Source: an uncultured Sulfolobales archaeon
GTDB lineage: Archaea; Thermoproteota; Thermoprotei_A; Sulfolobales; NBVN01
Length of the DNA: 64,000 nt
Direction: 5' to 3'
Assembly: GCA_937949785.1 (NCBI GenBank)
Contig: CALEDH010000008.1
Location: 106,028-170,027 of the forward strand
Position 1 is the stretch's first letter. Each line of letters begins with the position of its first letter. Below, piece after piece: positions 1 to 64,000 of the stretch. The notes under the pieces were generated by a model. That model searched no databases. It had not been told where the DNA came from and saw nothing but the letters and a program-made list of their open reading frames with translations. Made by a program: the position numbers and the translations under genes.

Positions 1-1
1 G

Positions 2-925
2 TTATCAAGTTTAATGCATGGCGATGGCTATGGATTACTAACATATGGTGGAAGTGAGTCAAATTTAACAGCTCTCTACGTATTAAGGGAGTTTACCGGG
101 GGAGACGTTGTTTTAGCTCCTAAAACAGCTCATATGAGTATTAGGAAGTCATGTAAGGTACTTAAGATGAACTTAGTTGAGGTAGGGGTTAAAGATGATT
201 ATATACCCAATATTGATGAATTATGCGATTTAATTTATAGATATGATGGTAGGCTTACCTGCGTCGTTATGACTGCAGGGACTACCGACTTAGGTGTCAT
301 TGAACCTACTGACCTATTAGTAAGTAAGTGCAGGGATGTTAAGTACGCTATCCACGTAGATGCGGCGTACGGGGGCTTAATAGCTCCATTTACCGCCGAG
401 CTAGACCCTAGCATACCTATTTTCGACTTCAGACTAAGCAACGTTTACTCAATAACTGTTGACCTCCATAAGATAATCGCCCCTGTGCCGTGTAGCGCGT
501 TACTACTACGTAATAAGGAGTTAGAGGAGTTGATAACGTTTGAAGCTCCATACATGCCTTCAGGTGTGAATAGAAGTTTACTAGGTACTAGGAGCGGCGG
601 CATCGCAGCTGCTGCGTGGGCTGCTATAAAGTCCTTAGGGATTGAGGGACTTAAGAATTTAGCTTTAGACTTAGTCAGTAGGGCTAAGTACTTAAGCCGT
701 AGCTTAACTGATTTAGGTATTGAAGTCTTAATCGAACCTAAACTACCTATAGTGACCTTCAGAGTTAGTAATAAGGATAGAGTTATGAAGCAGTTATGGG
801 ATTTAAAGATGTATGTTTACCCAACATCTTTACCTAACTCATTGAGGATTGTAGTAGGACCGCATATAACTTATGAAGTGATTGATAGGTTCGTAGATGT
901 GATGGCTGACCTCATAAAGAAGTAG
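2..925 (+). CDS. Pyridoxal-dependent decarboxylase (MfnA-type group II), 5'-truncated by window edge
   Basis: Reading frame open from base 2; motifs TYGGSESNLTAL, HVDAAYGGLIAPF and PLP-lysine VDLHK. Confidence 0.85.
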   Translation, partial: LSSLMHGDGYGLLTYGGSESNLTALYVLREFTGGDVVLAPKTAHMSIRKSCKVLKMNLVEVGVKDDYIPNIDELCDLIYRYDGRLTCVVMTAGTTDLGVIEPTDLLVSKCRDVKYAIHVDAAYGGLIAPFTAELDPSIPIFDFRLSNVYSITVDLHKIIAPVPCSALLLRNKELEELITFEAPYMPSGVNRSLLGTRSGGIAAAAWAAIKSLGIEGLKNLALDLVSRAKYLSRSLTDLGIEVLIEPKLPIVTFRVSNKDRVMKQLWDLKMYVYPTSLPNSLRIVVGPHITYEVIDRFVDVMADLIKK

Positions 926-933
926 GTACGGTT

Positions 934-2655
934 TTAGAAGATACTTATGAGTGTGAGGAGTGGGATCGCGTTCATAATTATTAGAGATATAAGTATGTAC
1001 TTAGCGGCTAGACTTCCTAACACCTCTAAACTCCCAACCATGTCCCATACCTTGTTCCCTATCAACCTAACGTTTCTGAACACCACATCTGCGGTGTGGA
1101 TGTACGCGTTAGCCGTATTAGACATAGCGTTAGAGACAACACCCTTAACAACTTCTATTATATCGTCACAGCAGTTAACCACATCATATGGTGATTCCTT
1201 AAATGATGCAGCACAGCTATGGTCATCAGGGGTTACGACCTCTACGTAATCAACACCTAAACTAAGTATTTCAGATGTTAAAGCCTTCCTAAACGCTATA
1301 TCCATGTTATTACCGTATAGGTATATTAACACATGTTTAGATCCGTTGAAATCCATTACTAACGACTTTACCTTATTGAAGCAAAGCCCTCTATGTAGGG
1401 AGCTCACATAGCCTTCCCCATAACCAACTGAAAAGTTGGTGACTTCATCGCAACTATGGTTGTTAACTATGTTATCCAGTAAGTTCTTAAGAACGCCTAA
1501 ATCTACTTCTCTAAACCCCTTAGCGCTGTGGGTGTCGATAAGTGAGTAGAAGTATAACTCCCTACTACCCTTAACTAAGTCCCATATCTCGTAGGGCAGG
1601 TCATCAGAACCTATCTCTAAGTTCTTAAGGAAGGCCATGAAGCCTGTCTTAAGTGGGACTACGTAAGCTTCCCAACCGCTATCACCTACAACGACGTATG
1701 GCTTACATGGTTTTAAGGCTGCAGTTGTGTTGAGAAGTCCGTCTAAATTGTTATTTAAGTACTTAACTATTTCCCCGCTATCTAATGACGTTGTCAGGTT
1801 CCTCTCATGTGAGCACGGTGTGTGGAATACGAATGCCTGATACCTACTTCCTAAAGACCTCTCTAGGTCGTATATGAATCTAGAACTACCTATATTTCTA
1901 AACGGTCCGAAATGAATTGTCGGAAATACTAACAATATGTTCTCGTTACTATCAGTTTTAATTAAGGCAAACCTCATTAAGACATCACTACTCTCAGAGT
2001 ACTTATCAAATTCTAATTCAATGGGTTGCGGATCATTGCTAAACCAGCTTGCTACGAAGGCGTTGATGAGCGACATAGGTTTAATTCCGAATGAGCTACG
2101 GCCCTTAGACTCTATAATGATTATTACTAGAACTGATGTTATAAGCGATAATACCTGTATTAAAGAAGCTCTGATTAAATATATCGGTGCAGATGAGCTG
2201 ATCACATCACTATTTAGTATTAGATACGTTATAAATTGGGGGATTGTTGAAGTTATTAATGCTTGTAGACGCCTCATAAAAACTTGAAGCACTATATATG
2301 CCATCCCTGAGGTAGCTAACACACCTAGACCCCTAATATCAGTTAGCTTAGTGAGGATTACCTCAGCAATGGAGAAGACGCATATTAGGATCGTCGTAAG
2401 ACCTAAAACCCTCTTAATATTTAAAGTCTTAGACTTAGTCGTAATTAAGTTGAGGGTTAAGAAGACTGTAAATCCTACTACGTAATTAATTACGTTATTT
2501 AGGTATATGCTTAGTTCTACTGCCGGCGTTGCCGAGGCTATACCTACTAATAAAGCTACGATTAGGTACGTAGCAATTATCACATACGCCTTAGGGAGTA
2601 GGAAGAGTCTTTTATAGTACCGCCTTACTATTGCCTCACTACTCATTCGATACAT
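934..2655 (-). CDS. DUF2070 family multi-TM membrane protein
   Basis: 573 aa; several N-terminal TM helices then soluble domain with HFGPFRN motif typical of archaeal DUF2070. Confidence 0.7.
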   Translation of the reverse strand: MYRMSSEAIVRRYYKRLFLLPKAYVIIATYLIVALLVGIASATPAVELSIYLNNVINYVVGFTVFLTLNLITTKSKTLNIKRVLGLTTILICVFSIAEVILTKLTDIRGLGVLATSGMAYIVLQVFMRRLQALITSTIPQFITYLILNSDVISSSAPIYLIRASLIQVLSLITSVLVIIIIESKGRSSFGIKPMSLINAFVASWFSNDPQPIELEFDKYSESSDVLMRFALIKTDSNENILLVFPTIHFGPFRNIGSSRFIYDLERSLGSRYQAFVFHTPCSHERNLTTSLDSGEIVKYLNNNLDGLLNTTAALKPCKPYVVVGDSGWEAYVVPLKTGFMAFLKNLEIGSDDLPYEIWDLVKGSRELYFYSLIDTHSAKGFREVDLGVLKNLLDNIVNNHSCDEVTNFSVGYGEGYVSSLHRGLCFNKVKSLVMDFNGSKHVLIYLYGNNMDIAFRKALTSEILSLGVDYVEVVTPDDHSCAASFKESPYDVVNCCDDIIEVVKGVVSNAMSNTANAYIHTADVVFRNVRLIGNKVWDMVGSLEVLGSLAAKYILISLIIMNAIPLLTLISIF

Positions 2656-2679
2656 GATCAGTTAATGATTATGTAAAGA

Positions 2680-3528
2680 TTAATAAGCTATACGTTTACA
2701 TGACCTTAATACCCTACTACTTAATACTTCAACCTCATTAACCGTAAACCACGGGGTTGAGTCTCTAACCCTAAGTGAGGCAGCTGAGGTAGCAGTAGCT
2801 ACAGCCTCCTCAAAACTAACACCTAAGATTAAGTACTTATAAGCAAATACTGCAGTAAATACATCTCCAGTACCTAACGTATTCCCGTAGATTAGTTGGG
2901 GTGGTTGAATAGTGTTGAAGACTCCATCATTAGTTGAGAAGTATGTAGGACCTGAGCCGTTAGTGATGATCATAGGTATGTTAAATTCGTGAAAGCAGTT
3001 AATGACGCCGACACCCCTACACCTAGGCGGGAACTCATACCACTCACCTCTTAAGATCAGTTCATCACATTCTAACTTAGCTAGCTCTGAAAACACCGAG
3101 TAATCGTTGAAGACTATCCCATCCCTACCTACAGATCTCGTAAACCCTTGAACATCTATCACAACCCTCTTCCCGCTGACCAACTCCTTAACAACTTCTA
3201 ACGGGATCTCATTCATGGTTAAGGAGATAACCACGTACCTACTAAGACTGCCTGCAAGCTCTCTCAAATTAATATGGCTCTTCCTAACCAACTTAAGCTT
3301 TCTGCTACTATCTAATTCTACCCTAAAGACTGTCTCACCAACACCGCATGGAATTAAATTAACACCTAACCGACGGAGGAATTCATATGTAGTGCCCTCA
3401 GTTGTGAGGACCGTGAATTTATTGAATCCTAAGAAACTAAGAGCTAAGGATGAGTAAAACGCAGGGCCTCCTGCAAACCCGTAGCCATAGATTAAATCCT
3501 TAGTAGACGATAAAATCATGGATAACAT
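2680..3528 (-). CDS. PfkB-family carbohydrate kinase
   Basis: GGPAFYSSLALSFLG N-terminal motif and GTGDVFTAVFAYKYL anion-hole/catalytic Asp signature. Confidence 0.8.
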   Translation of the reverse strand: MLSMILSSTKDLIYGYGFAGGPAFYSSLALSFLGFNKFTVLTTEGTTYEFLRRLGVNLIPCGVGETVFRVELDSSRKLKLVRKSHINLRELAGSLSRYVVISLTMNEIPLEVVKELVSGKRVVIDVQGFTRSVGRDGIVFNDYSVFSELAKLECDELILRGEWYEFPPRCRGVGVINCFHEFNIPMIITNGSGPTYFSTNDGVFNTIQPPQLIYGNTLGTGDVFTAVFAYKYLILGVSFEEAVATATSAASLRVRDSTPWFTVNEVEVLSSRVLRSCKRIAY

Positions 3529-3584
3529 ACTACGTCCTCAAACTAAAAGTTAATTAAGGTATAAATTTAAGGAGTTTAAGGAGG

Positions 3585-3662
3585 GCGGCGGTCGTCTAGC
3601 CTGGTTAGGACGCCGGCCTCCCAAGCCGGAAATCCCGGGTTCGAATCCCGGCCGCCGCACCA
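3585..3662 (+). tRNA. tRNA-Gly (anticodon CCC), intron-less, CCA encoded
   Basis: Acceptor GCGGCGG/CCGCCGC, anticodon arm CCGGC-CTCCCAA-GCCGG, T-arm CGGGTTCGAATCCCG; TATA-like tataaattta about 25 bp upstream. Confidence 0.97.
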
Positions 3663-3790
3663 AGTAATTGAAAAGCACTCCTAGAAGTATGATGGTGTCC
3701 TCACATCTCCACCCCTCAGTATGAGGTATTAGGTTTGACTTACTAGACTTTGACCAATAATAATATAAAGTAGTTTACGTATATCAGTAG

Positions 3791-5164
3791 GTGTTTGCCT
3801 TGTCTGAATATGAGGTTGTGGAGAGTAGGTTGTCGGGATTACTTCCATCTCTTGAGCGAGATTATGTTGGGAAAACTAAGGTTAGCAGTGAGTTATTTAG
3901 GAGATCTCTTAGGGTTTTACCTGGCGGTGTTACATATCATGTTAGGTTCTTACATCCTTACCCACCATTCATTGTAGGGGGTAGTGGTACTAGGGTTTGG
4001 GATGTTGACGGCAATGAGTACTTGGATTTTTGGATGGGTCACGGCACTCACGTATTAGGGCATGCGCCTGACTTCGTAGTTGATGCAGTATGTGAGATCT
4101 CCAGGAAGGGCACACACTTAGGGTTTGAGAATTACTACGTATTAGAATACGCTGAGTACCTAACTAAGGTCCTCCCTAACGTGGAAATGTTAAGGTTCTG
4201 TGTTAGTGGTACTGAAGCTAATATGTACTTAGTTAGGCTGGCTAGGGCGTATACCAAAAGGAAATACGTAGTTAAGATTGAAGGTGGTTGGCATGGAGGT
4301 TATGACTCGCTTCACATATCGGTAAACCTCATAGACGAGCCTGAATCGGCTGGACTCCTCGAAGACTCTGTAAAGTATACCTTAACAATACCTTTTAACG
4401 ACTTAGACGCTGTTGAGAAGGTGTTGAGGAAGTATCCAGTAGCAGCAGTCCTCCTAGAACCGGTGTTAGGCGGTGGGGGGTGTTTAGAGCCTTTAGAGGG
4501 GTATCTCAGAGGGTTAAGACAGCTGACCTACGAGTACGGTACATTACTCATACTTGACGAAGTGATTTCAGGGTTTAGACTCGCATTAGGCGGTGCTCAG
4601 GAATACTTCAACATCAACGCTGACTTAGTGGCTTACGGGAAGGTAATAGGTGGTGGTTACCCAGGGGCTGGAGGCTTCGGAGGTAGGGCTGAGTACATGG
4701 AATTGCTAGACCAGTTAAAGTACCCGGATCAGAGGCTTAGATCGTATCATGGAGGCACCTTCGTAGGAAACACCATAACTACGGTGGCTGGCTACACGTT
4801 AGTTAAGTACTTAGCCGAGCATAGGGGGATTTACGAAGTAGCTAATAATCTATGGGAAGGGATTTCTAAGGAGTTCGAGAAAGTATGTATGGAGTACGGT
4901 GGTATGTGCTGGACAACAGGTGTAGGGACTATGAGGGCCGTCCACTTCACTAAGTTAAGACCTAAGAACTTTAGAGAGGTTAGGGAGCTACGTTGGAGTA
5001 GGGTAGTGGAGAAAGCCTTCAACCTATATGCCAGGACCAACGGCATACTCTACATCAGTGAGAAGTTATTCCATGTATACCCATCACTAGTTCAGAGTCG
5101 TAAGGAAGTAGAGTACCTACTTAAAACATTTACGAATTTCATGGATATGATAGTTAAGCTATAA
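3791..5164 (+). CDS. Class III aminotransferase, glutamate-1-semialdehyde 2,1-aminomutase-like
   Basis: DVDGNEYLDFWMGHGTHVLGH, GTEANMYLVRLARAYT, LLILDEVISGFR, PLP lysine AYGKVIGGG, YHGGTFVGN. Confidence 0.8.
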   Translation: MFALSEYEVVESRLSGLLPSLERDYVGKTKVSSELFRRSLRVLPGGVTYHVRFLHPYPPFIVGGSGTRVWDVDGNEYLDFWMGHGTHVLGHAPDFVVDAVCEISRKGTHLGFENYYVLEYAEYLTKVLPNVEMLRFCVSGTEANMYLVRLARAYTKRKYVVKIEGGWHGGYDSLHISVNLIDEPESAGLLEDSVKYTLTIPFNDLDAVEKVLRKYPVAAVLLEPVLGGGGCLEPLEGYLRGLRQLTYEYGTLLILDEVISGFRLALGGAQEYFNINADLVAYGKVIGGGYPGAGGFGGRAEYMELLDQLKYPDQRLRSYHGGTFVGNTITTVAGYTLVKYLAEHRGIYEVANNLWEGISKEFEKVCMEYGGMCWTTGVGTMRAVHFTKLRPKNFREVRELRWSRVVEKAFNLYARTNGILYISEKLFHVYPSLVQSRKEVEYLLKTFTNFMDMIVKL

Positions 5165-5288
5165 CTCCTAGACATCAATCAGGTCTTCTCAGAAGGTTTG
5201 AATGGTTTAGAATTAACGCTTTGAAGCTAGTAGCCCACCCTACCATCAATAAACGTTTAGATAATTCATTGATGGTGTTAAGAGATGA

Positions 5289-7232
5289 TTACCTACTCCT
5301 AATCTTAACTTTAACTGAGTTGAATATCGGACCTCCCCCCACCAGCTGCGTCTCAACCGGTACTATAGTATTTAGTGACTTACCGTTAATGTCTTTTATC
5401 TGTCTTTGAACCCATAAGGTCTTCCTTAACAGCGAACCATCGATCCTAGCAAGGAGCTCCACACAACCATCTTCACTGCATATTTCAACTATATCACCTT
5501 CTTTAATGGTTAGTTCTTCAGCATCATCCGGATTTACATGAACCTCAGGTCTAGGGTCTCCGTATACCTCCCAGAATTGCGTATGTGTATATAGTGGTGA
5601 TGCGGTATTTAAAAGTGTAAATCTCCCATTGTCTAAGGATTTCATAACTGGTTTTGGAAGTGGGTTTAAGTTCTTCTTATATGCTGTAGTTGAGTAGAAT
5701 TCTATCTTACCTGTAGGTGTCTGATATTCATCTCTAGGTCTGTATTTAAGCTTTAAGGTCTTACCACTTAATAACTCCTCGAAGGAGCCTTCAACAGCTC
5801 CTTCTAATACCTTCCTCAAAGCATCCCAGGGATCTTCATATATCAATCCACACTCTATATTAAGTCTCTTAGCAAGTTCCTTCACCACCCATACCTCATC
5901 CCTACTCTCACCGAGCGGTTCGACAGCCCTTTCAGATATCCTCACATAGTTATGGCTGTAGGGCAGTGTGATGCAGGTTTTTTCTAAGTACGTAGGTGCT
6001 GGTAGGACTACATCTGAGAATATGCATGTCTCATTCCAATGCGGGGTATGTGTGACTACGAAGACATCGTTTCTCAGCAACCCCTCCCTCAAGTATTTCT
6101 GCCCGGGTAACGTGAGTAAGGGATTCATGTTATATATGTAGATAAATTTAAACTCACCTTTTAAGATATGTTCTGCTAATGCGACTTGACTTACAACTCT
6201 AACCTTATTTAGTAGTAAATCCTCACCAGTTAGATAACCTACGTTTACGTAGAACCCTCTACTATTGCTGTAGTAAAACCCTCTATGCTGTCCTACCAAC
6301 GCTGGCAGTAAGGATAGTATCCGAGCGGTTTCCCCTCCATTAACAGATTTCTGAACCCCTAAACCTATCATAATCGTGCTTGGCTTAATATGGCTGTAAA
6401 TCTCTGCAAACTTAATTATTAACTCCTTACTAACACCAGTTATTTCAGAGATATTCTCTAATTCATACTTCATAACCTCATTAACAAATAACTCATAACC
6501 AAACGTATACCTCTCTATGAAATCCTTATCGATGAGGTCTCCCTCAATTAAGGTTCTCGCCATGCCGTAACCTAACCACACATCAGTGCCGGGCTTAATA
6601 GGTATCCATAGGTCTGACTGCATAGCCGTCTCACTCCTCCTCGGATCGACGACAACTACCTTACACCCATCACGTTTAGCTCTTAACAACTGCATCCATA
6701 GGTGAGGAGCACTCACCGCCGCGTTAAATCCCCATAGGATAATTAACTTCATGCTGATGAGTTCGTCTGGTAGTACACCATAGCTTAAGCCGTAGTGAAG
6801 GCTTATGCCTTCATGGCCTGACCTACTGCAGATACTGTAATCAGTTTTAGCAGCACCGATAACGTTCCAGAACCTTTGAGGGAAATACCATGTTATTAAG
6901 TCCATATTACCAGCGTATTCTAGGTGGAGCACACCTTCAGATCCGTAATTCTCTAAGACCTCCTTGAACTTCCTAATTATAATTCCCAACGCATTATCCC
7001 AGCTAACAATCATGAAATTACCTTTAGGCTTACTACCTATGTTAACATGCGGGTACATAACCCTATTTCTATAGACCCTACTACTATCCGCAACACCCCT
7101 CGCACATAGGAAGCCGTCTGTTATCGGGTTCTCAGGATCTGGACGGATGGTCTTAATAATACCGTCCTCTACAATTACCTTCATAAAGCATGTGTCATAG
7201 CAGTCCCTCATACAGACAGATCTGATATGCAT
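5289..7232 (-). CDS. Molybdopterin (DMSO reductase family) oxidoreductase with N-terminal [4Fe-4S] motif
   Basis: N-term CMRDCYDTC...GFLCARG cluster motif; VVVVDPRRSETA, HTPHWNETCIFSDVVLPAPTYLEK; C-terminal MoCo dinucleotide-binding domain. No Tat signal visible. Confidence 0.88.
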   Translation of the reverse strand: MHIRSVCMRDCYDTCFMKVIVEDGIIKTIRPDPENPITDGFLCARGVADSSRVYRNRVMYPHVNIGSKPKGNFMIVSWDNALGIIIRKFKEVLENYGSEGVLHLEYAGNMDLITWYFPQRFWNVIGAAKTDYSICSRSGHEGISLHYGLSYGVLPDELISMKLIILWGFNAAVSAPHLWMQLLRAKRDGCKVVVVDPRRSETAMQSDLWIPIKPGTDVWLGYGMARTLIEGDLIDKDFIERYTFGYELFVNEVMKYELENISEITGVSKELIIKFAEIYSHIKPSTIMIGLGVQKSVNGGETARILSLLPALVGQHRGFYYSNSRGFYVNVGYLTGEDLLLNKVRVVSQVALAEHILKGEFKFIYIYNMNPLLTLPGQKYLREGLLRNDVFVVTHTPHWNETCIFSDVVLPAPTYLEKTCITLPYSHNYVRISERAVEPLGESRDEVWVVKELAKRLNIECGLIYEDPWDALRKVLEGAVEGSFEELLSGKTLKLKYRPRDEYQTPTGKIEFYSTTAYKKNLNPLPKPVMKSLDNGRFTLLNTASPLYTHTQFWEVYGDPRPEVHVNPDDAEELTIKEGDIVEICSEDGCVELLARIDGSLLRKTLWVQRQIKDINGKSLNTIVPVETQLVGGGPIFNSVKVKIRSR

Positions 7233-7416
7233 AGCATTAATAACCGATATTTACTACTACAATGTATAATTAACTTTATGATATTTTCTTAATTAACTTA
7301 ACTAATTAAAATGTAAAGCATTTTTTTCAATTAATGAACTTTTAAAAATGTTAACACTAACAATGTTACGAAAATTTTAAATTTATGGTTACTAATATTG
7401 AAGGGGGAGTATTAAT

Positions 7417-7971
7417 ATGGTTAGAGCTATGACTAAGGAGGCGTTGCTATCAGCTTTTGGCGGGGAGTCTATGGCTCACCTCAGGTATTTAGTATTTGCT
7501 GAAGTAGCTGAGAAGGAGGGATATAGCAACGTAGCTAGGTTATTCAGAGCAATAGCTTATTCCGAGTTTGTTCATGCTAGAAACCACTATAATAACCTTA
7601 AAGAATATGATGAAGATGTTAAGGTAGCTGCAGGACTCCCAATAGGTCCTGGGAATACCTCTAAGAACTTAGAGTTAGGTATTAGAGGTGAGGAATTTGA
7701 GATCAACGAGATGTATCCCATATATCTTGAGGTAGCGAAAGCTCAGGGGGAGAAAGGAGCTGAGAGGAGCTTCTACTTCGCATTAGAGGCTGAGAAGATA
7801 CATGCCCAACTCTACAGGGAGGCTAAGGGATACGTAATTAATAAGCAGGACTACCCATTGAAAGGTAATGTATGGGTATGCCCAGTATGCGGGCATACAT
7901 ACGTCGGGGATGAAGCACCTGGGAAATGTCCTATATGCGGTGTGCCTAAGGACAAGTATGTAGGATTTTAG
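7417..7971 (+). CDS. Rubrerythrin
   Basis: Ferritin-like EEx..ExxH helices plus C-terminal rubredoxin-like [23 protein letters not shown] aaggggga upstream. Confidence 0.95.
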
Positions 7972-7985
7972 GAGATGAGCGGTAT

Positions 7986-9047
7986 ATGATGTCCAAACAT
8001 CCATTAGACCTACAGCCGGGGAGGAAGTTAACTAGGGAGGAGGTCGAAGAGGCTTTAAGACTATCAATTACAGCAGAATTAGATGCTGTAAACCTCTACC
8101 TACAACTTGCTAGGGCTATAGACGATGAGAAGGTAAGGAAGGTATTCGAAGACATAGCTAAGGAGGAGAAAACACATATAGGCGAGTTCCTAGCAATGCT
8201 TAAAGTATTAGATAAGGAGCAGGTAGAGGAGCTGGTTAAAGGGGCTGAGGAGGTTAAGGAGTTAACGGGAACCTCGGTTAATGACCCGCAGTTAGGTAAG
8301 GTAGGGTCAGAAGTAACTCTAGAAGACTTGTTTAAGCAGGTCATATCAATGTTTAAAGATGTTGTAGATAAGTCGAGGATTCTTAAGAAGTACCTACCCG
8401 TAGTCAGACTTGATAGGGGGGTTGAGAGCGTCGTAGTAGAGAAACTAGTAGATGGTAGGTTAGAGAGGTCTGTAAAACGACTGCATGAGATCTCAATGAA
8501 GTTTAAGATCAGTCAGAAATCTATTGACGTAGCTGCTAAGGGTGGGCAGCCTATAGAGATTGCCGATGCGTACAACACTGCTAGGAACTTCGCTATGTCA
8601 GAAGATAAGTATATAATTGAGGAATTACTCACAGCCGAGGACACTGTTAAGTTACCTCTTAGAAATTGGGGTGAGTTAGGGGTTCCAGTAAGTGATGTAG
8701 CTAACGCAGTCATCAAACTATATGAAAACAGGGTTGGCAAACCATTAATACTACTCGTAAGTCCTACAAGGTACTCCGACCTACTAGTCGTACATGAGAA
8801 AACAGGTGTTACAGAGCTTGAGAGGGTTAAGGGGTTAGTCGATGAGGTCATCATAGTACCTGCGTTACCAGACGACCATGCAATAATACTCTCACCGCAG
8901 GTAAGTATATTAGACGTCGTACTAGCAGGGGATGCTGAAGTAGACTACATAGGACCTGAGGACGGATTCCACGGATTTAGAGCGTGGGAAGCGATAGGTA
9001 TTAGGTTAAAGTACGGTAAAGGTGTTTGCATCTTAAAAGGTGGTTAG
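7986..9047 (+). CDS. Encapsulin shell protein with fused N-terminal ferritin-like (EncFtn-type) domain
   Basis: N-term SITAELDAVNLYLQLARAIDD..DIAKEEKTHIGEFLAML (EncFtn-like); C-term HK97-fold encapsulin features (PLRNWGELG, ISPQVSILDVVLAGDAEVDYIGPEDGFHGFRAWEAIGIRLKYGKGVCIL); same architecture as the Pyrococcus furiosus virus-like particle protein. Confidence 0.9.
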   Translation: MMSKHPLDLQPGRKLTREEVEEALRLSITAELDAVNLYLQLARAIDDEKVRKVFEDIAKEEKTHIGEFLAMLKVLDKEQVEELVKGAEEVKELTGTSVNDPQLGKVGSEVTLEDLFKQVISMFKDVVDKSRILKKYLPVVRLDRGVESVVVEKLVDGRLERSVKRLHEISMKFKISQKSIDVAAKGGQPIEIADAYNTARNFAMSEDKYIIEELLTAEDTVKLPLRNWGELGVPVSDVANAVIKLYENRVGKPLILLVSPTRYSDLLVVHEKTGVTELERVKGLVDEVIIVPALPDDHAIILSPQVSILDVVLAGDAEVDYIGPEDGFHGFRAWEAIGIRLKYGKGVCILKGG

Positions 9048-9135
9048 GTCGCATAAGTCACATGTAAGTTAGAAGGTAGGTAAGAAAAAGATCTTAACAT
9101 CATGATTTTTTATTCATTTACGTTATATCAATCAC

Positions 9136-10218
9136 TTACCTTCTAGTTAACTCATTTAAAACCTCCACTATACTGTCAAGGCTAGTGTCTATGACCGATC
9201 TATCATAAGCTATTAAACTCCATACCCTAGCCTCATACCCTCCTCTTCTCGGCCAATTTAGTAGGAGTTCTTTCAACGATATCTGCCTTCCTATAATCGG
9301 ATCGGTAATATACCTATTTGTTCTATAATCATACCACTGATATCTTGTAAACCCACCATCAAGCAGGTACTTCTTTGTTGTAGGGTGTAAATGTGATGGA
9401 ACTACATGGATAACCCACTTACTTTTATCAATACGTAGCATATCAAAACTTAGGCGTAATCCATAGTCGTTTACATAAGCCCAAGTAGGATCTACTAGAA
9501 ACCACTTCCCATCAACATAAACTAGTACACCTACATGAGCTGAATCATTAGCTCTCCATATTAGAAGATATACATCCTTAAATCCAACACTCTTAAGAAG
9601 CGCGTACCCAAGTACTGCGAGGTCATCACAATCACCGCCTTGGTCTTTTATAGTTTCATTAGGTAATTTCCAATGATCTTTCATCACTGATGGATCGTAT
9701 TGATAATAGGTATTATTCGACACCCACTCAATCAATTTAACAATCATATCTTCAGCAGAAGACGGTAGTACTGGTAATAACCCACTCACATATCTTAGAG
9801 AGTTGACAGCATTATCAAGGAAAATCTTATTTAATGTATCGTTCTTATAAGGTAAATCATTCGGGATAACAGCCTTACTAAGATAAGACCGGAAGTACTC
9901 TAACTCACTAGCGTATGTTTGAAGCTCGGTTTTTAGTTTGGATATGTGTGATTCGTAGTATGTGATGTTGGCCTTAAGCCATCTATCAACTTCATTGTAC
10001 TTGATGAGGAGTTTATCGTATTCAGCTATCTTTTTATTTAGCTCAGACTTGTAGTAATTTAATTCCCTTAAAGTCTTATCCAACTCAGTTTCATAAGCTC
10101 TTAACTCAGATTTAAGTAATTTATTTTCAGATAATACGATATTTAAATTAACATATATTATCACTAATGTTATTAAGGAAAGTATAAGTGTTATACGTAG
10201 TACCGTAATAAGTTTCAT
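9136..10218 (-). CDS. Membrane-anchored coiled-coil protein with transglutaminase-like domain
   Basis: N-terminal TM, coiled coil, then DQGGDCDDLAVLGYALLKS...AHVGVLVYVDGKWFLVDPTWAY (Cys-His-Asp). Confidence 0.8.
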   Translation of the reverse strand: MKLITVLRITLILSLITLVIIYVNLNIVLSENKLLKSELRAYETELDKTLRELNYYKSELNKKIAEYDKLLIKYNEVDRWLKANITYYESHISKLKTELQTYASELEYFRSYLSKAVIPNDLPYKNDTLNKIFLDNAVNSLRYVSGLLPVLPSSAEDMIVKLIEWVSNNTYYQYDPSVMKDHWKLPNETIKDQGGDCDDLAVLGYALLKSVGFKDVYLLIWRANDSAHVGVLVYVDGKWFLVDPTWAYVNDYGLRLSFDMLRIDKSKWVIHVVPSHLHPTTKKYLLDGGFTRYQWYDYRTNRYITDPIIGRQISLKELLLNWPRRGGYEARVWSLIAYDRSVIDTSLDSIVEVLNELTRR

Positions 10219-10490
10219 TATTAATACCTGGAATAACTCTTTTAATAGCTTAAAAATGTTTAAGGTTGGAAAGCCTTATGATGTGAAGGCCTACGTACAT
10301 GTCTTCGGTGTTGCAGTCTCTCAGAGATTGATATGCTTTACTTCAGTTTTTTGTTAATTTTTAGTTTTCCTAAGCTTATTAGCTAAGGCAGTAAGACTAC
10401 ATATCAAAATGACAATGTAGTGATGTATAGTATATTTATATGATTGGTCTTCGAACATGAGAGTTAACTATTTGTAAAAAGTTGAGATTA

Positions 10491-10724
10491 CTAAGCAACG
10501 GCTGCGTCGGCTTCATAACCAATAAAGTTGTAAAGCAAGTCGTCAGTCATTAAGAAACCGTTGTCATTTAAGAGTTTCTGCATATTTAATATCTTATTCT
10601 TCCTAATAGTATAGGAGTTAGAACTTAGAACATGTATTAGTAGTTCAGTAATTTCATCTTGATTTAAATTCTTTACAACTTTGACCAACTCTCCTAAATT
10701 TTTAATAGACGTTCTCTCCCTCAT
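10491..10724 (-). CDS. Hypothetical 77-aa protein
   Basis: ORF only; coding-like composition, no recognised motif. Confidence 0.4.
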   Translation of the reverse strand: MRERTSIKNLGELVKVVKNLNQDEITELLIHVLSSNSYTIRKNKILNMQKLLNDNGFLMTDDLLYNFIGYEADAAVA

Positions 10725-10847
10725 TGAAAGCCACTAATAACTTCCTTGAATATAGGTAAATTTAAAAGACCTTGGCCAAGCGTTCTCATCTTAGACCTCG
10801 CAAACATTAATAGAGGTTATATATGATCAGTTTAATTAGGGATTAAG

Positions 10848-11663
10848 ATGGTTAACTCCTCTAACGTATGTAGTTTTAAGAGGCTTTTTGATAGTGTAGT
10901 TGTTAGGCCTCCAGCAGATGATTTAATAAGATGTGTTTCGACTAGTCATGAGAGGCATAGTGTTAATACTTTAAATGCTTTAAAACAGCATGTTGAATAC
11001 GTTAAGATATTACTTGAGGAGGGGATTGATGTTTATTCATTGCCTACCCTTAAGGGCTTTCCTGACGCTGTATTTATACAGGATACAGCTATTGTAAGTT
11101 CTTTAAGGAGGGAGGCATTGATTTCAAACTTTGGTGAGGTCAGTAGGAGGGGTGAGGAATTAAGTATTGCTGAGTTCTTAGGGAGGCATGGATATAAATT
11201 AGCTTATGTTAAACCGCCTGCTACGTTAGAAGGTGGTGATGTATTGGTTACTGATGTTGGATTGATCTACGTTGGTATTACTACGAGGACTAATTTAGGC
11301 GGTGTTGAATACTTAAAGAACTTCTATAAGGGATATGAGGTAATTCCGGTGGTGGTTAATAAGGTTTTCCATTTGCTCTCAGCTGTGACTTACTTAGGTA
11401 GTAAGACTGTAGCTTTAGTGCCGGAGTTAATTGATGTATCAGTATTTAAGGGTTTTAAAATAATTGAGGTATCGCTTAATGAGGCGTACGCTGTAAACAT
11501 GTTATACTTAGGTGATGGTAAGGTCTTAATGCCTGAGGGGTATCCGAAAACCTACAGTAAGCTAAGGAGTAATGGGTTTAAACCTATCGAGGTTGATGTC
11601 TCGGAATTTAGAAAATGTGATGGTGGTATTACCTGTCTATCCCTACCCCTCTATAACGTCTGA
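10848..11663 (+). CDS. Dimethylarginine dimethylaminohydrolase / amidinotransferase-family protein
   Basis: GFPDAVFIQDTAIV, ATLEGGDVLVTD, HLLSAVTYLG, C-terminal CDGGITCLSLPL catalytic Cys. Confidence 0.85.
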   Translation: MVNSSNVCSFKRLFDSVVVRPPADDLIRCVSTSHERHSVNTLNALKQHVEYVKILLEEGIDVYSLPTLKGFPDAVFIQDTAIVSSLRREALISNFGEVSRRGEELSIAEFLGRHGYKLAYVKPPATLEGGDVLVTDVGLIYVGITTRTNLGGVEYLKNFYKGYEVIPVVVNKVFHLLSAVTYLGSKTVALVPELIDVSVFKGFKIIEVSLNEAYAVNMLYLGDGKVLMPEGYPKTYSKLRSNGFKPIEVDVSEFRKCDGGITCLSLPLYNV

Positions 11664-11802
11664 CCATATGTTCAATATGTTTGAATAACATCGTTTCACG
11701 TTTTCGAAAGGTTTTTATTGATATCTCGTATATTAAGAGATATGAGATAGGAGGTGATGTGAAGTTAATAAAAAAATTATTAAGTATTCAGTAGTAATTG
11801 CA

Positions 11803-13527
11803 GTGTTGATCGTAGCCCTACTAACCTTCACATCGCCTGAAGCTGAGTTCATGCCTGAGGAGAAGAGATATCCTTACATAACCTTCCCACTTCTACCTCC
11901 AATACTAGCTATAGCTTTAGCGATGGCTACAGGAGAGATAGTTCCAGCACTATTCGCCGGTATATGGGTAGGTGCTTTAATGGTTACCGGTTATAACCCG
12001 TTGCAAGCCACTGTTCAATTAATTGATTGGTACATAGCTAATGCGACAGATTCCTGGAACGCGTCCATACTACTTTACGACTTCGTTTTAGGGGCGTTTA
12101 TGGGTCTTCTCTACGCTTCCGGCGCAGTACACTCATTTGCTAGGGCGGTGTCGAAGAACATTAAAAGTGCTAGAGGTGCTAGCCTTGCAGCATCCTTACT
12201 GGGTCTTGCAGTATTCTTCGATGACTACGGAAACACGGTCATAGTAGGCAATTCTATGAGGCCTATCACAGATAAGTTAAGAGTGAGCAGGGAGCTTCTC
12301 AGCTATATCGTTGACTCAACCGCAGCGCCGATAGCCGGTATAGCATTAGTTTCCTCATGGATAGGTTATGAGGTAAGCTTAATTAGAGACTCTATAGACT
12401 CCCTATCACAGCAAGCTGCTGAAGGTGCTATAGGTGCAGCACCTACTTATGAGGCTTATTACATGTGGTTAAACGCTGTTCCATACCACTTCTACTCACT
12501 ACTAGCTATACTTATGGTCTTCATCGTGGCGTTAAGTAGGAGGCATTACGGACCTATGTTAAACGCTGAGTTCAGATCTATTAAGGAGGGGAAGGTATTA
12601 AGAGATGGTGCAACACCACTACTGCCGACTGAGGAGGTCTTAGGCTCGGAAATAAGGGTTCGGAAACAGGCTTCCGGTTGGTTGTTCGGCATAGCTATGC
12701 TTGTCTTAGTCATCGTTACATTACTTGGTTTATGGGCTACAGGAGCTGAAGACCTAACAACTTTCTGGGAAACACCGTTTACTGATGCTTTGATGAATGC
12801 TGATACGGCTAAGGCGTTGTTATGGGCTGGGATGGCAACTTACTTCATAACGTTTGCATGGCTACTATTAGGTAGGGTTATGAGTTTCAAGGATGTTATG
12901 AGGAATACCTTCAAGGGGATGTACCTCATGGTCTTACCCAACGCCATACTACTCCATGCATGGAGTATTAAATCGGCGACAGATGCTGTTGGGACAGCTG
13001 AGTACGTAGTACACGGAGCTGTAGTTATAGGGCTTTCAGCCTTATTAGTACCTCTCATCATATACTTAGCGTCGATGTTCATATCATTTACTACAGGGAC
13101 TAGTTGGGGTACGTTCGGAGTTATGATGCCTATCGCAGTACCTATGGCTTGGCAGTTAGCATTACTTCAATATCCGAACGATATTAACGTAGCATATATT
13201 GTGGCTTTCGCATCGATAGGAGCTGTCTTCGGTGGGGGGATATTCGGGGATCACTGCTCACCAATAAGTGATACAACAATAATGTCATCGATGTTCTCAG
13301 CAGCAGATCATATAGACCACGTATCTACTCAGCTGCCGTACGCATTAACAGCCGGTATAATAGGTATAGTACTATATGCACTGTTCGCGTTAGGCATCAC
13401 TAACTACATAGTACTGCTACCAGCCGGTATATTATTATTGATAGCGCTACATATGATGTTAAACATGATGTACGCTAGAACGGTTAAACTACCAGCTGTA
13501 ATACCTAACTACGAGGCAGAGGCTTGA
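11803..13527 (+). CDS. Na+/H+ antiporter, NhaC family
   Basis: Multi-TM; GLAVFFDDYGNTVIVGNSMRPITD and GAVFGGGIFGDHCSPISDTTIMSSMFSAADHIDHVSTQLPYA. Start codon uncertain (see finding). Confidence 0.88.
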   Translation: MLIVALLTFTSPEAEFMPEEKRYPYITFPLLPPILAIALAMATGEIVPALFAGIWVGALMVTGYNPLQATVQLIDWYIANATDSWNASILLYDFVLGAFMGLLYASGAVHSFARAVSKNIKSARGASLAASLLGLAVFFDDYGNTVIVGNSMRPITDKLRVSRELLSYIVDSTAAPIAGIALVSSWIGYEVSLIRDSIDSLSQQAAEGAIGAAPTYEAYYMWLNAVPYHFYSLLAILMVFIVALSRRHYGPMLNAEFRSIKEGKVLRDGATPLLPTEEVLGSEIRVRKQASGWLFGIAMLVLVIVTLLGLWATGAEDLTTFWETPFTDALMNADTAKALLWAGMATYFITFAWLLLGRVMSFKDVMRNTFKGMYLMVLPNAILLHAWSIKSATDAVGTAEYVVHGAVVIGLSALLVPLIIYLASMFISFTTGTSWGTFGVMMPIAVPMAWQLALLQYPNDINVAYIVAFASIGAVFGGGIFGDHCSPISDTTIMSSMFSAADHIDHVSTQLPYALTAGIIGIVLYALFALGITNYIVLLPAGILLLIALHMMLNMMYARTVKLPAVIPNYEAEA

Positions 13528-13981
13528 TGATAGTTAAACATATGAGTAACCAAGGCAGTTTCCATTTTTCCCTTTTTCATGGAGGTAGTACCTCAGCCTA
13601 CGAATGCCTACAAACGTTTGGATAGTTGTTAGGACTGAGGACATAGGTCGTTATCGGATGGTTAACACCGCATGCTCGCCTCAACTTCTAAGACATCAGT
13701 AGCTATCACCGCTGACAGTGAGGGACCACATGTCGGGACTTTAAGACATACTAGCTCAGCTCATTTAACTCACCGCATATCATGCACACAGACCACACCA
13801 TATAATTAAGAATTTAACCATTTGGGAACAGCTGAAAGCTCTCCTATGGAAGGGGGATGCTAAGCGTAATGGAATTTTAGGTTAGATTGGAACAGCTGGG
13901 TTTTTCACTCACTCTATGTTTCCACACCATCTAATAGTTTTTAAGCTTTTTTACATAGCTATCTTTAGGTAAAGAAGTCGG

Positions 13982-14395
13982 ATGGGTATTAATAACTCAT
14001 CGCCCATGATAAGTAGGGTGAAACTACTTCTCCGCATAGCGTCTTATTCGTTTCTAGTAGTAGGTGTGGTGTTAGCGTCGTTCTCCATTACTATAGTTAT
14101 CGTATTAACTTCAATATCGAATATTATGAATCTGCTTAACTTAGAACTCGTAGACCTACCTAGGATTACGTATCTCACTGTGTCTAGCATCGTATCGGTC
14201 TGCGGGTACGTTAAGGTAGGTGATATGGTAGGTGCTGTGGATTCTGGGAGGGTTGAAGGGTTAAGGAAATCACTACTGATTTGGAGTTTCTTAGGGTTTG
14301 CATTCAGCTTCATAATACCTGGGGCTATAACTCTAACCGTACTGCTAAAGTACTACAGTACGCTTATAAAGGTAACTACTATTATGTACTCTTAG
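13982..14395 (+). CDS. Hypothetical multi-TM membrane protein
   Basis: 137 aa with hydrophobic TM segments; first gene of a three-gene membrane/secreted cluster. Confidence 0.6.
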   Translation: MGINNSSPMISRVKLLLRIASYSFLVVGVVLASFSITIVIVLTSISNIMNLLNLELVDLPRITYLTVSSIVSVCGYVKVGDMVGAVDSGRVEGLRKSLLIWSFLGFAFSFIIPGAITLTVLLKYYSTLIKVTTIMYS

Positions 14396-14403
14396 GTGTT
14401 TAG

Positions 14404-15141
14404 ATGGCGTACATGTATAGTAGGAGGTTCATGATCTTCAGCCAAATCTACAGTCAGATGATAATATTAATCCTCGCAGTTGTCAACACTTATTACCCTC
14501 AATACCTCAGCTACACTTTCCTAATATTCATAGGATCTATGTTCGTAATGATGTTCACCACGTTTAGGACGTCGTTAAAGCACGTCATCGGTTCTGAGGC
14601 TAAGGAGGTAAGGGAAGGTAGGAAGTTACTTGAGGTTAAATACGATGATGTTATGAGCGTAGCTAGACATGACGCCAAATTAAACGATGAGTTAAAACCT
14701 ATGATGAAGACCACCCTATTAAGCCTAGCTAATATGTTCATCATATTTGCATGGTACTACATATACTTTAACATTCTTATACATAGCTTTGAAGGAGCGG
14801 ACTTAACGATGAAATTCGTAGGGTTTCTACTAGGCTATGAAATACCTTACATCGCTGTTACTGTTGTCAGCCTATTCACTAGGAAGTCTTTTAAGACCAT
14901 GGTTCAGGTAGTCAGAGATTTCATAATATATGATAGGGGGGTCGTGGGCTCTGGAATATGTATTAAGTTTCCCTTATCAAGTAACTACGTAGTTAAAGTT
15001 GAACCAAGCAGGAAGTTCGTAGAGATAGCTAAGGTTGATAAGAACTCGGTAATTAAGTATAGATTTTACAGTAAGAATTATGATAAGATAGCAAACATCG
15101 TTGATAGGTATGGTAAACCTAAATCAGAGTCTAAGGATTAG
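14404..15141 (+). CDS. Membrane protein, possibly DUF2208-like
   Basis: Four predicted TM segments with charged cytoplasmic loop; family name tentative. Confidence 0.6.
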   Translation: MAYMYSRRFMIFSQIYSQMIILILAVVNTYYPQYLSYTFLIFIGSMFVMMFTTFRTSLKHVIGSEAKEVREGRKLLEVKYDDVMSVARHDAKLNDELKPMMKTTLLSLANMFIIFAWYYIYFNILIHSFEGADLTMKFVGFLLGYEIPYIAVTVVSLFTRKSFKTMVQVVRDFIIYDRGVVGSGICIKFPLSSNYVVKVEPSRKFVEIAKVDKNSVIKYRFYSKNYDKIANIVDRYGKPKSESKD

Positions 15142-16486
15142 ATATATACGAATATACATACTCATATTCATAGTGCTCATCACCCTAAAACCGCCTGCAG
15201 ACCTTCAAACCCTAACGTCAGACTTCACAATACCTCGACATATCTTAAGAATTTACTCGGCCATAGCATTGCCGAATACCGATGAAGTGTTAATAGCGAC
15301 AGAGTCATCCCTACTACTATTAAATCTGAGTGAGGGCTTAATTCGTGAAATCCCTGTTAAAGATATTTACGACTTAGAACTCTTTAATGATGCTATTGTA
15401 GGGACCGGTAAGACCTCCGGTAAGGCATACATACTACTTCTCAATCAGAATATGACTGCAACATCAATTAAATACTCTGTAGACTCCGCACTATACGACT
15501 CCGTAATAAGTAGTAACACCATATTGAGCAGTGGGTACGCCTTAATTAACTCTACCTATAAAATAATGATTACATATTCCAACGGTTCTGAGGTAGTAAC
15601 CTATATAGCGGACTGCCCGTCAGCATGTTATGGTAGGAAACTGCTAATCGCTCAGAGAGGTGAGGTCATCCTAGCAGGTTCTTTATTTCTAAGAGGTCGG
15701 AATTACCAGTGGAGCTATGATGTATTCCACGGAGTATTAGGTAGTACATCGCTAATTGGTAGTTATGTAAGTCTTGACGGTAACGACTACGTAGTAAACT
15801 CATTCTTAATTAACAACACCATATACACAGTGATAAATTCTGACACCTCAGGACTCCACGTAGCGGTTGCCGATTATGATAACTTCAACACATCCCTCTA
15901 TAGAATATTAGTAGATGGTAGGAGGGTGGATGGTGTTAACGCTGCCCACTACAACGATTCAATACTAATAATTGCTAAGGATTTGATGGGGGACTCATAC
16001 ACGGTCTTACTCAACGTATCGTCGGGAATCCACATAGCGTTCAGCCTGGGTAATACCTCCGTAGACATATCGATGGCTAACGATAAAGCCGTATACTTAA
16101 ATAGCTATGCGAGCTCTGCCAGAAGCAATTTAATTATATGTGACTTTGATGAAGTAATTGAGTACCTTAGGAGGTTTAACTCTAGGCATGTCTCGTTAAA
16201 CAGTGTCGACGTATTTCCATCAACCCTGAAGTTAGCCTTCAATAAAGGCGAATTAAATTATGAAGTCTCCACACATACCATCCCATCACCTACTACCAGC
16301 GCTATAGCTACTACTTCAATCGGGAGGAATGAGAGCACATCCACTACATATTCTAAGGAACCACTGTATACTTTAAAGATTGATGAGCTGGTATGGGGTA
16401 GGGTATCATTCCTCACAATAGGTATTATCCTAATAACGTCTTCAATAATACTTAAATATTTAACGAGGATCAGGGTTGAGGAGTGA
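15101..16486 (+). CDS. Extracytoplasmic protein with N-terminal signal/TM, beta-rich domain, Ser/Thr-rich linker and C-terminal TM anchor
   Basis: N-term YIRIYILIFIVLITL, C-term SFLTIGIILITSSIILKYL, many NxS/T sequons; start may be at 15110. Confidence 0.65.
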   Translation: MIGMVNLNQSLRIRYIRIYILIFIVLITLKPPADLQTLTSDFTIPRHILRIYSAIALPNTDEVLIATESSLLLLNLSEGLIREIPVKDIYDLELFNDAIVGTGKTSGKAYILLLNQNMTATSIKYSVDSALYDSVISSNTILSSGYALINSTYKIMITYSNGSEVVTYIADCPSACYGRKLLIAQRGEVILAGSLFLRGRNYQWSYDVFHGVLGSTSLIGSYVSLDGNDYVVNSFLINNTIYTVINSDTSGLHVAVADYDNFNTSLYRILVDGRRVDGVNAAHYNDSILIIAKDLMGDSYTVLLNVSSGIHIAFSLGNTSVDISMANDKAVYLNSYASSARSNLIICDFDEVIEYLRRFNSRHVSLNSVDVFPSTLKLAFNKGELNYEVSTHTIPSPTTSAIATTSIGRNESTSTTYSKEPLYTLKIDELVWGRVSFLTIGIILITSSIILKYLTRIRVEE

Positions 16487-16501
16487 GGTGTTCTGGGTTA
16501 A

Positions 16502-16633
16502 GCATCGATAACGGTAAACATATTACCTGTAATCTGTAAACATTGTAGGTAAATTCGAATCTCTCATGGTTCGTTCTACGATGCGGGTTTGACTTAGTTC
16601 CATATCCTGTGGGGAGGTTAATGCCCCAGCAGG
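16502..16633 (+). ncRNA. Candidate structured RNA: closing stem plus two internal hairpins and a strong downstream hairpin
   Basis: GCATCG(16502)/CGATGC(16579); TTACCTGTAA/TTGTAGGTAA hairpin 16523-16552; CGAATC/GGTTCG hairpin 16556-16573; CCTGTGGGG/CCCCAGCAGG hairpin 16606-16633. Confidence 0.35.
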
Positions 16634-16700
16634 TAGCTGATCACGTTAAATAGAATGCAGATATTTAAATATTGCTAAGTACCGTTAATGGGGATGCTGT

Positions 16701-17378
16701 GTGAACTCATTAGAAGTGGTGTTGAAGTTCTTCACCTCAGGCAAACCTATATTTATCTACGATTCCTACAGCCGTGAAGATGAGGTTGATATGGTTTACC
16801 ATGCGTCGTTCATCACGTATAGAGAGATATATAGTTTAAGGACTATAGCAGGTGGTTTAATATGCTATGTCATACCCTATGAAGTTGGAGTTAAGTTAGG
16901 CCTTAAATTTATGGATGAAATACTCAACGCAGCTGGTTTAGAGGAGTTGACGATGAAGAGGTTAGGCTACGGTGATAAGCCAGCCTTCAGCCTATGGGTT
17001 AACTACGTAGGTGTTAAGACAGGTATCTCGGATATGGATAGGGCCTTAACAATCAGTAAGTTGTACGAAGTTACAGAACTTATCGTTAAGGGCTATGTTG
17101 ATGAAGGTAGGAAACTATTCTATAAGGGATTTATGAGTCCAGGCCATGTACCAATACTCATGAGTCGCGGTATCACGAGTAGGAGGGGGCATACGGAGTT
17201 GAGTGAGGCCTTGACTAGATTGGCAAAATTAACACCAGCGACAGTAATTGCAGAGGTGCTTGATGAGGGGTACTCAATGCCTTTAAGCAAGGCTAAGGAA
17301 CTTGCAGAGAAATTAAATACCGTGATAGTCAGCAGTAAAGAGATAATCGAAGCTTACATAAAGTCTCCTACTCCTTAA
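16701..17378 (+). CDS. ribB: 3,4-dihydroxy-2-butanone-4-phosphate synthase
   Basis: YDSYSREDEVDMVYHASFIT (acidic loop), TIAGGLICYVIP, GHVPILMSRGITSRRGHTELSEALTRLA. Confidence 0.9.
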   Translation: MNSLEVVLKFFTSGKPIFIYDSYSREDEVDMVYHASFITYREIYSLRTIAGGLICYVIPYEVGVKLGLKFMDEILNAAGLEELTMKRLGYGDKPAFSLWVNYVGVKTGISDMDRALTISKLYEVTELIVKGYVDEGRKLFYKGFMSPGHVPILMSRGITSRRGHTELSEALTRLAKLTPATVIAEVLDEGYSMPLSKAKELAEKLNTVIVSSKEIIEAYIKSPTP

Positions 17379-17823
17379 AGATCCTGAGAGTTATCGACAC
17401 AGCGTCTTTACTAACAGTTCTAGGGTAAGAACTACGTATGTTTATCGAAAGAGCAGTGGTCCAGGAACTATCCCGGTAGTTGTCGTCGTTAGGTAGTTAT
17501 ATTGTAGTCATCTGCTCACACTACCTCTACGGCTTCGTAGGTATATCCTAATTTCTCAACCACACCTCCCGTACTTCAGTGGTATATACTCATTAAGCAC
17601 TGACCCCACCACACATCAATCACATGCAGATCACATAGGCAATCCATAAAGCTCTTAACCTCGAAACGGTATGAAGGGCTAACCGTTCAGAGACTACTGA
17701 CGAATCCGGCAGTTCACCATAAATCCTCTATAAACCTAGATGATTAAGCCTGTAGTATTCAAGCATTAACAGTAAAACTTTTATACCTCACCCCATTAAT
17801 TATGTGGTGATGTAGTTGAGCCA

Positions 17824-19194
17824 ATGGCTAGGGTTTTAGGTCCTCGTAGAAAGGCTTCTCAAACCGAGGGTCTAGTCCCCAACTCCTGGTATAACATTGT
17901 TCCTGACCTCCCTGAAACTCTGCCTCCACCACTACTCCCAGATGGTAGAGTCCCTCCTAGGGAGATGTTTGAAAGACTTTTCGCTAAAGCCCTCGTAGAC
18001 CAGGAATCTAGCTGTGAGAGGTTTATCGGAATCCCCGAAGAAGTCAGGGAGATTCTAATAAGTTTGGGAAGGCCTACCCCCCTCTTCAGAGCTAGGAGGC
18101 TTGAGGAGTTCTTAGGGACGCCGGCTAGGATATATTATAAATTTGAAGGTGTCCTACCTACTGGGAGTCACAAAGTTAACACTGCTATAGCTCAAGCATA
18201 TTATAACATGGTTGAGGGTGTTGAAAGGCTCTCGACAGAGACTGGGGCTGGGCAGTGGGGTTCAGCCCTATCTTTAGCTGGGGCTTTGTTCAAATTGAAG
18301 GTTAGGGTTTTCATGGTTAGGTCGAGCTATGAGCAGAAGCCTTATAGAAGGGTTCTGATGGAGCTTTACGGGGCAGAGGTTGTGCCAAGCCCTTCTAAAC
18401 TGACTGAGGCTGGGAAGGCTATCCTGAGGGTAGATCCTGAACATCACGGAAGCCTCGGTATAGCAATATCTGAAGCTATTGAGGATGTCCTATCCGACGA
18501 TAGGGCTAGGTATAGCCTCGGCAGCGTCCTCAACCACGTGCTTTTACATCAGACGGTTATAGGGTTAGAGGCCATCAAACAACTTGAAGAGCTTGGAGAG
18601 GAGCTCCCGGACTATGTTATAGGTTGTGTGGGAGGGGGTTCGAACTATGCAGGCCTAGCCTACCCTTTCATGAGGTTTAAACTCTTAGGGAAGAAGGATG
18701 ATATGAAGTTCATAGCTGCGGAACCTAAGGCATGTCCCTCCCTGACCCGTGGAGCCTATGCCTATGACTATGGAGATACTGCGAACTTAACACCTCTACT
18801 TAAGATGTACACGGTAGGTCATAAGTATAGGGTCCCACCCATACATGCTGGAGGGCTTAGATACCACGGCGACGCTCCCTCACTATGCCTTCTAGTTAAT
18901 AGGGGTCTCATAGAGGCTAGAGCATACCACCAGACTGAAGTGTTTGCTGCCGGACTTCTATTCTCAAGAGTTGAAGGCATAGTCCCAGCACCTGAAAGCG
19001 CTCATGCTGTTAAAGCAGCCATTGATATAGCCTTAGAGGCTAAGAGGAGTGGTGAGGCTAAGGTGATATTGTTCAACCTAAGCGGTCACGGCCTCCTAGA
19101 CCTCCAAGGATACCTAGAGTACTTTGAAGGTAGATTGAAGGATTACGAACCTGAGAACATAGACCTATCATATCTTCCCAGAATGGATTCGTAG
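17824..19194 (+). CDS. trpB2: Tryptophan synthase beta-like, TrpB2 subgroup
   Basis: [24 protein letters not shown] (PLP Lys), [38 protein letters not shown]-terminal extension typical of TrpB2. Confidence 0.92.
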
Positions 19195-19211
19195 GAGGAC
19201 CCTCTAAAGCT

Positions 19212-19883
19212 ATGATTTCTGGCAAGCTTAAAGTGGAGATAGCCCTCGTAGACATTAGGGAGCTTAAGCCCCATGAAAGGTTTATCCCCGAAAGGGTTAC
19301 CGTAATTTTAGACTCCCTTATTAAAAGTAGGGTTTTGAGGAGACCCCTAATAGTTGACAGTAAAACGCTTACAGTAATAGACGGCACCCACAGACTTGAA
19401 GCTTTAAGAAGACTTACGGCTAAGGTAGTACCAGCTATACTAGTAGACTATGAAGGCAGTAATGAAATAGTCGTAGATAGGTGGGTGAGAGTCTATGAAG
19501 TAAAAAACAGCGATAAGAACACGGTCTTAAGAGAGCTTAGAAAGGTCTTCGGGCCTTCGATCTCGATAGTAGACTACGATCCTTTAACTGCTAAGATTGA
19601 TGAGGGTTTGAGGGGGAAGGCATATAGGTTCTTAGAGGCCTTAGAGTTCTCTCCTAACATAATCGTGAAGCTTAGGGCGGCAAAACCTAGAAGAGCTCCT
19701 AATTCCATTATAATCCTACCGCCTAGGATCAGTAAGGCTGAGGTAGTTGAAGCAGCTCTAAATGGAAAACTATTCCCCCCTAAGACCACGAGACATATAA
19801 CTGTGCTTAAAAGTATAGGTTTAAGGACGAGGCTTTCCAACCTTAGTAATGTAGGGTCCCCAATTCCACCAATTCTGACCTAA
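19212..19883 (+). CDS. ParB/sulfiredoxin-fold protein, SerK-like free serine kinase candidate
   Basis: VDIRELKPHERFIPERV ... TVIDGTHRLEALRRL ... C-terminal KLFPPKTTRHI; resembles archaeal SerK. Confidence 0.72.
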   Translation: MISGKLKVEIALVDIRELKPHERFIPERVTVILDSLIKSRVLRRPLIVDSKTLTVIDGTHRLEALRRLTAKVVPAILVDYEGSNEIVVDRWVRVYEVKNSDKNTVLRELRKVFGPSISIVDYDPLTAKIDEGLRGKAYRFLEALEFSPNIIVKLRAAKPRRAPNSIIILPPRISKAEVVEAALNGKLFPPKTTRHITVLKSIGLRTRLSNLSNVGSPIPPILT

Positions 19884-20005
19884 CATCAAGATGTATCTAA
19901 GTTGTCCTAGAAGACTCCGTCTACGTTTAACTTTGTATGATGTTATAGGTGATGAAGCTAGTTCTTAGCTATATTTACGGGTAGCTCTGAGAAGAAAGTA
20001 AAACC

Positions 20006-20764
20006 GTGGTAAGTGAGTGTAGTAATAGTTTAAAAATATTAAAAGATAACTTAGTAATGTATACGGTGTGCTTAGCAGGGATGTTCGGGGACTTTAAGAT
20101 CTTCGATGAGTTCGAAATTAACCTACTTAACGGTAAGGTAGTGTTTAAAAGAATTAATGGCGGTCATCTAAGGATTGTTAAGTCCATTAATTCATCGATA
20201 ACTTCTAAGGTTATTAACCTAACTGTTGATGAGTTCATTAGTTTAAGACCTAAACAGCCGTCTGGGAACATGATTAAAGTTAACTACTTAATGATAAGAT
20301 TTTCTGAACCGCTTACGTTACTGCCTAAAACATCAACATCTGTAAATCTACAGCTCCCAACGGATTTAGGAGTCTTCGTAGGTGACGTATTAGTTGACTC
20401 AATACCTCTAAGTAAGGTTAAGTACGCGCTTTACGGGCCGTCAGACATCGGAGATCTCTGCAGGTATATAAGTAAGGAAGTAGTAGATTCAACTCCTAAG
20501 GAGTTCTTAGGTAGTATGAATGTTAGCATTACCTCAACATATGCTGATAATTTAAGCATTAGCAGAGTAGTCATACCGGTAGAGGGCTTAGCAGTCTTCG
20601 TCTTACACGACAATGAGATAAGATTTAACAACGTTGAAGTTAGATGTCTATCCCCACTCCATGTTGAAGTCTCCACGGATAGTAAGACCTCCTTAACTCC
20701 TAGTGAAATCAGATATGGTGGTAGGGCTGAGAAATCATCATATACTATGAGGTTCGGTGTTTAA
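20006..20764 (+). CDS. DUF432-like archaeal protein
   Basis: 252 aa; overlaps downstream mscS-like gene by 8 bp; family assignment by recollection of sequence type and context. Confidence 0.55.
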   Translation: MVSECSNSLKILKDNLVMYTVCLAGMFGDFKIFDEFEINLLNGKVVFKRINGGHLRIVKSINSSITSKVINLTVDEFISLRPKQPSGNMIKVNYLMIRFSEPLTLLPKTSTSVNLQLPTDLGVFVGDVLVDSIPLSKVKYALYGPSDIGDLCRYISKEVVDSTPKEFLGSMNVSITSTYADNLSISRVVIPVEGLAVFVLHDNEIRFNNVEVRCLSPLHVEVSTDSKTSLTPSEIRYGGRAEKSSYTMRFGV

Positions 20765-21584
20765 GATGGTCTTAGACTTCATAGTAGGTAGTTTTGAATT
20801 CCTCATTAAAATAACACTAGCTTTAATCGCTATACTTATCTCCTACTACTTAGGTAAACTGTTCAGTGGCTACATCAAGAAATCTAAAATAAAGGTACAT
20901 CCAGAACTCATGTATAATATTATGAGGGCAGTTAAACTAGTTATGTTATTCATAGGCTTCCTAATAGCTCTATCTATACTAGGTATTGAACTCACTGGCC
21001 TAATGGTAGCAGCTGGATTTGCCGGTATCGTTGTCGGTCTAGCAACACAGCAAACGTTAAGTCAGATATTTGCCGGTATTTCTATGCTTATAGAGGGTAG
21101 GATTAAGGTCGGAGACTCAGTTAGAGTAGGGGATGATTGGGGAGTCGTAGAGGCTGTAGGGATTATGTCAACTCAGATTAGACTGTGGAGTGGTGAGGTG
21201 GTAACTATACCGAATAGCGATTTAATGTCCTCTAAAATATATAATTATTCTAGGCCGATCGCTAGGAGGATAGACCTCTCTCTAGGGATTTCATATAATT
21301 CAGATATAGGTAAGGCGTTAGACGTGATTAGAAAGACGTTAGAAAGTAAAGAACTTATCCTAGCAGAACCCCCTCCAACACTCATAGTTGACTCACTAGG
21401 TGATAGCTCTGTAAACATTAAAGTCCTACTCTGGGTACCATCTCAGGAATTCTGGACCATAAGAAGGGAGATTATTAGGGAGATTAAGGGAGCGTTAGAA
21501 GCTGCTGGCATTGAGATACCGTTCCCGCAGAGAGTTATATGGTTAAGGACTAAGACAGATTCAACGCAGCTAAGTCAAGCTTAA
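20757..21584 (+). CDS. MscS-family mechanosensitive ion channel
   Basis: GFAGIVVGLATQQTLSQIFAGISMLIEGRIKVGDSVRVGDDWGVVEAVGIMSTQIRLWSGEVVTIPNSDL. Confidence 0.95.
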   Translation: MFKMVLDFIVGSFEFLIKITLALIAILISYYLGKLFSGYIKKSKIKVHPELMYNIMRAVKLVMLFIGFLIALSILGIELTGLMVAAGFAGIVVGLATQQTLSQIFAGISMLIEGRIKVGDSVRVGDDWGVVEAVGIMSTQIRLWSGEVVTIPNSDLMSSKIYNYSRPIARRIDLSLGISYNSDIGKALDVIRKTLESKELILAEPPPTLIVDSLGDSSVNIKVLLWVPSQEFWTIRREIIREIKGALEAAGIEIPFPQRVIWLRTKTDSTQLSQA

Positions 21585-21968
21585 ACCACCGCTCTGAACT
21601 AGCGTTAGCCTTCGTAACGTTAGGTCCTCTCACCATGGATTAACAACCTCATCAATCCACACTCATTAAGTACTTAACGTTAGGTAGACTAAATCGCTGA
21701 CCTAGGAAGTAGTCTTACTTAAACCGAAAACCTTTTCCTTACTCAGTAGGAATTAATGAAGGTTAGGCAGGGGATGTAGTTATCGGTTTAATGGCGTTTC
21801 TCCTCTTAATCAAGGATCTGCTGGCATAACGTTTAAACACATTTGTAGAGGGGCTCATCAACTATGGTTACGTCTTTAAATCTCTTAAACTACACTGCTA
21901 TTGAGGTGTGCTGAACGGTTTGTAGTTCATGGAATGTCTCTAGGCTGGATTTAAGGTTAGAGGGCGGT

Positions 21969-22553
21969 GTGGAACGTGTAGTTGATGAGGTCTTAGACTA
22001 TGTGAGGTATAATACGTTTAGCAGTGATGATGGGGTAATTTACTTCAGGGCTAGTGTTAAGGTGTATGACGCCTTATTGGATATTATAAGATTTATCGGT
22101 AAGGCCTTCAGGTTGTATGGCTTGATGCGTTTAAGAGTGGAGACAATGATCTTCGGCGAGCTCATTAAGGAGTTAATGAGCTTAGGCACATGTAAACCTA
22201 GCTTAGAGGTTGTAATAACTGCTACACCGTTAAGAACGTTGGAAAATAGTTGTTTAGGTGATTTCTACGTATCAGAAATGATAACACCTATCGGTTATGC
22301 TTTAACATCATTAGAAATTAGGGGGACTACTGAATATGTGGTCTTCGATGAGGTGCGTTTCAATATATGCTCGATATCTAAGGACTTTAAAATCGTAGGT
22401 TGTCTACTCCCCTCCAGCTCTGAGCCCATAGATCTGAGCTACTTAGAATTAGTAGTTAAAATCTTAAGGGATGTTGTGGGCAGGCTTAATGCTAAGCATA
22501 GATATGTTACTTGGTTATTAAGTCAAGGTAGCCTTCACGTACTTGATTACTAA
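21969..22553 (+). CDS. Hypothetical protein
   Basis: 194-aa ORF, GTG start, coding-like composition; no recognised domain. Confidence 0.5.
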   Translation: MERVVDEVLDYVRYNTFSSDDGVIYFRASVKVYDALLDIIRFIGKAFRLYGLMRLRVETMIFGELIKELMSLGTCKPSLEVVITATPLRTLENSCLGDFYVSEMITPIGYALTSLEIRGTTEYVVFDEVRFNICSISKDFKIVGCLLPSSSEPIDLSYLELVVKILRDVVGRLNAKHRYVTWLLSQGSLHVLDY

Positions 22554-22582
22554 CTACTAGGTATATTAGTATTCGCTGTCCC

Positions 22583-22897
22583 TTAATCTTTAATAAATCT
22601 TCTAAGGAGTTCCCTATACTTTATGTACATATCGTCGTTGAGCATCTTACTATAACACTCATTACATACCCTGATCGAAGGCTGTAACTCAACAGAACAC
22701 TCCCTACAAACTATACGTCCGCATATCAAACAATTACCTACTGAAAGTCTTACATGACATATACTACATAGAGTCTCCCTACACACGCTGCACACGCCGT
22801 TGGAATCTATATGATTACCACATACATACCTACCGCATAATTTACACCTACTTACAGCCTCAAAAGCCTCGCAGACCTCACACAGCAGTGCTAACAC
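22583..22897 (-). CDS. Small cysteine-rich multi-zinc-finger (B-box-like) protein
   Basis: Repeated CxxC/CxxH knuckles: CEVC, CKLCGRYVCGNH, CSVC, CSICH, CLICGRIVCREC, CNEC. Confidence 0.7.
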   Translation of the reverse strand: MLALLCEVCEAFEAVSRCKLCGRYVCGNHIDSNGVCSVCRETLCSICHVRLSVGNCLICGRIVCRECSVELQPSIRVCNECYSKMLNDDMYIKYRELLRRFIKD

Positions 22898-22939
22898 CTT
22901 AACATATTAATTAATTAACTCACTTATTTTAATTAATTT

Positions 22940-22989
22940 GGGATGACCTGACGACTATCTCTGAGCTGTGATGTTGATGGAGCGACTGG
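22940..22989 (+). ncRNA. Possible C/D box sRNA (weaker boxes)
   Basis: C GGGATGA 22940-46; D' CTGA 22961-64; C' GTGATGT 22968-74; D CTGG 22986-89; guides 14 and 11 nt. Confidence 0.4.
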
Positions 22990-23109
22990 GACCGATTTTA
23001 TATGGCGTTAGCTTCGTAGGCAGTGTTTAATGTATTAGAATATTTATTTAAGGATTTATGGAGAAGCTTTAACTTAAAAAACAAAAATAGTTTTTAGGCT
23101 CCATTATCC

Positions 23110-24570
23110 TTATATCGTGAATGTCGGTATGAAGACTTGGATGAGCTGTATTAGCCCGTAGGGTAGGTACACGACTATACCTATTATTGATAGTATTACT
23201 ATTATTATGTGAGGTCTGTAAGACTTTGGTAGATACTTCATGTTTAGGTATAATAACGCGATACCCCATATGGCTAGGGCGAATAGGTGTGTAGCGGCTG
23301 ATGCGAATGCTGCTAATATCGGTAATGAGAACTTTGTGAGGAAGAATATACCACCGACTATGATTAAGTATGGCCATAGGTATAACCTAACTTTATTAGG
23401 AGTGATATCAACTGCCTTCTTAAACGTACCTCTCGCCATATCATATATTGTCCACATATATACTTCGTGGAGTCCGTAGAACGTCCCCCAGAAGGCGAAG
23501 AAGGAACCTATCCACCATATCACTCCTGCCCAAGGACCTAAAGTCTTAGTAAGCCAGTCTACTTGAGCTGCAGCTAGTGCAATGCCTGAGGGAGCTACAC
23601 GCATTGGACGTAAAACCTCAATAGTTAATATTACTGCAGGTATCGTTACGATGAATACCATGAAGTATGACAGGCCGCAGTCAAACATAGTTGGTAGTAA
23701 CCAACCCTTAATCTTCTTCTTCGATTCCTCATCTTCAGGTATGGATAGTTTTGGTAAACCTATGGTGACGACTTTCTTTAGTATCTCATCTGAGAACCTT
23801 AGAAGGGCCCACCCCTTCTCCCTCAGCATGGCTTGATAGCCTACGTAGTCTTGAATGCCGCCGCCCAGAGCACCTAATGCTGTACCTAATAGCATGAATG
23901 GTGTTAGCGCCCATATATCTGGGGCTGCTTTCTGAATCCACGGTTCGTAAGGTGGTATTGGACGTGGTATGAAGAGGTTTCCGAAGAACGCTCCCCAGTC
24001 AGGCCTTGTGCCTAATAGTGTTGCAGCCCAGAAGGCAAGGAACATAGACCATAGGACAAGTAAGCTTATAGTCTCAATAACTTTATATGCTCTGCCAAGT
24101 CTAGCTGCGAATACCAACAATAGTACTGTAACTGCAACAACTAGTATCCAGAAGTATAGGATGTCTGCAGGCCTGCCTAAGGCATGCCATAATACTGAAG
24201 CGCTTAACGAACTTAATATATTAAACCACATAGGCATAACTGCTAATATAGTAACTAGTAAGAAGAGGTTAAACCATCTAGTGTAGACCTTAGCACAAGC
24301 TATTGATGTGGGGATACCGGTTATCGTATGCCATCTATTAGCTAGGTATTGTATCACACCCTTAATCCAAACACCGTATAAGAACGCCCAAACCATGACA
24401 TATCCGAAGGCCGCAGCAGCTCTCGGCGTCCAGACAAGCTCACCACTACCTATTGTGAGTGAGGCAATTATCGCACCAGGTCCGGCAACAGTCCAAATCC
24501 ACTTAAGCTCAATTTTTGGCGGAGTCTCGATCTGGTCCAAATACTTTTTATAATCAATTGCTTCGCTCAT
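23110..24570 (-). CDS. NRAMP-related membrane transporter
   Basis: 486 aa, about 11 TM; N-term GPGAIIASLTIGSGELVWTPRAAAAFGY in the position of the NRAMP TM1 motif; GGGIQDYVGYQAML. Confidence 0.65.
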   Translation of the reverse strand: MSEAIDYKKYLDQIETPPKIELKWIWTVAGPGAIIASLTIGSGELVWTPRAAAAFGYVMVWAFLYGVWIKGVIQYLANRWHTITGIPTSIACAKVYTRWFNLFLLVTILAVMPMWFNILSSLSASVLWHALGRPADILYFWILVVAVTVLLLVFAARLGRAYKVIETISLLVLWSMFLAFWAATLLGTRPDWGAFFGNLFIPRPIPPYEPWIQKAAPDIWALTPFMLLGTALGALGGGIQDYVGYQAMLREKGWALLRFSDEILKKVVTIGLPKLSIPEDEESKKKIKGWLLPTMFDCGLSYFMVFIVTIPAVILTIEVLRPMRVAPSGIALAAAQVDWLTKTLGPWAGVIWWIGSFFAFWGTFYGLHEVYMWTIYDMARGTFKKAVDITPNKVRLYLWPYLIIVGGIFFLTKFSLPILAAFASAATHLFALAIWGIALLYLNMKYLPKSYRPHIIIVILSIIGIVVYLPYGLIQLIQVFIPTFTI

Positions 24571-24706
24571 ACCTTGAAAACCTCATATACTATTGTATAT
24601 AATCTACTTATAAATTTATCTTAGTAGTTCCTTAGTAGTTCTCGACAATCAGGAACGGAGTGCTTAATTTAGAACATTTTAGTAATATTGAATTAGGTAG
24701 GTAGTT

Positions 24707-26353
24707 ATGTCTAATAAGGGTATAATCATAATTTGTCTAACCTTGTTAGCAGTAATGATAAACTCTACGTTAGTTACTACGGTGAAAGCTCAGACTTCCC
24801 CAACAACTTACTCAGCTAGCTATGCTGAGATCCTCAGCCATAGTGTTCAGGTAGCAGGTAATATACTTATGAGGTGGGGTATACTAGGAGGTGATGCCTG
24901 GGAGTTATTAGATAAGGCAAGAAGTTTAATTGTTAGTATATCTGAAGTTGAGGGGAGTGATAGGGAGTTAGCTAGGAAGTACTTCCAGGAAGGCATGAAT
25001 TACGTACATTCCGCAATATCATTAGCTGCAAGGGAATATGTAGGTAGTGAGGAATTCAGGAACATGGTGATGGTTAGGAAGGGGTTACAAGAGGTTCAAA
25101 TATTAAATGAAACTATAAATAACGTTAAATCTAAATTATTAAGTTTAAATAGGTCGGCTGCCCTCCAAACATCGGTAGTTAACGCTTATTTAACCACTAT
25201 TGATAACTTAATAGCTAGGGTGAACTCTCTTAAAGATTATTTAAATGGTGTCTACTCAAACCTCAGCAACTTTAACGATAAGTACGTTGCAAGTGAATTA
25301 GCTGGCATTGGAGAACAGATAAGGGTATTGAGTAGGGAATTAAGTAGTGCTCAACTCATTAAGGTAAGAGATGAAGTTACTACTAGGGTTAAAGAACGTT
25401 TAAGGGATTTTGAGGGAAGGGTGGATGAGTTAAGGAGGATGGGTGAAGATATTAGGGCTTGGGGGATGTTAGAAGTAAGTCGAATCGTAGGTATGCGGAT
25501 TAGAGGGCTTGATGAAAATATCAGTAGGTTATGGCAACTCATCAGTAAGCTTGAAGGTTTAGACAACTTAGAATGTTTGAGAGAGCTCTCAAACATCAAT
25601 GAAGTATTAAACGTTTTAAACTTAAGTATAGATGACTTAAACAACGTGCTTAAAGAGGTCTTTGAGGTTAGAGACGTTATTAGCGGTGAGATCGCTCGGA
25701 TTAGAGAGGTGTCTGCAAGGTTAGGTCTGAGATTAAAGGAAGATGGTAGGCTACCACAGCATGTTAGGGAGAGGATTGCTGAGATGGTAAGGATGAGTGG
25801 CCAGATATTAAATGAAAGCGATGATGTTATGAAGAACTTAATGACTAATACCTCGTCTACGGATGCATTACTTGAGAGATTCGAAGCTATGGTTAGAGAT
25901 AGTTGGAGGTATAGTCAGGAGTTAAGGAGGTCATTAGGTATGCATGATCAACACCGAGACATAATTCCCTTAGTAGATGATGTGGAGAAATCATTAGACG
26001 GTATGCTGAGGAAGGTTAGCATGTTTAATGGGGTAGCACGTAAGATTAGAGATGATAAGAAAGTCTACGTTGAGAAGTTAATAACTACTAGTATGAAGAC
26101 TTTAGAGGGTCTGAACCTACTTAAAGCCGACCCAGCTGCTAAGAAATTACTTAACGATACATTAACGTTATTGAGGGAGGCTCTAACAGATTTAAGTGAT
26201 AAGGACTTTAAAGCCGCTATGAAGTCCTTAAAACTAGCTCTGAATAACGCTGAGGAGCTCAGCAATAGACTTCCATACCCACATAACTTACGTATCAGTA
26301 GTTTGGTAGGATATCTACGCCTAACATTAAACGAGCTTCAAAGCCTTAGTTAG
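24707..26353 (+). CDS. Secreted long alpha-helical (coiled-coil) protein
   Basis: Signal peptide IIIICLTLLAVMINSTLVTTVKAQ, then about 500 aa of heptad-like helix. Confidence 0.7.
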   Translation: MSNKGIIIICLTLLAVMINSTLVTTVKAQTSPTTYSASYAEILSHSVQVAGNILMRWGILGGDAWELLDKARSLIVSISEVEGSDRELARKYFQEGMNYVHSAISLAAREYVGSEEFRNMVMVRKGLQEVQILNETINNVKSKLLSLNRSAALQTSVVNAYLTTIDNLIARVNSLKDYLNGVYSNLSNFNDKYVASELAGIGEQIRVLSRELSSAQLIKVRDEVTTRVKERLRDFEGRVDELRRMGEDIRAWGMLEVSRIVGMRIRGLDENISRLWQLISKLEGLDNLECLRELSNINEVLNVLNLSIDDLNNVLKEVFEVRDVISGEIARIREVSARLGLRLKEDGRLPQHVRERIAEMVRMSGQILNESDDVMKNLMTNTSSTDALLERFEAMVRDSWRYSQELRRSLGMHDQHRDIIPLVDDVEKSLDGMLRKVSMFNGVARKIRDDKKVYVEKLITTSMKTLEGLNLLKADPAAKKLLNDTLTLLREALTDLSDKDFKAAMKSLKLALNNAEELSNRLPYPHNLRISSLVGYLRLTLNELQSLS

Positions 26354-26398
26354 GTCTATACTAGTGCTTCAGGAAGGTATAAAAGGGATTAGCTTTTA

Positions 26399-27760
26399 AT
26401 GATATCCGGGTCTCATATGAGTTATGATGTAGTAGTGGTTGGTGCTGGATTTGCTGGTGCGTCAACGGCCTACTTCTTAGGTAGGTTGGGGATTAAAGCA
26501 TTAGTCATCGACGTTAAGGGATGGGAAGGTGTTGGCAGTAAGCCGTGTGGTGATGCTGTAGGGAAGCATCACTTCGATGAGTTAGGAATGCCTTACCCTG
26601 AGAAGGATGAGGTGCAGGGCTTGGTAAGGGGTATTCTAATATACTCACCTAGTGAGGAACATAACGTCTTCATAGGGGGTGAGGGCTTCGAAGTCCACAG
26701 AATTAAATACGCTCAGAAACTGCTTTCAGACGCTATTAGTAGAGGTGTTGATTTCTTAGGGGGGACTCATTTTAGGGAGCCTATCTTTAAGGACGGATGT
26801 GTAGTTGGCGCTAAGATTTGGGTGAGCGGTGTTAGGGAGATAAGTTCGAAAGTCTTAGTTGATGCCTCAGGTAATGCTAGGTCTGTGACCAGGCTACTTC
26901 CGAGTTTATGGCCTGTCAACGAAGAATTAAACCTAGGCGATGCAAACATAGCGTATAGGGAGGTTAGAATCGTGAAGGATAGAATTGAAGAGCCTGAGGT
27001 GCTTAGAATATATGTTAATAATGAGGTAGCTCCCGGAGGTTACTGGTGGTTCTTCCCATACAGCCTGATGGATGGCTACGTCAACGTAGGTTTAGGTATT
27101 AGAGGGGATTTAAAGATGGTTAACCCTAAACAACTTCTCTACAAATACGTTCTCTCAAGGCCTGAATTCAAGGATAGCAAGGTTGTAGAAGCAGGGGGTG
27201 CTTTAGTACCTACTAGGAGGCCTGCAGCGTCGTTAGTGTGGAACGGTGTCGCGGTAGTAGGTGATGCTGCATATGTCGTCAACCCAGTACATGGAGGTGG
27301 AAAAGGATCCTCTATGATATCAGCTAAGTGCGTGTCTGAAGCTATTTTAAACGCCTTAGAGGTTGGGAATGCTTCAGCTAGGGACTTATGGAGGGCTAAC
27401 CTATGCTTTATGATGAGGTATGGATATAAACAAGGAGTTTTAGATATATTTAGATACTTCCTCCAAAGGCTAAGTAATGACGACTTAGAATTCAGTATTA
27501 GTAGGAAATTGATAAGCGGTGATGAGTTAAATGAAATATCACTTAAGGGTAGGTTCGATGTAGGTGTTGTTGATAAGGTCCTTAAATTAGCTTCACTACT
27601 AACAAGACCTTCACTCCTACTTAAACTAAGGGTTGTTGTTAAGTATATGGACTTAATTAAGGACCACTACCTTAACTACCCCTCAACACCTGAAGGACTT
27701 GAAAAATGGATTACACAGCTAAACAACTTGCTGAGAACCTACTATGAAACGTTGAAGTGA
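26399..27760 (+). CDS. Geranylgeranyl reductase family FAD-dependent protein
   Basis: VVVVGAGFAGASTAYFLGRLG, KPCGDAVGKHHF, VVGDAAYVVNPVHGGGKGSSMISA. Confidence 0.9.
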   Translation: MISGSHMSYDVVVVGAGFAGASTAYFLGRLGIKALVIDVKGWEGVGSKPCGDAVGKHHFDELGMPYPEKDEVQGLVRGILIYSPSEEHNVFIGGEGFEVHRIKYAQKLLSDAISRGVDFLGGTHFREPIFKDGCVVGAKIWVSGVREISSKVLVDASGNARSVTRLLPSLWPVNEELNLGDANIAYREVRIVKDRIEEPEVLRIYVNNEVAPGGYWWFFPYSLMDGYVNVGLGIRGDLKMVNPKQLLYKYVLSRPEFKDSKVVEAGGALVPTRRPAASLVWNGVAVVGDAAYVVNPVHGGGKGSSMISAKCVSEAILNALEVGNASARDLWRANLCFMMRYGYKQGVLDIFRYFLQRLSNDDLEFSISRKLISGDELNEISLKGRFDVGVVDKVLKLASLLTRPSLLLKLRVVVKYMDLIKDHYLNYPSTPEGLEKWITQLNNLLRTYYETLK

Positions 27761-27859
27761 GTTACTTGCTAACGATGTACGTTCAACATAAGGCTACTTA
27801 TTCGATTACGACTGTGAAGATCGTCGCTTTCTAACCTAAGGTGATGGACTGCGAGCCAA

Positions 27860-29497
27860 TTATTTCCTAAGGAACTTACCGTAGGTTCTTAGGTAGAGGT
27901 CACTGCTCTCTAATCTACTAATTAGCTCTAAGTTCCTCCTATACTTCCCAGCACTTAATTCCTTACCACTCCTCCTCACCCACTCATCAATATTTAACAT
28001 ATACTTCCTCTGTTCATAGTCTCTGTAGACTTCATTTAATACGTTGAAGGTGCAGAAAGGTATTAACCTCCCATCAGGCATTAAGTAATGTATATTACAT
28101 CTCATAACTCTCTGAACATCATAGTTGTAGAGGTCCATGAAGTGCATCATACCTATGAATAAGAACTTATAGTGCCAAACACCTAAGGCGTGGTAATCCC
28201 TCTTAGTGAATATATCGTAGAGCATTTTAGGTAGTGAGGTTTTAATATCTAAGGGTACGTCACTCCACTTAATGAACTTAGCCATTAGGTTTAGGAGTAC
28301 TTTAGAACCTATTAATAACTTCCCCCCACTCCTGAATTCATGGGCCTTATCGTGGAGGTACTCTAAAAATCCTGTAATGTCTATCATCCTAGTAATCGGT
28401 ATGTAAGTCACATCATCACCTACACTCTCCACATATACGTAGGTACCTACGCCACACTGTGGGTGATTACTTAACTCGAATTTAAACCTACCCTCTAAGA
28501 ACTCTGCAAACTCTGATATCGGTATAGTTGAAGGTACTGTAAACCAGTCATCTCTACTTATAGAGCCGTTGGTTAACTCCTCAACGATCTTAACAGCATC
28601 TGCTATTGTTACCCTCATCTCCTCCCTCTCAGCCTTCCTAATCATACCTGTTAGACTTACTGGTTGGAAGTTAACAGCTCTAATTACATCCATGTTCAAC
28701 GCAGCGAATTTTATTATATCTCCTAACTCACCGTCATTTACACCTTTAATTACTACCGGGACTAAGACGACGCTGGTAATACCTGACTTCCTGAAGACCT
28801 CCAGTATGTATGGGACCTCCCAATGATTCTTAGGGTTGGTCTTCGGGGTTACCCCATCGAAACTTAGGTAAATGGTGTTCACTCCAGCTGCCTTAATATT
28901 CCTAGCAAGTTCTACAGCTTTCTCAGGACTTTCAAGATAGAGGCGTGCGAGTTTAATACCGTTAGTATTTAGTTGTATATGTTTAACACCTAATGACTTA
29001 AGTAGTTTAATGATGTCAACGATATCCTCTCTGATAAGGGGCTCACCGCCAGTCAACTGTATAGCTGCTGTAACTCCCTGCCTAAGTAAGTTCTTAACCA
29101 TGAATTCTATCTGCTCCAACGTAGGCTCATATACAAAGCCTACCTTCTCAGCGTAGAAGAAGCAGTAGTAGCAATCTAAATCACATCTATTAGTTAAGAC
29201 TATGTTTGCTAAGGCTGTATGGCTTTTATGTACTGGGCATAGGCCGCAGCTATAGGGGCATGGAGCGCTTAAATACGTATAAACATGTCTAGGACCTCTA
29301 CCCTCAACATACCACCTCTCCAACCTCTTGAAGAACTCCACATCTCCTGAGTAAAGCTCCTCAATCTCCCCGTGCTCAGGGCATACCTTCCTAATATATA
29401 CTTTATTGCCCCTCTCAACCAGTACTGCTGAGAGTAATGCGTAGCAGTAAGGACATATACTCTGAGTATACCTAATTAGCTTCTCCCCTTCCTTCAA
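27860..29497 (-). CDS. tes: Radical SAM protein, tetraether lipid synthase (Tes)-like
   Basis: N-term CPYCYALL...CPEHGE, CPYSCGLCPVHKSHTALANIVLTNRCDLDCYYCFFYAEKVG (CxxxCxxC), TGGEPLI; C-terminal CNIHYLMPDGRLIPFCTFN. Confidence 0.82.
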   Translation of the reverse strand: MKEGEKLIRYTQSICPYCYALLSAVLVERGNKVYIRKVCPEHGEIEELYSGDVEFFKRLERWYVEGRGPRHVYTYLSAPCPYSCGLCPVHKSHTALANIVLTNRCDLDCYYCFFYAEKVGFVYEPTLEQIEFMVKNLLRQGVTAAIQLTGGEPLIREDIVDIIKLLKSLGVKHIQLNTNGIKLARLYLESPEKAVELARNIKAAGVNTIYLSFDGVTPKTNPKNHWEVPYILEVFRKSGITSVVLVPVVIKGVNDGELGDIIKFAALNMDVIRAVNFQPVSLTGMIRKAEREEMRVTIADAVKIVEELTNGSISRDDWFTVPSTIPISEFAEFLEGRFKFELSNHPQCGVGTYVYVESVGDDVTYIPITRMIDITGFLEYLHDKAHEFRSGGKLLIGSKVLLNLMAKFIKWSDVPLDIKTSLPKMLYDIFTKRDYHALGVWHYKFLFIGMMHFMDLYNYDVQRVMRCNIHYLMPDGRLIPFCTFNVLNEVYRDYEQRKYMLNIDEWVRRSGKELSAGKYRRNLELISRLESSDLYLRTYGKFLRK

Positions 29498-29684
29498 TAC
29501 AGGTAGGTCAGTACTAACACGTATTTCCTTATCACCTATTAATATGAGCCTATTAACACCATCATATTTAGATGGCGTTATGAGCTTACCGTCGTTATTA
29601 CTTCCCTCCGTAACCTACCCCACCCCTAATAATTCTACAACATGAGTATTAAAAATTAGTTACATCAACAATCATTAATTAGCT

Positions 29685-30632
29685 TCAGATATACCCAGCT
29701 ATATCGTTAATTAGCTGTGGATACTTAAATAAACTATCAGGTGCTAATGTCACTATATTTACCTTCACCCCACGACTACTTAACTCCTCACCTATCTTAA
29801 TTGAGGCGTAGATGTTTGCACCGGTTGAAGGTCCTCCTAAGATCCCCTCATACCTAACTACTTTAGCTACGGTCTTAGCAGCATCCTCATAACCTACTTC
29901 AACTATTGTGTCTATAAGGTCGCGGTACCTTAAGAATATCTCAGGAATATACTCAGTAACTAATCCCTCAATGTAATCACCATCCTCACTGCTAACACCG
30001 TGTTTAACTTTAGAACCTCTCGGAACCACACCAACTACCCTCACCCTCCCACCTAACCTATCCTTCAAATACTTTCCAACACCTGCTATAGTACCGCATG
30101 TACCGATGCCCATGACTAAGTAGTCGACCTCCCCCTTAAGGTCTTCAAGGATTTCAGGGCCTGTAGTCTCATAATGTGCTCTAACATTAGCCTCATTACC
30201 CATCTGATTCATATAAGGGATATTTAAATTCTCTGAAATCCTCTTAGCAACGCTATACTTGCTTTGAGGGTGTTCTGCAGGTACGTAAGGTGCTAGAACT
30301 ACCTCACCTCCTAAAGCCTTAATAGCGTTCATCTTATTCGTCGATATGTTCTCATTGACTACTAAAATCGCTTTAAAGCCGAGTAAGGCGGAGAGCCAGG
30401 CAACAGATATTGCTGTATTACCACTAGACGCCTCAACTAACCTACCCCCAGGTTTAAGTAACCCCTTATCAACAGCGTCTTTAATCATGTAGAGGGCTAT
30501 CCTATCCTTATGACTCCCCGTAGGATTTAGGTACTCCAACTTTACGTATATGTTGACGTCTTTAGGGGATAACTTACTTAACCTAACTATAGGCGTTCTC
30601 CCAATTAACGAAATTAAGCTATCAGCCAACAT
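29685..30632 (-). CDS. Cysteine synthase family (OASS/OPSS/CBS-like) PLP enzyme
   Basis: LIGRTPIVRLSKL, LNPTGSHKDRIA, EASSGNTAISVAWLSA, GIGTCGTIAGVGKYLK, GGPSTGANI. Confidence 0.88.
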   Translation of the reverse strand: MLADSLISLIGRTPIVRLSKLSPKDVNIYVKLEYLNPTGSHKDRIALYMIKDAVDKGLLKPGGRLVEASSGNTAISVAWLSALLGFKAILVVNENISTNKMNAIKALGGEVVLAPYVPAEHPQSKYSVAKRISENLNIPYMNQMGNEANVRAHYETTGPEILEDLKGEVDYLVMGIGTCGTIAGVGKYLKDRLGGRVRVVGVVPRGSKVKHGVSSEDGDYIEGLVTEYIPEIFLRYRDLIDTIVEVGYEDAAKTVAKVVRYEGILGGPSTGANIYASIKIGEELSSRGVKVNIVTLAPDSLFKYPQLINDIAGYI

Positions 30633-30699
30633 CTTAAGTACCTTAATATAGATATCTGTTAAATTAAAAATTTAAGTATAGAGTAGGTAGTGGTGTTAT

Positions 30700-31443
30700 A
30701 TGTCAATCTACGTGGGTTGCTGCGGGTTCAGCCTATCGAGAAGTAAGTACTACATCACCTTCAACGCCATCGAACTACAGGAAACTTTCTACGAACCGCC
30801 AAACCCAGCAAAACTAAGGAGGTTAAGGATTGAAGCACCCCCTGACTTCAACTTCACTATGAAGTGCTGGCAAGCAGTAACACATTCAGTAGACTCCCCT
30901 ACGTGGAAGAGGTCTAAGGTAAAGCCAAGTCCTTTAAAGAGGGAGTCATACGGCTTTCTAAGACCTACTAAGGAGGTAATAGATGCGTGGGAGTCCGTGG
31001 TTGAGGGCGCTAAGACGTTGAACGCTAAGGTAATTATCGTACAGACACCGCCTTCATTTAATTTTAATGAAGAGAACTTCAGAAACGCTAATGACTTCTT
31101 CTCCATAGCAACTAATTCCGGGTTTGTTATTGGGTGGGAGCCTAGGGGGACGTGGTTAGATAACGTAGATAAAGTCGCGGAGTTAATTGGGAGGTTTAAA
31201 AACCTAATACACGTTGTCGACCCATTAAAACGTAAGCCAACACTATATAGAGATGTAAGTTACTTCAGACTCCACGGTCTAGGCGGTGAGTTGAACTACA
31301 GGTATAGGTATAGCGATGACGATTTAAATGAGTTATGCATGGTTGTTAAGGAAACTAAAATGAGGAGTAAGGAAATATATGTAATGTTTAATAACGTATA
31401 TATGGTTCAAGACGCCTTAAGATTCAAACAGCGATTTAGTTAA
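30700..31443 (+). CDS. DUF72 family protein
   Basis: VGCCGFS...YYITFNAIELQETFYEPP...FNFTMKCWQAVTH, YFRLHGLGG. Confidence 0.85.
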   Translation: MSIYVGCCGFSLSRSKYYITFNAIELQETFYEPPNPAKLRRLRIEAPPDFNFTMKCWQAVTHSVDSPTWKRSKVKPSPLKRESYGFLRPTKEVIDAWESVVEGAKTLNAKVIIVQTPPSFNFNEENFRNANDFFSIATNSGFVIGWEPRGTWLDNVDKVAELIGRFKNLIHVVDPLKRKPTLYRDVSYFRLHGLGGELNYRYRYSDDDLNELCMVVKETKMRSKEIYVMFNNVYMVQDALRFKQRFS

Positions 31444-31581
31444 AAGCGCTGCAGTAAGTAGTTTAAGTATCAATAAAGGTTTCCCCTATACACCACACAC
31501 GGAATAGATGAGATTCCACAGAGATCTTAGGTGGAGATCACCGTAAAAGATATTTATTAGAAGGAAAATAGAAGAATTAGA

Positions 31582-31654
<73 letters not shown>

Positions 31655-31822
31655 TCGACCTCTATTCCCATTCAGAGGTGATGTAATGCTTTAGAGGTGG
31701 TTTTCGAAGGGTTTACTTAGGCTTTATACGTTCTTAGCATGATATCTAACCTATTTCCGTACTCCACCCCCTACGTAATATAGCTATCCACACCAGTCAG
31801 GGGTGGGATTGAGGCTGTCGTT

Positions 31823-32809
31823 TTAATTAGCTTGACAGCAATGTAGTAACATGTTTGCTACTTTTAAGCTTCCGACGTGGTATGTCTTAGTTAGTGGTTT
31901 AACGTTGTCCACCGCGTTTCTAAGGGCGTTAAGACTTACCTCCTCTACTAGAGGTACTTCGAGTTTTTCAGCATATATCCTAACATCTTGTCTACTTGCT
32001 CCTAATGTTACCCTCGGATTCCACGTGATGATTGTCGGCTTCCTATATGCTAGCCTTGCTATAGACGCTGTAACTCCTTGCTGGGCTATTACTAGGCTTG
32101 CACCAGCCAACAATTTATGTATATCACTGGTATATCTAAAGGCCACCCACGAAGGATTCCTCTTAACGTATGGGTGTGGGTCTATATCACCTGACTGTAA
32201 CACTACGTTCTTAAAACCTAGTTTCTCTATACAGTCAAATAATTCCTTATACCCTAAAGTACCGGTAGTCACTAATACGTAATCCCTATCTATAGCTTCA
32301 TACAGAGGTGGTTCATATACAGGCCCTACTACAACGCCTTTAGGAAAAATTTCTAGTTGCTCTTCCCAATGGAGAAGTACTGTTCCCCCGAAATCCTCGA
32401 GTAATCTAACAGTTCTAGACCTAGTGGTGAAGTGTTCAATTGCTTCAATGGTGTATATCTTCGACGTATTGAGGATTTTTGAAGTCATCGTTAGTGGTAT
32501 GGAGAAGTTAGAACCCCCTGCAAATACCGTATTCACTCTATACTTAGAGGCGAGCTTAGCTGATTGCCAGAAAGCCTTAACCCACCTACCCAACCCTCTG
32601 TACAAAGGTTCAGCAGGTTTCCTAGGCAGTGTCTGAAGGACTACCTCACCGTAAGGCTTAAACTTCTCGACTAGGAACTCATACCCCTCAGCAACTACTA
32701 TAATATTCCTCTGAAATCCTAGTCTAAACAACTCATATGCAACAGCAAACGCGTAACCAGAATGCCCACCATAACCGGCGATTAATATAATCCCATCGCA
32801 CTCACCCAT
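31823..32809 (-). CDS. Fused Alg14-Alg13-like GlcNAc transferase (Agl24-like)
   Basis: GYGGHSGYAFAVAYEL N-term (Alg14-like); C-term GT28-like YVLVTTGTLGYKELFDCIEKLG ... LVIAQQGVTASIARLAYRKPTIITWNP. Confidence 0.72.
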   Translation of the reverse strand: MGECDGIILIAGYGGHSGYAFAVAYELFRLGFQRNIIVVAEGYEFLVEKFKPYGEVVLQTLPRKPAEPLYRGLGRWVKAFWQSAKLASKYRVNTVFAGGSNFSIPLTMTSKILNTSKIYTIEAIEHFTTRSRTVRLLEDFGGTVLLHWEEQLEIFPKGVVVGPVYEPPLYEAIDRDYVLVTTGTLGYKELFDCIEKLGFKNVVLQSGDIDPHPYVKRNPSWVAFRYTSDIHKLLAGASLVIAQQGVTASIARLAYRKPTIITWNPRVTLGASRQDVRIYAEKLEVPLVEEVSLNALRNAVDNVKPLTKTYHVGSLKVANMLLHCCQAN

Positions 32810-33167
32810 AGCTACATACCTAATAGCAACACCATAAGCAAATTAATAAGTAGAACATATCACGTTATCTAGGGTTACGTGATTACGTCTTATACTACGT
32901 TTAGAATAGGCTGAGGATACGTTAATATGGGTTAGGGGGAGTAGAAAGGTAGTATTATGAGAACATGTTTAAGCAGGTACGTCAGCTTTGCTAACCAGGG
33001 TGGGGCTATCCTACGAAGGAGGGTGGAGATTTAGGGCGGTGAACCTCTAGGTCGAATATAACAGTTAATACTAAAGTAGCTGTTATAACTCATCATTACT
33101 TCTATGACATCAGGTCTCCCCCTATAGAGTTATGATTTCAGCTGTTGAAGTTATAAGGGTTTAAACT

Positions 33168-34259
33168 TTACACTAGCTGAGAACTGCTCAGAACCCCCTT
33201 AGACTTTAAGTACTCATCGTACATTTCCTTAAACATGCTTAGGTTTTCTAATGGTTGGATACCCCTAAGTATTGCAGAGTTGTATGCAAGCTTAGCGGTA
33301 TATGCGTGTACTAATGCTGTAAATGTTGGGGTAGCCGGATTTTCAGGGGTTCCTCTAAGCATTACTAGTTCTGAGTATTTCCTATTTCCCCCATAATTTA
33401 TAGTAACGTATATTACAGCTATATCGTTAACCCTCTTAGAGAGTTTAACTTCAAATAATTTGGCTAGGACGTCTGAGGGCCTTACAACAACATCGTCAAC
33501 CTTAATTAAGTCCTTATCCATAAGCCCTAAATCCCTTAACAACTTCATACCTCTAATATGGCCTGGCCACCTCAGGGTGAGCTCCCTCATATTCCTTACC
33601 TTAACGTTCCTTAGGAGAGTTCGTAAACCATCACTGATAAAGCCCTCTAAAACACCTACACCCTCTAAATCTAACTGAACAGTTACCTCGAAAGGGTCTA
33701 AGTATTTTAAAACACCGTCCTCAACAACCCTAGCAGGTCTAACGTACTCCTCAATAAGGTCTGCAGGATTCCACATCACTACATATCCTAAAGGAGGTAT
33801 GGGGTCTGCAGGGATCCCTCCAACCATGATGTCAACGCTTTCAACATCGTTAAGCTTACTTACAGCGCTACCAACTATTAAGTTACTGTACCCGGGGGCG
33901 AAGCCTGCGTCAGGTACGAAAACAGAGTTACAGTCATCAACGAAATTCTTAAGGTGGTATGGGTCTTCAGAGAAGAAGGAAACATCGACAACATCAACAC
34001 ACCTACTTACAAGTTTCTCAATAATTTTAAATGCTGTGGATGAGGGCAAAGCTATTACAGCTAGGTCTACCTTATAGGTTAAGTTATCGAATACTTTACC
34101 GTCATATACGTGGAATTCAACGTTATCTAAACGTTTAACGACCTCACCTAATGATGGATCCTTATCTAAAGCGTAGATGTATGAATCTTTAACAAGCTCT
34201 TTAAATAGGAATAACGTCTTTAAACCAACCCTACCAAGACCTAAAAACATCACGTCCAT
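33168..34259 (-). CDS. Saccharopine dehydrogenase-family NAD(P)-dependent oxidoreductase
   Basis: MFLGLGRVGLKTLFLF Rossmann; VVDVSFFSEDP; VPDAGFAPGYSNLIVG; GGIPADPIPPLGYVVMWNPADLIEEY. Confidence 0.85.
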   Translation of the reverse strand: MDVMFLGLGRVGLKTLFLFKELVKDSYIYALDKDPSLGEVVKRLDNVEFHVYDGKVFDNLTYKVDLAVIALPSSTAFKIIEKLVSRCVDVVDVSFFSEDPYHLKNFVDDCNSVFVPDAGFAPGYSNLIVGSAVSKLNDVESVDIMVGGIPADPIPPLGYVVMWNPADLIEEYVRPARVVEDGVLKYLDPFEVTVQLDLEGVGVLEGFISDGLRTLLRNVKVRNMRELTLRWPGHIRGMKLLRDLGLMDKDLIKVDDVVVRPSDVLAKLFEVKLSKRVNDIAVIYVTINYGGNRKYSELVMLRGTPENPATPTFTALVHAYTAKLAYNSAILRGIQPLENLSMFKEMYDEYLKSKGVLSSSQLV

Positions 34260-34318
34260 TATTTAACTACCAAACATTGGTAGCCCTTAGACTAATAAAC
34301 ATTAAACACTACTACTCA

Positions 34319-34753
34319 TTAAGTATGCTTAGGTTTACCTTCCCAGAACTTACTGAAAGGCCCCTGTCTAATACTTGTTAAAGTTAAGGATGCTGTGAAT
34401 AAAATTCCGTGAACCAACGTTAACATGTATATGAGGAACTCATCACTGCTTCCTAACCCGAAAATTTCTTGAAGTAATGGTTTAACCGTTATGAGGGGCA
34501 CCACGCATAGTGTGAGTATGTATATCATACCTGAAGCTATTGCGGATAATACCTCACCTAATCTCAGCTTAATGTTAAGGAATCCTTGAATCGCTCCGAA
34601 AATTGAGCCGAAGATCACATACTGAAATATTTGAAGTACTGGAGCTATAGTTAGAATAGCGTCTAAGGTTGGTTTAACATTATTTAATAACCCCTCAGCT
34701 TTATCTCGTGGTAACCGTATTAGGAGTTGGTACCTTAATACTTGACTTACCAT
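34319..34753 (-). CDS. Hypothetical membrane protein (Yip1-like topology)
   Basis: 144 aa, TM segments; an in-frame TM-like extension upstream of the annotated start. Confidence 0.55.
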   Translation of the reverse strand: MVSQVLRYQLLIRLPRDKAEGLLNNVKPTLDAILTIAPVLQIFQYVIFGSIFGAIQGFLNIKLRLGEVLSAIASGMIYILTLCVVPLITVKPLLQEIFGLGSSDEFLIYMLTLVHGILFTASLTLTSIRQGPFSKFWEGKPKHT

Positions 34754-34942
34754 TTCCTCTATACTGGGCAGTATTAGTAGATAGATAGCGCATAATGTAA
34801 TACCGGTAATAAGCCCAGCGATGACACCTCGTAACGCGTACGTACTATAATCATTCGTAGTAGGACATCACCTACCGGTTAAATTTCTACAGTACTAATT
34901 TTTAAAATTTAAGTTTGAATACTTGACAAACTACTTAGGTAG

Positions 34943-35581
34943 GTGATTTTGAATTTAATAATACCGATTTTAATTTCGTCTACCCCAACACTAGCTGTTC
35001 TGATAGTAATTGCTAGGAAGTATGTTAAGCTATGGCTTACAGCTCTCTTAGGCGGTGGTGGATGGCTTACAGCTCTACTGTTAAGGCAACCGCTCCTACT
35101 TATGTTTGCGGGGATAGGAATTTCCTACGCGTATATAGCCTCGCTCCTAGCCGGTATCTTCGAAGAATGTCTTAGACTTACATTGCTGAGGGTAGGTTTT
35201 ATAAGGGAGTTATCGGTGAGGGGAGCTCTCTCCCTAGGACTTGGGTGGGGATTAGTTGAATCTTTAATCATATATTTAATACCTGCATACGTTGCTGGTG
35301 TTACGATGAGTTATAGTTGGTTAGACCTACTGCCAGGGGCTATAGAAAGGAATAGCGCGGTGATGATCCACGTATCCCTATCCCTACTGCTTAGTAGGGA
35401 CGTTAAGGATCTACGGCTGTTAATCATAGCAATAGTTCTACATACCTTAGTAAACTCTGTTGCGGTAACTTCATTAATGTTGTTGAAGGATGTCTGGTTA
35501 GTTGAGGGATTAATAGCCTTAATGACGTTACTAATATCCACACTCATAATACTCTCAACGCTGAGGTTGAGGAAAGCTTAA
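34943..35581 (+). CDS. Multi-TM protein, YhfC/CPBP-like putative intramembrane protease
   Basis: FEECLRLTLLRVGF (EExxxR-like) and ALHTLVNSVAV (HxxxN-like) in TM segments. Confidence 0.55.
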   Translation: MILNLIIPILISSTPTLAVLIVIARKYVKLWLTALLGGGGWLTALLLRQPLLLMFAGIGISYAYIASLLAGIFEECLRLTLLRVGFIRELSVRGALSLGLGWGLVESLIIYLIPAYVAGVTMSYSWLDLLPGAIERNSAVMIHVSLSLLLSRDVKDLRLLIIAIVLHTLVNSVAVTSLMLLKDVWLVEGLIALMTLLISTLIILSTLRLRKA

Positions 35582-35603
35582 AATGATTTAAATCGGTTAA
35601 ACT

Positions 35604-35951
35604 ATGGTGGGTGTTATGAATGAAATTATCATTACAACTCTTGAAGACGTTCCCGGCTATAAGGTTAGGAAGGTTTTAGGCATAGTTAGCGGTAGTGTGG
35701 TGAGGGCTAGGAACATCGGTAGGGACATCATCGCAGCTCTAAGAAACATAGCTGGAGGTGAGATAGTAGAGTATACAGAACTCTTAGCTCAGTCAAGAGA
35801 TGAAGCTGTTAGAAGGATGGTGATGAAGGCTAAGGAATTAGGGGCTAATGCAGTAGTTGGTATGAGGTTCGCATCATCAAACGTTATGAGTGGTGCGGCA
35901 GAAATATTAGCTTACGGAACAGCTGTCATATTAGAAAGGGAATCAGATTAG
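35604..35951 (+). CDS. YbjQ/UPF0145 (DUF74) family protein
   Basis: EIIITTLEDVPGYKVRKVLGIVSGSVVRARNIGRDI...MVMKAKELGANAVVGMRFASSNVM...YGTAVIL. Confidence 0.9.
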   Translation: MVGVMNEIIITTLEDVPGYKVRKVLGIVSGSVVRARNIGRDIIAALRNIAGGEIVEYTELLAQSRDEAVRRMVMKAKELGANAVVGMRFASSNVMSGAAEILAYGTAVILERESD

Positions 35952-36204
35952 GTCCATCACCTAATAGCCTAAATCGTTTAACACCACCTCTAAAGCAGTG
36001 TATACTGCTAGCAAGTTAGTAGGTGTAGCTGTTTCTAAATAATTAACTCTCCACATCCTTTCTCTAACACCGCTTACATGGTAGGAGCTATGTCTAAGAG
36101 GTGGTTGAAGGTGTTAAACAACTTACTAGGATGTCTGAGTATTAGTATTACTGCTCACTAAGCCTTTAAAGTTAATATATCTGAAACGTAGTTAACTTTA
36201 AGTA

Positions 36205-36253
36205 GTGATGAAGGTTAGATTATCTGAGATGTGATGTACGGTTTCGGGACTGA
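36205..36253 (+). ncRNA. C/D box sRNA (2'-O-methylation guide)
   Basis: C GTGATGA 36205-11; guide aggttagattat 36212-23; D' CTGA 36224-27; 3-nt spacer; C' GTGATGT 36231-37; guide acggtttcggga 36238-49; D CTGA 36250-53. Both guides exactly 12 nt. Confidence 0.8.
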
Positions 36254-36383
36254 GCTGTATGATAAATCTCATAGCTACGTACATTAAATTAGTGCTTTCA
36301 TTAGTTATTTTCCACTGTTAGTTGTGGTAGATAGGTTATCGATGTTGATCGATGTTTTAGGGTTTACGCTATTGATTTACAGA

Positions 36384-37310
36384 TTACACTTTATGTGAGA
36401 GTCCGACCAATTCATCAACTCTTCTCACATTGATTTCGGACATGTAGCTCTTGATGAGACTCACTATTTCCTTAATTATCGAGGGTGGGTTATTAATTAG
36501 GGCCGACACTAATTGAACTGCTTTAGCGCCTGCTAATATGAATTCTATAGCTGTTTCGTAGTTGAAAACTCCTCCAACACCGACTATATCACATTTAAAC
36601 TCCTTAAACACTTCGTAAACAACCCTAATAGCTATTGGGTGGAGTGCATGTCCTGAGAGCCCTCCAATACGTGCTGTGAGTACGGGTCTTCCGGAGTAAA
36701 TATCTATCTTCATACCCCTTAAAGTATTCACTAAGACTAAGACATTCGCCCCTGCTTCTAAGGACTTACCTGAAACGTCTATGACGTTATCCCAAGGCCC
36801 TAACTTAACCCACGTAGGTATTTTAATTGCGGAACTCACATTCTTTACAACTTCATAAGTTGTTTGGGGGTCCCTACCTAACTCAGCTCCTAAGCCCTTA
36901 ACATGTGGGCAGCTGAGGTTTAACTCTACTGCAGATGCTTTAGCTTCATCAGCGATAACTGCTAACTCAGCGAATTCCTCAACACTACTACCTGCAACAC
37001 TAACCACTATAGGTGTATCGTACTTCACACCGATACTGACCAATTCCTTAACCACCTTAATACCTGGATTCGCAAGCCCTACAGCATTTAGGTATGAGTT
37101 ACAGCCTAACTCAACTATTATAGGTGGTAGGTAACCCTCACGTACATCCTTAGTCAGCGTTTTAGTTACTACGGCTGCTGGCTCACCCTCCCTAATCAAC
37201 CTATTAATAAGTTCTGGCCTATCACCTAAGACTCCAGAGCCAACCATGACCGGGTGTTTAAGTCTTAAACCACTAATTAATACCTCAACTATAACTTCCC
37301 CTACCAACAA
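36384..37310 (-). CDS. pyrD: Dihydroorotate dehydrogenase catalytic subunit
   Basis: MVGSGVLGDRPEL, ELNLSCPHVKGLGAELGRDP, GGLSGHALHPIAIRVV, GVGGVFNYETAIEFILAGA; in pyr cluster. Confidence 0.93.
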   Translation of the reverse strand: MLVGEVIVEVLISGLRLKHPVMVGSGVLGDRPELINRLIREGEPAAVVTKTLTKDVREGYLPPIIVELGCNSYLNAVGLANPGIKVVKELVSIGVKYDTPIVVSVAGSSVEEFAELAVIADEAKASAVELNLSCPHVKGLGAELGRDPQTTYEVVKNVSSAIKIPTWVKLGPWDNVIDVSGKSLEAGANVLVLVNTLRGMKIDIYSGRPVLTARIGGLSGHALHPIAIRVVYEVFKEFKCDIVGVGGVFNYETAIEFILAGAKAVQLVSALINNPPSIIKEIVSLIKSYMSEINVRRVDELVGLSHKV

Positions 37311-38553
37311 CTACCACCTTAGGCCTACCGACAACCTCACCGTAGTCGTAGACGACCTCACCTCCGACTACAGTCTTAATCACTTCACCTCTATACCTAA
37401 ACCCATCTAAACCTGACTTAGGTGTCTTCGTAAACTTCACCCCAGTAATTCCCTCCTTACTTAAGTCTACTACCGTGAAGGAAGCCCTGCAGCCAACACT
37501 AATACTACCGAAGTAGTTATCAATACCTAATATCTTAGCAGGACCGCTACATAAGTACTTAATCAGTAGGTTATGTGATATGAAGCCCTTAGTAAGTAAT
37601 GTAAGTAGAACCCTACTGGTAATTTCTACTGCTGCGAAGCCCGCTGGGCATAACCGCCAATCACATAGCTTCTCACTGTATGAGTGTGGGGCGTGGTCGC
37701 TGACCACGGCATCGTAAAGACCTTCAATTAAGTTCTTAAATATTAGAGATTTACTGATGAAGTCATTAATCGGTGGGTTAACCTTACGCCAGCAATCCTC
37801 AACATCATCACTACTTAACATGAAGTAGTAGGGAGTGGTGTCGAAGGTAATTCCAGGAGACCTACATCTAGTAGGTGTTGACGGATGGGTTGAGTGGGTT
37901 ATATGTATCTTAGCGTTCTTATTCATACCCTTCAAGAACTCTACAACGCTTAACTCATTCCATGAAGGCCTATCTAAATACCTAAGACGTAACTCACGTG
38001 TTGAACTACGTAATGCATACTCAGGTAATTCAGCATGGACAACTACTAATCCACCGTAGTTACGGAGTACGTATTTAATTACGTTAAGCTTATCTCTAAG
38101 GTCTTCCGGGTAGATCTTAAATCCTATGAAGAGGTCTTCATTTTTAATCAACTCATCTACGGTGTTGACGTCATTTGGAATACCACAGTAAGCGCTGTAA
38201 TCTACGTATGATTTACTCCTAGCTAACTCAGCTCTCCTCATTAGGAGTTCAACGTTGTCTATGCGTGGATTAGTATTAGGCATATCGCAAACTAAGGTAT
38301 AACCTGAAGACACAGCTGCTAACGTACCGCTCTCCATGGTTTCCTTATAGCTGAAGTCGTAGTCTCTAATATGGACATGTAGGTCTATGAAGCCTGGCAA
38401 CGTTATTAACTTACCGTTAGCTATGTCTATGACTTCACATCCACCAGTGCTTAACTCCCTGCCCAAGGCAATCTTAGCGATAAATCCATACAAATCTACG
38501 TAGATGGTTAGGTCGGTGAGTGATTCGTCGATAAAAGTCTTTACGTAAAACAC
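37285..38553 (-). CDS. pyrC: Dihydroorotase
   Basis: GFIDLHVHIRDYDFSYKETMESGTLAAVSSGYTLVCDMPNTNP, VHAELPEYA, ITHSTHPSTP, VSDHAPHS. Confidence 0.95.
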   Translation of the reverse strand: MFYVKTFIDESLTDLTIYVDLYGFIAKIALGRELSTGGCEVIDIANGKLITLPGFIDLHVHIRDYDFSYKETMESGTLAAVSSGYTLVCDMPNTNPRIDNVELLMRRAELARSKSYVDYSAYCGIPNDVNTVDELIKNEDLFIGFKIYPEDLRDKLNVIKYVLRNYGGLVVVHAELPEYALRSSTRELRLRYLDRPSWNELSVVEFLKGMNKNAKIHITHSTHPSTPTRCRSPGITFDTTPYYFMLSSDDVEDCWRKVNPPINDFISKSLIFKNLIEGLYDAVVSDHAPHSYSEKLCDWRLCPAGFAAVEITSRVLLTLLTKGFISHNLLIKYLCSGPAKILGIDNYFGSISVGCRASFTVVDLSKEGITGVKFTKTPKSGLDGFRYRGEVIKTVVGGEVVYDYGEVVGRPKVVVVGRGSYS

Positions 38554-38626
38554 CTTACATACATCCTTACAAATAATTAAACACCCCTAATAAATTATAT
38601 AAGCTTATTTAGATAAGCGTTACTGC

Positions 38627-39364
38627 TTAGGAAATTAAGTGTTTATAAGTAGTTGAATCAACTAAAGCACCATCCTTACATACTAAGAAGTCCTTTAAAG
38701 CACATGAACCGCAGAACCCAATACCGCACTTCATGAGGGATTCGGCCAGTAAGTAGCCCGGTACGTAGTCAGGTATTAACTTAACTATTTGGTCTAAAAC
38801 TGCCTTAGGTCCTGAGGCAATATAGTAATTATACCTCATACCAACGCTTAACTCCTCCCTCAGCAAGTCAATTACAGTACCACCATTAGTTAGGTCCTCA
38901 CTAACTACGCTAACGTCTAAGTAACTTACTAACTCATTAACTACTGAGGACTCATCATTGGTTGCGAACCCTGCTAAGAGTTTGGAGTCCCTTACCAACT
39001 CACTATATAGTCTAACCATGTAGAGTATAGGGGCAACGCCAATACCGCCAACTACGAATAGACCCCTCCCGTAGATTAAATCTTTAGTAATACCCCTACC
39101 TAAAGGACCTCTAATACCTAAGTAACTATTGACCGGCAGTTCATTAACTAAGTAATCAGTTGTCGGCCCTCTAACCTTCACAGTAATTCTAATAATGCTG
39201 TCTGAGTAATCACTAATACTCATAGGTACTTCTTCGTGGTTAGGTACCCATACCATGATGAATTGGCCTGGAAGCGGTTCTTTAAACCTTTTTACGGGTT
39301 TTAGGTAGAGATGCGCTACGTTCCTGGCAATTAACTCTCTCCTAATAACTTTAGAAGGGATCAT
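38627..39364 (-). CDS. pyrK: Dihydroorotate dehydrogenase electron transfer subunit
   Basis: PGQFIMVWVP, GPLGRG, GGIGVAPILYMVRL, [2Fe-2S] CGIGFCGSCAL. Confidence 0.9.
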   Translation of the reverse strand: MIPSKVIRRELIARNVAHLYLKPVKRFKEPLPGQFIMVWVPNHEEVPMSISDYSDSIIRITVKVRGPTTDYLVNELPVNSYLGIRGPLGRGITKDLIYGRGLFVVGGIGVAPILYMVRLYSELVRDSKLLAGFATNDESSVVNELVSYLDVSVVSEDLTNGGTVIDLLREELSVGMRYNYYIASGPKAVLDQIVKLIPDYVPGYLLAESLMKCGIGFCGSCALKDFLVCKDGALVDSTTYKHLIS

Positions 39365-39978
39365 CTAGGACCTCTCAAATAGTTAACTACTAACTCGTAG
39401 GTACTCTCATCAATTACCTTAAGTTCTTTTAAGGTTGTGAAGATCTGTGAGGCCCTAAACAAAGGTATTAACGGGACCCTCAACCGACCTACAACCGATT
39501 CAGCACCTTCCTCACGGTCTAAAATCACTGAGAAAGCTGCAACTCCTACCCCCTCCTCACTTAATATGTTGTAAGCCCTTACCAATGTGCTACCTGTGGT
39601 TACGACATCATCGACTACTAAGACTTTAAGACCTCTTAAAGATCCCTCTACTAACCTACCTGTGCCGTGGTCCTTCCTCTCAGCCCTAACATAGCCTACG
39701 GGTTTCTTAGTTAGGTAGCCTAACACGGCGGCATGAACTATACCTGCGGAAGCTATACCTACTACGCCTTCGAAGTAGGTCTTACTTTCCTGCACTTCCC
39801 TAATCCAAAACTTAACTACATCTGAATATACTTCAGGATATGATGGCAATATCCTGAAGTCGAAGTAGTACGGACTCCTCTTACCTGATGCTAGTATAAA
39901 ATCACCGAACCTGATGATACCTACCCTATAGAGGTTTAGGATTAATTCCCCATACATACTATAACTCCACACAGCCAC
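39361..39978 (-). CDS. pyrE: Orotate phosphoribosyltransferase
   Basis: ASGKRSPYYFDFRIL, GIASAGIVHAA, PRPP motif VLVVDDVVTTGSTLV. Confidence 0.95.
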   Translation of the reverse strand: MAVWSYSMYGELILNLYRVGIIRFGDFILASGKRSPYYFDFRILPSYPEVYSDVVKFWIREVQESKTYFEGVVGIASAGIVHAAVLGYLTKKPVGYVRAERKDHGTGRLVEGSLRGLKVLVVDDVVTTGSTLVRAYNILSEEGVGVAAFSVILDREEGAESVVGRLRVPLIPLFRASQIFTTLKELKVIDESTYELVVNYLRGPR

Positions 39979-40678
39979 GATTTCTTACATATTCAACTTG
40001 AGCCTTAATGACGTCCTCAGCAGCCCTGGCCGGGTTCTCAGCCCTAGTGATAGCCCTGCCAACTATTTCGAAGTCAGCGCCGACGCACAGAGCTGAGCCC
40101 GGCTCCGCTCCCTGCATACCTATGCCAGGAGATATTATTAGGTAGGACCTCCCTAAGCGACTCCTAACATATTTAATAACATCGGGCCTCGTAGCTGGTG
40201 CTACCACACCAGTAGGTCTTAACCCCTCAACTAAAGCTAAAACCCTATCTACGACTAGGTCGTAGATCTCTAAACTCCCAGGATGGGACATAGAGACTAA
40301 TACGTATAAATCTATGCTTAAATCATCACATACCTTAGACAAACCTTCTAAACCACCTTCACGGCCTATGAAGCCATGCGCTATAACACCGTTAAAACCT
40401 ACTGCCTTAACTGCCTTAGTAGTTAAGCTCATAACGGCATCAATATCAGCTAGTTTTAAGTCAGCTATGAAGTAGGTATCACTGTATTTCTTAATGACGT
40501 TGTTAATATTACTTAAACCGAAGTTTAGGAGGTATGGTATGCCTACCTTATAACCAGCTACTAATTCCTTAGTGCTAAGTATTAGTGATTCAAAAAGGTT
40601 TAAACTTATTACTGGGTCGTCAACAGCTATTAACACTCTACCCCTACCTTCTACAGCCTTCCCCGCTAATTTACTCAA
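39959..40678 (-). CDS. pyrF: Orotidine 5'-phosphate decarboxylase
   Basis: VAVDDP-like start IAVDDPVISLN, FIADLKLADID, SPGIGMQGAEPGSALCVGADFEIVGRAIT. Confidence 0.92.
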   Translation of the reverse strand: MSKLAGKAVEGRGRVLIAVDDPVISLNLFESLILSTKELVAGYKVGIPYLLNFGLSNINNVIKKYSDTYFIADLKLADIDAVMSLTTKAVKAVGFNGVIAHGFIGREGGLEGLSKVCDDLSIDLYVLVSMSHPGSLEIYDLVVDRVLALVEGLRPTGVVAPATRPDVIKYVRSRLGRSYLIISPGIGMQGAEPGSALCVGADFEIVGRAITRAENPARAAEDVIKAQVEYVRNRGCVEL

Positions 40679-40759
40679 CGAACCCGCCTGATACTGATGT
40701 ACTTAAACTTATAAAATTTTCCCTTGATGTTTATAGTGGATTAACAAAGGTGTTGTTAG

Positions 40760-41695
40760 ATGAATAAGGCCATCGCAAGATTTAGGGGTAGAGACGTAGT
40801 TTCAACCCTTGACTTCGATAAGGAGGATCTTGAAGCGCTCTTCAAGCTAGCTGATGAGTACGTCGTAAACGGTTATAAGGATGTCCTCCGGGGGAGGGTG
40901 ATGTCATCAGCTTTTTTCGAACCTAGTACTCGGACCAGGCTATCCTTTGAATCTGCTATGCATAGATTAGGTGGTTCAGTCATAGGTTTCTCAAGTGAGG
41001 AAGCTACCTCTATAGTGAAGGGGGAGAAATTCGTAGATACTATTAGAATGCTTGACTCGTACTCAGACATCATAGTTATTAGGCATAAATATGAGGGTTC
41101 GGCTAAGTTGGCTGCTGAAATCGCTGAGCACCCGGTAATTAACGCAGGTGATGGTAGGAACGAACACCCAACACAGGCAATGTTAGATATGTACACGATA
41201 AGTAAGCTTAAGGGTAGCATAAACAACTTAGTTATAGGTGTTATGGGGGATTTAAAATATGCTAGGGTGGTGAACTCCTTCCTACTAGCATTAACTATAT
41301 TTAAGCCTAAGAAGGTCTACCTAATTTCACATCCGCTGCTTAGGCTTAGAGAAGATGTTAAGAAGCTCATAGCTTCGCGGGGACTTAACTTTGAGGAGGT
41401 AAACGATGTTAATTTAGTTCTTAGCGAGTTAGATGTCCTCTACTTAACTAGGGTGCAGAAGGAGAGGTTCTTAGACCCATTAGAATATGAGAAGGTTAAG
41501 AACGCCTATAGAATTACAGCAGAGATTGTTAAGAAGTGTAGGGAGGACTTCATAATACTACACCCGCTTCCAAGGGTTGACGAACTTGATAGATCTGTCG
41601 ACAACACTAAACATGCAGCGTACTTCACCCAAGCAAGTTTGGGTGTCCCCCTAAGGGCTGCATTACTATCACTTATACTTGGAGGTGTTCATTGA
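40760..41695 (+). CDS. pyrB: Aspartate carbamoyltransferase catalytic chain
   Basis: FFEPSTRTRLSFESAMHRLGG, EHPTQAMLDMYTI, HPLPRVDELD. Confidence 0.97.
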   Translation: MNKAIARFRGRDVVSTLDFDKEDLEALFKLADEYVVNGYKDVLRGRVMSSAFFEPSTRTRLSFESAMHRLGGSVIGFSSEEATSIVKGEKFVDTIRMLDSYSDIIVIRHKYEGSAKLAAEIAEHPVINAGDGRNEHPTQAMLDMYTISKLKGSINNLVIGVMGDLKYARVVNSFLLALTIFKPKKVYLISHPLLRLREDVKKLIASRGLNFEEVNDVNLVLSELDVLYLTRVQKERFLDPLEYEKVKNAYRITAEIVKKCREDFIILHPLPRVDELDRSVDNTKHAAYFTQASLGVPLRAALLSLILGGVH

Positions 41696-42177
41696 TGGGT
41701 ATGAGGGAGTTAATAGTCAGTAAGATTAAAGATGGGACTGTCATAGACCACATACCCTCAGGTAAGGCGTTAGACGTCCTCAAGGTATTAGGGATTTCAG
41801 GAGGGAAAGGTCATAGAGTAGCTATAGTGATGAACGTTGAGTCATCTAAGCTGAATAAGAAGGATATCGTTAAGATTGAAGGCAGGTTTTTAAGTAAGGA
41901 TGAAACTGATATAATTGCTCTAATAGCCCCTACAGCAACTATAAATATAATTAGGAACTTCGAAGTTGTTGAGAAGAGGAAGGTCTCGCTTCCAAGGGTT
42001 ATTTCAGGGCTGATTAGATGTCCTAACATCACATGTATTACTAGGCATGAAGGCATTGAAACGAACTTCGAAATATTAAGTGCTGGTTTAAGGGCTAGAT
42101 GCTCCTACTGCGGTATAGAGTTATCATATTCTGAATTCGTTGAGTTAATATTAAAGCAGTTAGGGACTAGAACTTAA
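41692..42177 (+). CDS. pyrI: Aspartate carbamoyltransferase regulatory chain
   Basis: GTVIDHIPSGKALDVLKVLGI; zinc motif CPNITCI...CSYCGIEL; overlaps pyrB by 4 bp. Confidence 0.97.
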   Translation: MMGMRELIVSKIKDGTVIDHIPSGKALDVLKVLGISGGKGHRVAIVMNVESSKLNKKDIVKIEGRFLSKDETDIIALIAPTATINIIRNFEVVEKRKVSLPRVISGLIRCPNITCITRHEGIETNFEILSAGLRARCSYCGIELSYSEFVELILKQLGTRT

Positions 42178-42179
42178 GT

Positions 42180-42917
42180 ATGTCCCCATATAGGTTAATC
42201 AGCCCTACTGAGGCCTACCGCATGCTAACCTACCCTAAGAACGTGACCGATCTAGGTATTACTAGGTATGAGAAGCTAGTCAGGTTAGGTATTGTCGGGT
42301 TCTACGACTACGGAACTAAGTTAGTAGATGGGATTAGGGTTTTAGGTAAGGGACATTCTTCAATAGTCTTCCTAGCAAGACATGAGGTATTAGGTGATGT
42401 AGCCGTGAAGGTTAGGAGGGCTGATTCGAAGAAGGACTCACTAGCTAAGGAGGGTTACCTGATGTCATTAGATAAGTTCAACGTAACCCCTGAGGTATAC
42501 TACTTTGATGACGACGTAGTAATTATGGAGTACTTAGACGGAAGTACTTTAGGGAAGTACTTAATGAGCTCACATAGTTGTGAGAACTTGGCTAAGGTAT
42601 TCGCCAACTTAATTACTGCTGCGTATAAGCTTGACTTAAACCTTATAGACCACCTAGAACTTACTAACCCTCATAAACACGTATTCGTGTTAAAAGATCT
42701 TAACGTGAAGTTCGTAGATTTTGAGAGTGCTAGAATATCGATTAACCCATGCAACCTTTGCCGAATTACGTCATACCTTACCAACCTACTCAGCATAGAT
42801 GATGTGCAGACCGTCGTAGAATTGCTGAGGAGGTATAAGTTAGGTAGTAAGGAATTATACCATGAGGTCTTAACAACGATATTAGGTAGAACCCACACCT
42901 ACTGTAGGAGTGTTTGA
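42180..42917 (+). CDS. Predicted archaeal Ser/Thr protein kinase (COG2112-like)
   Basis: LGKGHSSIVFLARHEVLGDVAVKVRR P-loop/Lys; IMEYLDGSTL; IDHLELTNPHKHVFV; VKFVDFESAR. Confidence 0.75.
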   Translation: MSPYRLISPTEAYRMLTYPKNVTDLGITRYEKLVRLGIVGFYDYGTKLVDGIRVLGKGHSSIVFLARHEVLGDVAVKVRRADSKKDSLAKEGYLMSLDKFNVTPEVYYFDDDVVIMEYLDGSTLGKYLMSSHSCENLAKVFANLITAAYKLDLNLIDHLELTNPHKHVFVLKDLNVKFVDFESARISINPCNLCRITSYLTNLLSIDDVQTVVELLRRYKLGSKELYHEVLTTILGRTHTYCRSV

Positions 42918-43814
42918 ATTATTCGTAGGCCTCGTAAATACGTTCATGTAGAGCTTCTTCACATCCTCCTTAAGCAGGTGTAGGTATATCTGAGTAGTCT
43001 TAATGTCTCTATGACCTAAGATTCTCTGAAGTGCTGGTAGTGCTAGACCTCGCTTTAAAGCCTCGGTCGCGAACGTATGCCTAAGTATGTGGGGTCTTAC
43101 CTTCTTAGGGTCTATACCGGCTCTCTTAGCCAGCGTTTTAACCCTCCTATAAAGTCCTGAGTACGTCAGCGGCACTAACCTATCCTCACTATGGGTCTCT
43201 AAGTACTTACTTAAAACTTCCTCGGTTAGAGGTCCTATGAAGACTACTCTCTCCTCACCGTACTTACCTAACCTAACATATACCTCCTTATTCGTTAGGT
43301 CGACATCATTGACAGTTAGTGAGAGGAGTTCCTGAGCCCGTAGACCTGTCTCGATGAGTAAGCATATGATGAGGAGGTCGAGAGTATCCCTAGAAGCACT
43401 TAACAGCTTAATAACTTCGTTCTCCGTCAACGTAGCTACTACCCTCCTCCTAGGGGCTTTAACAACGCTGACTTCATCCTTTAAGCCTAACCACTTAAGG
43501 AAGGCCCTCACATACAGTGAGTAGTAGTGGAGTGTGAGTTGAGTGGCTTTAGAATCACCCTTAACACTCTTGTTAAACCCGTTCTTCAACCTAGCTAATC
43601 TCCACCTAATAACATCATTCACGTTTAACTCTTTAACATACTGCTTACCGCAAAACTTCAGGAAATCTGAAATACCTACCTTATAAGACTTAACAGTCTT
43701 CTCAGAAACACCTGAAGATCTAAGGTTAAGCAGGAATTCCTCTAAGGCATCCCAAACACTTAACTCTGAAACACCCTCAGGCGGTGGTAGTTGATATCGA
43801 GTCAAATACCTCAC
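42882..43814 (-). CDS. Tyrosine recombinase, XerA-like
   Basis: SAM-like N-domain; catalytic R (ETGLRAQELL), HxxR (HILRHTFA), GH (LGHRDIKTTQIY) with Tyr. Confidence 0.9.
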   Translation of the reverse strand: MRYLTRYQLPPPEGVSELSVWDALEEFLLNLRSSGVSEKTVKSYKVGISDFLKFCGKQYVKELNVNDVIRWRLARLKNGFNKSVKGDSKATQLTLHYYSLYVRAFLKWLGLKDEVSVVKAPRRRVVATLTENEVIKLLSASRDTLDLLIICLLIETGLRAQELLSLTVNDVDLTNKEVYVRLGKYGEERVVFIGPLTEEVLSKYLETHSEDRLVPLTYSGLYRRVKTLAKRAGIDPKKVRPHILRHTFATEALKRGLALPALQRILGHRDIKTTQIYLHLLKEDVKKLYMNVFTRPTNNSNTPTVGVGST

Positions 43815-44090
43815 CTAAGATTAGAAGTCTAAGTAGGATTTAATTTAAGTGTTAGGCTCTTTTACTGTTTTAGAATTCATAGTTATTCATCCACTAGCTC
43901 ACACAACCTAAACCATCACAACCAGAGGTAGGGGCAGCATGTCAGATGTCAGGCCTACAGTTCCCGTCAGCGGTTTCAATCAAGGCAGAATAGATATTGT
44001 TAGGTACGGCTTGATGGATACCTACCCAGATGTGGATACCGAGATAAGGACATTAACGACCGGTAGGACTCTGAGCTAAGCTTACCAGAT

Positions 44091-44120
44091 GGAGGTCTAA
44101 TACACCTAATTAGACCCTCC
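44091..44120. repeat. Inverted repeat, 11-bp arms, 7-bp centre, one bulged base
   Basis: GGAGGTCTAAT-acaccta-ATTAGA-c-CCTCC. Confidence 0.6.
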
Positions 44121-44405
44121 CTACACTGAGACCGCAACGTCTTACCACCGACTTTTAGCAGAGTTCTAACACCCTCTGGGTAATCAACTCATCGTAAGGC
44201 ATTAAAGAAATCTTAGAAGAAACCGTCTAATTTGTCTGTCATGAAATTACTGGTTGGAGCGGGGAACGTAGTAACGATTCTTTAGGGTTCTTTAGGATGT
44301 AGGCTACGAGTTTCACCGAAAACCTCGAGGGAGGGGAGGATAGGTAGTAGGCCTATAATCAACGCTTAACCAGGGACCCAGCTCCTAAAGGAAGTAAGGT
44401 CTGTA

Positions 44406-45194
44406 TTAGCTGTCGGAAAACTTAGTTGGAAGACTTCCCCACCTAGAAGCTGATGAAACCCCAACGGCTTTCAGAACTCTGCAATAGTTATTGAATATAA
44501 TGTTTAACGCTTCCACCACCTCTAAACCTTTAATAGAGGCTATCTCATTAACAACGTCTAAGACCTTCCTCGAAGCCATCCTCATACCTCTGTACACGTA
44601 GGGAGCGTCGCTCTCAGTTAGAATCATGGTTAGAGGTGCTTTAAGGACTATCTCACGTAATCTCTGTTGAATCTTTATTGCTGGGTTAACGGTTATATAG
44701 TAGCCTAAGGAGGATATGTCACTGATCAACTCGGTAGGACCTGAATACCAATGTATTATTGCAACTTTAACATCGTATTTGACGAGGATCTTTAATGCAT
44801 CCCTCCAAGCTCCAGCAGCGTGGACGTTAACGCCTAAGTTATTATTGGAGGCAAACTGTACGAACTTCTTGAAAAATCTTAGTTGTTTGTCATAGGATTT
44901 CAATGCAAACTTCTTATCAATTCCGACCTCACCTAAAAACCTAACATGTTTAGCGTTTTCTAGAATAGCTTCTAAGTCATCCTTAGATGCCTTACTGACG
45001 TTCCAGGGATGTATGCCTACCGATGGGACTATGTTGGAACACCTCTTAGAGATATTTAAAGTCTCCAACGAACTCGTAAGGTCGTCGGATACCGCAATTA
45101 TCATGATGTCCTCAGAATTGCAATACTCGCTTAGCTCATCTCCATTAAGTTCATGTACATGGCAATGCGCGTCAACTAACTTCAAGGGCATCAC
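44406..45194 (-). CDS. TatD family metal-dependent hydrolase
   Basis: LVDAHCHVHEL, SVGIHPWNV, LGEVGID, NVHAAGAW, AIIHWYSG, LTESDAPY. Confidence 0.9.
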   Translation of the reverse strand: MMPLKLVDAHCHVHELNGDELSEYCNSEDIMIIAVSDDLTSSLETLNISKRCSNIVPSVGIHPWNVSKASKDDLEAILENAKHVRFLGEVGIDKKFALKSYDKQLRFFKKFVQFASNNNLGVNVHAAGAWRDALKILVKYDVKVAIIHWYSGPTELISDISSLGYYITVNPAIKIQQRLREIVLKAPLTMILTESDAPYVYRGMRMASRKVLDVVNEIASIKGLEVVEALNIIFNNYCRVLKAVGVSSASRWGSLPTKFSDS

Positions 45195-45264
45195 ATCAAT
45201 GTCGAGTATATGGTTGGAATATATAAGTGATAATCATTTATTAACTGAGAAGGTAATTAACTAT

Positions 45265-45567
45265 ATGGGGGAGTTATTGGTTAAAGTTATTAAGCGGAGT
45301 GGTTTAGAGGAGGAGTTCATCCCTGAGAAGGTTGTAGCAAGCGTCTTAAAGACAGGTGCTCCAGTAGATGTTGCGAGGAAGATTGCTAGGATCGTTGAGG
45401 GCAGGATCTATGAGAGGGGGTTAGAGAGTATTGAGGCGAAGGAGCTGACTAAGTGGATTTTAGAGTTGTTGAGGAAGTTTAATGAGGATTGGTATAAGGC
45501 ATGGATAGTCTTCGATAAGTACATTAAGAGGCGTGAGACTGAAAAGGAGGTAACTCAAAGCAGTTAG
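45265..45567 (+). CDS. Stand-alone ATP-cone domain protein
   Basis: VKVIKRSGLEEEFIPEKVVASVLKTGAPVDVARKIARIVEGRIYERGLESIEAKELTKWILELLRK. The ORF-track start at 45013 overlaps tatD antisense; ATG 45265 preferred. Confidence 0.75.
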   Translation: MGELLVKVIKRSGLEEEFIPEKVVASVLKTGAPVDVARKIARIVEGRIYERGLESIEAKELTKWILELLRKFNEDWYKAWIVFDKYIKRRETEKEVTQSS

Positions 45568-45620
45568 GAAAACGAAAAATTATTTTTCCTAGCTTAAGAT
45601 TATCAGAATTAGGTGGTTAT

Positions 45621-47060
45621 TTGAGTGAGGACGTACTTCGCTACATAGTTGACTACGCATTATCTCTAGGAGCTAAGTACGCTGAAGCTAGGTATCAATC
45701 AGATAGTACGTTAGTTATGATCGCTAGGAACGGTAGGCTCATCACCTTAGGTAGGAGTGTAAATGATGGAGTGGGTATTAGATTAATATATAATGGGGTT
45801 TTAGCGTTCTCAGCCACTAATAAATTAGGTAGGGATGACCTAATAGACGTTGTGAGGAAAGCCGTAGATAGGGCTAAGGCGCTGTCACACTTAGTAAGGA
45901 TACCTGTAAGATTTAGTGATGAGGAAGTAGGTAGGGGGTCCTACGAAGTTAAGGCCTTAAAGGGTTTCGAGTCAGTTAGCATTGATGAGAAAGTTAAGTT
46001 GCTTGGGGAATTCCATGGCAGAGTGGTTAGCAGTGTTAAGGAGGTTAAAATACCTACTACATACTGCGAGTATGTTGAGCATATGCAGCGCAAGCTAATA
46101 TTTAATAGTGACGGTGGATTTGTTAAGGGTGAAGTACCTCGGTTATCGATAATGTTTAGCTTAGTAATGCGTCACAACGGTAAAGGAAGTCTTCAGAGGT
46201 TGATGCATTGGGGTGCTTCAGGCGGCTTAGAACTCCTTGATAGATGGAGTCCTAGAGAGGCCTTAGAGGATGAGGCGAGGAATTTAGAGAAAGTACTTAT
46301 CTACGGCGTGGAGCCGCCTAAGGAGGCTGTCGACGTAGTTATGGGGTCGGAGGTGGTTGGGTTAATGGTACACGAGTCTGCTGGGCATCCTATGGAGGCT
46401 GATAGGATCTTAGGTAGGGAGGCAGCGCAGGCAGGGGAGTCCTATGTTAAGCCTGAATACCTCGGTAGTTTTAGGATAGGTAGTGAGTACGCTACAGTTG
46501 TGGAGGACCCTACAATCCCTGGGAGTTTTGGCTACTACGAATACGATGATGAATGTATTAAGGCGTATCCAAGATACCTATATAAGGAGGGTTTAATAAA
46601 AGAACCGCTCCACAATAGGTATACGGCCTTCATGTTGAGAAGTAGGAGTAACGGTTCCTCAAGGTCTATGGACTACGCGAGTGAGCCCCTCATAAGGATG
46701 TCTAACACGTATTTAAAACCTGGTGATATGAGTTTTGAGGAGCTTATTGAGGACATAGACTTCGGGGTCTACATTAAATCGTATATGGAGTGGAACATAG
46801 ATGATATTAGATGGAATCAAAGATATGTAGGTTTAGAATCGTATTTAATAGTGAAGGGGGAGCTCCGAGACGCTGTTAGGAACCCAGTATTAGAATTGAC
46901 GACATCGGATTTCTATAGTAGGATAGTAGGTGTTGATAAGGAGTTGAGGTTCTATCCGGGGACTTGCGGTAAGGGTGAGCCCCCGCAGGGTATTCCGGTA
47001 TGGTTTGGGGGGCCTAATGTTAGGCTTTCGAAGATTAGGTTAGGAGGTGTTACGTTATGA
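45621..47060 (+). CDS. tldD: TldD family metalloprotease
   Basis: HESAGHPMEADRILGREAA (HExxxH); YEYDDECIKAYPRYLYKEGLIKEPLHNR. Confidence 0.92.
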   Translation: MSEDVLRYIVDYALSLGAKYAEARYQSDSTLVMIARNGRLITLGRSVNDGVGIRLIYNGVLAFSATNKLGRDDLIDVVRKAVDRAKALSHLVRIPVRFSDEEVGRGSYEVKALKGFESVSIDEKVKLLGEFHGRVVSSVKEVKIPTTYCEYVEHMQRKLIFNSDGGFVKGEVPRLSIMFSLVMRHNGKGSLQRLMHWGASGGLELLDRWSPREALEDEARNLEKVLIYGVEPPKEAVDVVMGSEVVGLMVHESAGHPMEADRILGREAAQAGESYVKPEYLGSFRIGSEYATVVEDPTIPGSFGYYEYDDECIKAYPRYLYKEGLIKEPLHNRYTAFMLRSRSNGSSRSMDYASEPLIRMSNTYLKPGDMSFEELIEDIDFGVYIKSYMEWNIDDIRWNQRYVGLESYLIVKGELRDAVRNPVLELTTSDFYSRIVGVDKELRFYPGTCGKGEPPQGIPVWFGGPNVRLSKIRLGGVTL

Positions 47061-48391
47061 GTAAGGAATTACTATTTATTAACGAATTAGTAATGGGTAA
47101 GTTACGTAATCTATATGACGAGTTAGTAGTTCATACGAATGAGGTTAGCTCAGTTATGATTAAAATAGTTAACAATGACATAGCACTCCAACATGCTCAA
47201 ACCCTTTACACAATTAGCCTATACTTAGTTAAGAATAGGAGGACATTTGTATTAGAGTCTTCGACATCTAATGTTGGCGAGTTATTAAGGCTTGTTGAGG
47301 GGTTAAGGGATTACGCAGGCATGATCCAGGAATCAGAGCTGTATGCACCGCTACCAGAACCTAAACCATATAAACCGCTTGATAATTTAGTTGATGAGAA
47401 AGTCGTAGCTTATATTAGCAATCCAACACAGTTATGTGAGTTATTAATTAACTCTGCGATAAATGAGGGAGCTCAGAGAACCTCAGGTACTTTAAAGCTG
47501 AGCATATCATCTAAAGCGTTAACAACTAGTAACGGGTTTGAGGGGTTTGAGAGGGGTAGTGAGGTTGTAGCTTATTTAAGGGCTTTCAGAGGTGATTGCT
47601 CAGGACATTGGGCATATGGGAGTAGGTTCTTAGATCCTAGGTCTTTAGAGGAGGTTGGTAGGAAGGCAGCGCAGTACTCGGCTGTGGCTAAGGACTCCGC
47701 GAACGTGAGTCCAGGTAGGTACGACGTAATACTATCGCCGTTGGTTGTAGGTAATCTCATGGAGTTAATCGCATCTATGGCTTCAGCGTTTTACGTCCTA
47801 TCAGGCTTCTCAATCTTTATGAATAGGGAGGTAGGGGATAGGGTAGCATCTGAGGATTTAACGTTAGCAGACGTACCCAGGGATATTTTATTAGGCAGTT
47901 CTACAGCATTCGACGATGAAGGGGTTGAGACTTATGATAAGGAGATCATAGGTAGAGGGGTTCTTAAGACATTACTCCACAACTCTAAGACAGCAAGTAG
48001 GTTAGGCGTTAAGTCTACAGGGAATGCTGGTTGGATATCCCCTAGGCCTTGGAACATATCTTTAATGACTGGAGATGCTGAGTTAGAGGAGATGATTAAT
48101 GAGGTAAGGAATGGGTTACTAATCACTAATAACTGGTATACAAGGCTTCATAACTACGTAGAAGGTGTTTTCTCAACGGTTAGCAGGGACGCAGTGCTCT
48201 ACATACGTGATGGTGTGGTTGTAGGTAATGCCGGTAGGGTTAGAATCGCTGATAACTTAAATAAGTTGCTGAATAACATAGTGATGATTGGTAGGGAGCA
48301 ATACTTAATTAAGTGGTGGGAAGTCACAACACCATCTAAAGTACCGTACTTACTAGTTAAAGACGTAAATATTACGAGGCCGTTCGACTAA
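47057..48391 (+). CDS. tldE: TldE/PmbA family protein
   Basis: PGRYDVILSPLVVGNLMELIASMASA; DEGVETYDKEIIGRGVLKTLLHNSKTA; overlaps tldD by 4 bp. Confidence 0.92.
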   Translation: MSKELLFINELVMGKLRNLYDELVVHTNEVSSVMIKIVNNDIALQHAQTLYTISLYLVKNRRTFVLESSTSNVGELLRLVEGLRDYAGMIQESELYAPLPEPKPYKPLDNLVDEKVVAYISNPTQLCELLINSAINEGAQRTSGTLKLSISSKALTTSNGFEGFERGSEVVAYLRAFRGDCSGHWAYGSRFLDPRSLEEVGRKAAQYSAVAKDSANVSPGRYDVILSPLVVGNLMELIASMASAFYVLSGFSIFMNREVGDRVASEDLTLADVPRDILLGSSTAFDDEGVETYDKEIIGRGVLKTLLHNSKTASRLGVKSTGNAGWISPRPWNISLMTGDAELEEMINEVRNGLLITNNWYTRLHNYVEGVFSTVSRDAVLYIRDGVVVGNAGRVRIADNLNKLLNNIVMIGREQYLIKWWEVTTPSKVPYLLVKDVNITRPFD

Positions 48392-49437
48392 ATAAAGTCG
48401 CTAACCCTTTCATACTCACTTAAACCTTCCTCACACCCATCAACATCATCCCAACCCTTAGGACAGCCATCTCCAAACCTAACCGTAGGTTTTTCAAGCT
48501 TGGTTAGTAATGTAACCCTAGACGCTAAGCTGTAGGACGCTAAGTTATACCCTACCACATTGGACAATCTCTCAGCGAAGTTCATTACCTCCTTAAAGGT
48601 TGGCATGTTATGTCTTCCTAGCCGACCTATAGACCTACCAACATGCATGTACGCCTTCACCTCAACATATGTAGGCTGTGAGAGATCTATGAGCTTCTTA
48701 AAGTTCCTAATAGCTACGGAGTCGGTGTTAAAGCCGCTTACTAAGGTAATTCTAATTACTGTAGGGGATGTAAAGCTCGGTAAGATTTCTAAAGTCTTCA
48801 AAGTCAGTTCCCATGAGTTAGGTATGAGGGGTCTGTTAAAGTACATGTATGACTGCTTATCGTAAGCCTCTAAAGATATGTAGAGTTGACTCGGCTCTTC
48901 CTCTAAACTAGCTAGTACGTCAGGTCTTACCCCCCTAGTGACTAAGAAGGTGGATAAACCCCTCCTATGGAACTCACTTATGAGTTCTGATAGCCTAGGA
49001 TACAGTGTTGGCTCCCCGGTAAGGCTGATGGCTACGTGTTTAGGGTTCATAGCCTCCTTAAACATCTTCTCCGACGTCCTACCCTTATACCCGCTGACAG
49101 TCCTCCTATGTTCGAGTATCGCAGACTCAGCAATGAATTCTGGGTCATCAACGTAGGGTAGGTTAGTTAGGTCATCACCGCTTAAACCTAGGTCTTGAGG
49201 CCTCATACGCCAGCAATGTAGGCAGGAATTCCAACACCACAGTACTGAAGGTGACATCTGAATACATCTATGGGATTCTATTCCGTAAAACTTACATTTA
49301 TAGCAGAACCTACCGTATATTAATGCGTTATGAACCCATAAACACTTCTTAACGGCGCTATGCACCCCTATGAAGTGGTATTTCTGCTCCTTCAACTTCT
49401 CCACACATTCTGTATACACGTCGGTGGTTAGCTGCAT
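48388..49437 (-). CDS. taw1: tRNA 4-demethylwyosine synthase (Taw1/TYW1), radical SAM
   Basis: FCYKCKFYGIESHRCIQMSPSVLWCWNSCLHCWR; AISLTGEPTLYPRL; VEVKAYMHVG. Confidence 0.92.
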   Translation of the reverse strand: MQLTTDVYTECVEKLKEQKYHFIGVHSAVKKCLWVHNALIYGRFCYKCKFYGIESHRCIQMSPSVLWCWNSCLHCWRMRPQDLGLSGDDLTNLPYVDDPEFIAESAILEHRRTVSGYKGRTSEKMFKEAMNPKHVAISLTGEPTLYPRLSELISEFHRRGLSTFLVTRGVRPDVLASLEEEPSQLYISLEAYDKQSYMYFNRPLIPNSWELTLKTLEILPSFTSPTVIRITLVSGFNTDSVAIRNFKKLIDLSQPTYVEVKAYMHVGRSIGRLGRHNMPTFKEVMNFAERLSNVVGYNLASYSLASRVTLLTKLEKPTVRFGDGCPKGWDDVDGCEEGLSEYERVSDFI

Positions 49438-49508
49438 TTACACCAAGCTTAAAGTACATACCAAGTTTATAAGTTAAGAGGTAGTAATTAACCTAGGGTT
49501 AGCGTTAT

Positions 49509-50471
49509 ATGAAGTCTGCAGTAGTATGTCACGGCGACTGCGACGGTGTTATAAGCGCTTTTCTCTACATAAAACATTTTCTAAGAGATACCTACCCGAA
49601 CAACACGGAATTAATATTCACCCAGCCGTGGAGGGCTCACTTAGACCTTAAGAAGGTGCCTAAGGTAGTAGGTGAGTTAGTTATGCTTGACATAGCTTTA
49701 AGTAAGGATATAGTTAATGGGGTAATTCCCTTAGCCAGTAAGGCTAAGATAGTGTTCATAGACCACCACATCAGCAGTGAGGGATTGGTAAATGAGTTGG
49801 TCAGGGTTGGAGCTAAAGTTATATGGAGTAAGGCTACCTCAACACCTAGGTTAATGAATGATAGTTTAAAGCTTGCTATAAATCCCTACGAAGCTATGTT
49901 GATTAAAGTGGCTGATATATGTGAGGGCGTTGAAACTCAGGACAGCGTTGTTAGTAAGGTAGCTGATTTAATAAAGCTTTCAATAGCTAGGGATGCAGAT
50001 GATGTAGGATTTCTTAACTACTTGATAGGCTCTATGCTGAGAAGGAGTGATATATCAGGCTTAGAGGAAGTTGTTAAGAGGGCTACGACGGCTAAGTGGT
50101 TGCTCAGTAGGTTACTTAAGCTTATGAGGGATAGAGCTATATTAGTTGGGAACTACCTCATAACCACACTCACATCTTCTGAGTCAAGAATATATGCCGG
50201 ACTATTAGGAGTAGCATCTACGGAATTCACTAAGGAGATGAGGAAAGATGTAATACTGATTAGGGAGGAGGAGGGGAAGGTAGTAGTAACTGTTAGGTCT
50301 TCCAGGCGGAACGCCCTAGCGTTATGTAAGGTTATTGCCGAGAAGCTTGGAGGTAGGTACGGAGGTCATGTTGAGGCAGCATCAGCTACGTTAAGTAATG
50401 CAGCGTTAGAGAACGTTCAATTAGGTATATTAGAGGTGATTAGAAGTGTTGGAAGAGGTAGTACTGCCTAA
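49509..50471 (+). CDS. DHH-family phosphoesterase
   Basis: CHGDCDGVISAFLYIK, MLDIALS, FIDHHISSEG, C-terminal GGRYGGHVEAASATL (DHHA1-like). Confidence 0.85.
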   Translation: MKSAVVCHGDCDGVISAFLYIKHFLRDTYPNNTELIFTQPWRAHLDLKKVPKVVGELVMLDIALSKDIVNGVIPLASKAKIVFIDHHISSEGLVNELVRVGAKVIWSKATSTPRLMNDSLKLAINPYEAMLIKVADICEGVETQDSVVSKVADLIKLSIARDADDVGFLNYLIGSMLRRSDISGLEEVVKRATTAKWLLSRLLKLMRDRAILVGNYLITTLTSSESRIYAGLLGVASTEFTKEMRKDVILIREEEGKVVVTVRSSRRNALALCKVIAEKLGGRYGGHVEAASATLSNAALENVQLGILEVIRSVGRGSTA

Positions 50472-51153
50472 TGTTGGGTGGGACTTACTTCAGACGATCT
50501 TAAAAAGGAATTTTAGGTTGAATACCTTAGTGATAGTTGGGAATTGTAGGGTCGTATATGAAGGTAGGGCTTCTAGTAAGGCTTCAGAAGCACGTAGGTT
50601 AATCATAATTAAAGAGGACGGCTCCCTACTAATCCACGGCAGTACAGGTATTGAACCTATTAATTGGCAGCCTAATGCCACGCTAACATATAGACTAAGC
50701 AGTGAGTACTTCGAAATCATCGCCGCTAGAAGTAGACCTAAGGAGGTTCTTAAGATATATCTTAAGGATAGGCCTTATGTAGCGGTTTTTAAGTTAGGGG
50801 AGGGTTTATTCACAATTAAAGGTACTGAAGACGACCTCATAAACTACATAGCGTTGAACCCATCGGTTATTGAGGATGGGGCTAAGTTAGTTGCTAGGGA
50901 AGTCATAACACCGCACGGTAGGGTGGACATAATTTTAAGAGATGCTAATGAGGAATTAATACTTGTTGAGTGTAAGAGGGGTACGGCTGATTTAGATTCT
51001 GTACATCAGTTAATGAGGTATGTAGAATATTATAGGAACATAGGAATTAAGGTTAGGGGGGTTATAGCTGCTCCAAAAATCTCACCTCAAGCTCTTAAAT
51101 TGTTAAGGAAGAACGAATTAGACTACGTTGAAATCGTATCTAAGCATGAGTGA
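50446..51153 (+). CDS. nucS: Endonuclease NucS
   Basis: HGSTGIEPINWQP, TPHGRVDIILRDANEELILVECKRGTADLDSVHQLMRYVEYY (RecB-like D-ExK). Confidence 0.9.
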   Translation: MLEEVVLPNVGWDLLQTILKRNFRLNTLVIVGNCRVVYEGRASSKASEARRLIIIKEDGSLLIHGSTGIEPINWQPNATLTYRLSSEYFEIIAARSRPKEVLKIYLKDRPYVAVFKLGEGLFTIKGTEDDLINYIALNPSVIEDGAKLVAREVITPHGRVDIILRDANEELILVECKRGTADLDSVHQLMRYVEYYRNIGIKVRGVIAAPKISPQALKLLRKNELDYVEIVSKHE

Positions 51154-51229
51154 ATGCCTACGTATAATTTAAACTACTAGTTTTTAATTTAGGAATACCG
51201 CCATTTTTAAACACCAATTTAAAATATTT

Positions 51230-52714
51230 ATGGTATACGTCATGGGTTATGGGTTGATTGAGAAGTTCTTCTACCCCGATTCCGTGGCGGTAGTAGGTGC
51301 TTCAAGAGATCCTAGGAAGGTTGGGTATCAACTACTCTACAACTTGATTACTAAGTATAGAGGTGTTGTTTACCCGATAAATCCGTATGTTGATGAGGTA
51401 TTAGGAATTAAGGCCTACCGATCTGTTATGGATGTGCCGGGCGGTATTGACCTAGCCGTTGTTTCAGTCCCAGCTCAGTCAGTCCCCTCAGCATTAGAGG
51501 AATGTGGTTTGAAGGGTGTTAAAGCAGCTATTATAATTAGTGCTGGATTTAAGGAGTTAGGAACTTCGGAGGGTGTTGAAGGTGAGAAGAAGGTTGTTGA
51601 AATCGCTAGGAGGTTTGGGATGAGGGTCGTAGGTCCTAACTGTATGGGTGTTTACGTACCTAAGATCGGTTTGAACACTACCTTCTTAAATCCTGAACGT
51701 ATGGATTTCCCGGGACATGGGAATATAGCGTTTATCTCTCAAAGCGGTGCTTTCGGAATTGCAGTGCTTGATTGGGCTGCTATGAGGGGCATAGGGATTA
51801 GTAAGTTCATAAGCTTGGGGAATAAATGCGATGTCAACGAATCAGATATCTTAAATTACTTAGTAGAGGATGGTGATACGCAGGTCATCACCTTATACAT
51901 AGAGGGGGTGGAGGATGGGAAGGAGTTCGTGAAGACGTTGAAGGAGGTTACCCCGCTTAAACCGGTTATAATCCTTAAAGCTGGTAGGAGTGAGGAAGGT
52001 GTTAGGGCTATAGTCTCACATACCGGTAGCTTAGCAGGTTCTGATGCTATTTACGACGCGGTTTTTAAGCAGTCCGGCGCTATTAGAGCTCTAGGTATGG
52101 ATGAGTTATTTGATATGGCTTTATCCTTAGCGCTTCAACCCCCTGCGAAGGGTATGAGGGTGGGGATATTAACTGTTGGAGGTGGTTCTGGGGTTATGGC
52201 TACGGACGCAGCAGTTAGTTTGGGGCTGAGAGTACCAAAGTTATCGGACCGTACAGTAAGTAAGTTGAGGGACGTCCTCCTACCGATAGCAAGTCCTTAC
52301 AACCCAGTCGATGTTACTGGGTCTGCAAGAGATGAACACCTAATAGAATCCGTGGAGATATTAATGCGTAGCGGTGAGGTAGACGCTATCATATGGATCC
52401 CCTACTTTATGGCTCCAGGGATAACTTCAGAACTTGTTAGCAGTTTTATTGAGAGGGTTAGGAAGGTAAATAACGAGTTAGAAATACCTATACCTATAGT
52501 CGGCGCAGCTACTGGGGGTTATTACACGCAGAAATTATCTACTATGGTGGAGAGGGAGGGGATACCTATGTATCCAACGGTGGAGAGGGCTGCTAAGGCC
52601 GCTTGGACTCTATGTAAGTACGGTGAGTGGTTGAGGAAGAGTAGGACGTATGCTGAATACGTAAATAGGTTTTTAAGCCCTACGCGTTATCTAGAAAAGA
52701 CCGGTCTAAGCTAG
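51230..52714 (+). CDS. Acetate-CoA ligase (ADP-forming) alpha-subunit-like acyl-CoA synthetase
   Basis: FFYPDSVAVVGASRDPRKVGY CoA-binding; VGPNCMGVY; FISQSGAFG; SHTGSLAGSDAIYDAVFKQSG. No beta subunit (ATP-grasp) gene in window. Confidence 0.88.
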   Translation: MVYVMGYGLIEKFFYPDSVAVVGASRDPRKVGYQLLYNLITKYRGVVYPINPYVDEVLGIKAYRSVMDVPGGIDLAVVSVPAQSVPSALEECGLKGVKAAIIISAGFKELGTSEGVEGEKKVVEIARRFGMRVVGPNCMGVYVPKIGLNTTFLNPERMDFPGHGNIAFISQSGAFGIAVLDWAAMRGIGISKFISLGNKCDVNESDILNYLVEDGDTQVITLYIEGVEDGKEFVKTLKEVTPLKPVIILKAGRSEEGVRAIVSHTGSLAGSDAIYDAVFKQSGAIRALGMDELFDMALSLALQPPAKGMRVGILTVGGGSGVMATDAAVSLGLRVPKLSDRTVSKLRDVLLPIASPYNPVDVTGSARDEHLIESVEILMRSGEVDAIIWIPYFMAPGITSELVSSFIERVRKVNNELEIPIPIVGAATGGYYTQKLSTMVEREGIPMYPTVERAAKAAWTLCKYGEWLRKSRTYAEYVNRFLSPTRYLEKTGLS

Positions 52715-52838
52715 GATATGACGGAGAACACCCACCACACTTCCTCAACCTAATTTTTTAACTTCCAGGTGTCAGGTCCCCCACGATATGATGATTAAAA
52801 CGTTTAAACATCCTTACCGATGAGTAATTGGTAGTTCA

Positions 52839-53405
52839 ATGGTAGGTTTGCTGAAGTTAGCGTTAGGTGATGTTAAAATATTAATTAGCGAGGTATTCAC
52901 GATATCGTTAATAGCGTCGCTAGTTGTTGGTGCTACAGCACTTACCAACGTTGTTAGAGGTTATGTGGTGGGTGATGTGTTTGGGTTATGGAACTACCTA
53001 CTGGTTAGTGTTTACAAGGAGTTAAGGCTAATCACATATTTATGGTCTATACCTATATGGGTGTTGGTTTTAATATCTATGTACTTAATGAGTAATTACC
53101 TATCACATGACTTAATACCAACATATGTTAAGTTAGTATATGTAGGTGCTTCAAAAAGATTTGTAATCACTTTACTACTTCTTAGGTATTTCGTAATAGC
53201 TTTTCTAAGCTGGTTGATAGGTCTATCCTTAGGCCTTACAGCTTCCCAAGTAATGTTTAGATTTACTGCATATGTACTCCGCACACCTTATGAAGTACCT
53301 TACCTAGGTTTAAGTGATGTAGTAGAGTTAGCAGTAATTACTAATCTGTTAATTCTGTTGGGCGGTATCCCAACATTAACCAAATTAGTTAGGTGTAGGT
53401 ATTGA
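52839..53405 (+). CDS. Membrane protein, FtsX-like half-permease candidate
   Basis: 188 aa, four TM segments; overlaps next permease gene by 4 bp. Confidence 0.6.
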   Translation: MVGLLKLALGDVKILISEVFTISLIASLVVGATALTNVVRGYVVGDVFGLWNYLLVSVYKELRLITYLWSIPIWVLVLISMYLMSNYLSHDLIPTYVKLVYVGASKRFVITLLLLRYFVIAFLSWLIGLSLGLTASQVMFRFTAYVLRTPYEVPYLGLSDVVELAVITNLLILLGGIPTLTKLVRCRY

Positions 53406-54514
53406 TATTTAAGTTAATTCCTTGGGGAAGCCTTAGGTTAGTAGCTATAGTAACTATAACAGCGTCTATAGCTATATCATCTACAGGTCTTTACATGGTA
53501 AGCATGTATAGAACGCTAACTTCTTCGTTGATGATTAACGACGGTGATGCGGTGATAACATCGTCGACCTCTAAACTACCGCATACTGGGTTAGTACGTT
53601 ATGCTACTACCCGCATAGCTAATGTTGAGGGGATTGAATTAGTAAGTCCTGAGGTAATAACACCTGTAGTGCTTAATGGGGAGGTAGTATTCCTAAGAGG
53701 GGTTAATTTATCATTGTTCAATAAATTAGCTGACGCCACGTTGGTCGGCGACATGACTAGAGGGGATAATGAGGTATTAGTAGGTATTAGGCTAAGTAAC
53801 TATCTAAGAATACATGTAGGTGATTCATATGTTATTACCGCAATCCCTACCGGTAAGGAGGTTAAGGTCTTCGTAAGCGGGGTATTCAGAAGTAATACCT
53901 CATTAGACGATGAGGTAGTAGGTGACCTCCGAGTAGTTCAAGAATTACGCGGTGTTAGCCCGGACTACGTAACCCTAGTAAGGATTAGGGCGGGTGGGTT
54001 GATTGATACGTTATTACATAACATAACAAGTAGGTCTGAACTCGATATAATGCCTTTAAAAGTGATCAGTAGGTTCGGCGGGAATAGAAGTGATGTAGAG
54101 TTAGTTGATGAGCTCTTAGGTAGGGGTATTAAAATATCGAGTAACCTACTATGGACTTCCTTAATATTAGTACTTACAGCATCTTCCTTAGCAATGTATT
54201 ACAGCGTCTTATGGAGTCTAAGTAGTTTAAAGCCTATAATTAACTCGCTTAAATTCTTAGGGCTAAGCAGTAGGGTATTAACATCGGTGTTAGCCGTTAA
54301 ATCCTTAACGTTAGGTATTACTGCTGGAGTTCTCGGATATTTAATTAGCTATTTAACGCTTAACCTAATATTTAACATTACAGCAGTACGTCTACTGCTT
54401 CACAGCGTAGAACTGGTAAACGATTTCAAAGTACTTACTTCCTCAGCACTTCTACCATCTACGATTATCCTACTAACAATACTTGTTAAGTCTAAAGCGA
54501 TAGCGGAGGGTTAA
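53402..54514 (+). CDS. ABC transporter permease (FtsX/MacB-like)
   Basis: N-terminal TM, periplasmic MacB-PCD-like domain (VEGIELVSPEV..LVGIRLSNYLRIHVGDSYVIT), three C-terminal TMs. Confidence 0.8.
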   Translation: MIFKLIPWGSLRLVAIVTITASIAISSTGLYMVSMYRTLTSSLMINDGDAVITSSTSKLPHTGLVRYATTRIANVEGIELVSPEVITPVVLNGEVVFLRGVNLSLFNKLADATLVGDMTRGDNEVLVGIRLSNYLRIHVGDSYVITAIPTGKEVKVFVSGVFRSNTSLDDEVVGDLRVVQELRGVSPDYVTLVRIRAGGLIDTLLHNITSRSELDIMPLKVISRFGGNRSDVELVDELLGRGIKISSNLLWTSLILVLTASSLAMYYSVLWSLSSLKPIINSLKFLGLSSRVLTSVLAVKSLTLGITAGVLGYLISYLTLNLIFNITAVRLLLHSVELVNDFKVLTSSALLPSTIILLTILVKSKAIAEG

Positions 54515-54581
54515 GCCGTAGCGATGGAACGCTCACTGCAAATATATTATCTTTATTAAGTATCATTAATTAGGGACGTCT

Positions 54582-55763
54582 GTGGACTTAATAAATTACT
54601 CACTCATAGTTACTTCAACAATCACTACATCGCTTATAGCGTTTTTAATGTGTTATGCCTTAGTAATTACGTTATTAGGTAGTAGGAAGTCTTTACGTTC
54701 TGAAGTACTTAACGGTTTCGACTTCCCCGAGGTTTCCGTTTTAATACCTGTTAAGGATGAGTATGAAGTGCTTAAGAGTGCCTTAAGTAATTTATTAAGA
54801 GTTAACTACCCATTAGATAAGATTAAGGTCTACGTAGGTGTGAGTAGTGGGTGTATGAAGTGCTTAGACGTATGTAAGGAGTTCTCACAGCACGTAACAG
54901 CTGTTGACGTTGGTTTTAAAAGTAAGCCAGCTGTCCTCAATAAGTTACTACATTTGATTAGTAGTGAGTACGTATTACTACTTGATTGTGACTCCTTAAT
55001 CAGTCCGGACTCAATATCTAAGTTAGTTAGTACTGGGGTTAGGTCAGGTTCATGCGGGGTTACAGGTAATCCAAGGCCTAGTAATCTACGTAGCGGTTTA
55101 ATACCTAAGTTCTTCTTAGTGGAGTGCTTGCTTTGGTGGAAATTTATGCTGGGTAAGGACTCCTTAGGACTCCTTGTTCAGGCGCCCGGGTACTTCACAC
55201 TGCTTAAGCGTTCATGTATTGAATCATTAGGTGGTTGGGATGAGGACTCACTTGCTGAGGATAACGACTTAACTTTAAGGATATATGCGTCAGGCAGTAA
55301 TGTTAGGTTAGATGATAGTGTGGTATTTGTTGAGTCGCCAATACGTATCACTACGTTGATTAAACAGCGGATTAGGTGGTATAGAGGTACTTTAGATGTT
55401 CTTAGGAAAAGGTTTAAGATGCTTAAATATTTAAATCTTAGGTTGGGGTTAGATGCATTTATAACGTACATATCACCTATCTCACCAGCACTTCTGTCGA
55501 TTGCCATGATTTCCAACACGTTGCTAGGCGGGTTTTACAACCTAATCACATTAGCGCTGATAATCCCGCAACTAATAACACCTATAGTAGTGGGGGAGGG
55601 GTTAGGATTAGGCATTAGGCTTAAACTCTCATTACTTACGCTACCCTATGTCATGATTAACTCTATCTCTTCATGGATAGCGATCACCACCTTGTTATTA
55701 GGGGTTAGAATTGGATGGTGGAGGACTGAGAAATACAGTCCTTCAGGTGTGGGTGGTGGTTAA
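54582..55763 (+). CDS. Membrane-associated family 2 glycosyltransferase
   Basis: VSVLIPVKDEYEVLKSALSNLLRVNYP, LLLDCDSLI, LAEDNDLTLRI, QRIRWYRGTL. Confidence 0.88.
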   Translation: MDLINYSLIVTSTITTSLIAFLMCYALVITLLGSRKSLRSEVLNGFDFPEVSVLIPVKDEYEVLKSALSNLLRVNYPLDKIKVYVGVSSGCMKCLDVCKEFSQHVTAVDVGFKSKPAVLNKLLHLISSEYVLLLDCDSLISPDSISKLVSTGVRSGSCGVTGNPRPSNLRSGLIPKFFLVECLLWWKFMLGKDSLGLLVQAPGYFTLLKRSCIESLGGWDEDSLAEDNDLTLRIYASGSNVRLDDSVVFVESPIRITTLIKQRIRWYRGTLDVLRKRFKMLKYLNLRLGLDAFITYISPISPALLSIAMISNTLLGGFYNLITLALIIPQLITPIVVGEGLGLGIRLKLSLLTLPYVMINSISSWIAITTLLLGVRIGWWRTEKYSPSGVGGG

Positions 55764-57333
55764 GCATCTGCTATTATTGACTTTAACCACTATATCGTTA
55801 GTACGGCTAATGCCGTACTTACTTACAGGCATTCCATACCATACGGATAGCTACGCGTTACTACCGCTTATGGATTTACTTAAAATTAAAACTCCTACTG
55901 AGTTATCCCCGCATACCGGCTTTGATAACTATAACGTTTACTGGCCCGGTGTGATTACCTATGCAGTGCTTCATTCAGAAGTTATAGGTCTTAAGCCCAG
56001 CAGTCTAACACCTATTACGCTGCCGGTGATTAACTCTCTAAGCATTTTACCATTCGCAGTAATGCTTAGAGTTTTAGGTATGTCTAGGGCGGCGTCATTA
56101 GCTGCCTCACTCATATATGGATTAGCTGGCACTGAGGCTGTATTAGGAGCTGGTATTACTAAGGAGGGCTACGCATTAACCTTAGCGATGTTGGTGATGT
56201 ACTTGACGACGTTAATAGTGCTTAGATATAGCAAATACGTAGTTTACCTAACGTTAATGACCTACCTAACCTTAGTGTTAACCCACCATTTAACCAGCGT
56301 TATCACGTTATTAATAATTACTTACTTAGCTCTTTCCTACTTAGCTGGTAAGGTCTTAGTTAGTAGGTTAAAGGTGCTTTCAGCGGTGTTAGCGGTAAAC
56401 TCTCTGATGCTAACCTCCTACATATATGTCTATTCAGGTAGGGCGTTACCAGTATTAGCAACGCTTACAGAAGCTGATGCCATATCGTTAATTGCTTATG
56501 AAGTTACTGCTATGTTGCCAGTATGGTTTTCACTAATCGTACGTAGAGAGTTAACTGATTTAATTAAGCTGTGGTTCGTAATTGCCTACATATCGGTAAT
56601 TGCCTTAGCGTTGCTGAGTACTAGGGTTGAGTTGACTTTAGGGGCTATTAGAGTAGGTCCTTATGAGTTAGTACTTTTCACACCATACTTAGTGGTTGCG
56701 GCAGTAGCTGTGTTCAGTGTTGGCAGGGTCTGCGAGCAATACTTAAGCACGTTTACATATTTAACAGTACTTGGACTGCTTGGCATAGAATACTACTTAA
56801 TATTTGGGTCTCCAGGACTTATCGGTGAGGCTTACAGACTATCTACGTTTATGTATATCTGGGTCGCAGTACTTGCTGCGTATACGTTAAGTACTTCCCG
56901 TTTTAAGGTATTAGTAGGTATGCTTATCGTTGCAGCTCTCCTCATATGTGTTTACGTAGTCCCCTACACAGCGTTTAACTCAGGCTATGTGGGTGGTTCT
57001 CAGAGAACTTACCTAGAATCTGATTTACTGATTGCTGAATATGTTAGGAATTACGGTGGTAGGGAGGTGTTCTGCGGTGATTTAAGGTTTATGTATCTTC
57101 TATACCCTAGCGTGAATGTTGACGTTAGTGGAGGTTTGAAATACTTACTACGTACTTCAAATCTTAACTGCTACCTAGTTGTTAACGAGTTATTTAAGGA
57201 TGTGGGTTATATAGCATCTTTATACGGTGTACCGGTAAGCTTTGACTCAGGTATGCTGGTTAATAACTCCTTAATATATACTGGAGGTAGGAACTCAATG
57301 ATTTCCCCTAAGAATACCTTCAGTAGGTATTAA
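55747..57333 (+). CDS. Multi-pass membrane protein, GT-C-like glycosyltransferase candidate
   Basis: More than 10 TM helices; GIPYHTDSYALLPLMDLL early acidic loop; overlap with upstream GT2 suggests GTG 55747 rather than 55711. Confidence 0.6.
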   Translation: MWVVVKHLLLLTLTTISLVRLMPYLLTGIPYHTDSYALLPLMDLLKIKTPTELSPHTGFDNYNVYWPGVITYAVLHSEVIGLKPSSLTPITLPVINSLSILPFAVMLRVLGMSRAASLAASLIYGLAGTEAVLGAGITKEGYALTLAMLVMYLTTLIVLRYSKYVVYLTLMTYLTLVLTHHLTSVITLLIITYLALSYLAGKVLVSRLKVLSAVLAVNSLMLTSYIYVYSGRALPVLATLTEADAISLIAYEVTAMLPVWFSLIVRRELTDLIKLWFVIAYISVIALALLSTRVELTLGAIRVGPYELVLFTPYLVVAAVAVFSVGRVCEQYLSTFTYLTVLGLLGIEYYLIFGSPGLIGEAYRLSTFMYIWVAVLAAYTLSTSRFKVLVGMLIVAALLICVYVVPYTAFNSGYVGGSQRTYLESDLLIAEYVRNYGGREVFCGDLRFMYLLYPSVNVDVSGGLKYLLRTSNLNCYLVVNELFKDVGYIASLYGVPVSFDSGMLVNNSLIYTGGRNSMISPKNTFSRY

Positions 57334-57335
57334 TC

Positions 57336-58178
57336 ATGTGTTGGAACTCTATCAGGTCTTGGGTTAAGTTGGTGAGATTTCATGAGTACGGCCCCCTAGC
57401 ACTTATAGCTTGCTTATCAGGTGCTTTACTATCAGAGACGGTGTTTGATGTTAGGCTCCTCCAATTAATTGCCTATACCTTATTCGGATCTATATCAGCG
57501 TTCGTAATTAATGATTTAGCTGATATTAGTGCAGACCTAGCAGTAGGTAGGTTTAGAAACCCGCTAACCACCGGTGAGTTAGGTGTTAAGGAGGTGTTAA
57601 CATTTTTCACTTCGACTTCAGCTCTAGCTATCATCTCATTAATAGGTGTTAACTTACATGCCTTTACGTTAGCTTTAATCACATTAACGCTATCTTATCT
57701 ATACTCCATAGGTATTAGATTTAAGGAATTCATACCTGCTGACCTACTAATCCATGGTTTAGTGCCCGCGTTACTCACGTTAACATCCTACATAGTCTTC
57801 AGGCCTTTAGACGTTAAGGCCTTAATACTAAGTTCTATGGTGTTTACAGCATCATGCATCGGTGGAATACTTCAGGAGATCCGTGACTTAAGCAATGTTA
57901 GAAGTACTGTTAAGTACTTAGGTGTTAGGAGAAGTAAGGATTTAACACTTATACTAACTACGTCTACGTTAGTTCTCTACTTATTACTTACCGTTACTGT
58001 ATATGAATTAAATTACTTAGTGGTATACACACCTCTAGCCTACTTAATACTATCCCCTGTAATTAGGTTCTGGAAGGATGAGTTAGTGGTTGAGGAGTTA
58101 ATCAGTAAGTTAAGGTCTAGAACTACTGTAATAGCTACGCTCATAGTAACTACATACTTACTTCTAAAACTCCTTTAA
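57336..58178 (+). CDS. UbiA-family prenyltransferase-like membrane protein
   Basis: SISAFVINDLADISADLAVGRFRNPLTTGEL (NDxxDxxxD-like); second loop LQEIRDLSNVR. Confidence 0.8.
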   Translation: MCWNSIRSWVKLVRFHEYGPLALIACLSGALLSETVFDVRLLQLIAYTLFGSISAFVINDLADISADLAVGRFRNPLTTGELGVKEVLTFFTSTSALAIISLIGVNLHAFTLALITLTLSYLYSIGIRFKEFIPADLLIHGLVPALLTLTSYIVFRPLDVKALILSSMVFTASCIGGILQEIRDLSNVRSTVKYLGVRRSKDLTLILTTSTLVLYLLLTVTVYELNYLVVYTPLAYLILSPVIRFWKDELVVEELISKLRSRTTVIATLIVTTYLLLKLL

Positions 58179-58856
58179 AACACCTTTAAAGAGTAAGTAC
58201 TTCCTACAACTAACTAATATGTCATCAGGGCCTGTAGCCGTGATGATTACAGTACTTTTAAACTCATTAATAAGTTCTTTAAATACTTCATAAACCGTAT
58301 TCGAGTTCTCCGCATCTAAGTATGCTGTAGGTTCATCGGCTAACACTAACTTCGGCTTATTAATAAACGCTCTAATAGCTAGAATCCTCTGCTGCTCACC
58401 ACTACTTAATTCATGTGGGTATCTACTCGCTAGGTGTTGGAGTTCAAACTTCTTAAGGAGTTCTAATGCGGCGGCCTCCCTAACAGACTTCTTAAACCCT
58501 AGTAGGTAGAGGGGTAGTTCAACATTTTCTAAGACTGTTAGGTGTGGTATTAAGTTAAAAGTTTGAGGTATTATACCTATCTCCTTAAGTCTTAGCTTAG
58601 AGGCTTCAGAATCGCTTAACTTCCCTACATCCCTACCTAAAACGGTGAGAGAGCCTGAATTAGGGCGGTCTAAAAGGCCTAATAATTTAATTAAGGTGGT
58701 CTTACCTGCGCCTGACCTTCCAACAATGCCTATAACATCAGCTTCGTTAACCACTAGGTTAACACCTCTTAAGACGTGAGTATTGCTGTAGGACTTCCAA
58801 ACATCTTTAAGTACTGCTGTATGCATATAGCGCTCTCCTAACCAATCACTAACCAC
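58164..58856 (-). CDS. ABC transporter ATP-binding protein (LolD/MacB type)
   Basis: GRSGAGKTTLIKLLGLLDRPNSG Walker A; LSSGEQQRILAIRAF signature; LVLADEPTAYLD Walker B. Confidence 0.93.
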   Translation of the reverse strand: MVSDWLGERYMHTAVLKDVWKSYSNTHVLRGVNLVVNEADVIGIVGRSGAGKTTLIKLLGLLDRPNSGSLTVLGRDVGKLSDSEASKLRLKEIGIIPQTFNLIPHLTVLENVELPLYLLGFKKSVREAAALELLKKFELQHLASRYPHELSSGEQQRILAIRAFINKPKLVLADEPTAYLDAENSNTVYEVFKELINEFKSTVIITATGPDDILVSCRKYLLFKGVLKEF

Positions 58857-58872
58857 TAAACGGTTTACCTCC

Positions 58873-59760
58873 TTAGACCTTAGTATGTAGCGGTATTTGG
58901 GTCAGCCCCCTCTTACTCAGCTCCCTACGAACAATCTTCACCCCCTCAACCATAGCCCTCAACTTAGCTTTAGCGATATCTCTTGGAAGTAGTTTAAGAC
59001 CGCAGTCTGGGTTGATATATAGGTATTCAGGGTTGACGTACTCCATAGCCTTAAGTATTGCCTTAGCTACATGTTCAGGCTCTTCTACAGCTTTATTATG
59101 AACGTCTATAACTCCGAACCCTAATTCCTTACTTAAACCTTTAACGATTTCTAAGTCTCTGAAACCTCTATTAGCGAATTCCAACGCGTATTGGGTAACG
59201 TTTAATATGTCAAAGTAAGGTTTGAGCAACATGTAATTACTGTAGCATACATGTAAGCCTACCTTAACGTTAACACCTTCAACAGCCTTATTAATGGCTT
59301 GGACAGCCCACTCCATCTCACTGGCATGGGTCGTTAACGCTGGCTCATCTACCTGTACGTAGGTAGCTCCAACCTCCTCTAACTTTCTGAGTTCGGTGTT
59401 TACTATCCCAGCTAATTCGAAGGTTAATTCCTCCTTACTCTCATAGTATTCGTTGAAACTCCAGTCAGCAATCGTGTAAGGACCTGTTATCGTGACCTTA
59501 ATAATCGGTCTAAGCGTATGCCTCCTAGCAAATAAGTACTCATCAACTACTATAGGTTCTATATATGACAGCTTATTAACTACTGCAGGCTTCCTGAAGA
59601 AGTGGTTCCCCCAAACCCTTACAGGGCCGTAGAACTTAAATCCCCGAATCCTCTCAGCGAAGTACTCTACCATCTCATCTCTACGCATCTCCCCATCAGA
59701 TGGTATGTCAATACCTACTTCTTCATGCTCTCTTAGAACGGTGATTACCGCATCATCCAT
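58873..59760 (-). CDS. metE: Cobalamin-independent methionine synthase, catalytic (C-terminal) domain
   Basis: IDIPSDGEMRRDEMVEYFAERI, QVDEPAL, HVCYSNY, VIDVHNKAVE, INPDCGLKLL. Conserved N-terminus continues in frame to 59883 (see finding). Confidence 0.9.
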   Translation of the reverse strand: MDDAVITVLREHEEVGIDIPSDGEMRRDEMVEYFAERIRGFKFYGPVRVWGNHFFRKPAVVNKLSYIEPIVVDEYLFARRHTLRPIIKVTITGPYTIADWSFNEYYESKEELTFELAGIVNTELRKLEEVGATYVQVDEPALTTHASEMEWAVQAINKAVEGVNVKVGLHVCYSNYMLLKPYFDILNVTQYALEFANRGFRDLEIVKGLSKELGFGVIDVHNKAVEEPEHVAKAILKAMEYVNPEYLYINPDCGLKLLPRDIAKAKLRAMVEGVKIVRRELSKRGLTQIPLHTKV

Positions 59761-59879
59761 CGCTTCACTTAAAACACCTAAGTCGTAGCGACCTGCTTTA
59801 TAACCCTTTATAACCTCCCTTAACCACTTAGGCCTAGGATATGACCCTATAACCGTTGTAGGTAGGACTGGTAAGTGCG

Positions 59880-60884
59880 TTATTTAACACCTCCGGCTTT
59901 AAATGACTTAACAAACCTCCCTAATTTCCTGACCTTTCTAACGGCTATGATTTCCGGTAGGAAGTCCATGGGAGCATTATTAGCTACGAATATCTCATTG
60001 ACATGTAGCTTTGCGAACCTACTAATATACCAACCTACACTCCTCTTCCTCTCTACTAAGGTACTCCTAGAGTTGTAAATACCTATAGCTAATGAGTTAA
60101 ACTCTGAGAAGTAATTTAAGTACCTACTGTAGTCCTTAGATGCTATTAGGTCTACACCTACTATATGTCTAGCTAGGTATAGTAGGTAGTTTAAAGCACT
60201 GCAAGCATCTCCGAAATATGTTTGAAGCCATAGCCTAACTCCTAGCTCAGTAAATAATTTAGAGAGTAATTCAACATCGTAGAACTTAAGTCTACTATCA
60301 GCCCTCCCATAAGTTAGCTCAGGTTCGTGGACTTCAACCACCTCAGCTCCCCGATGCTTTAATTCCTTAACTAATGGTTGTAGAACGTTATATACGTAAT
60401 CATTAATTAGGTCCACTATATCGCTGTAGTACTCATTTACAGAGTTTAAGGCGAAGGTCAGCGGCCCAGGGAGGACAGCCTTTAAAACATACGACTTGGA
60501 ATTACCGGCTACCTCATTAAGTATCCTCTTAGAATTCCCATACCAATCAGGTATTGGGCAATTACCAACCAGTTTAATCCTACCGACTACTTGAGGTGCT
60601 CTGAAGAAAAAATTGTTTTCGTAGAATCTGTAGAGGCCGTCTACCCTCAAACCATCTACATAGCCTATTAATGGGTTGAAGACATCGTCCCATCGAAGCA
60701 TTCCGTCAGTGAAGTACTCTATACTTGCAGATATGAATAACTTAAATAACCTCTGCGTATACTTCTCATAACCTAACTCAAGTTTTTCATAGTCAATTTT
60801 ACCGGAGTTAAACCTACCTACTAATCTAGCTAATCCTCTCGGCCTAGGAAAACTACCGACCACAGCTGCATAAATCCTAGCCAC
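59880..60884 (-). CDS. MetE N-terminal-domain-like / UROD-fold protein
   Basis: VVGSFPRPRGLARLVGRFNSGKI start; VEVHEPELTYG; adjacent to metE. Confidence 0.8.
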   Translation of the reverse strand: MARIYAAVVGSFPRPRGLARLVGRFNSGKIDYEKLELGYEKYTQRLFKLFISASIEYFTDGMLRWDDVFNPLIGYVDGLRVDGLYRFYENNFFFRAPQVVGRIKLVGNCPIPDWYGNSKRILNEVAGNSKSYVLKAVLPGPLTFALNSVNEYYSDIVDLINDYVYNVLQPLVKELKHRGAEVVEVHEPELTYGRADSRLKFYDVELLSKLFTELGVRLWLQTYFGDACSALNYLLYLARHIVGVDLIASKDYSRYLNYFSEFNSLAIGIYNSRSTLVERKRSVGWYISRFAKLHVNEIFVANNAPMDFLPEIIAVRKVRKLGRFVKSFKAGGVK

Positions 60885-61016
60885 TAACTAGCACCCATAA
60901 AGTGTTAAAAATCAGACCTTTTAAATTATCTCGTTTAATAGTAACGTACTTCGTACCGGGTGTCCTACCAACGTTTAACGTTAAAATTACCATTTTCATA
61001 ATATTCAGTTGGTGGT

Positions 61017-62366
61017 TTGATGGTTATTAGGAAGGCCTTAACGGTAGCTGGTAGTGACTCAGGTGGGGGGGCTGGTATTCAAGCCGATTTGAAAACGTTT
61101 GCTGCCTTAGGTGTTCATGGGATGAGCGTTATTACGTCGATTACAGCTCAGAATACTTATGAGGTTAGGGCGGTGCATGATATACCTCTTGAGGTCATTA
61201 AGTCTCAGTTCGAAGCCGTTGTAGATGATATAGGTGTTGATGCGGCTAAGACTGGGATGTTAAGTAATTCTAGAATTATCGAGTTAGTAGCCTCTCTGAT
61301 TAGGAAGTATGATGTAAAAGTAGTAGTAGATCCTGTTATGATCGCTAAGAGTGGGGCTCTACTACTAAGGGAGGATGCCGTGGACACCTTAATTAAGGAG
61401 TTAATACCCCTAGCCACCGTAGTAACGCCTAATAAACCTGAGGCTGAGAGGTTGTCTAACACTTTAATTAAGGATTTAAGTGATGCTAAGGTAGTTGCTA
61501 AGAAATTAGTTGATGGGTTAGGAGCTACTGCAGCCGTTGTTAAAGGAGGTCATATGAGCGAGGAGGAGAGCGTTGATGTGATGTACTACGAAGGTAGGTT
61601 CTACGAATTCAGAGCTTTAAGGGTGAGAAGTAAGAATACCCACGGAACCGGCTGTAGTTTCTCAGCAGCTATAGCTGCTGAGATCGCTAAGGGTAAACCG
61701 ATACCTGAGGCTGTTAGGACTGCTAAGGAATTCATAACGACAGCGATAGCTTACGGACTACCCATAGGTAAGGGTTACGGACCTGTGAACCCTACTGCAT
61801 GGCAATTACTGCCGGCTGAGAGGTATAGAGTCCTACAGATATTAGAGGATGCTGTGAAGTTAGTTGAGAATAGGAGTTCCTACTTAGTTAACTTAATCCC
61901 TGAAAGCCAGTCGGAGATCGTTATGACACTCCCTAAACACTACGTTAGAGGTGTTGCTGATGTGGCTGGAGTGCCGGGGAAGATCGTTAGGGTGAGGGAT
62001 AAGGTTAGGGCTACACACCCACCAAAATTCGGAGTGGATTCTAAGCTTTCTAAAGTGCTTATAAGGTTAGTAGGTACTTACGAGGGTGTCAGCGCAGCTG
62101 CGAGCATAAAATATGATGAATTAGTAGATATGGTGGTTAAGGAATTAGGACTTAAGGTAGAGTATGTAGACCTAGATGTGTATCTACGGCAATCAGCTGA
62201 GACTTTAGGGTCTGCTTTAAGGGAATCTGCAGCACCTGACATACTGTTCTATAGAGGTGGTTGGGGTAGGGAACCCCTCAGCGTTGTGTTAGGCTCTGAT
62301 GCGTTAGACGTTGTTGGTAAGATGCTTAGAATTGGGGAGAGGTATGAAGCGGTGGTGAGTAAGTGA
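61017..62366 (+). CDS. thiDN: Bifunctional hydroxymethylpyrimidine kinase / thiamine-phosphate synthase (ThiD-ThiN fusion)
   Basis: AGSDSGGGAGIQADLKTFAALGVHGMSVITSITAQNT; KNTHGTGCSFSAAIAAEIAKG; C-terminal ThiN domain. Confidence 0.93.
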   Translation: MMVIRKALTVAGSDSGGGAGIQADLKTFAALGVHGMSVITSITAQNTYEVRAVHDIPLEVIKSQFEAVVDDIGVDAAKTGMLSNSRIIELVASLIRKYDVKVVVDPVMIAKSGALLLREDAVDTLIKELIPLATVVTPNKPEAERLSNTLIKDLSDAKVVAKKLVDGLGATAAVVKGGHMSEEESVDVMYYEGRFYEFRALRVRSKNTHGTGCSFSAAIAAEIAKGKPIPEAVRTAKEFITTAIAYGLPIGKGYGPVNPTAWQLLPAERYRVLQILEDAVKLVENRSSYLVNLIPESQSEIVMTLPKHYVRGVADVAGVPGKIVRVRDKVRATHPPKFGVDSKLSKVLIRLVGTYEGVSAAASIKYDELVDMVVKELGLKVEYVDLDVYLRQSAETLGSALRESAAPDILFYRGGWGREPLSVVLGSDALDVVGKMLRIGERYEAVVSK

Positions 62367-62419
62367 TGATACCCTCACTTATAAACCGTGTTAAATAGTT
62401 AAGTGTAGGGGTAAGGTTT

Positions 62420-63400
62420 ATGAGCTCTGATGAGGTATTCGACATCGTAATTATTGGTGCGGGTATTGCTGGGTTATCCGCAGCTATTTACTCATGTAGG
62501 CTTGGTTTAAAGACGCTTATCGTATCAGTTGATGTAGGTGGTCAACTATTGTATGCAGGCCCTATCGAGAACTACCCAGGTTTAGAGGTCGGGTCAGGTT
62601 ATGACTTAGTTTTCAGGATCCGTAATCAAGCTACGTCGTTCGGCGCTAATATAGTTATAGATGAGGTAGTTGAGTTGGTTAAGGATGGTGATGTATTTAC
62701 TGTGAGGACTAAAGGTGGGCAGGTCTTTAAGTCGTTATCAGTTATTGCTGCCTGCGGTAAAGCGCCTAAGAGATTAGGTGTTGATGGTGAGGAGAGATTC
62801 GTCGGTAGGGGTTTGAGTTACTGCGTGATCTGTGACTCCCACTTCTTTAGGGGTAAGAAAGTAGTCTTAGTTAGCTTTGGTGTTAGAGGTGCTGAGAGTT
62901 TACAGATCTTAGCCCCTATAGCTGCTGAGGTTCACTACGTTACCCCTACTGAGATAGATGAAAGCCTTGACGTAGCTAGGAAGTACGGTAACGTCCACAT
63001 ACACCCAGGGTATAGGGTTGTGGGGATATCAGGTGGTGGGGTGCTTAAAGTAATCCTAACTAATGCTGGGGGAATTACTAAGGAGTTAGAGGTTAACGGC
63101 GTATTTGCGGAGTTAGGTTTTGAAACGCGGATAGACTTTCTGAGAAAGTATGTAGATGTCAATGAAAGTGGTGAGGTCGTTGTCGGCAGGCACTGTGAGA
63201 CTAGGGTTGAGGGACTTTACGCAGCCGGTGATCTGATAGATGTGCCGTATAAGCAAGCAGTCATAGCCGCTGCTACAGGAGCTATCGCGGCTTTAAGTGC
63301 TGTAAACTACGTAAATAAGGTTAGAGGTCTTAGCAAGGGTTTCAGAGCTGATTGGGGTAAGAAGGTCTCAACAGCTAGGAGAAAGACTTTTAGGCTATGA
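62420..63400 (+). CDS. Thioredoxin reductase-like flavoprotein
   Basis: IIGAGIAGLSAAIYSCRLGL, ENYPGLEVGSGYDL, active site CVICD, GLYAAGDLIDVPYKQAVIAAATGAIAAL. Confidence 0.87.
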   Translation: MSSDEVFDIVIIGAGIAGLSAAIYSCRLGLKTLIVSVDVGGQLLYAGPIENYPGLEVGSGYDLVFRIRNQATSFGANIVIDEVVELVKDGDVFTVRTKGGQVFKSLSVIAACGKAPKRLGVDGEERFVGRGLSYCVICDSHFFRGKKVVLVSFGVRGAESLQILAPIAAEVHYVTPTEIDESLDVARKYGNVHIHPGYRVVGISGGGVLKVILTNAGGITKELEVNGVFAELGFETRIDFLRKYVDVNESGEVVVGRHCETRVEGLYAAGDLIDVPYKQAVIAAATGAIAALSAVNYVNKVRGLSKGFRADWGKKVSTARRKTFRL

Positions 63401-63450
63401 GTATACTAACAACGATGACCTCAGACTTATGGTCTTTAAGGTGGTAGTCA

Positions 63451-64000
63451 GTGGAAGTCATCAAACGTATTGAGGAAATCTTCAAGGAGCTCCTAACGTT
63501 AGTAGGTGAGGACCCAGGTAGGGAGGGTTTAATTGAGACTCCCTCAAGGGTTGCTAGAATGTGGGTTGAGGAATTAACGACGGGTTATAAAGTCGACCCT
63601 AACGACATCTTTAAGTACTTCAACATAGCTGATGATTATGAAAAGCATGACGACTTAGTTATCGTTAGAGACGTACCGCTTAGGAGTTTATGCGAGCACC
63701 ACCTACTCCCATTCTTCGGCTACATACACATCGCATACGTACCTAATGGTAGGATAGTTGGTTTCAGTAAGCTTGCTAGAGTGGTTGACGTATTTTCTAG
63801 AAGGTTGCAGGTGCAGGAAAGACTTACTAATGAAGTAGCTGATTTCATGTTCGGGAAACTGACGCCTAAAGGTGTTATGGTAATAGCGGAAGCCTATCAT
63901 ACCTGCACTATAGTTAGAGGTGTTAAAGAACCTATGTACATGGTTACACGGGCTGCTCGGGGGTCGTTAAGCAATGAGAATTCGAGGATTGAGGTCCTGG
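63451..64000 (+). CDS. folE: GTP cyclohydrolase I (type IA, FolE), 3'-truncated by window edge
   Basis: Own translation from GTG 63451: EDPGREGLIETPSRVARMWVEELTTGY...VPLRSLCEHHLLPFFGYIHIAYVPNGRIVGFSKLARVVDVFSRRLQVQERLT...HTCTIVRGVKEP. Not in ORF track because it runs off the window. Confidence 0.95.
   Translation, partial: MEVIKRIEEIFKELLTLVGEDPGREGLIETPSRVARMWVEELTTGYKVDPNDIFKYFNIADDYEKHDDLVIVRDVPLRSLCEHHLLPFFGYIHIAYVPNGRIVGFSKLARVVDVFSRRLQVQERLTNEVADFMFGKLTPKGVMVIAEAYHTCTIVRGVKEPMYMVTRAARGSLSNENSRIEVL

Follow-up and report, generated by a model that had tools for sequence, protein, structure and literature searches.

Does a compact run of four short boxes, lodged between a plus-strand and a minus-strand gene of an uncultured Sulfolobales archaeon, represent a functional guide RNA, and, if so, which nucleotides of the ribosomal RNA does it address? 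We considered this question in a window of 64,000 nucleotides (the whole stretch of DNA that was analyzed), in which direct reading of the sequence gives the following features:

36205..36253, plus strand: C/D box sRNA core, from C to D box (motif, simulation and 59 parsed orthologues)
36205..36211, plus strand: C box, GTGATGA (sequence; TGATG kept in the orthologue alignment)
36212..36223, plus strand: D' guide, AGGTTAGATTAT, 12 nt, with the predicted 23S target CCAAUCUAGCCC
36224..36227, plus strand: D' box, CTGA (sequence and alignment)
36228..36230, plus strand: D'–C' spacer, GAT, the 3-nt k-loop (sequence)
36231..36237, plus strand: C' box, GTGATGT (sequence and alignment)
36238..36249, plus strand: D guide, ACGGTTTCGGGA, 12 nt, with the predicted 23S target ACCCGAAACCGG
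36250..36253, plus strand: D box, CTGA (sequence and alignment)
36172..36179, plus strand: putative TATA-like promoter element, TTAATATA (sequence; 33–26 nt before the C box)

The initial annotation had read the coordinates, boxes and spacers of this element exactly. The boxes depart from the RTGATGA/CTGA consensus only in the final base of C' (T), and the two 12-nt guide spacers with a 3-nt D'–C' spacer conform to the archaeal C/D box sRNA pattern. The gap, previously put at about 430 bp, measures 432 bp (35952–36383); it is bounded on the left by a UPF0145-like ORF on the plus strand (35604–35951) and on the right by a dihydroorotate-dehydrogenase-like ORF on the minus strand (36384–37310, with its 3' end at 36384), both named from a reading of their translations rather than from a family search. 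The AT-rich upstream stretch that had been pointed out before is likewise present, and its spacing suits an archaeal transcription start about 4 nt upstream of the C box. Conservation of a TATA-like element was not found across the order, where the AT profile shows a weak rise only, between about −40 and −28; the sRNA is probably transcribed from a weak promoter of its own. Reading and folding revealed no clear terminal stem beside the C/D k-turn here, while some relatives possess one (e.g., GGGC...GCCC in family f7), and the single-strand fold of the sRNA is no more stable than that of shuffled sequences. A weak fold is not unusual for an RNA that is kept open by protein. The same gap also harbors a stretch of about 145 nt (35976–36119) that is closed by a 10-bp inverted repeat (GTTTAACACC / GGTGTTAAAC) and has internal hairpins and a fold z-score of −2.4. 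A search for copies of it in the host genome or 30 relatives yielded only short matches of 19–36 bases, and it is possibly another RNA or the remnant of an element.

The weak terminal stem, together with a single G–U pair in the D' duplex described below, could be taken to mean that the boxes are a chance arrangement, or that they belong to a decayed sRNA gene without expression. We consider this highly improbable. The window contains a single instance of the strict four-box motif, whereas neither its strict nor its loose form appeared in any of 60 simulated 64-kb sequences (first-order Markov). Moreover, near-identical copies from the MAG SKYB66, a member of the same genus as the host, and from Zestosphaera tikiterensis NZ3 of the same family (genomes G001 and G002, respectively) retain both guides and the four boxes. 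Across the host genome (1.39 Mb in 29 contigs, 87% complete), the strict pattern recovers 10 loci and, when read backwards, none, which suggests that this genome uses such RNAs generally. The nine other strict candidates include G000:C1:195024-195074 (L149), whose D' guide contains GAAACCGGG, which has the sense orientation of the helix 35 segment that the present sRNA would target. Genes for fibrillarin (E = 1.2e-101) and Nop5 (E = 1.8e-73) are also present in this genome.

BLAST recovered close copies in the genomes G001, G002, G004, G031 and G041. These five and the host's own copy were used to build a six-sequence model, which, when searched against 229 genomes of the class, matched 70 of them at E ≤ 0.01, the weakest of these matches being doubtful. 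The same dual guide could be parsed in 59 orthologues from families f1, f2, f3, f5, f6, f7, f9 and f10 of the order and from f12, the sole family outside the order with a parsed orthologue. Their genomic settings vary: among thirteen loci and six others, the host's gene neighborhood (pyrC, pyrD, the sRNA and UPF0145) is kept only in SKYB66. Such variable contexts are usual for archaeal C/D sRNAs (PMC7994747). In three relatives (L087 of G012, L092 of G003 and L113 of G018), the sRNA lies directly after, or overlaps, a cysteine-rich (Fe-S) terminus that, judged by eye, seems to belong to an endonuclease III-like gene.

The initial annotation had made its reading depend on complementarity to rRNA of the same genome, and the search that we ran found it for both guides, with a Watson–Crick pair at position 5 in each case. 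Positions 2–11 of the D guide form 10 Watson–Crick pairs with ACCCGAAACCGG in the host's 23S rRNA (L002:1336-1347), a quality of match reached by just 0.34% of 12-mers drawn at random from the window. The nucleotide singled out by the D+5 rule is a G, joined to the guide by a C–G pair and aligned with G674 of E. coli K-12, a number that places the target in the helix 35 region of domain II. Helices 35/35a have been described as a hotspot of predicted archaeal methylation (PMC4644070). Thus, the methylated G of CCCGAAAC that had been proposed earlier was correctly chosen, whereas its best-supported location is in domain II, at G674, and not in domain I. A 200-nt archaeal 23S query matched only five of 5,426 E. 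coli genomes, in one 23S copy each (e.g., L066, NZ_CP074576.1, CS18F); the hits may reflect an atypical segment in those copies, or they may be no more than borderline in E-value.

For the D' guide, to which no target had been assigned, pairing and conservation across the family now point to the equivalent of E. coli U790. Positions 3–11 form 9 bp, one of them G–U, with CCAAUCUAGCCC of the host's 23S rRNA (L002:1453-1464), 117 nt downstream of the D target, and the D'+5 nucleotide is a U engaged in a Watson–Crick A–U pair. Since about 7% of random 12-mers match this 23S rRNA equally well, the assignment draws on family conservation and not on the host genome by itself. Other sites in the same molecule, such as the one at L002:2344 (9 pairs, two of them G–U), were discarded, since [CT]TAGAT is maintained against CCAAUCUAG in almost the entire family. 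When 48 genomes were searched by pattern for the 23S target, it turned up in only some of them, a shortfall probably due to the many drafts in which 23S is missing or interrupted by introns. The host's own 23S gene (L002:530-4373, contig C12) is 3,844 bp long, compared with 2,987 positions in the model, which suggests introns, and in several relatives the 23S matches are split or interrupted.

The host's 23S rRNA offers the D guide a second site: the domain I stretch TCCCGAGACCGA (L002:1010-1021, near E. coli position 440) pairs with it over 11 contiguous base pairs, including one G–U, which is one pair longer than the match in domain II. This stretch might accordingly be the main D target, or the RNA might serve both sites. 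The decision between the sites comes from guide–target covariation, which was assessed in the 18 of the 59 genomes where the sRNA as well as the 23S segment was readable, a number set by the lack of readable 23S in most drafts. In all 18, the 23S base at position 673 (C or A) agrees with the guide base opposite it (G or T). C673 faces a guide G in the host (G000) and in G002, G004, G014, G026, G045 and G046, and A673 faces a guide T in the other 11. The switch is found within family f6 (G045, which we take to be Ignicoccus hospitalis, versus G035) and again within family f7 (G046, presumably Pyrolobus fumarii, versus G055, G185 and G187), so it is not a single inherited change but reflects several independent switches. 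Free shuffling of the labels gives full agreement with a probability of 3e-5, a rough figure only, as the genomes are related. The D' site of G046 displays a second compensatory change, with CCAATCGAGC in the 23S rRNA and GCTCGATTGG in the guide, which supports the U790 region as the D' target. Thus, complementarity appears to have been maintained by compensatory change at both sites, as expected of an archaeal C/D sRNA. The domain I site does not follow: in G041, a genome of the Ignisphaera family, it reads TCCTGAGACC and is mismatched by the guide's T, while the domain II site has changed to A in step with that T. All the compensatory switches track position 673 of domain II, and the 673-type guides also cover the A that precedes CC on its 5' side, as suits domain II. 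We therefore dismissed the domain I site as the principal D target, and consider a role for it, whether as principal or as second site, very unlikely.

Taken together, the motif, its conservation across the family, the covariation, and the fibrillarin and Nop5 genes of the host uphold the initial reading of a dual-guide C/D box sRNA, and we hold with high confidence that the locus is a canonical archaeal member of this class, with its D guide directed at G674 and its D' guide at U790, both in domain II. As judged from sequence, it most likely directs the 2'-O-methylation of two nearby positions of the large rRNA. Once transcribed, the RNA would be expected to assemble with L7Ae, Nop5 and fibrillarin on the k-turn (C/D) and the k-loop (C'/D'). 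In such a predicted RNP, pairing of the D guide with its target would place a 2'-O-methyl group on the equivalent of G674, and pairing of the D' guide would place one on the equivalent of U790; the simultaneous hold on both segments may also aid the folding of this part of domain II.

When the predicted methylated nucleotide is counted from the D box in the 59 parsed orthologues, the two guides behave differently. The D' guide aims at U790 in every one of them, while the D guide aims at position 673 in 37 genomes, 674 in 18 and 672 in 4. The 674-type comprises the host, its near relatives and all of family f2, which holds the Ignisphaera MAGs; the 672-type is found in genera g5 and g7 of family f1. 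The C'–D spacer is 12 nt in the typical 673-type as it is in the typical 674-type (AGGTTTCTGGTG versus ACGGTTTCGGGA of the host), so the complementary core has moved by one base within a spacer of constant length. An unusual feature thus appears to run through the order, with one predicted target site fixed and the other sliding over three adjacent nucleotides. We tentatively raise the possibility, which we regard as less probable than its converse, of an ancient, order-wide lineage of C/D sRNAs that Rfam lacks, with the U790 guide fixed and the other sliding over 672/673/674 in a spacer of mostly 12 nt. If this were true, it would imply that selection acts on pairing, and hence folding, above the exact methylated nucleotide. 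The 672/673/674 forms constitute a natural series in which a predicted methylation site moves one nucleotide at a time, allowing one to ask if the exact position of the methyl group is needed in archaeal rRNA or only the pairing of a guide with the region.

The same sliding, against a U790 that is always targeted, could mean that the exact position of the methyl group is less constrained than the pairing itself, and that the RNA is mainly a folding chaperone that bridges the regions around 674 and 790, methylation being weak or absent at one or both sites. A chaperone role has been proposed for dual guides (PMC4644070). We think this unlikely for the present sRNA, as in the host the D+5 and D'+5 nucleotides are both in Watson–Crick pairs, the boxes are intact and nothing in the element hints at lost catalysis.

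As for the relation of this methylation guide to catalogued families, neither the window element nor 20 orthologue loci have an Rfam 15 match at the gathering score. The best score is 24.1 bits against a cut-off of 45 (among snoPyro_CD, sR12, sR9, sR3, sR1, etc.), and assignment to a known Rfam C/D family was rejected for this reason; with a permissive threshold, low-scoring alignments appear for many archaeal C/D families, most of them in register. It is thus an uncatalogued new member of a well-known class, otherwise an ordinary housekeeping RNA, and the analysis adds a well-supported crenarchaeal guide RNA whose two targets have been assigned.

The sRNA resembles the archaeal dual-guide sR families (PMC4644070, PMC7994747) in its RTGATGA/CTGA boxes, 12-nt spacers and short D'–C' loop, as well as in carrying two guides to nearby sites of the same rRNA, following the N+5 rule and targeting the helix 35 hotspot. 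It differs from them in its pair of guides, which has no Rfam family at the gathering score. Ignicoccus hospitalis sR472 is listed with D directed to C897 and D' to G1017 in the alignment numbering of that work (PMC4644070, Table 3). By this table entry, sR472 is likewise a dual guide to 23S, its sites separated by about 120 nt, and the orthologue from G045 aims its D guide at C673; however, the D' base reported in the table is a G, which does not match U790.

Among eukaryotes, yeast snR39b guides the methylation of 25S Gm805 (PMC2806949, PMC5344495). It is a eukaryotic snoRNA, and its likeness to the sRNA studied here implies no homology. We take Gm805, in the context ACCCGAAAG, to be the equivalent of E. 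coli G674, its context ACCCGAAA presumably being the same as that of the D target. Yeast Um898 was rejected as the equivalent of U790 on distance, with 93 nt between 805 and 898 versus 117 nt here, a comparison that assumes the 805/674 equivalence; a literature search for the eukaryotic target sequence returned nothing useful. The closest parallel to the sliding comes from sR24/sR25 of Methanopyrus kandleri, in which indels at the ends of the D guide shift the site of methylation but leave the D' guide unchanged (PMC4644070). That case is a duplication inside one species, whereas the sRNA studied here has diverged between the lineages of an order.
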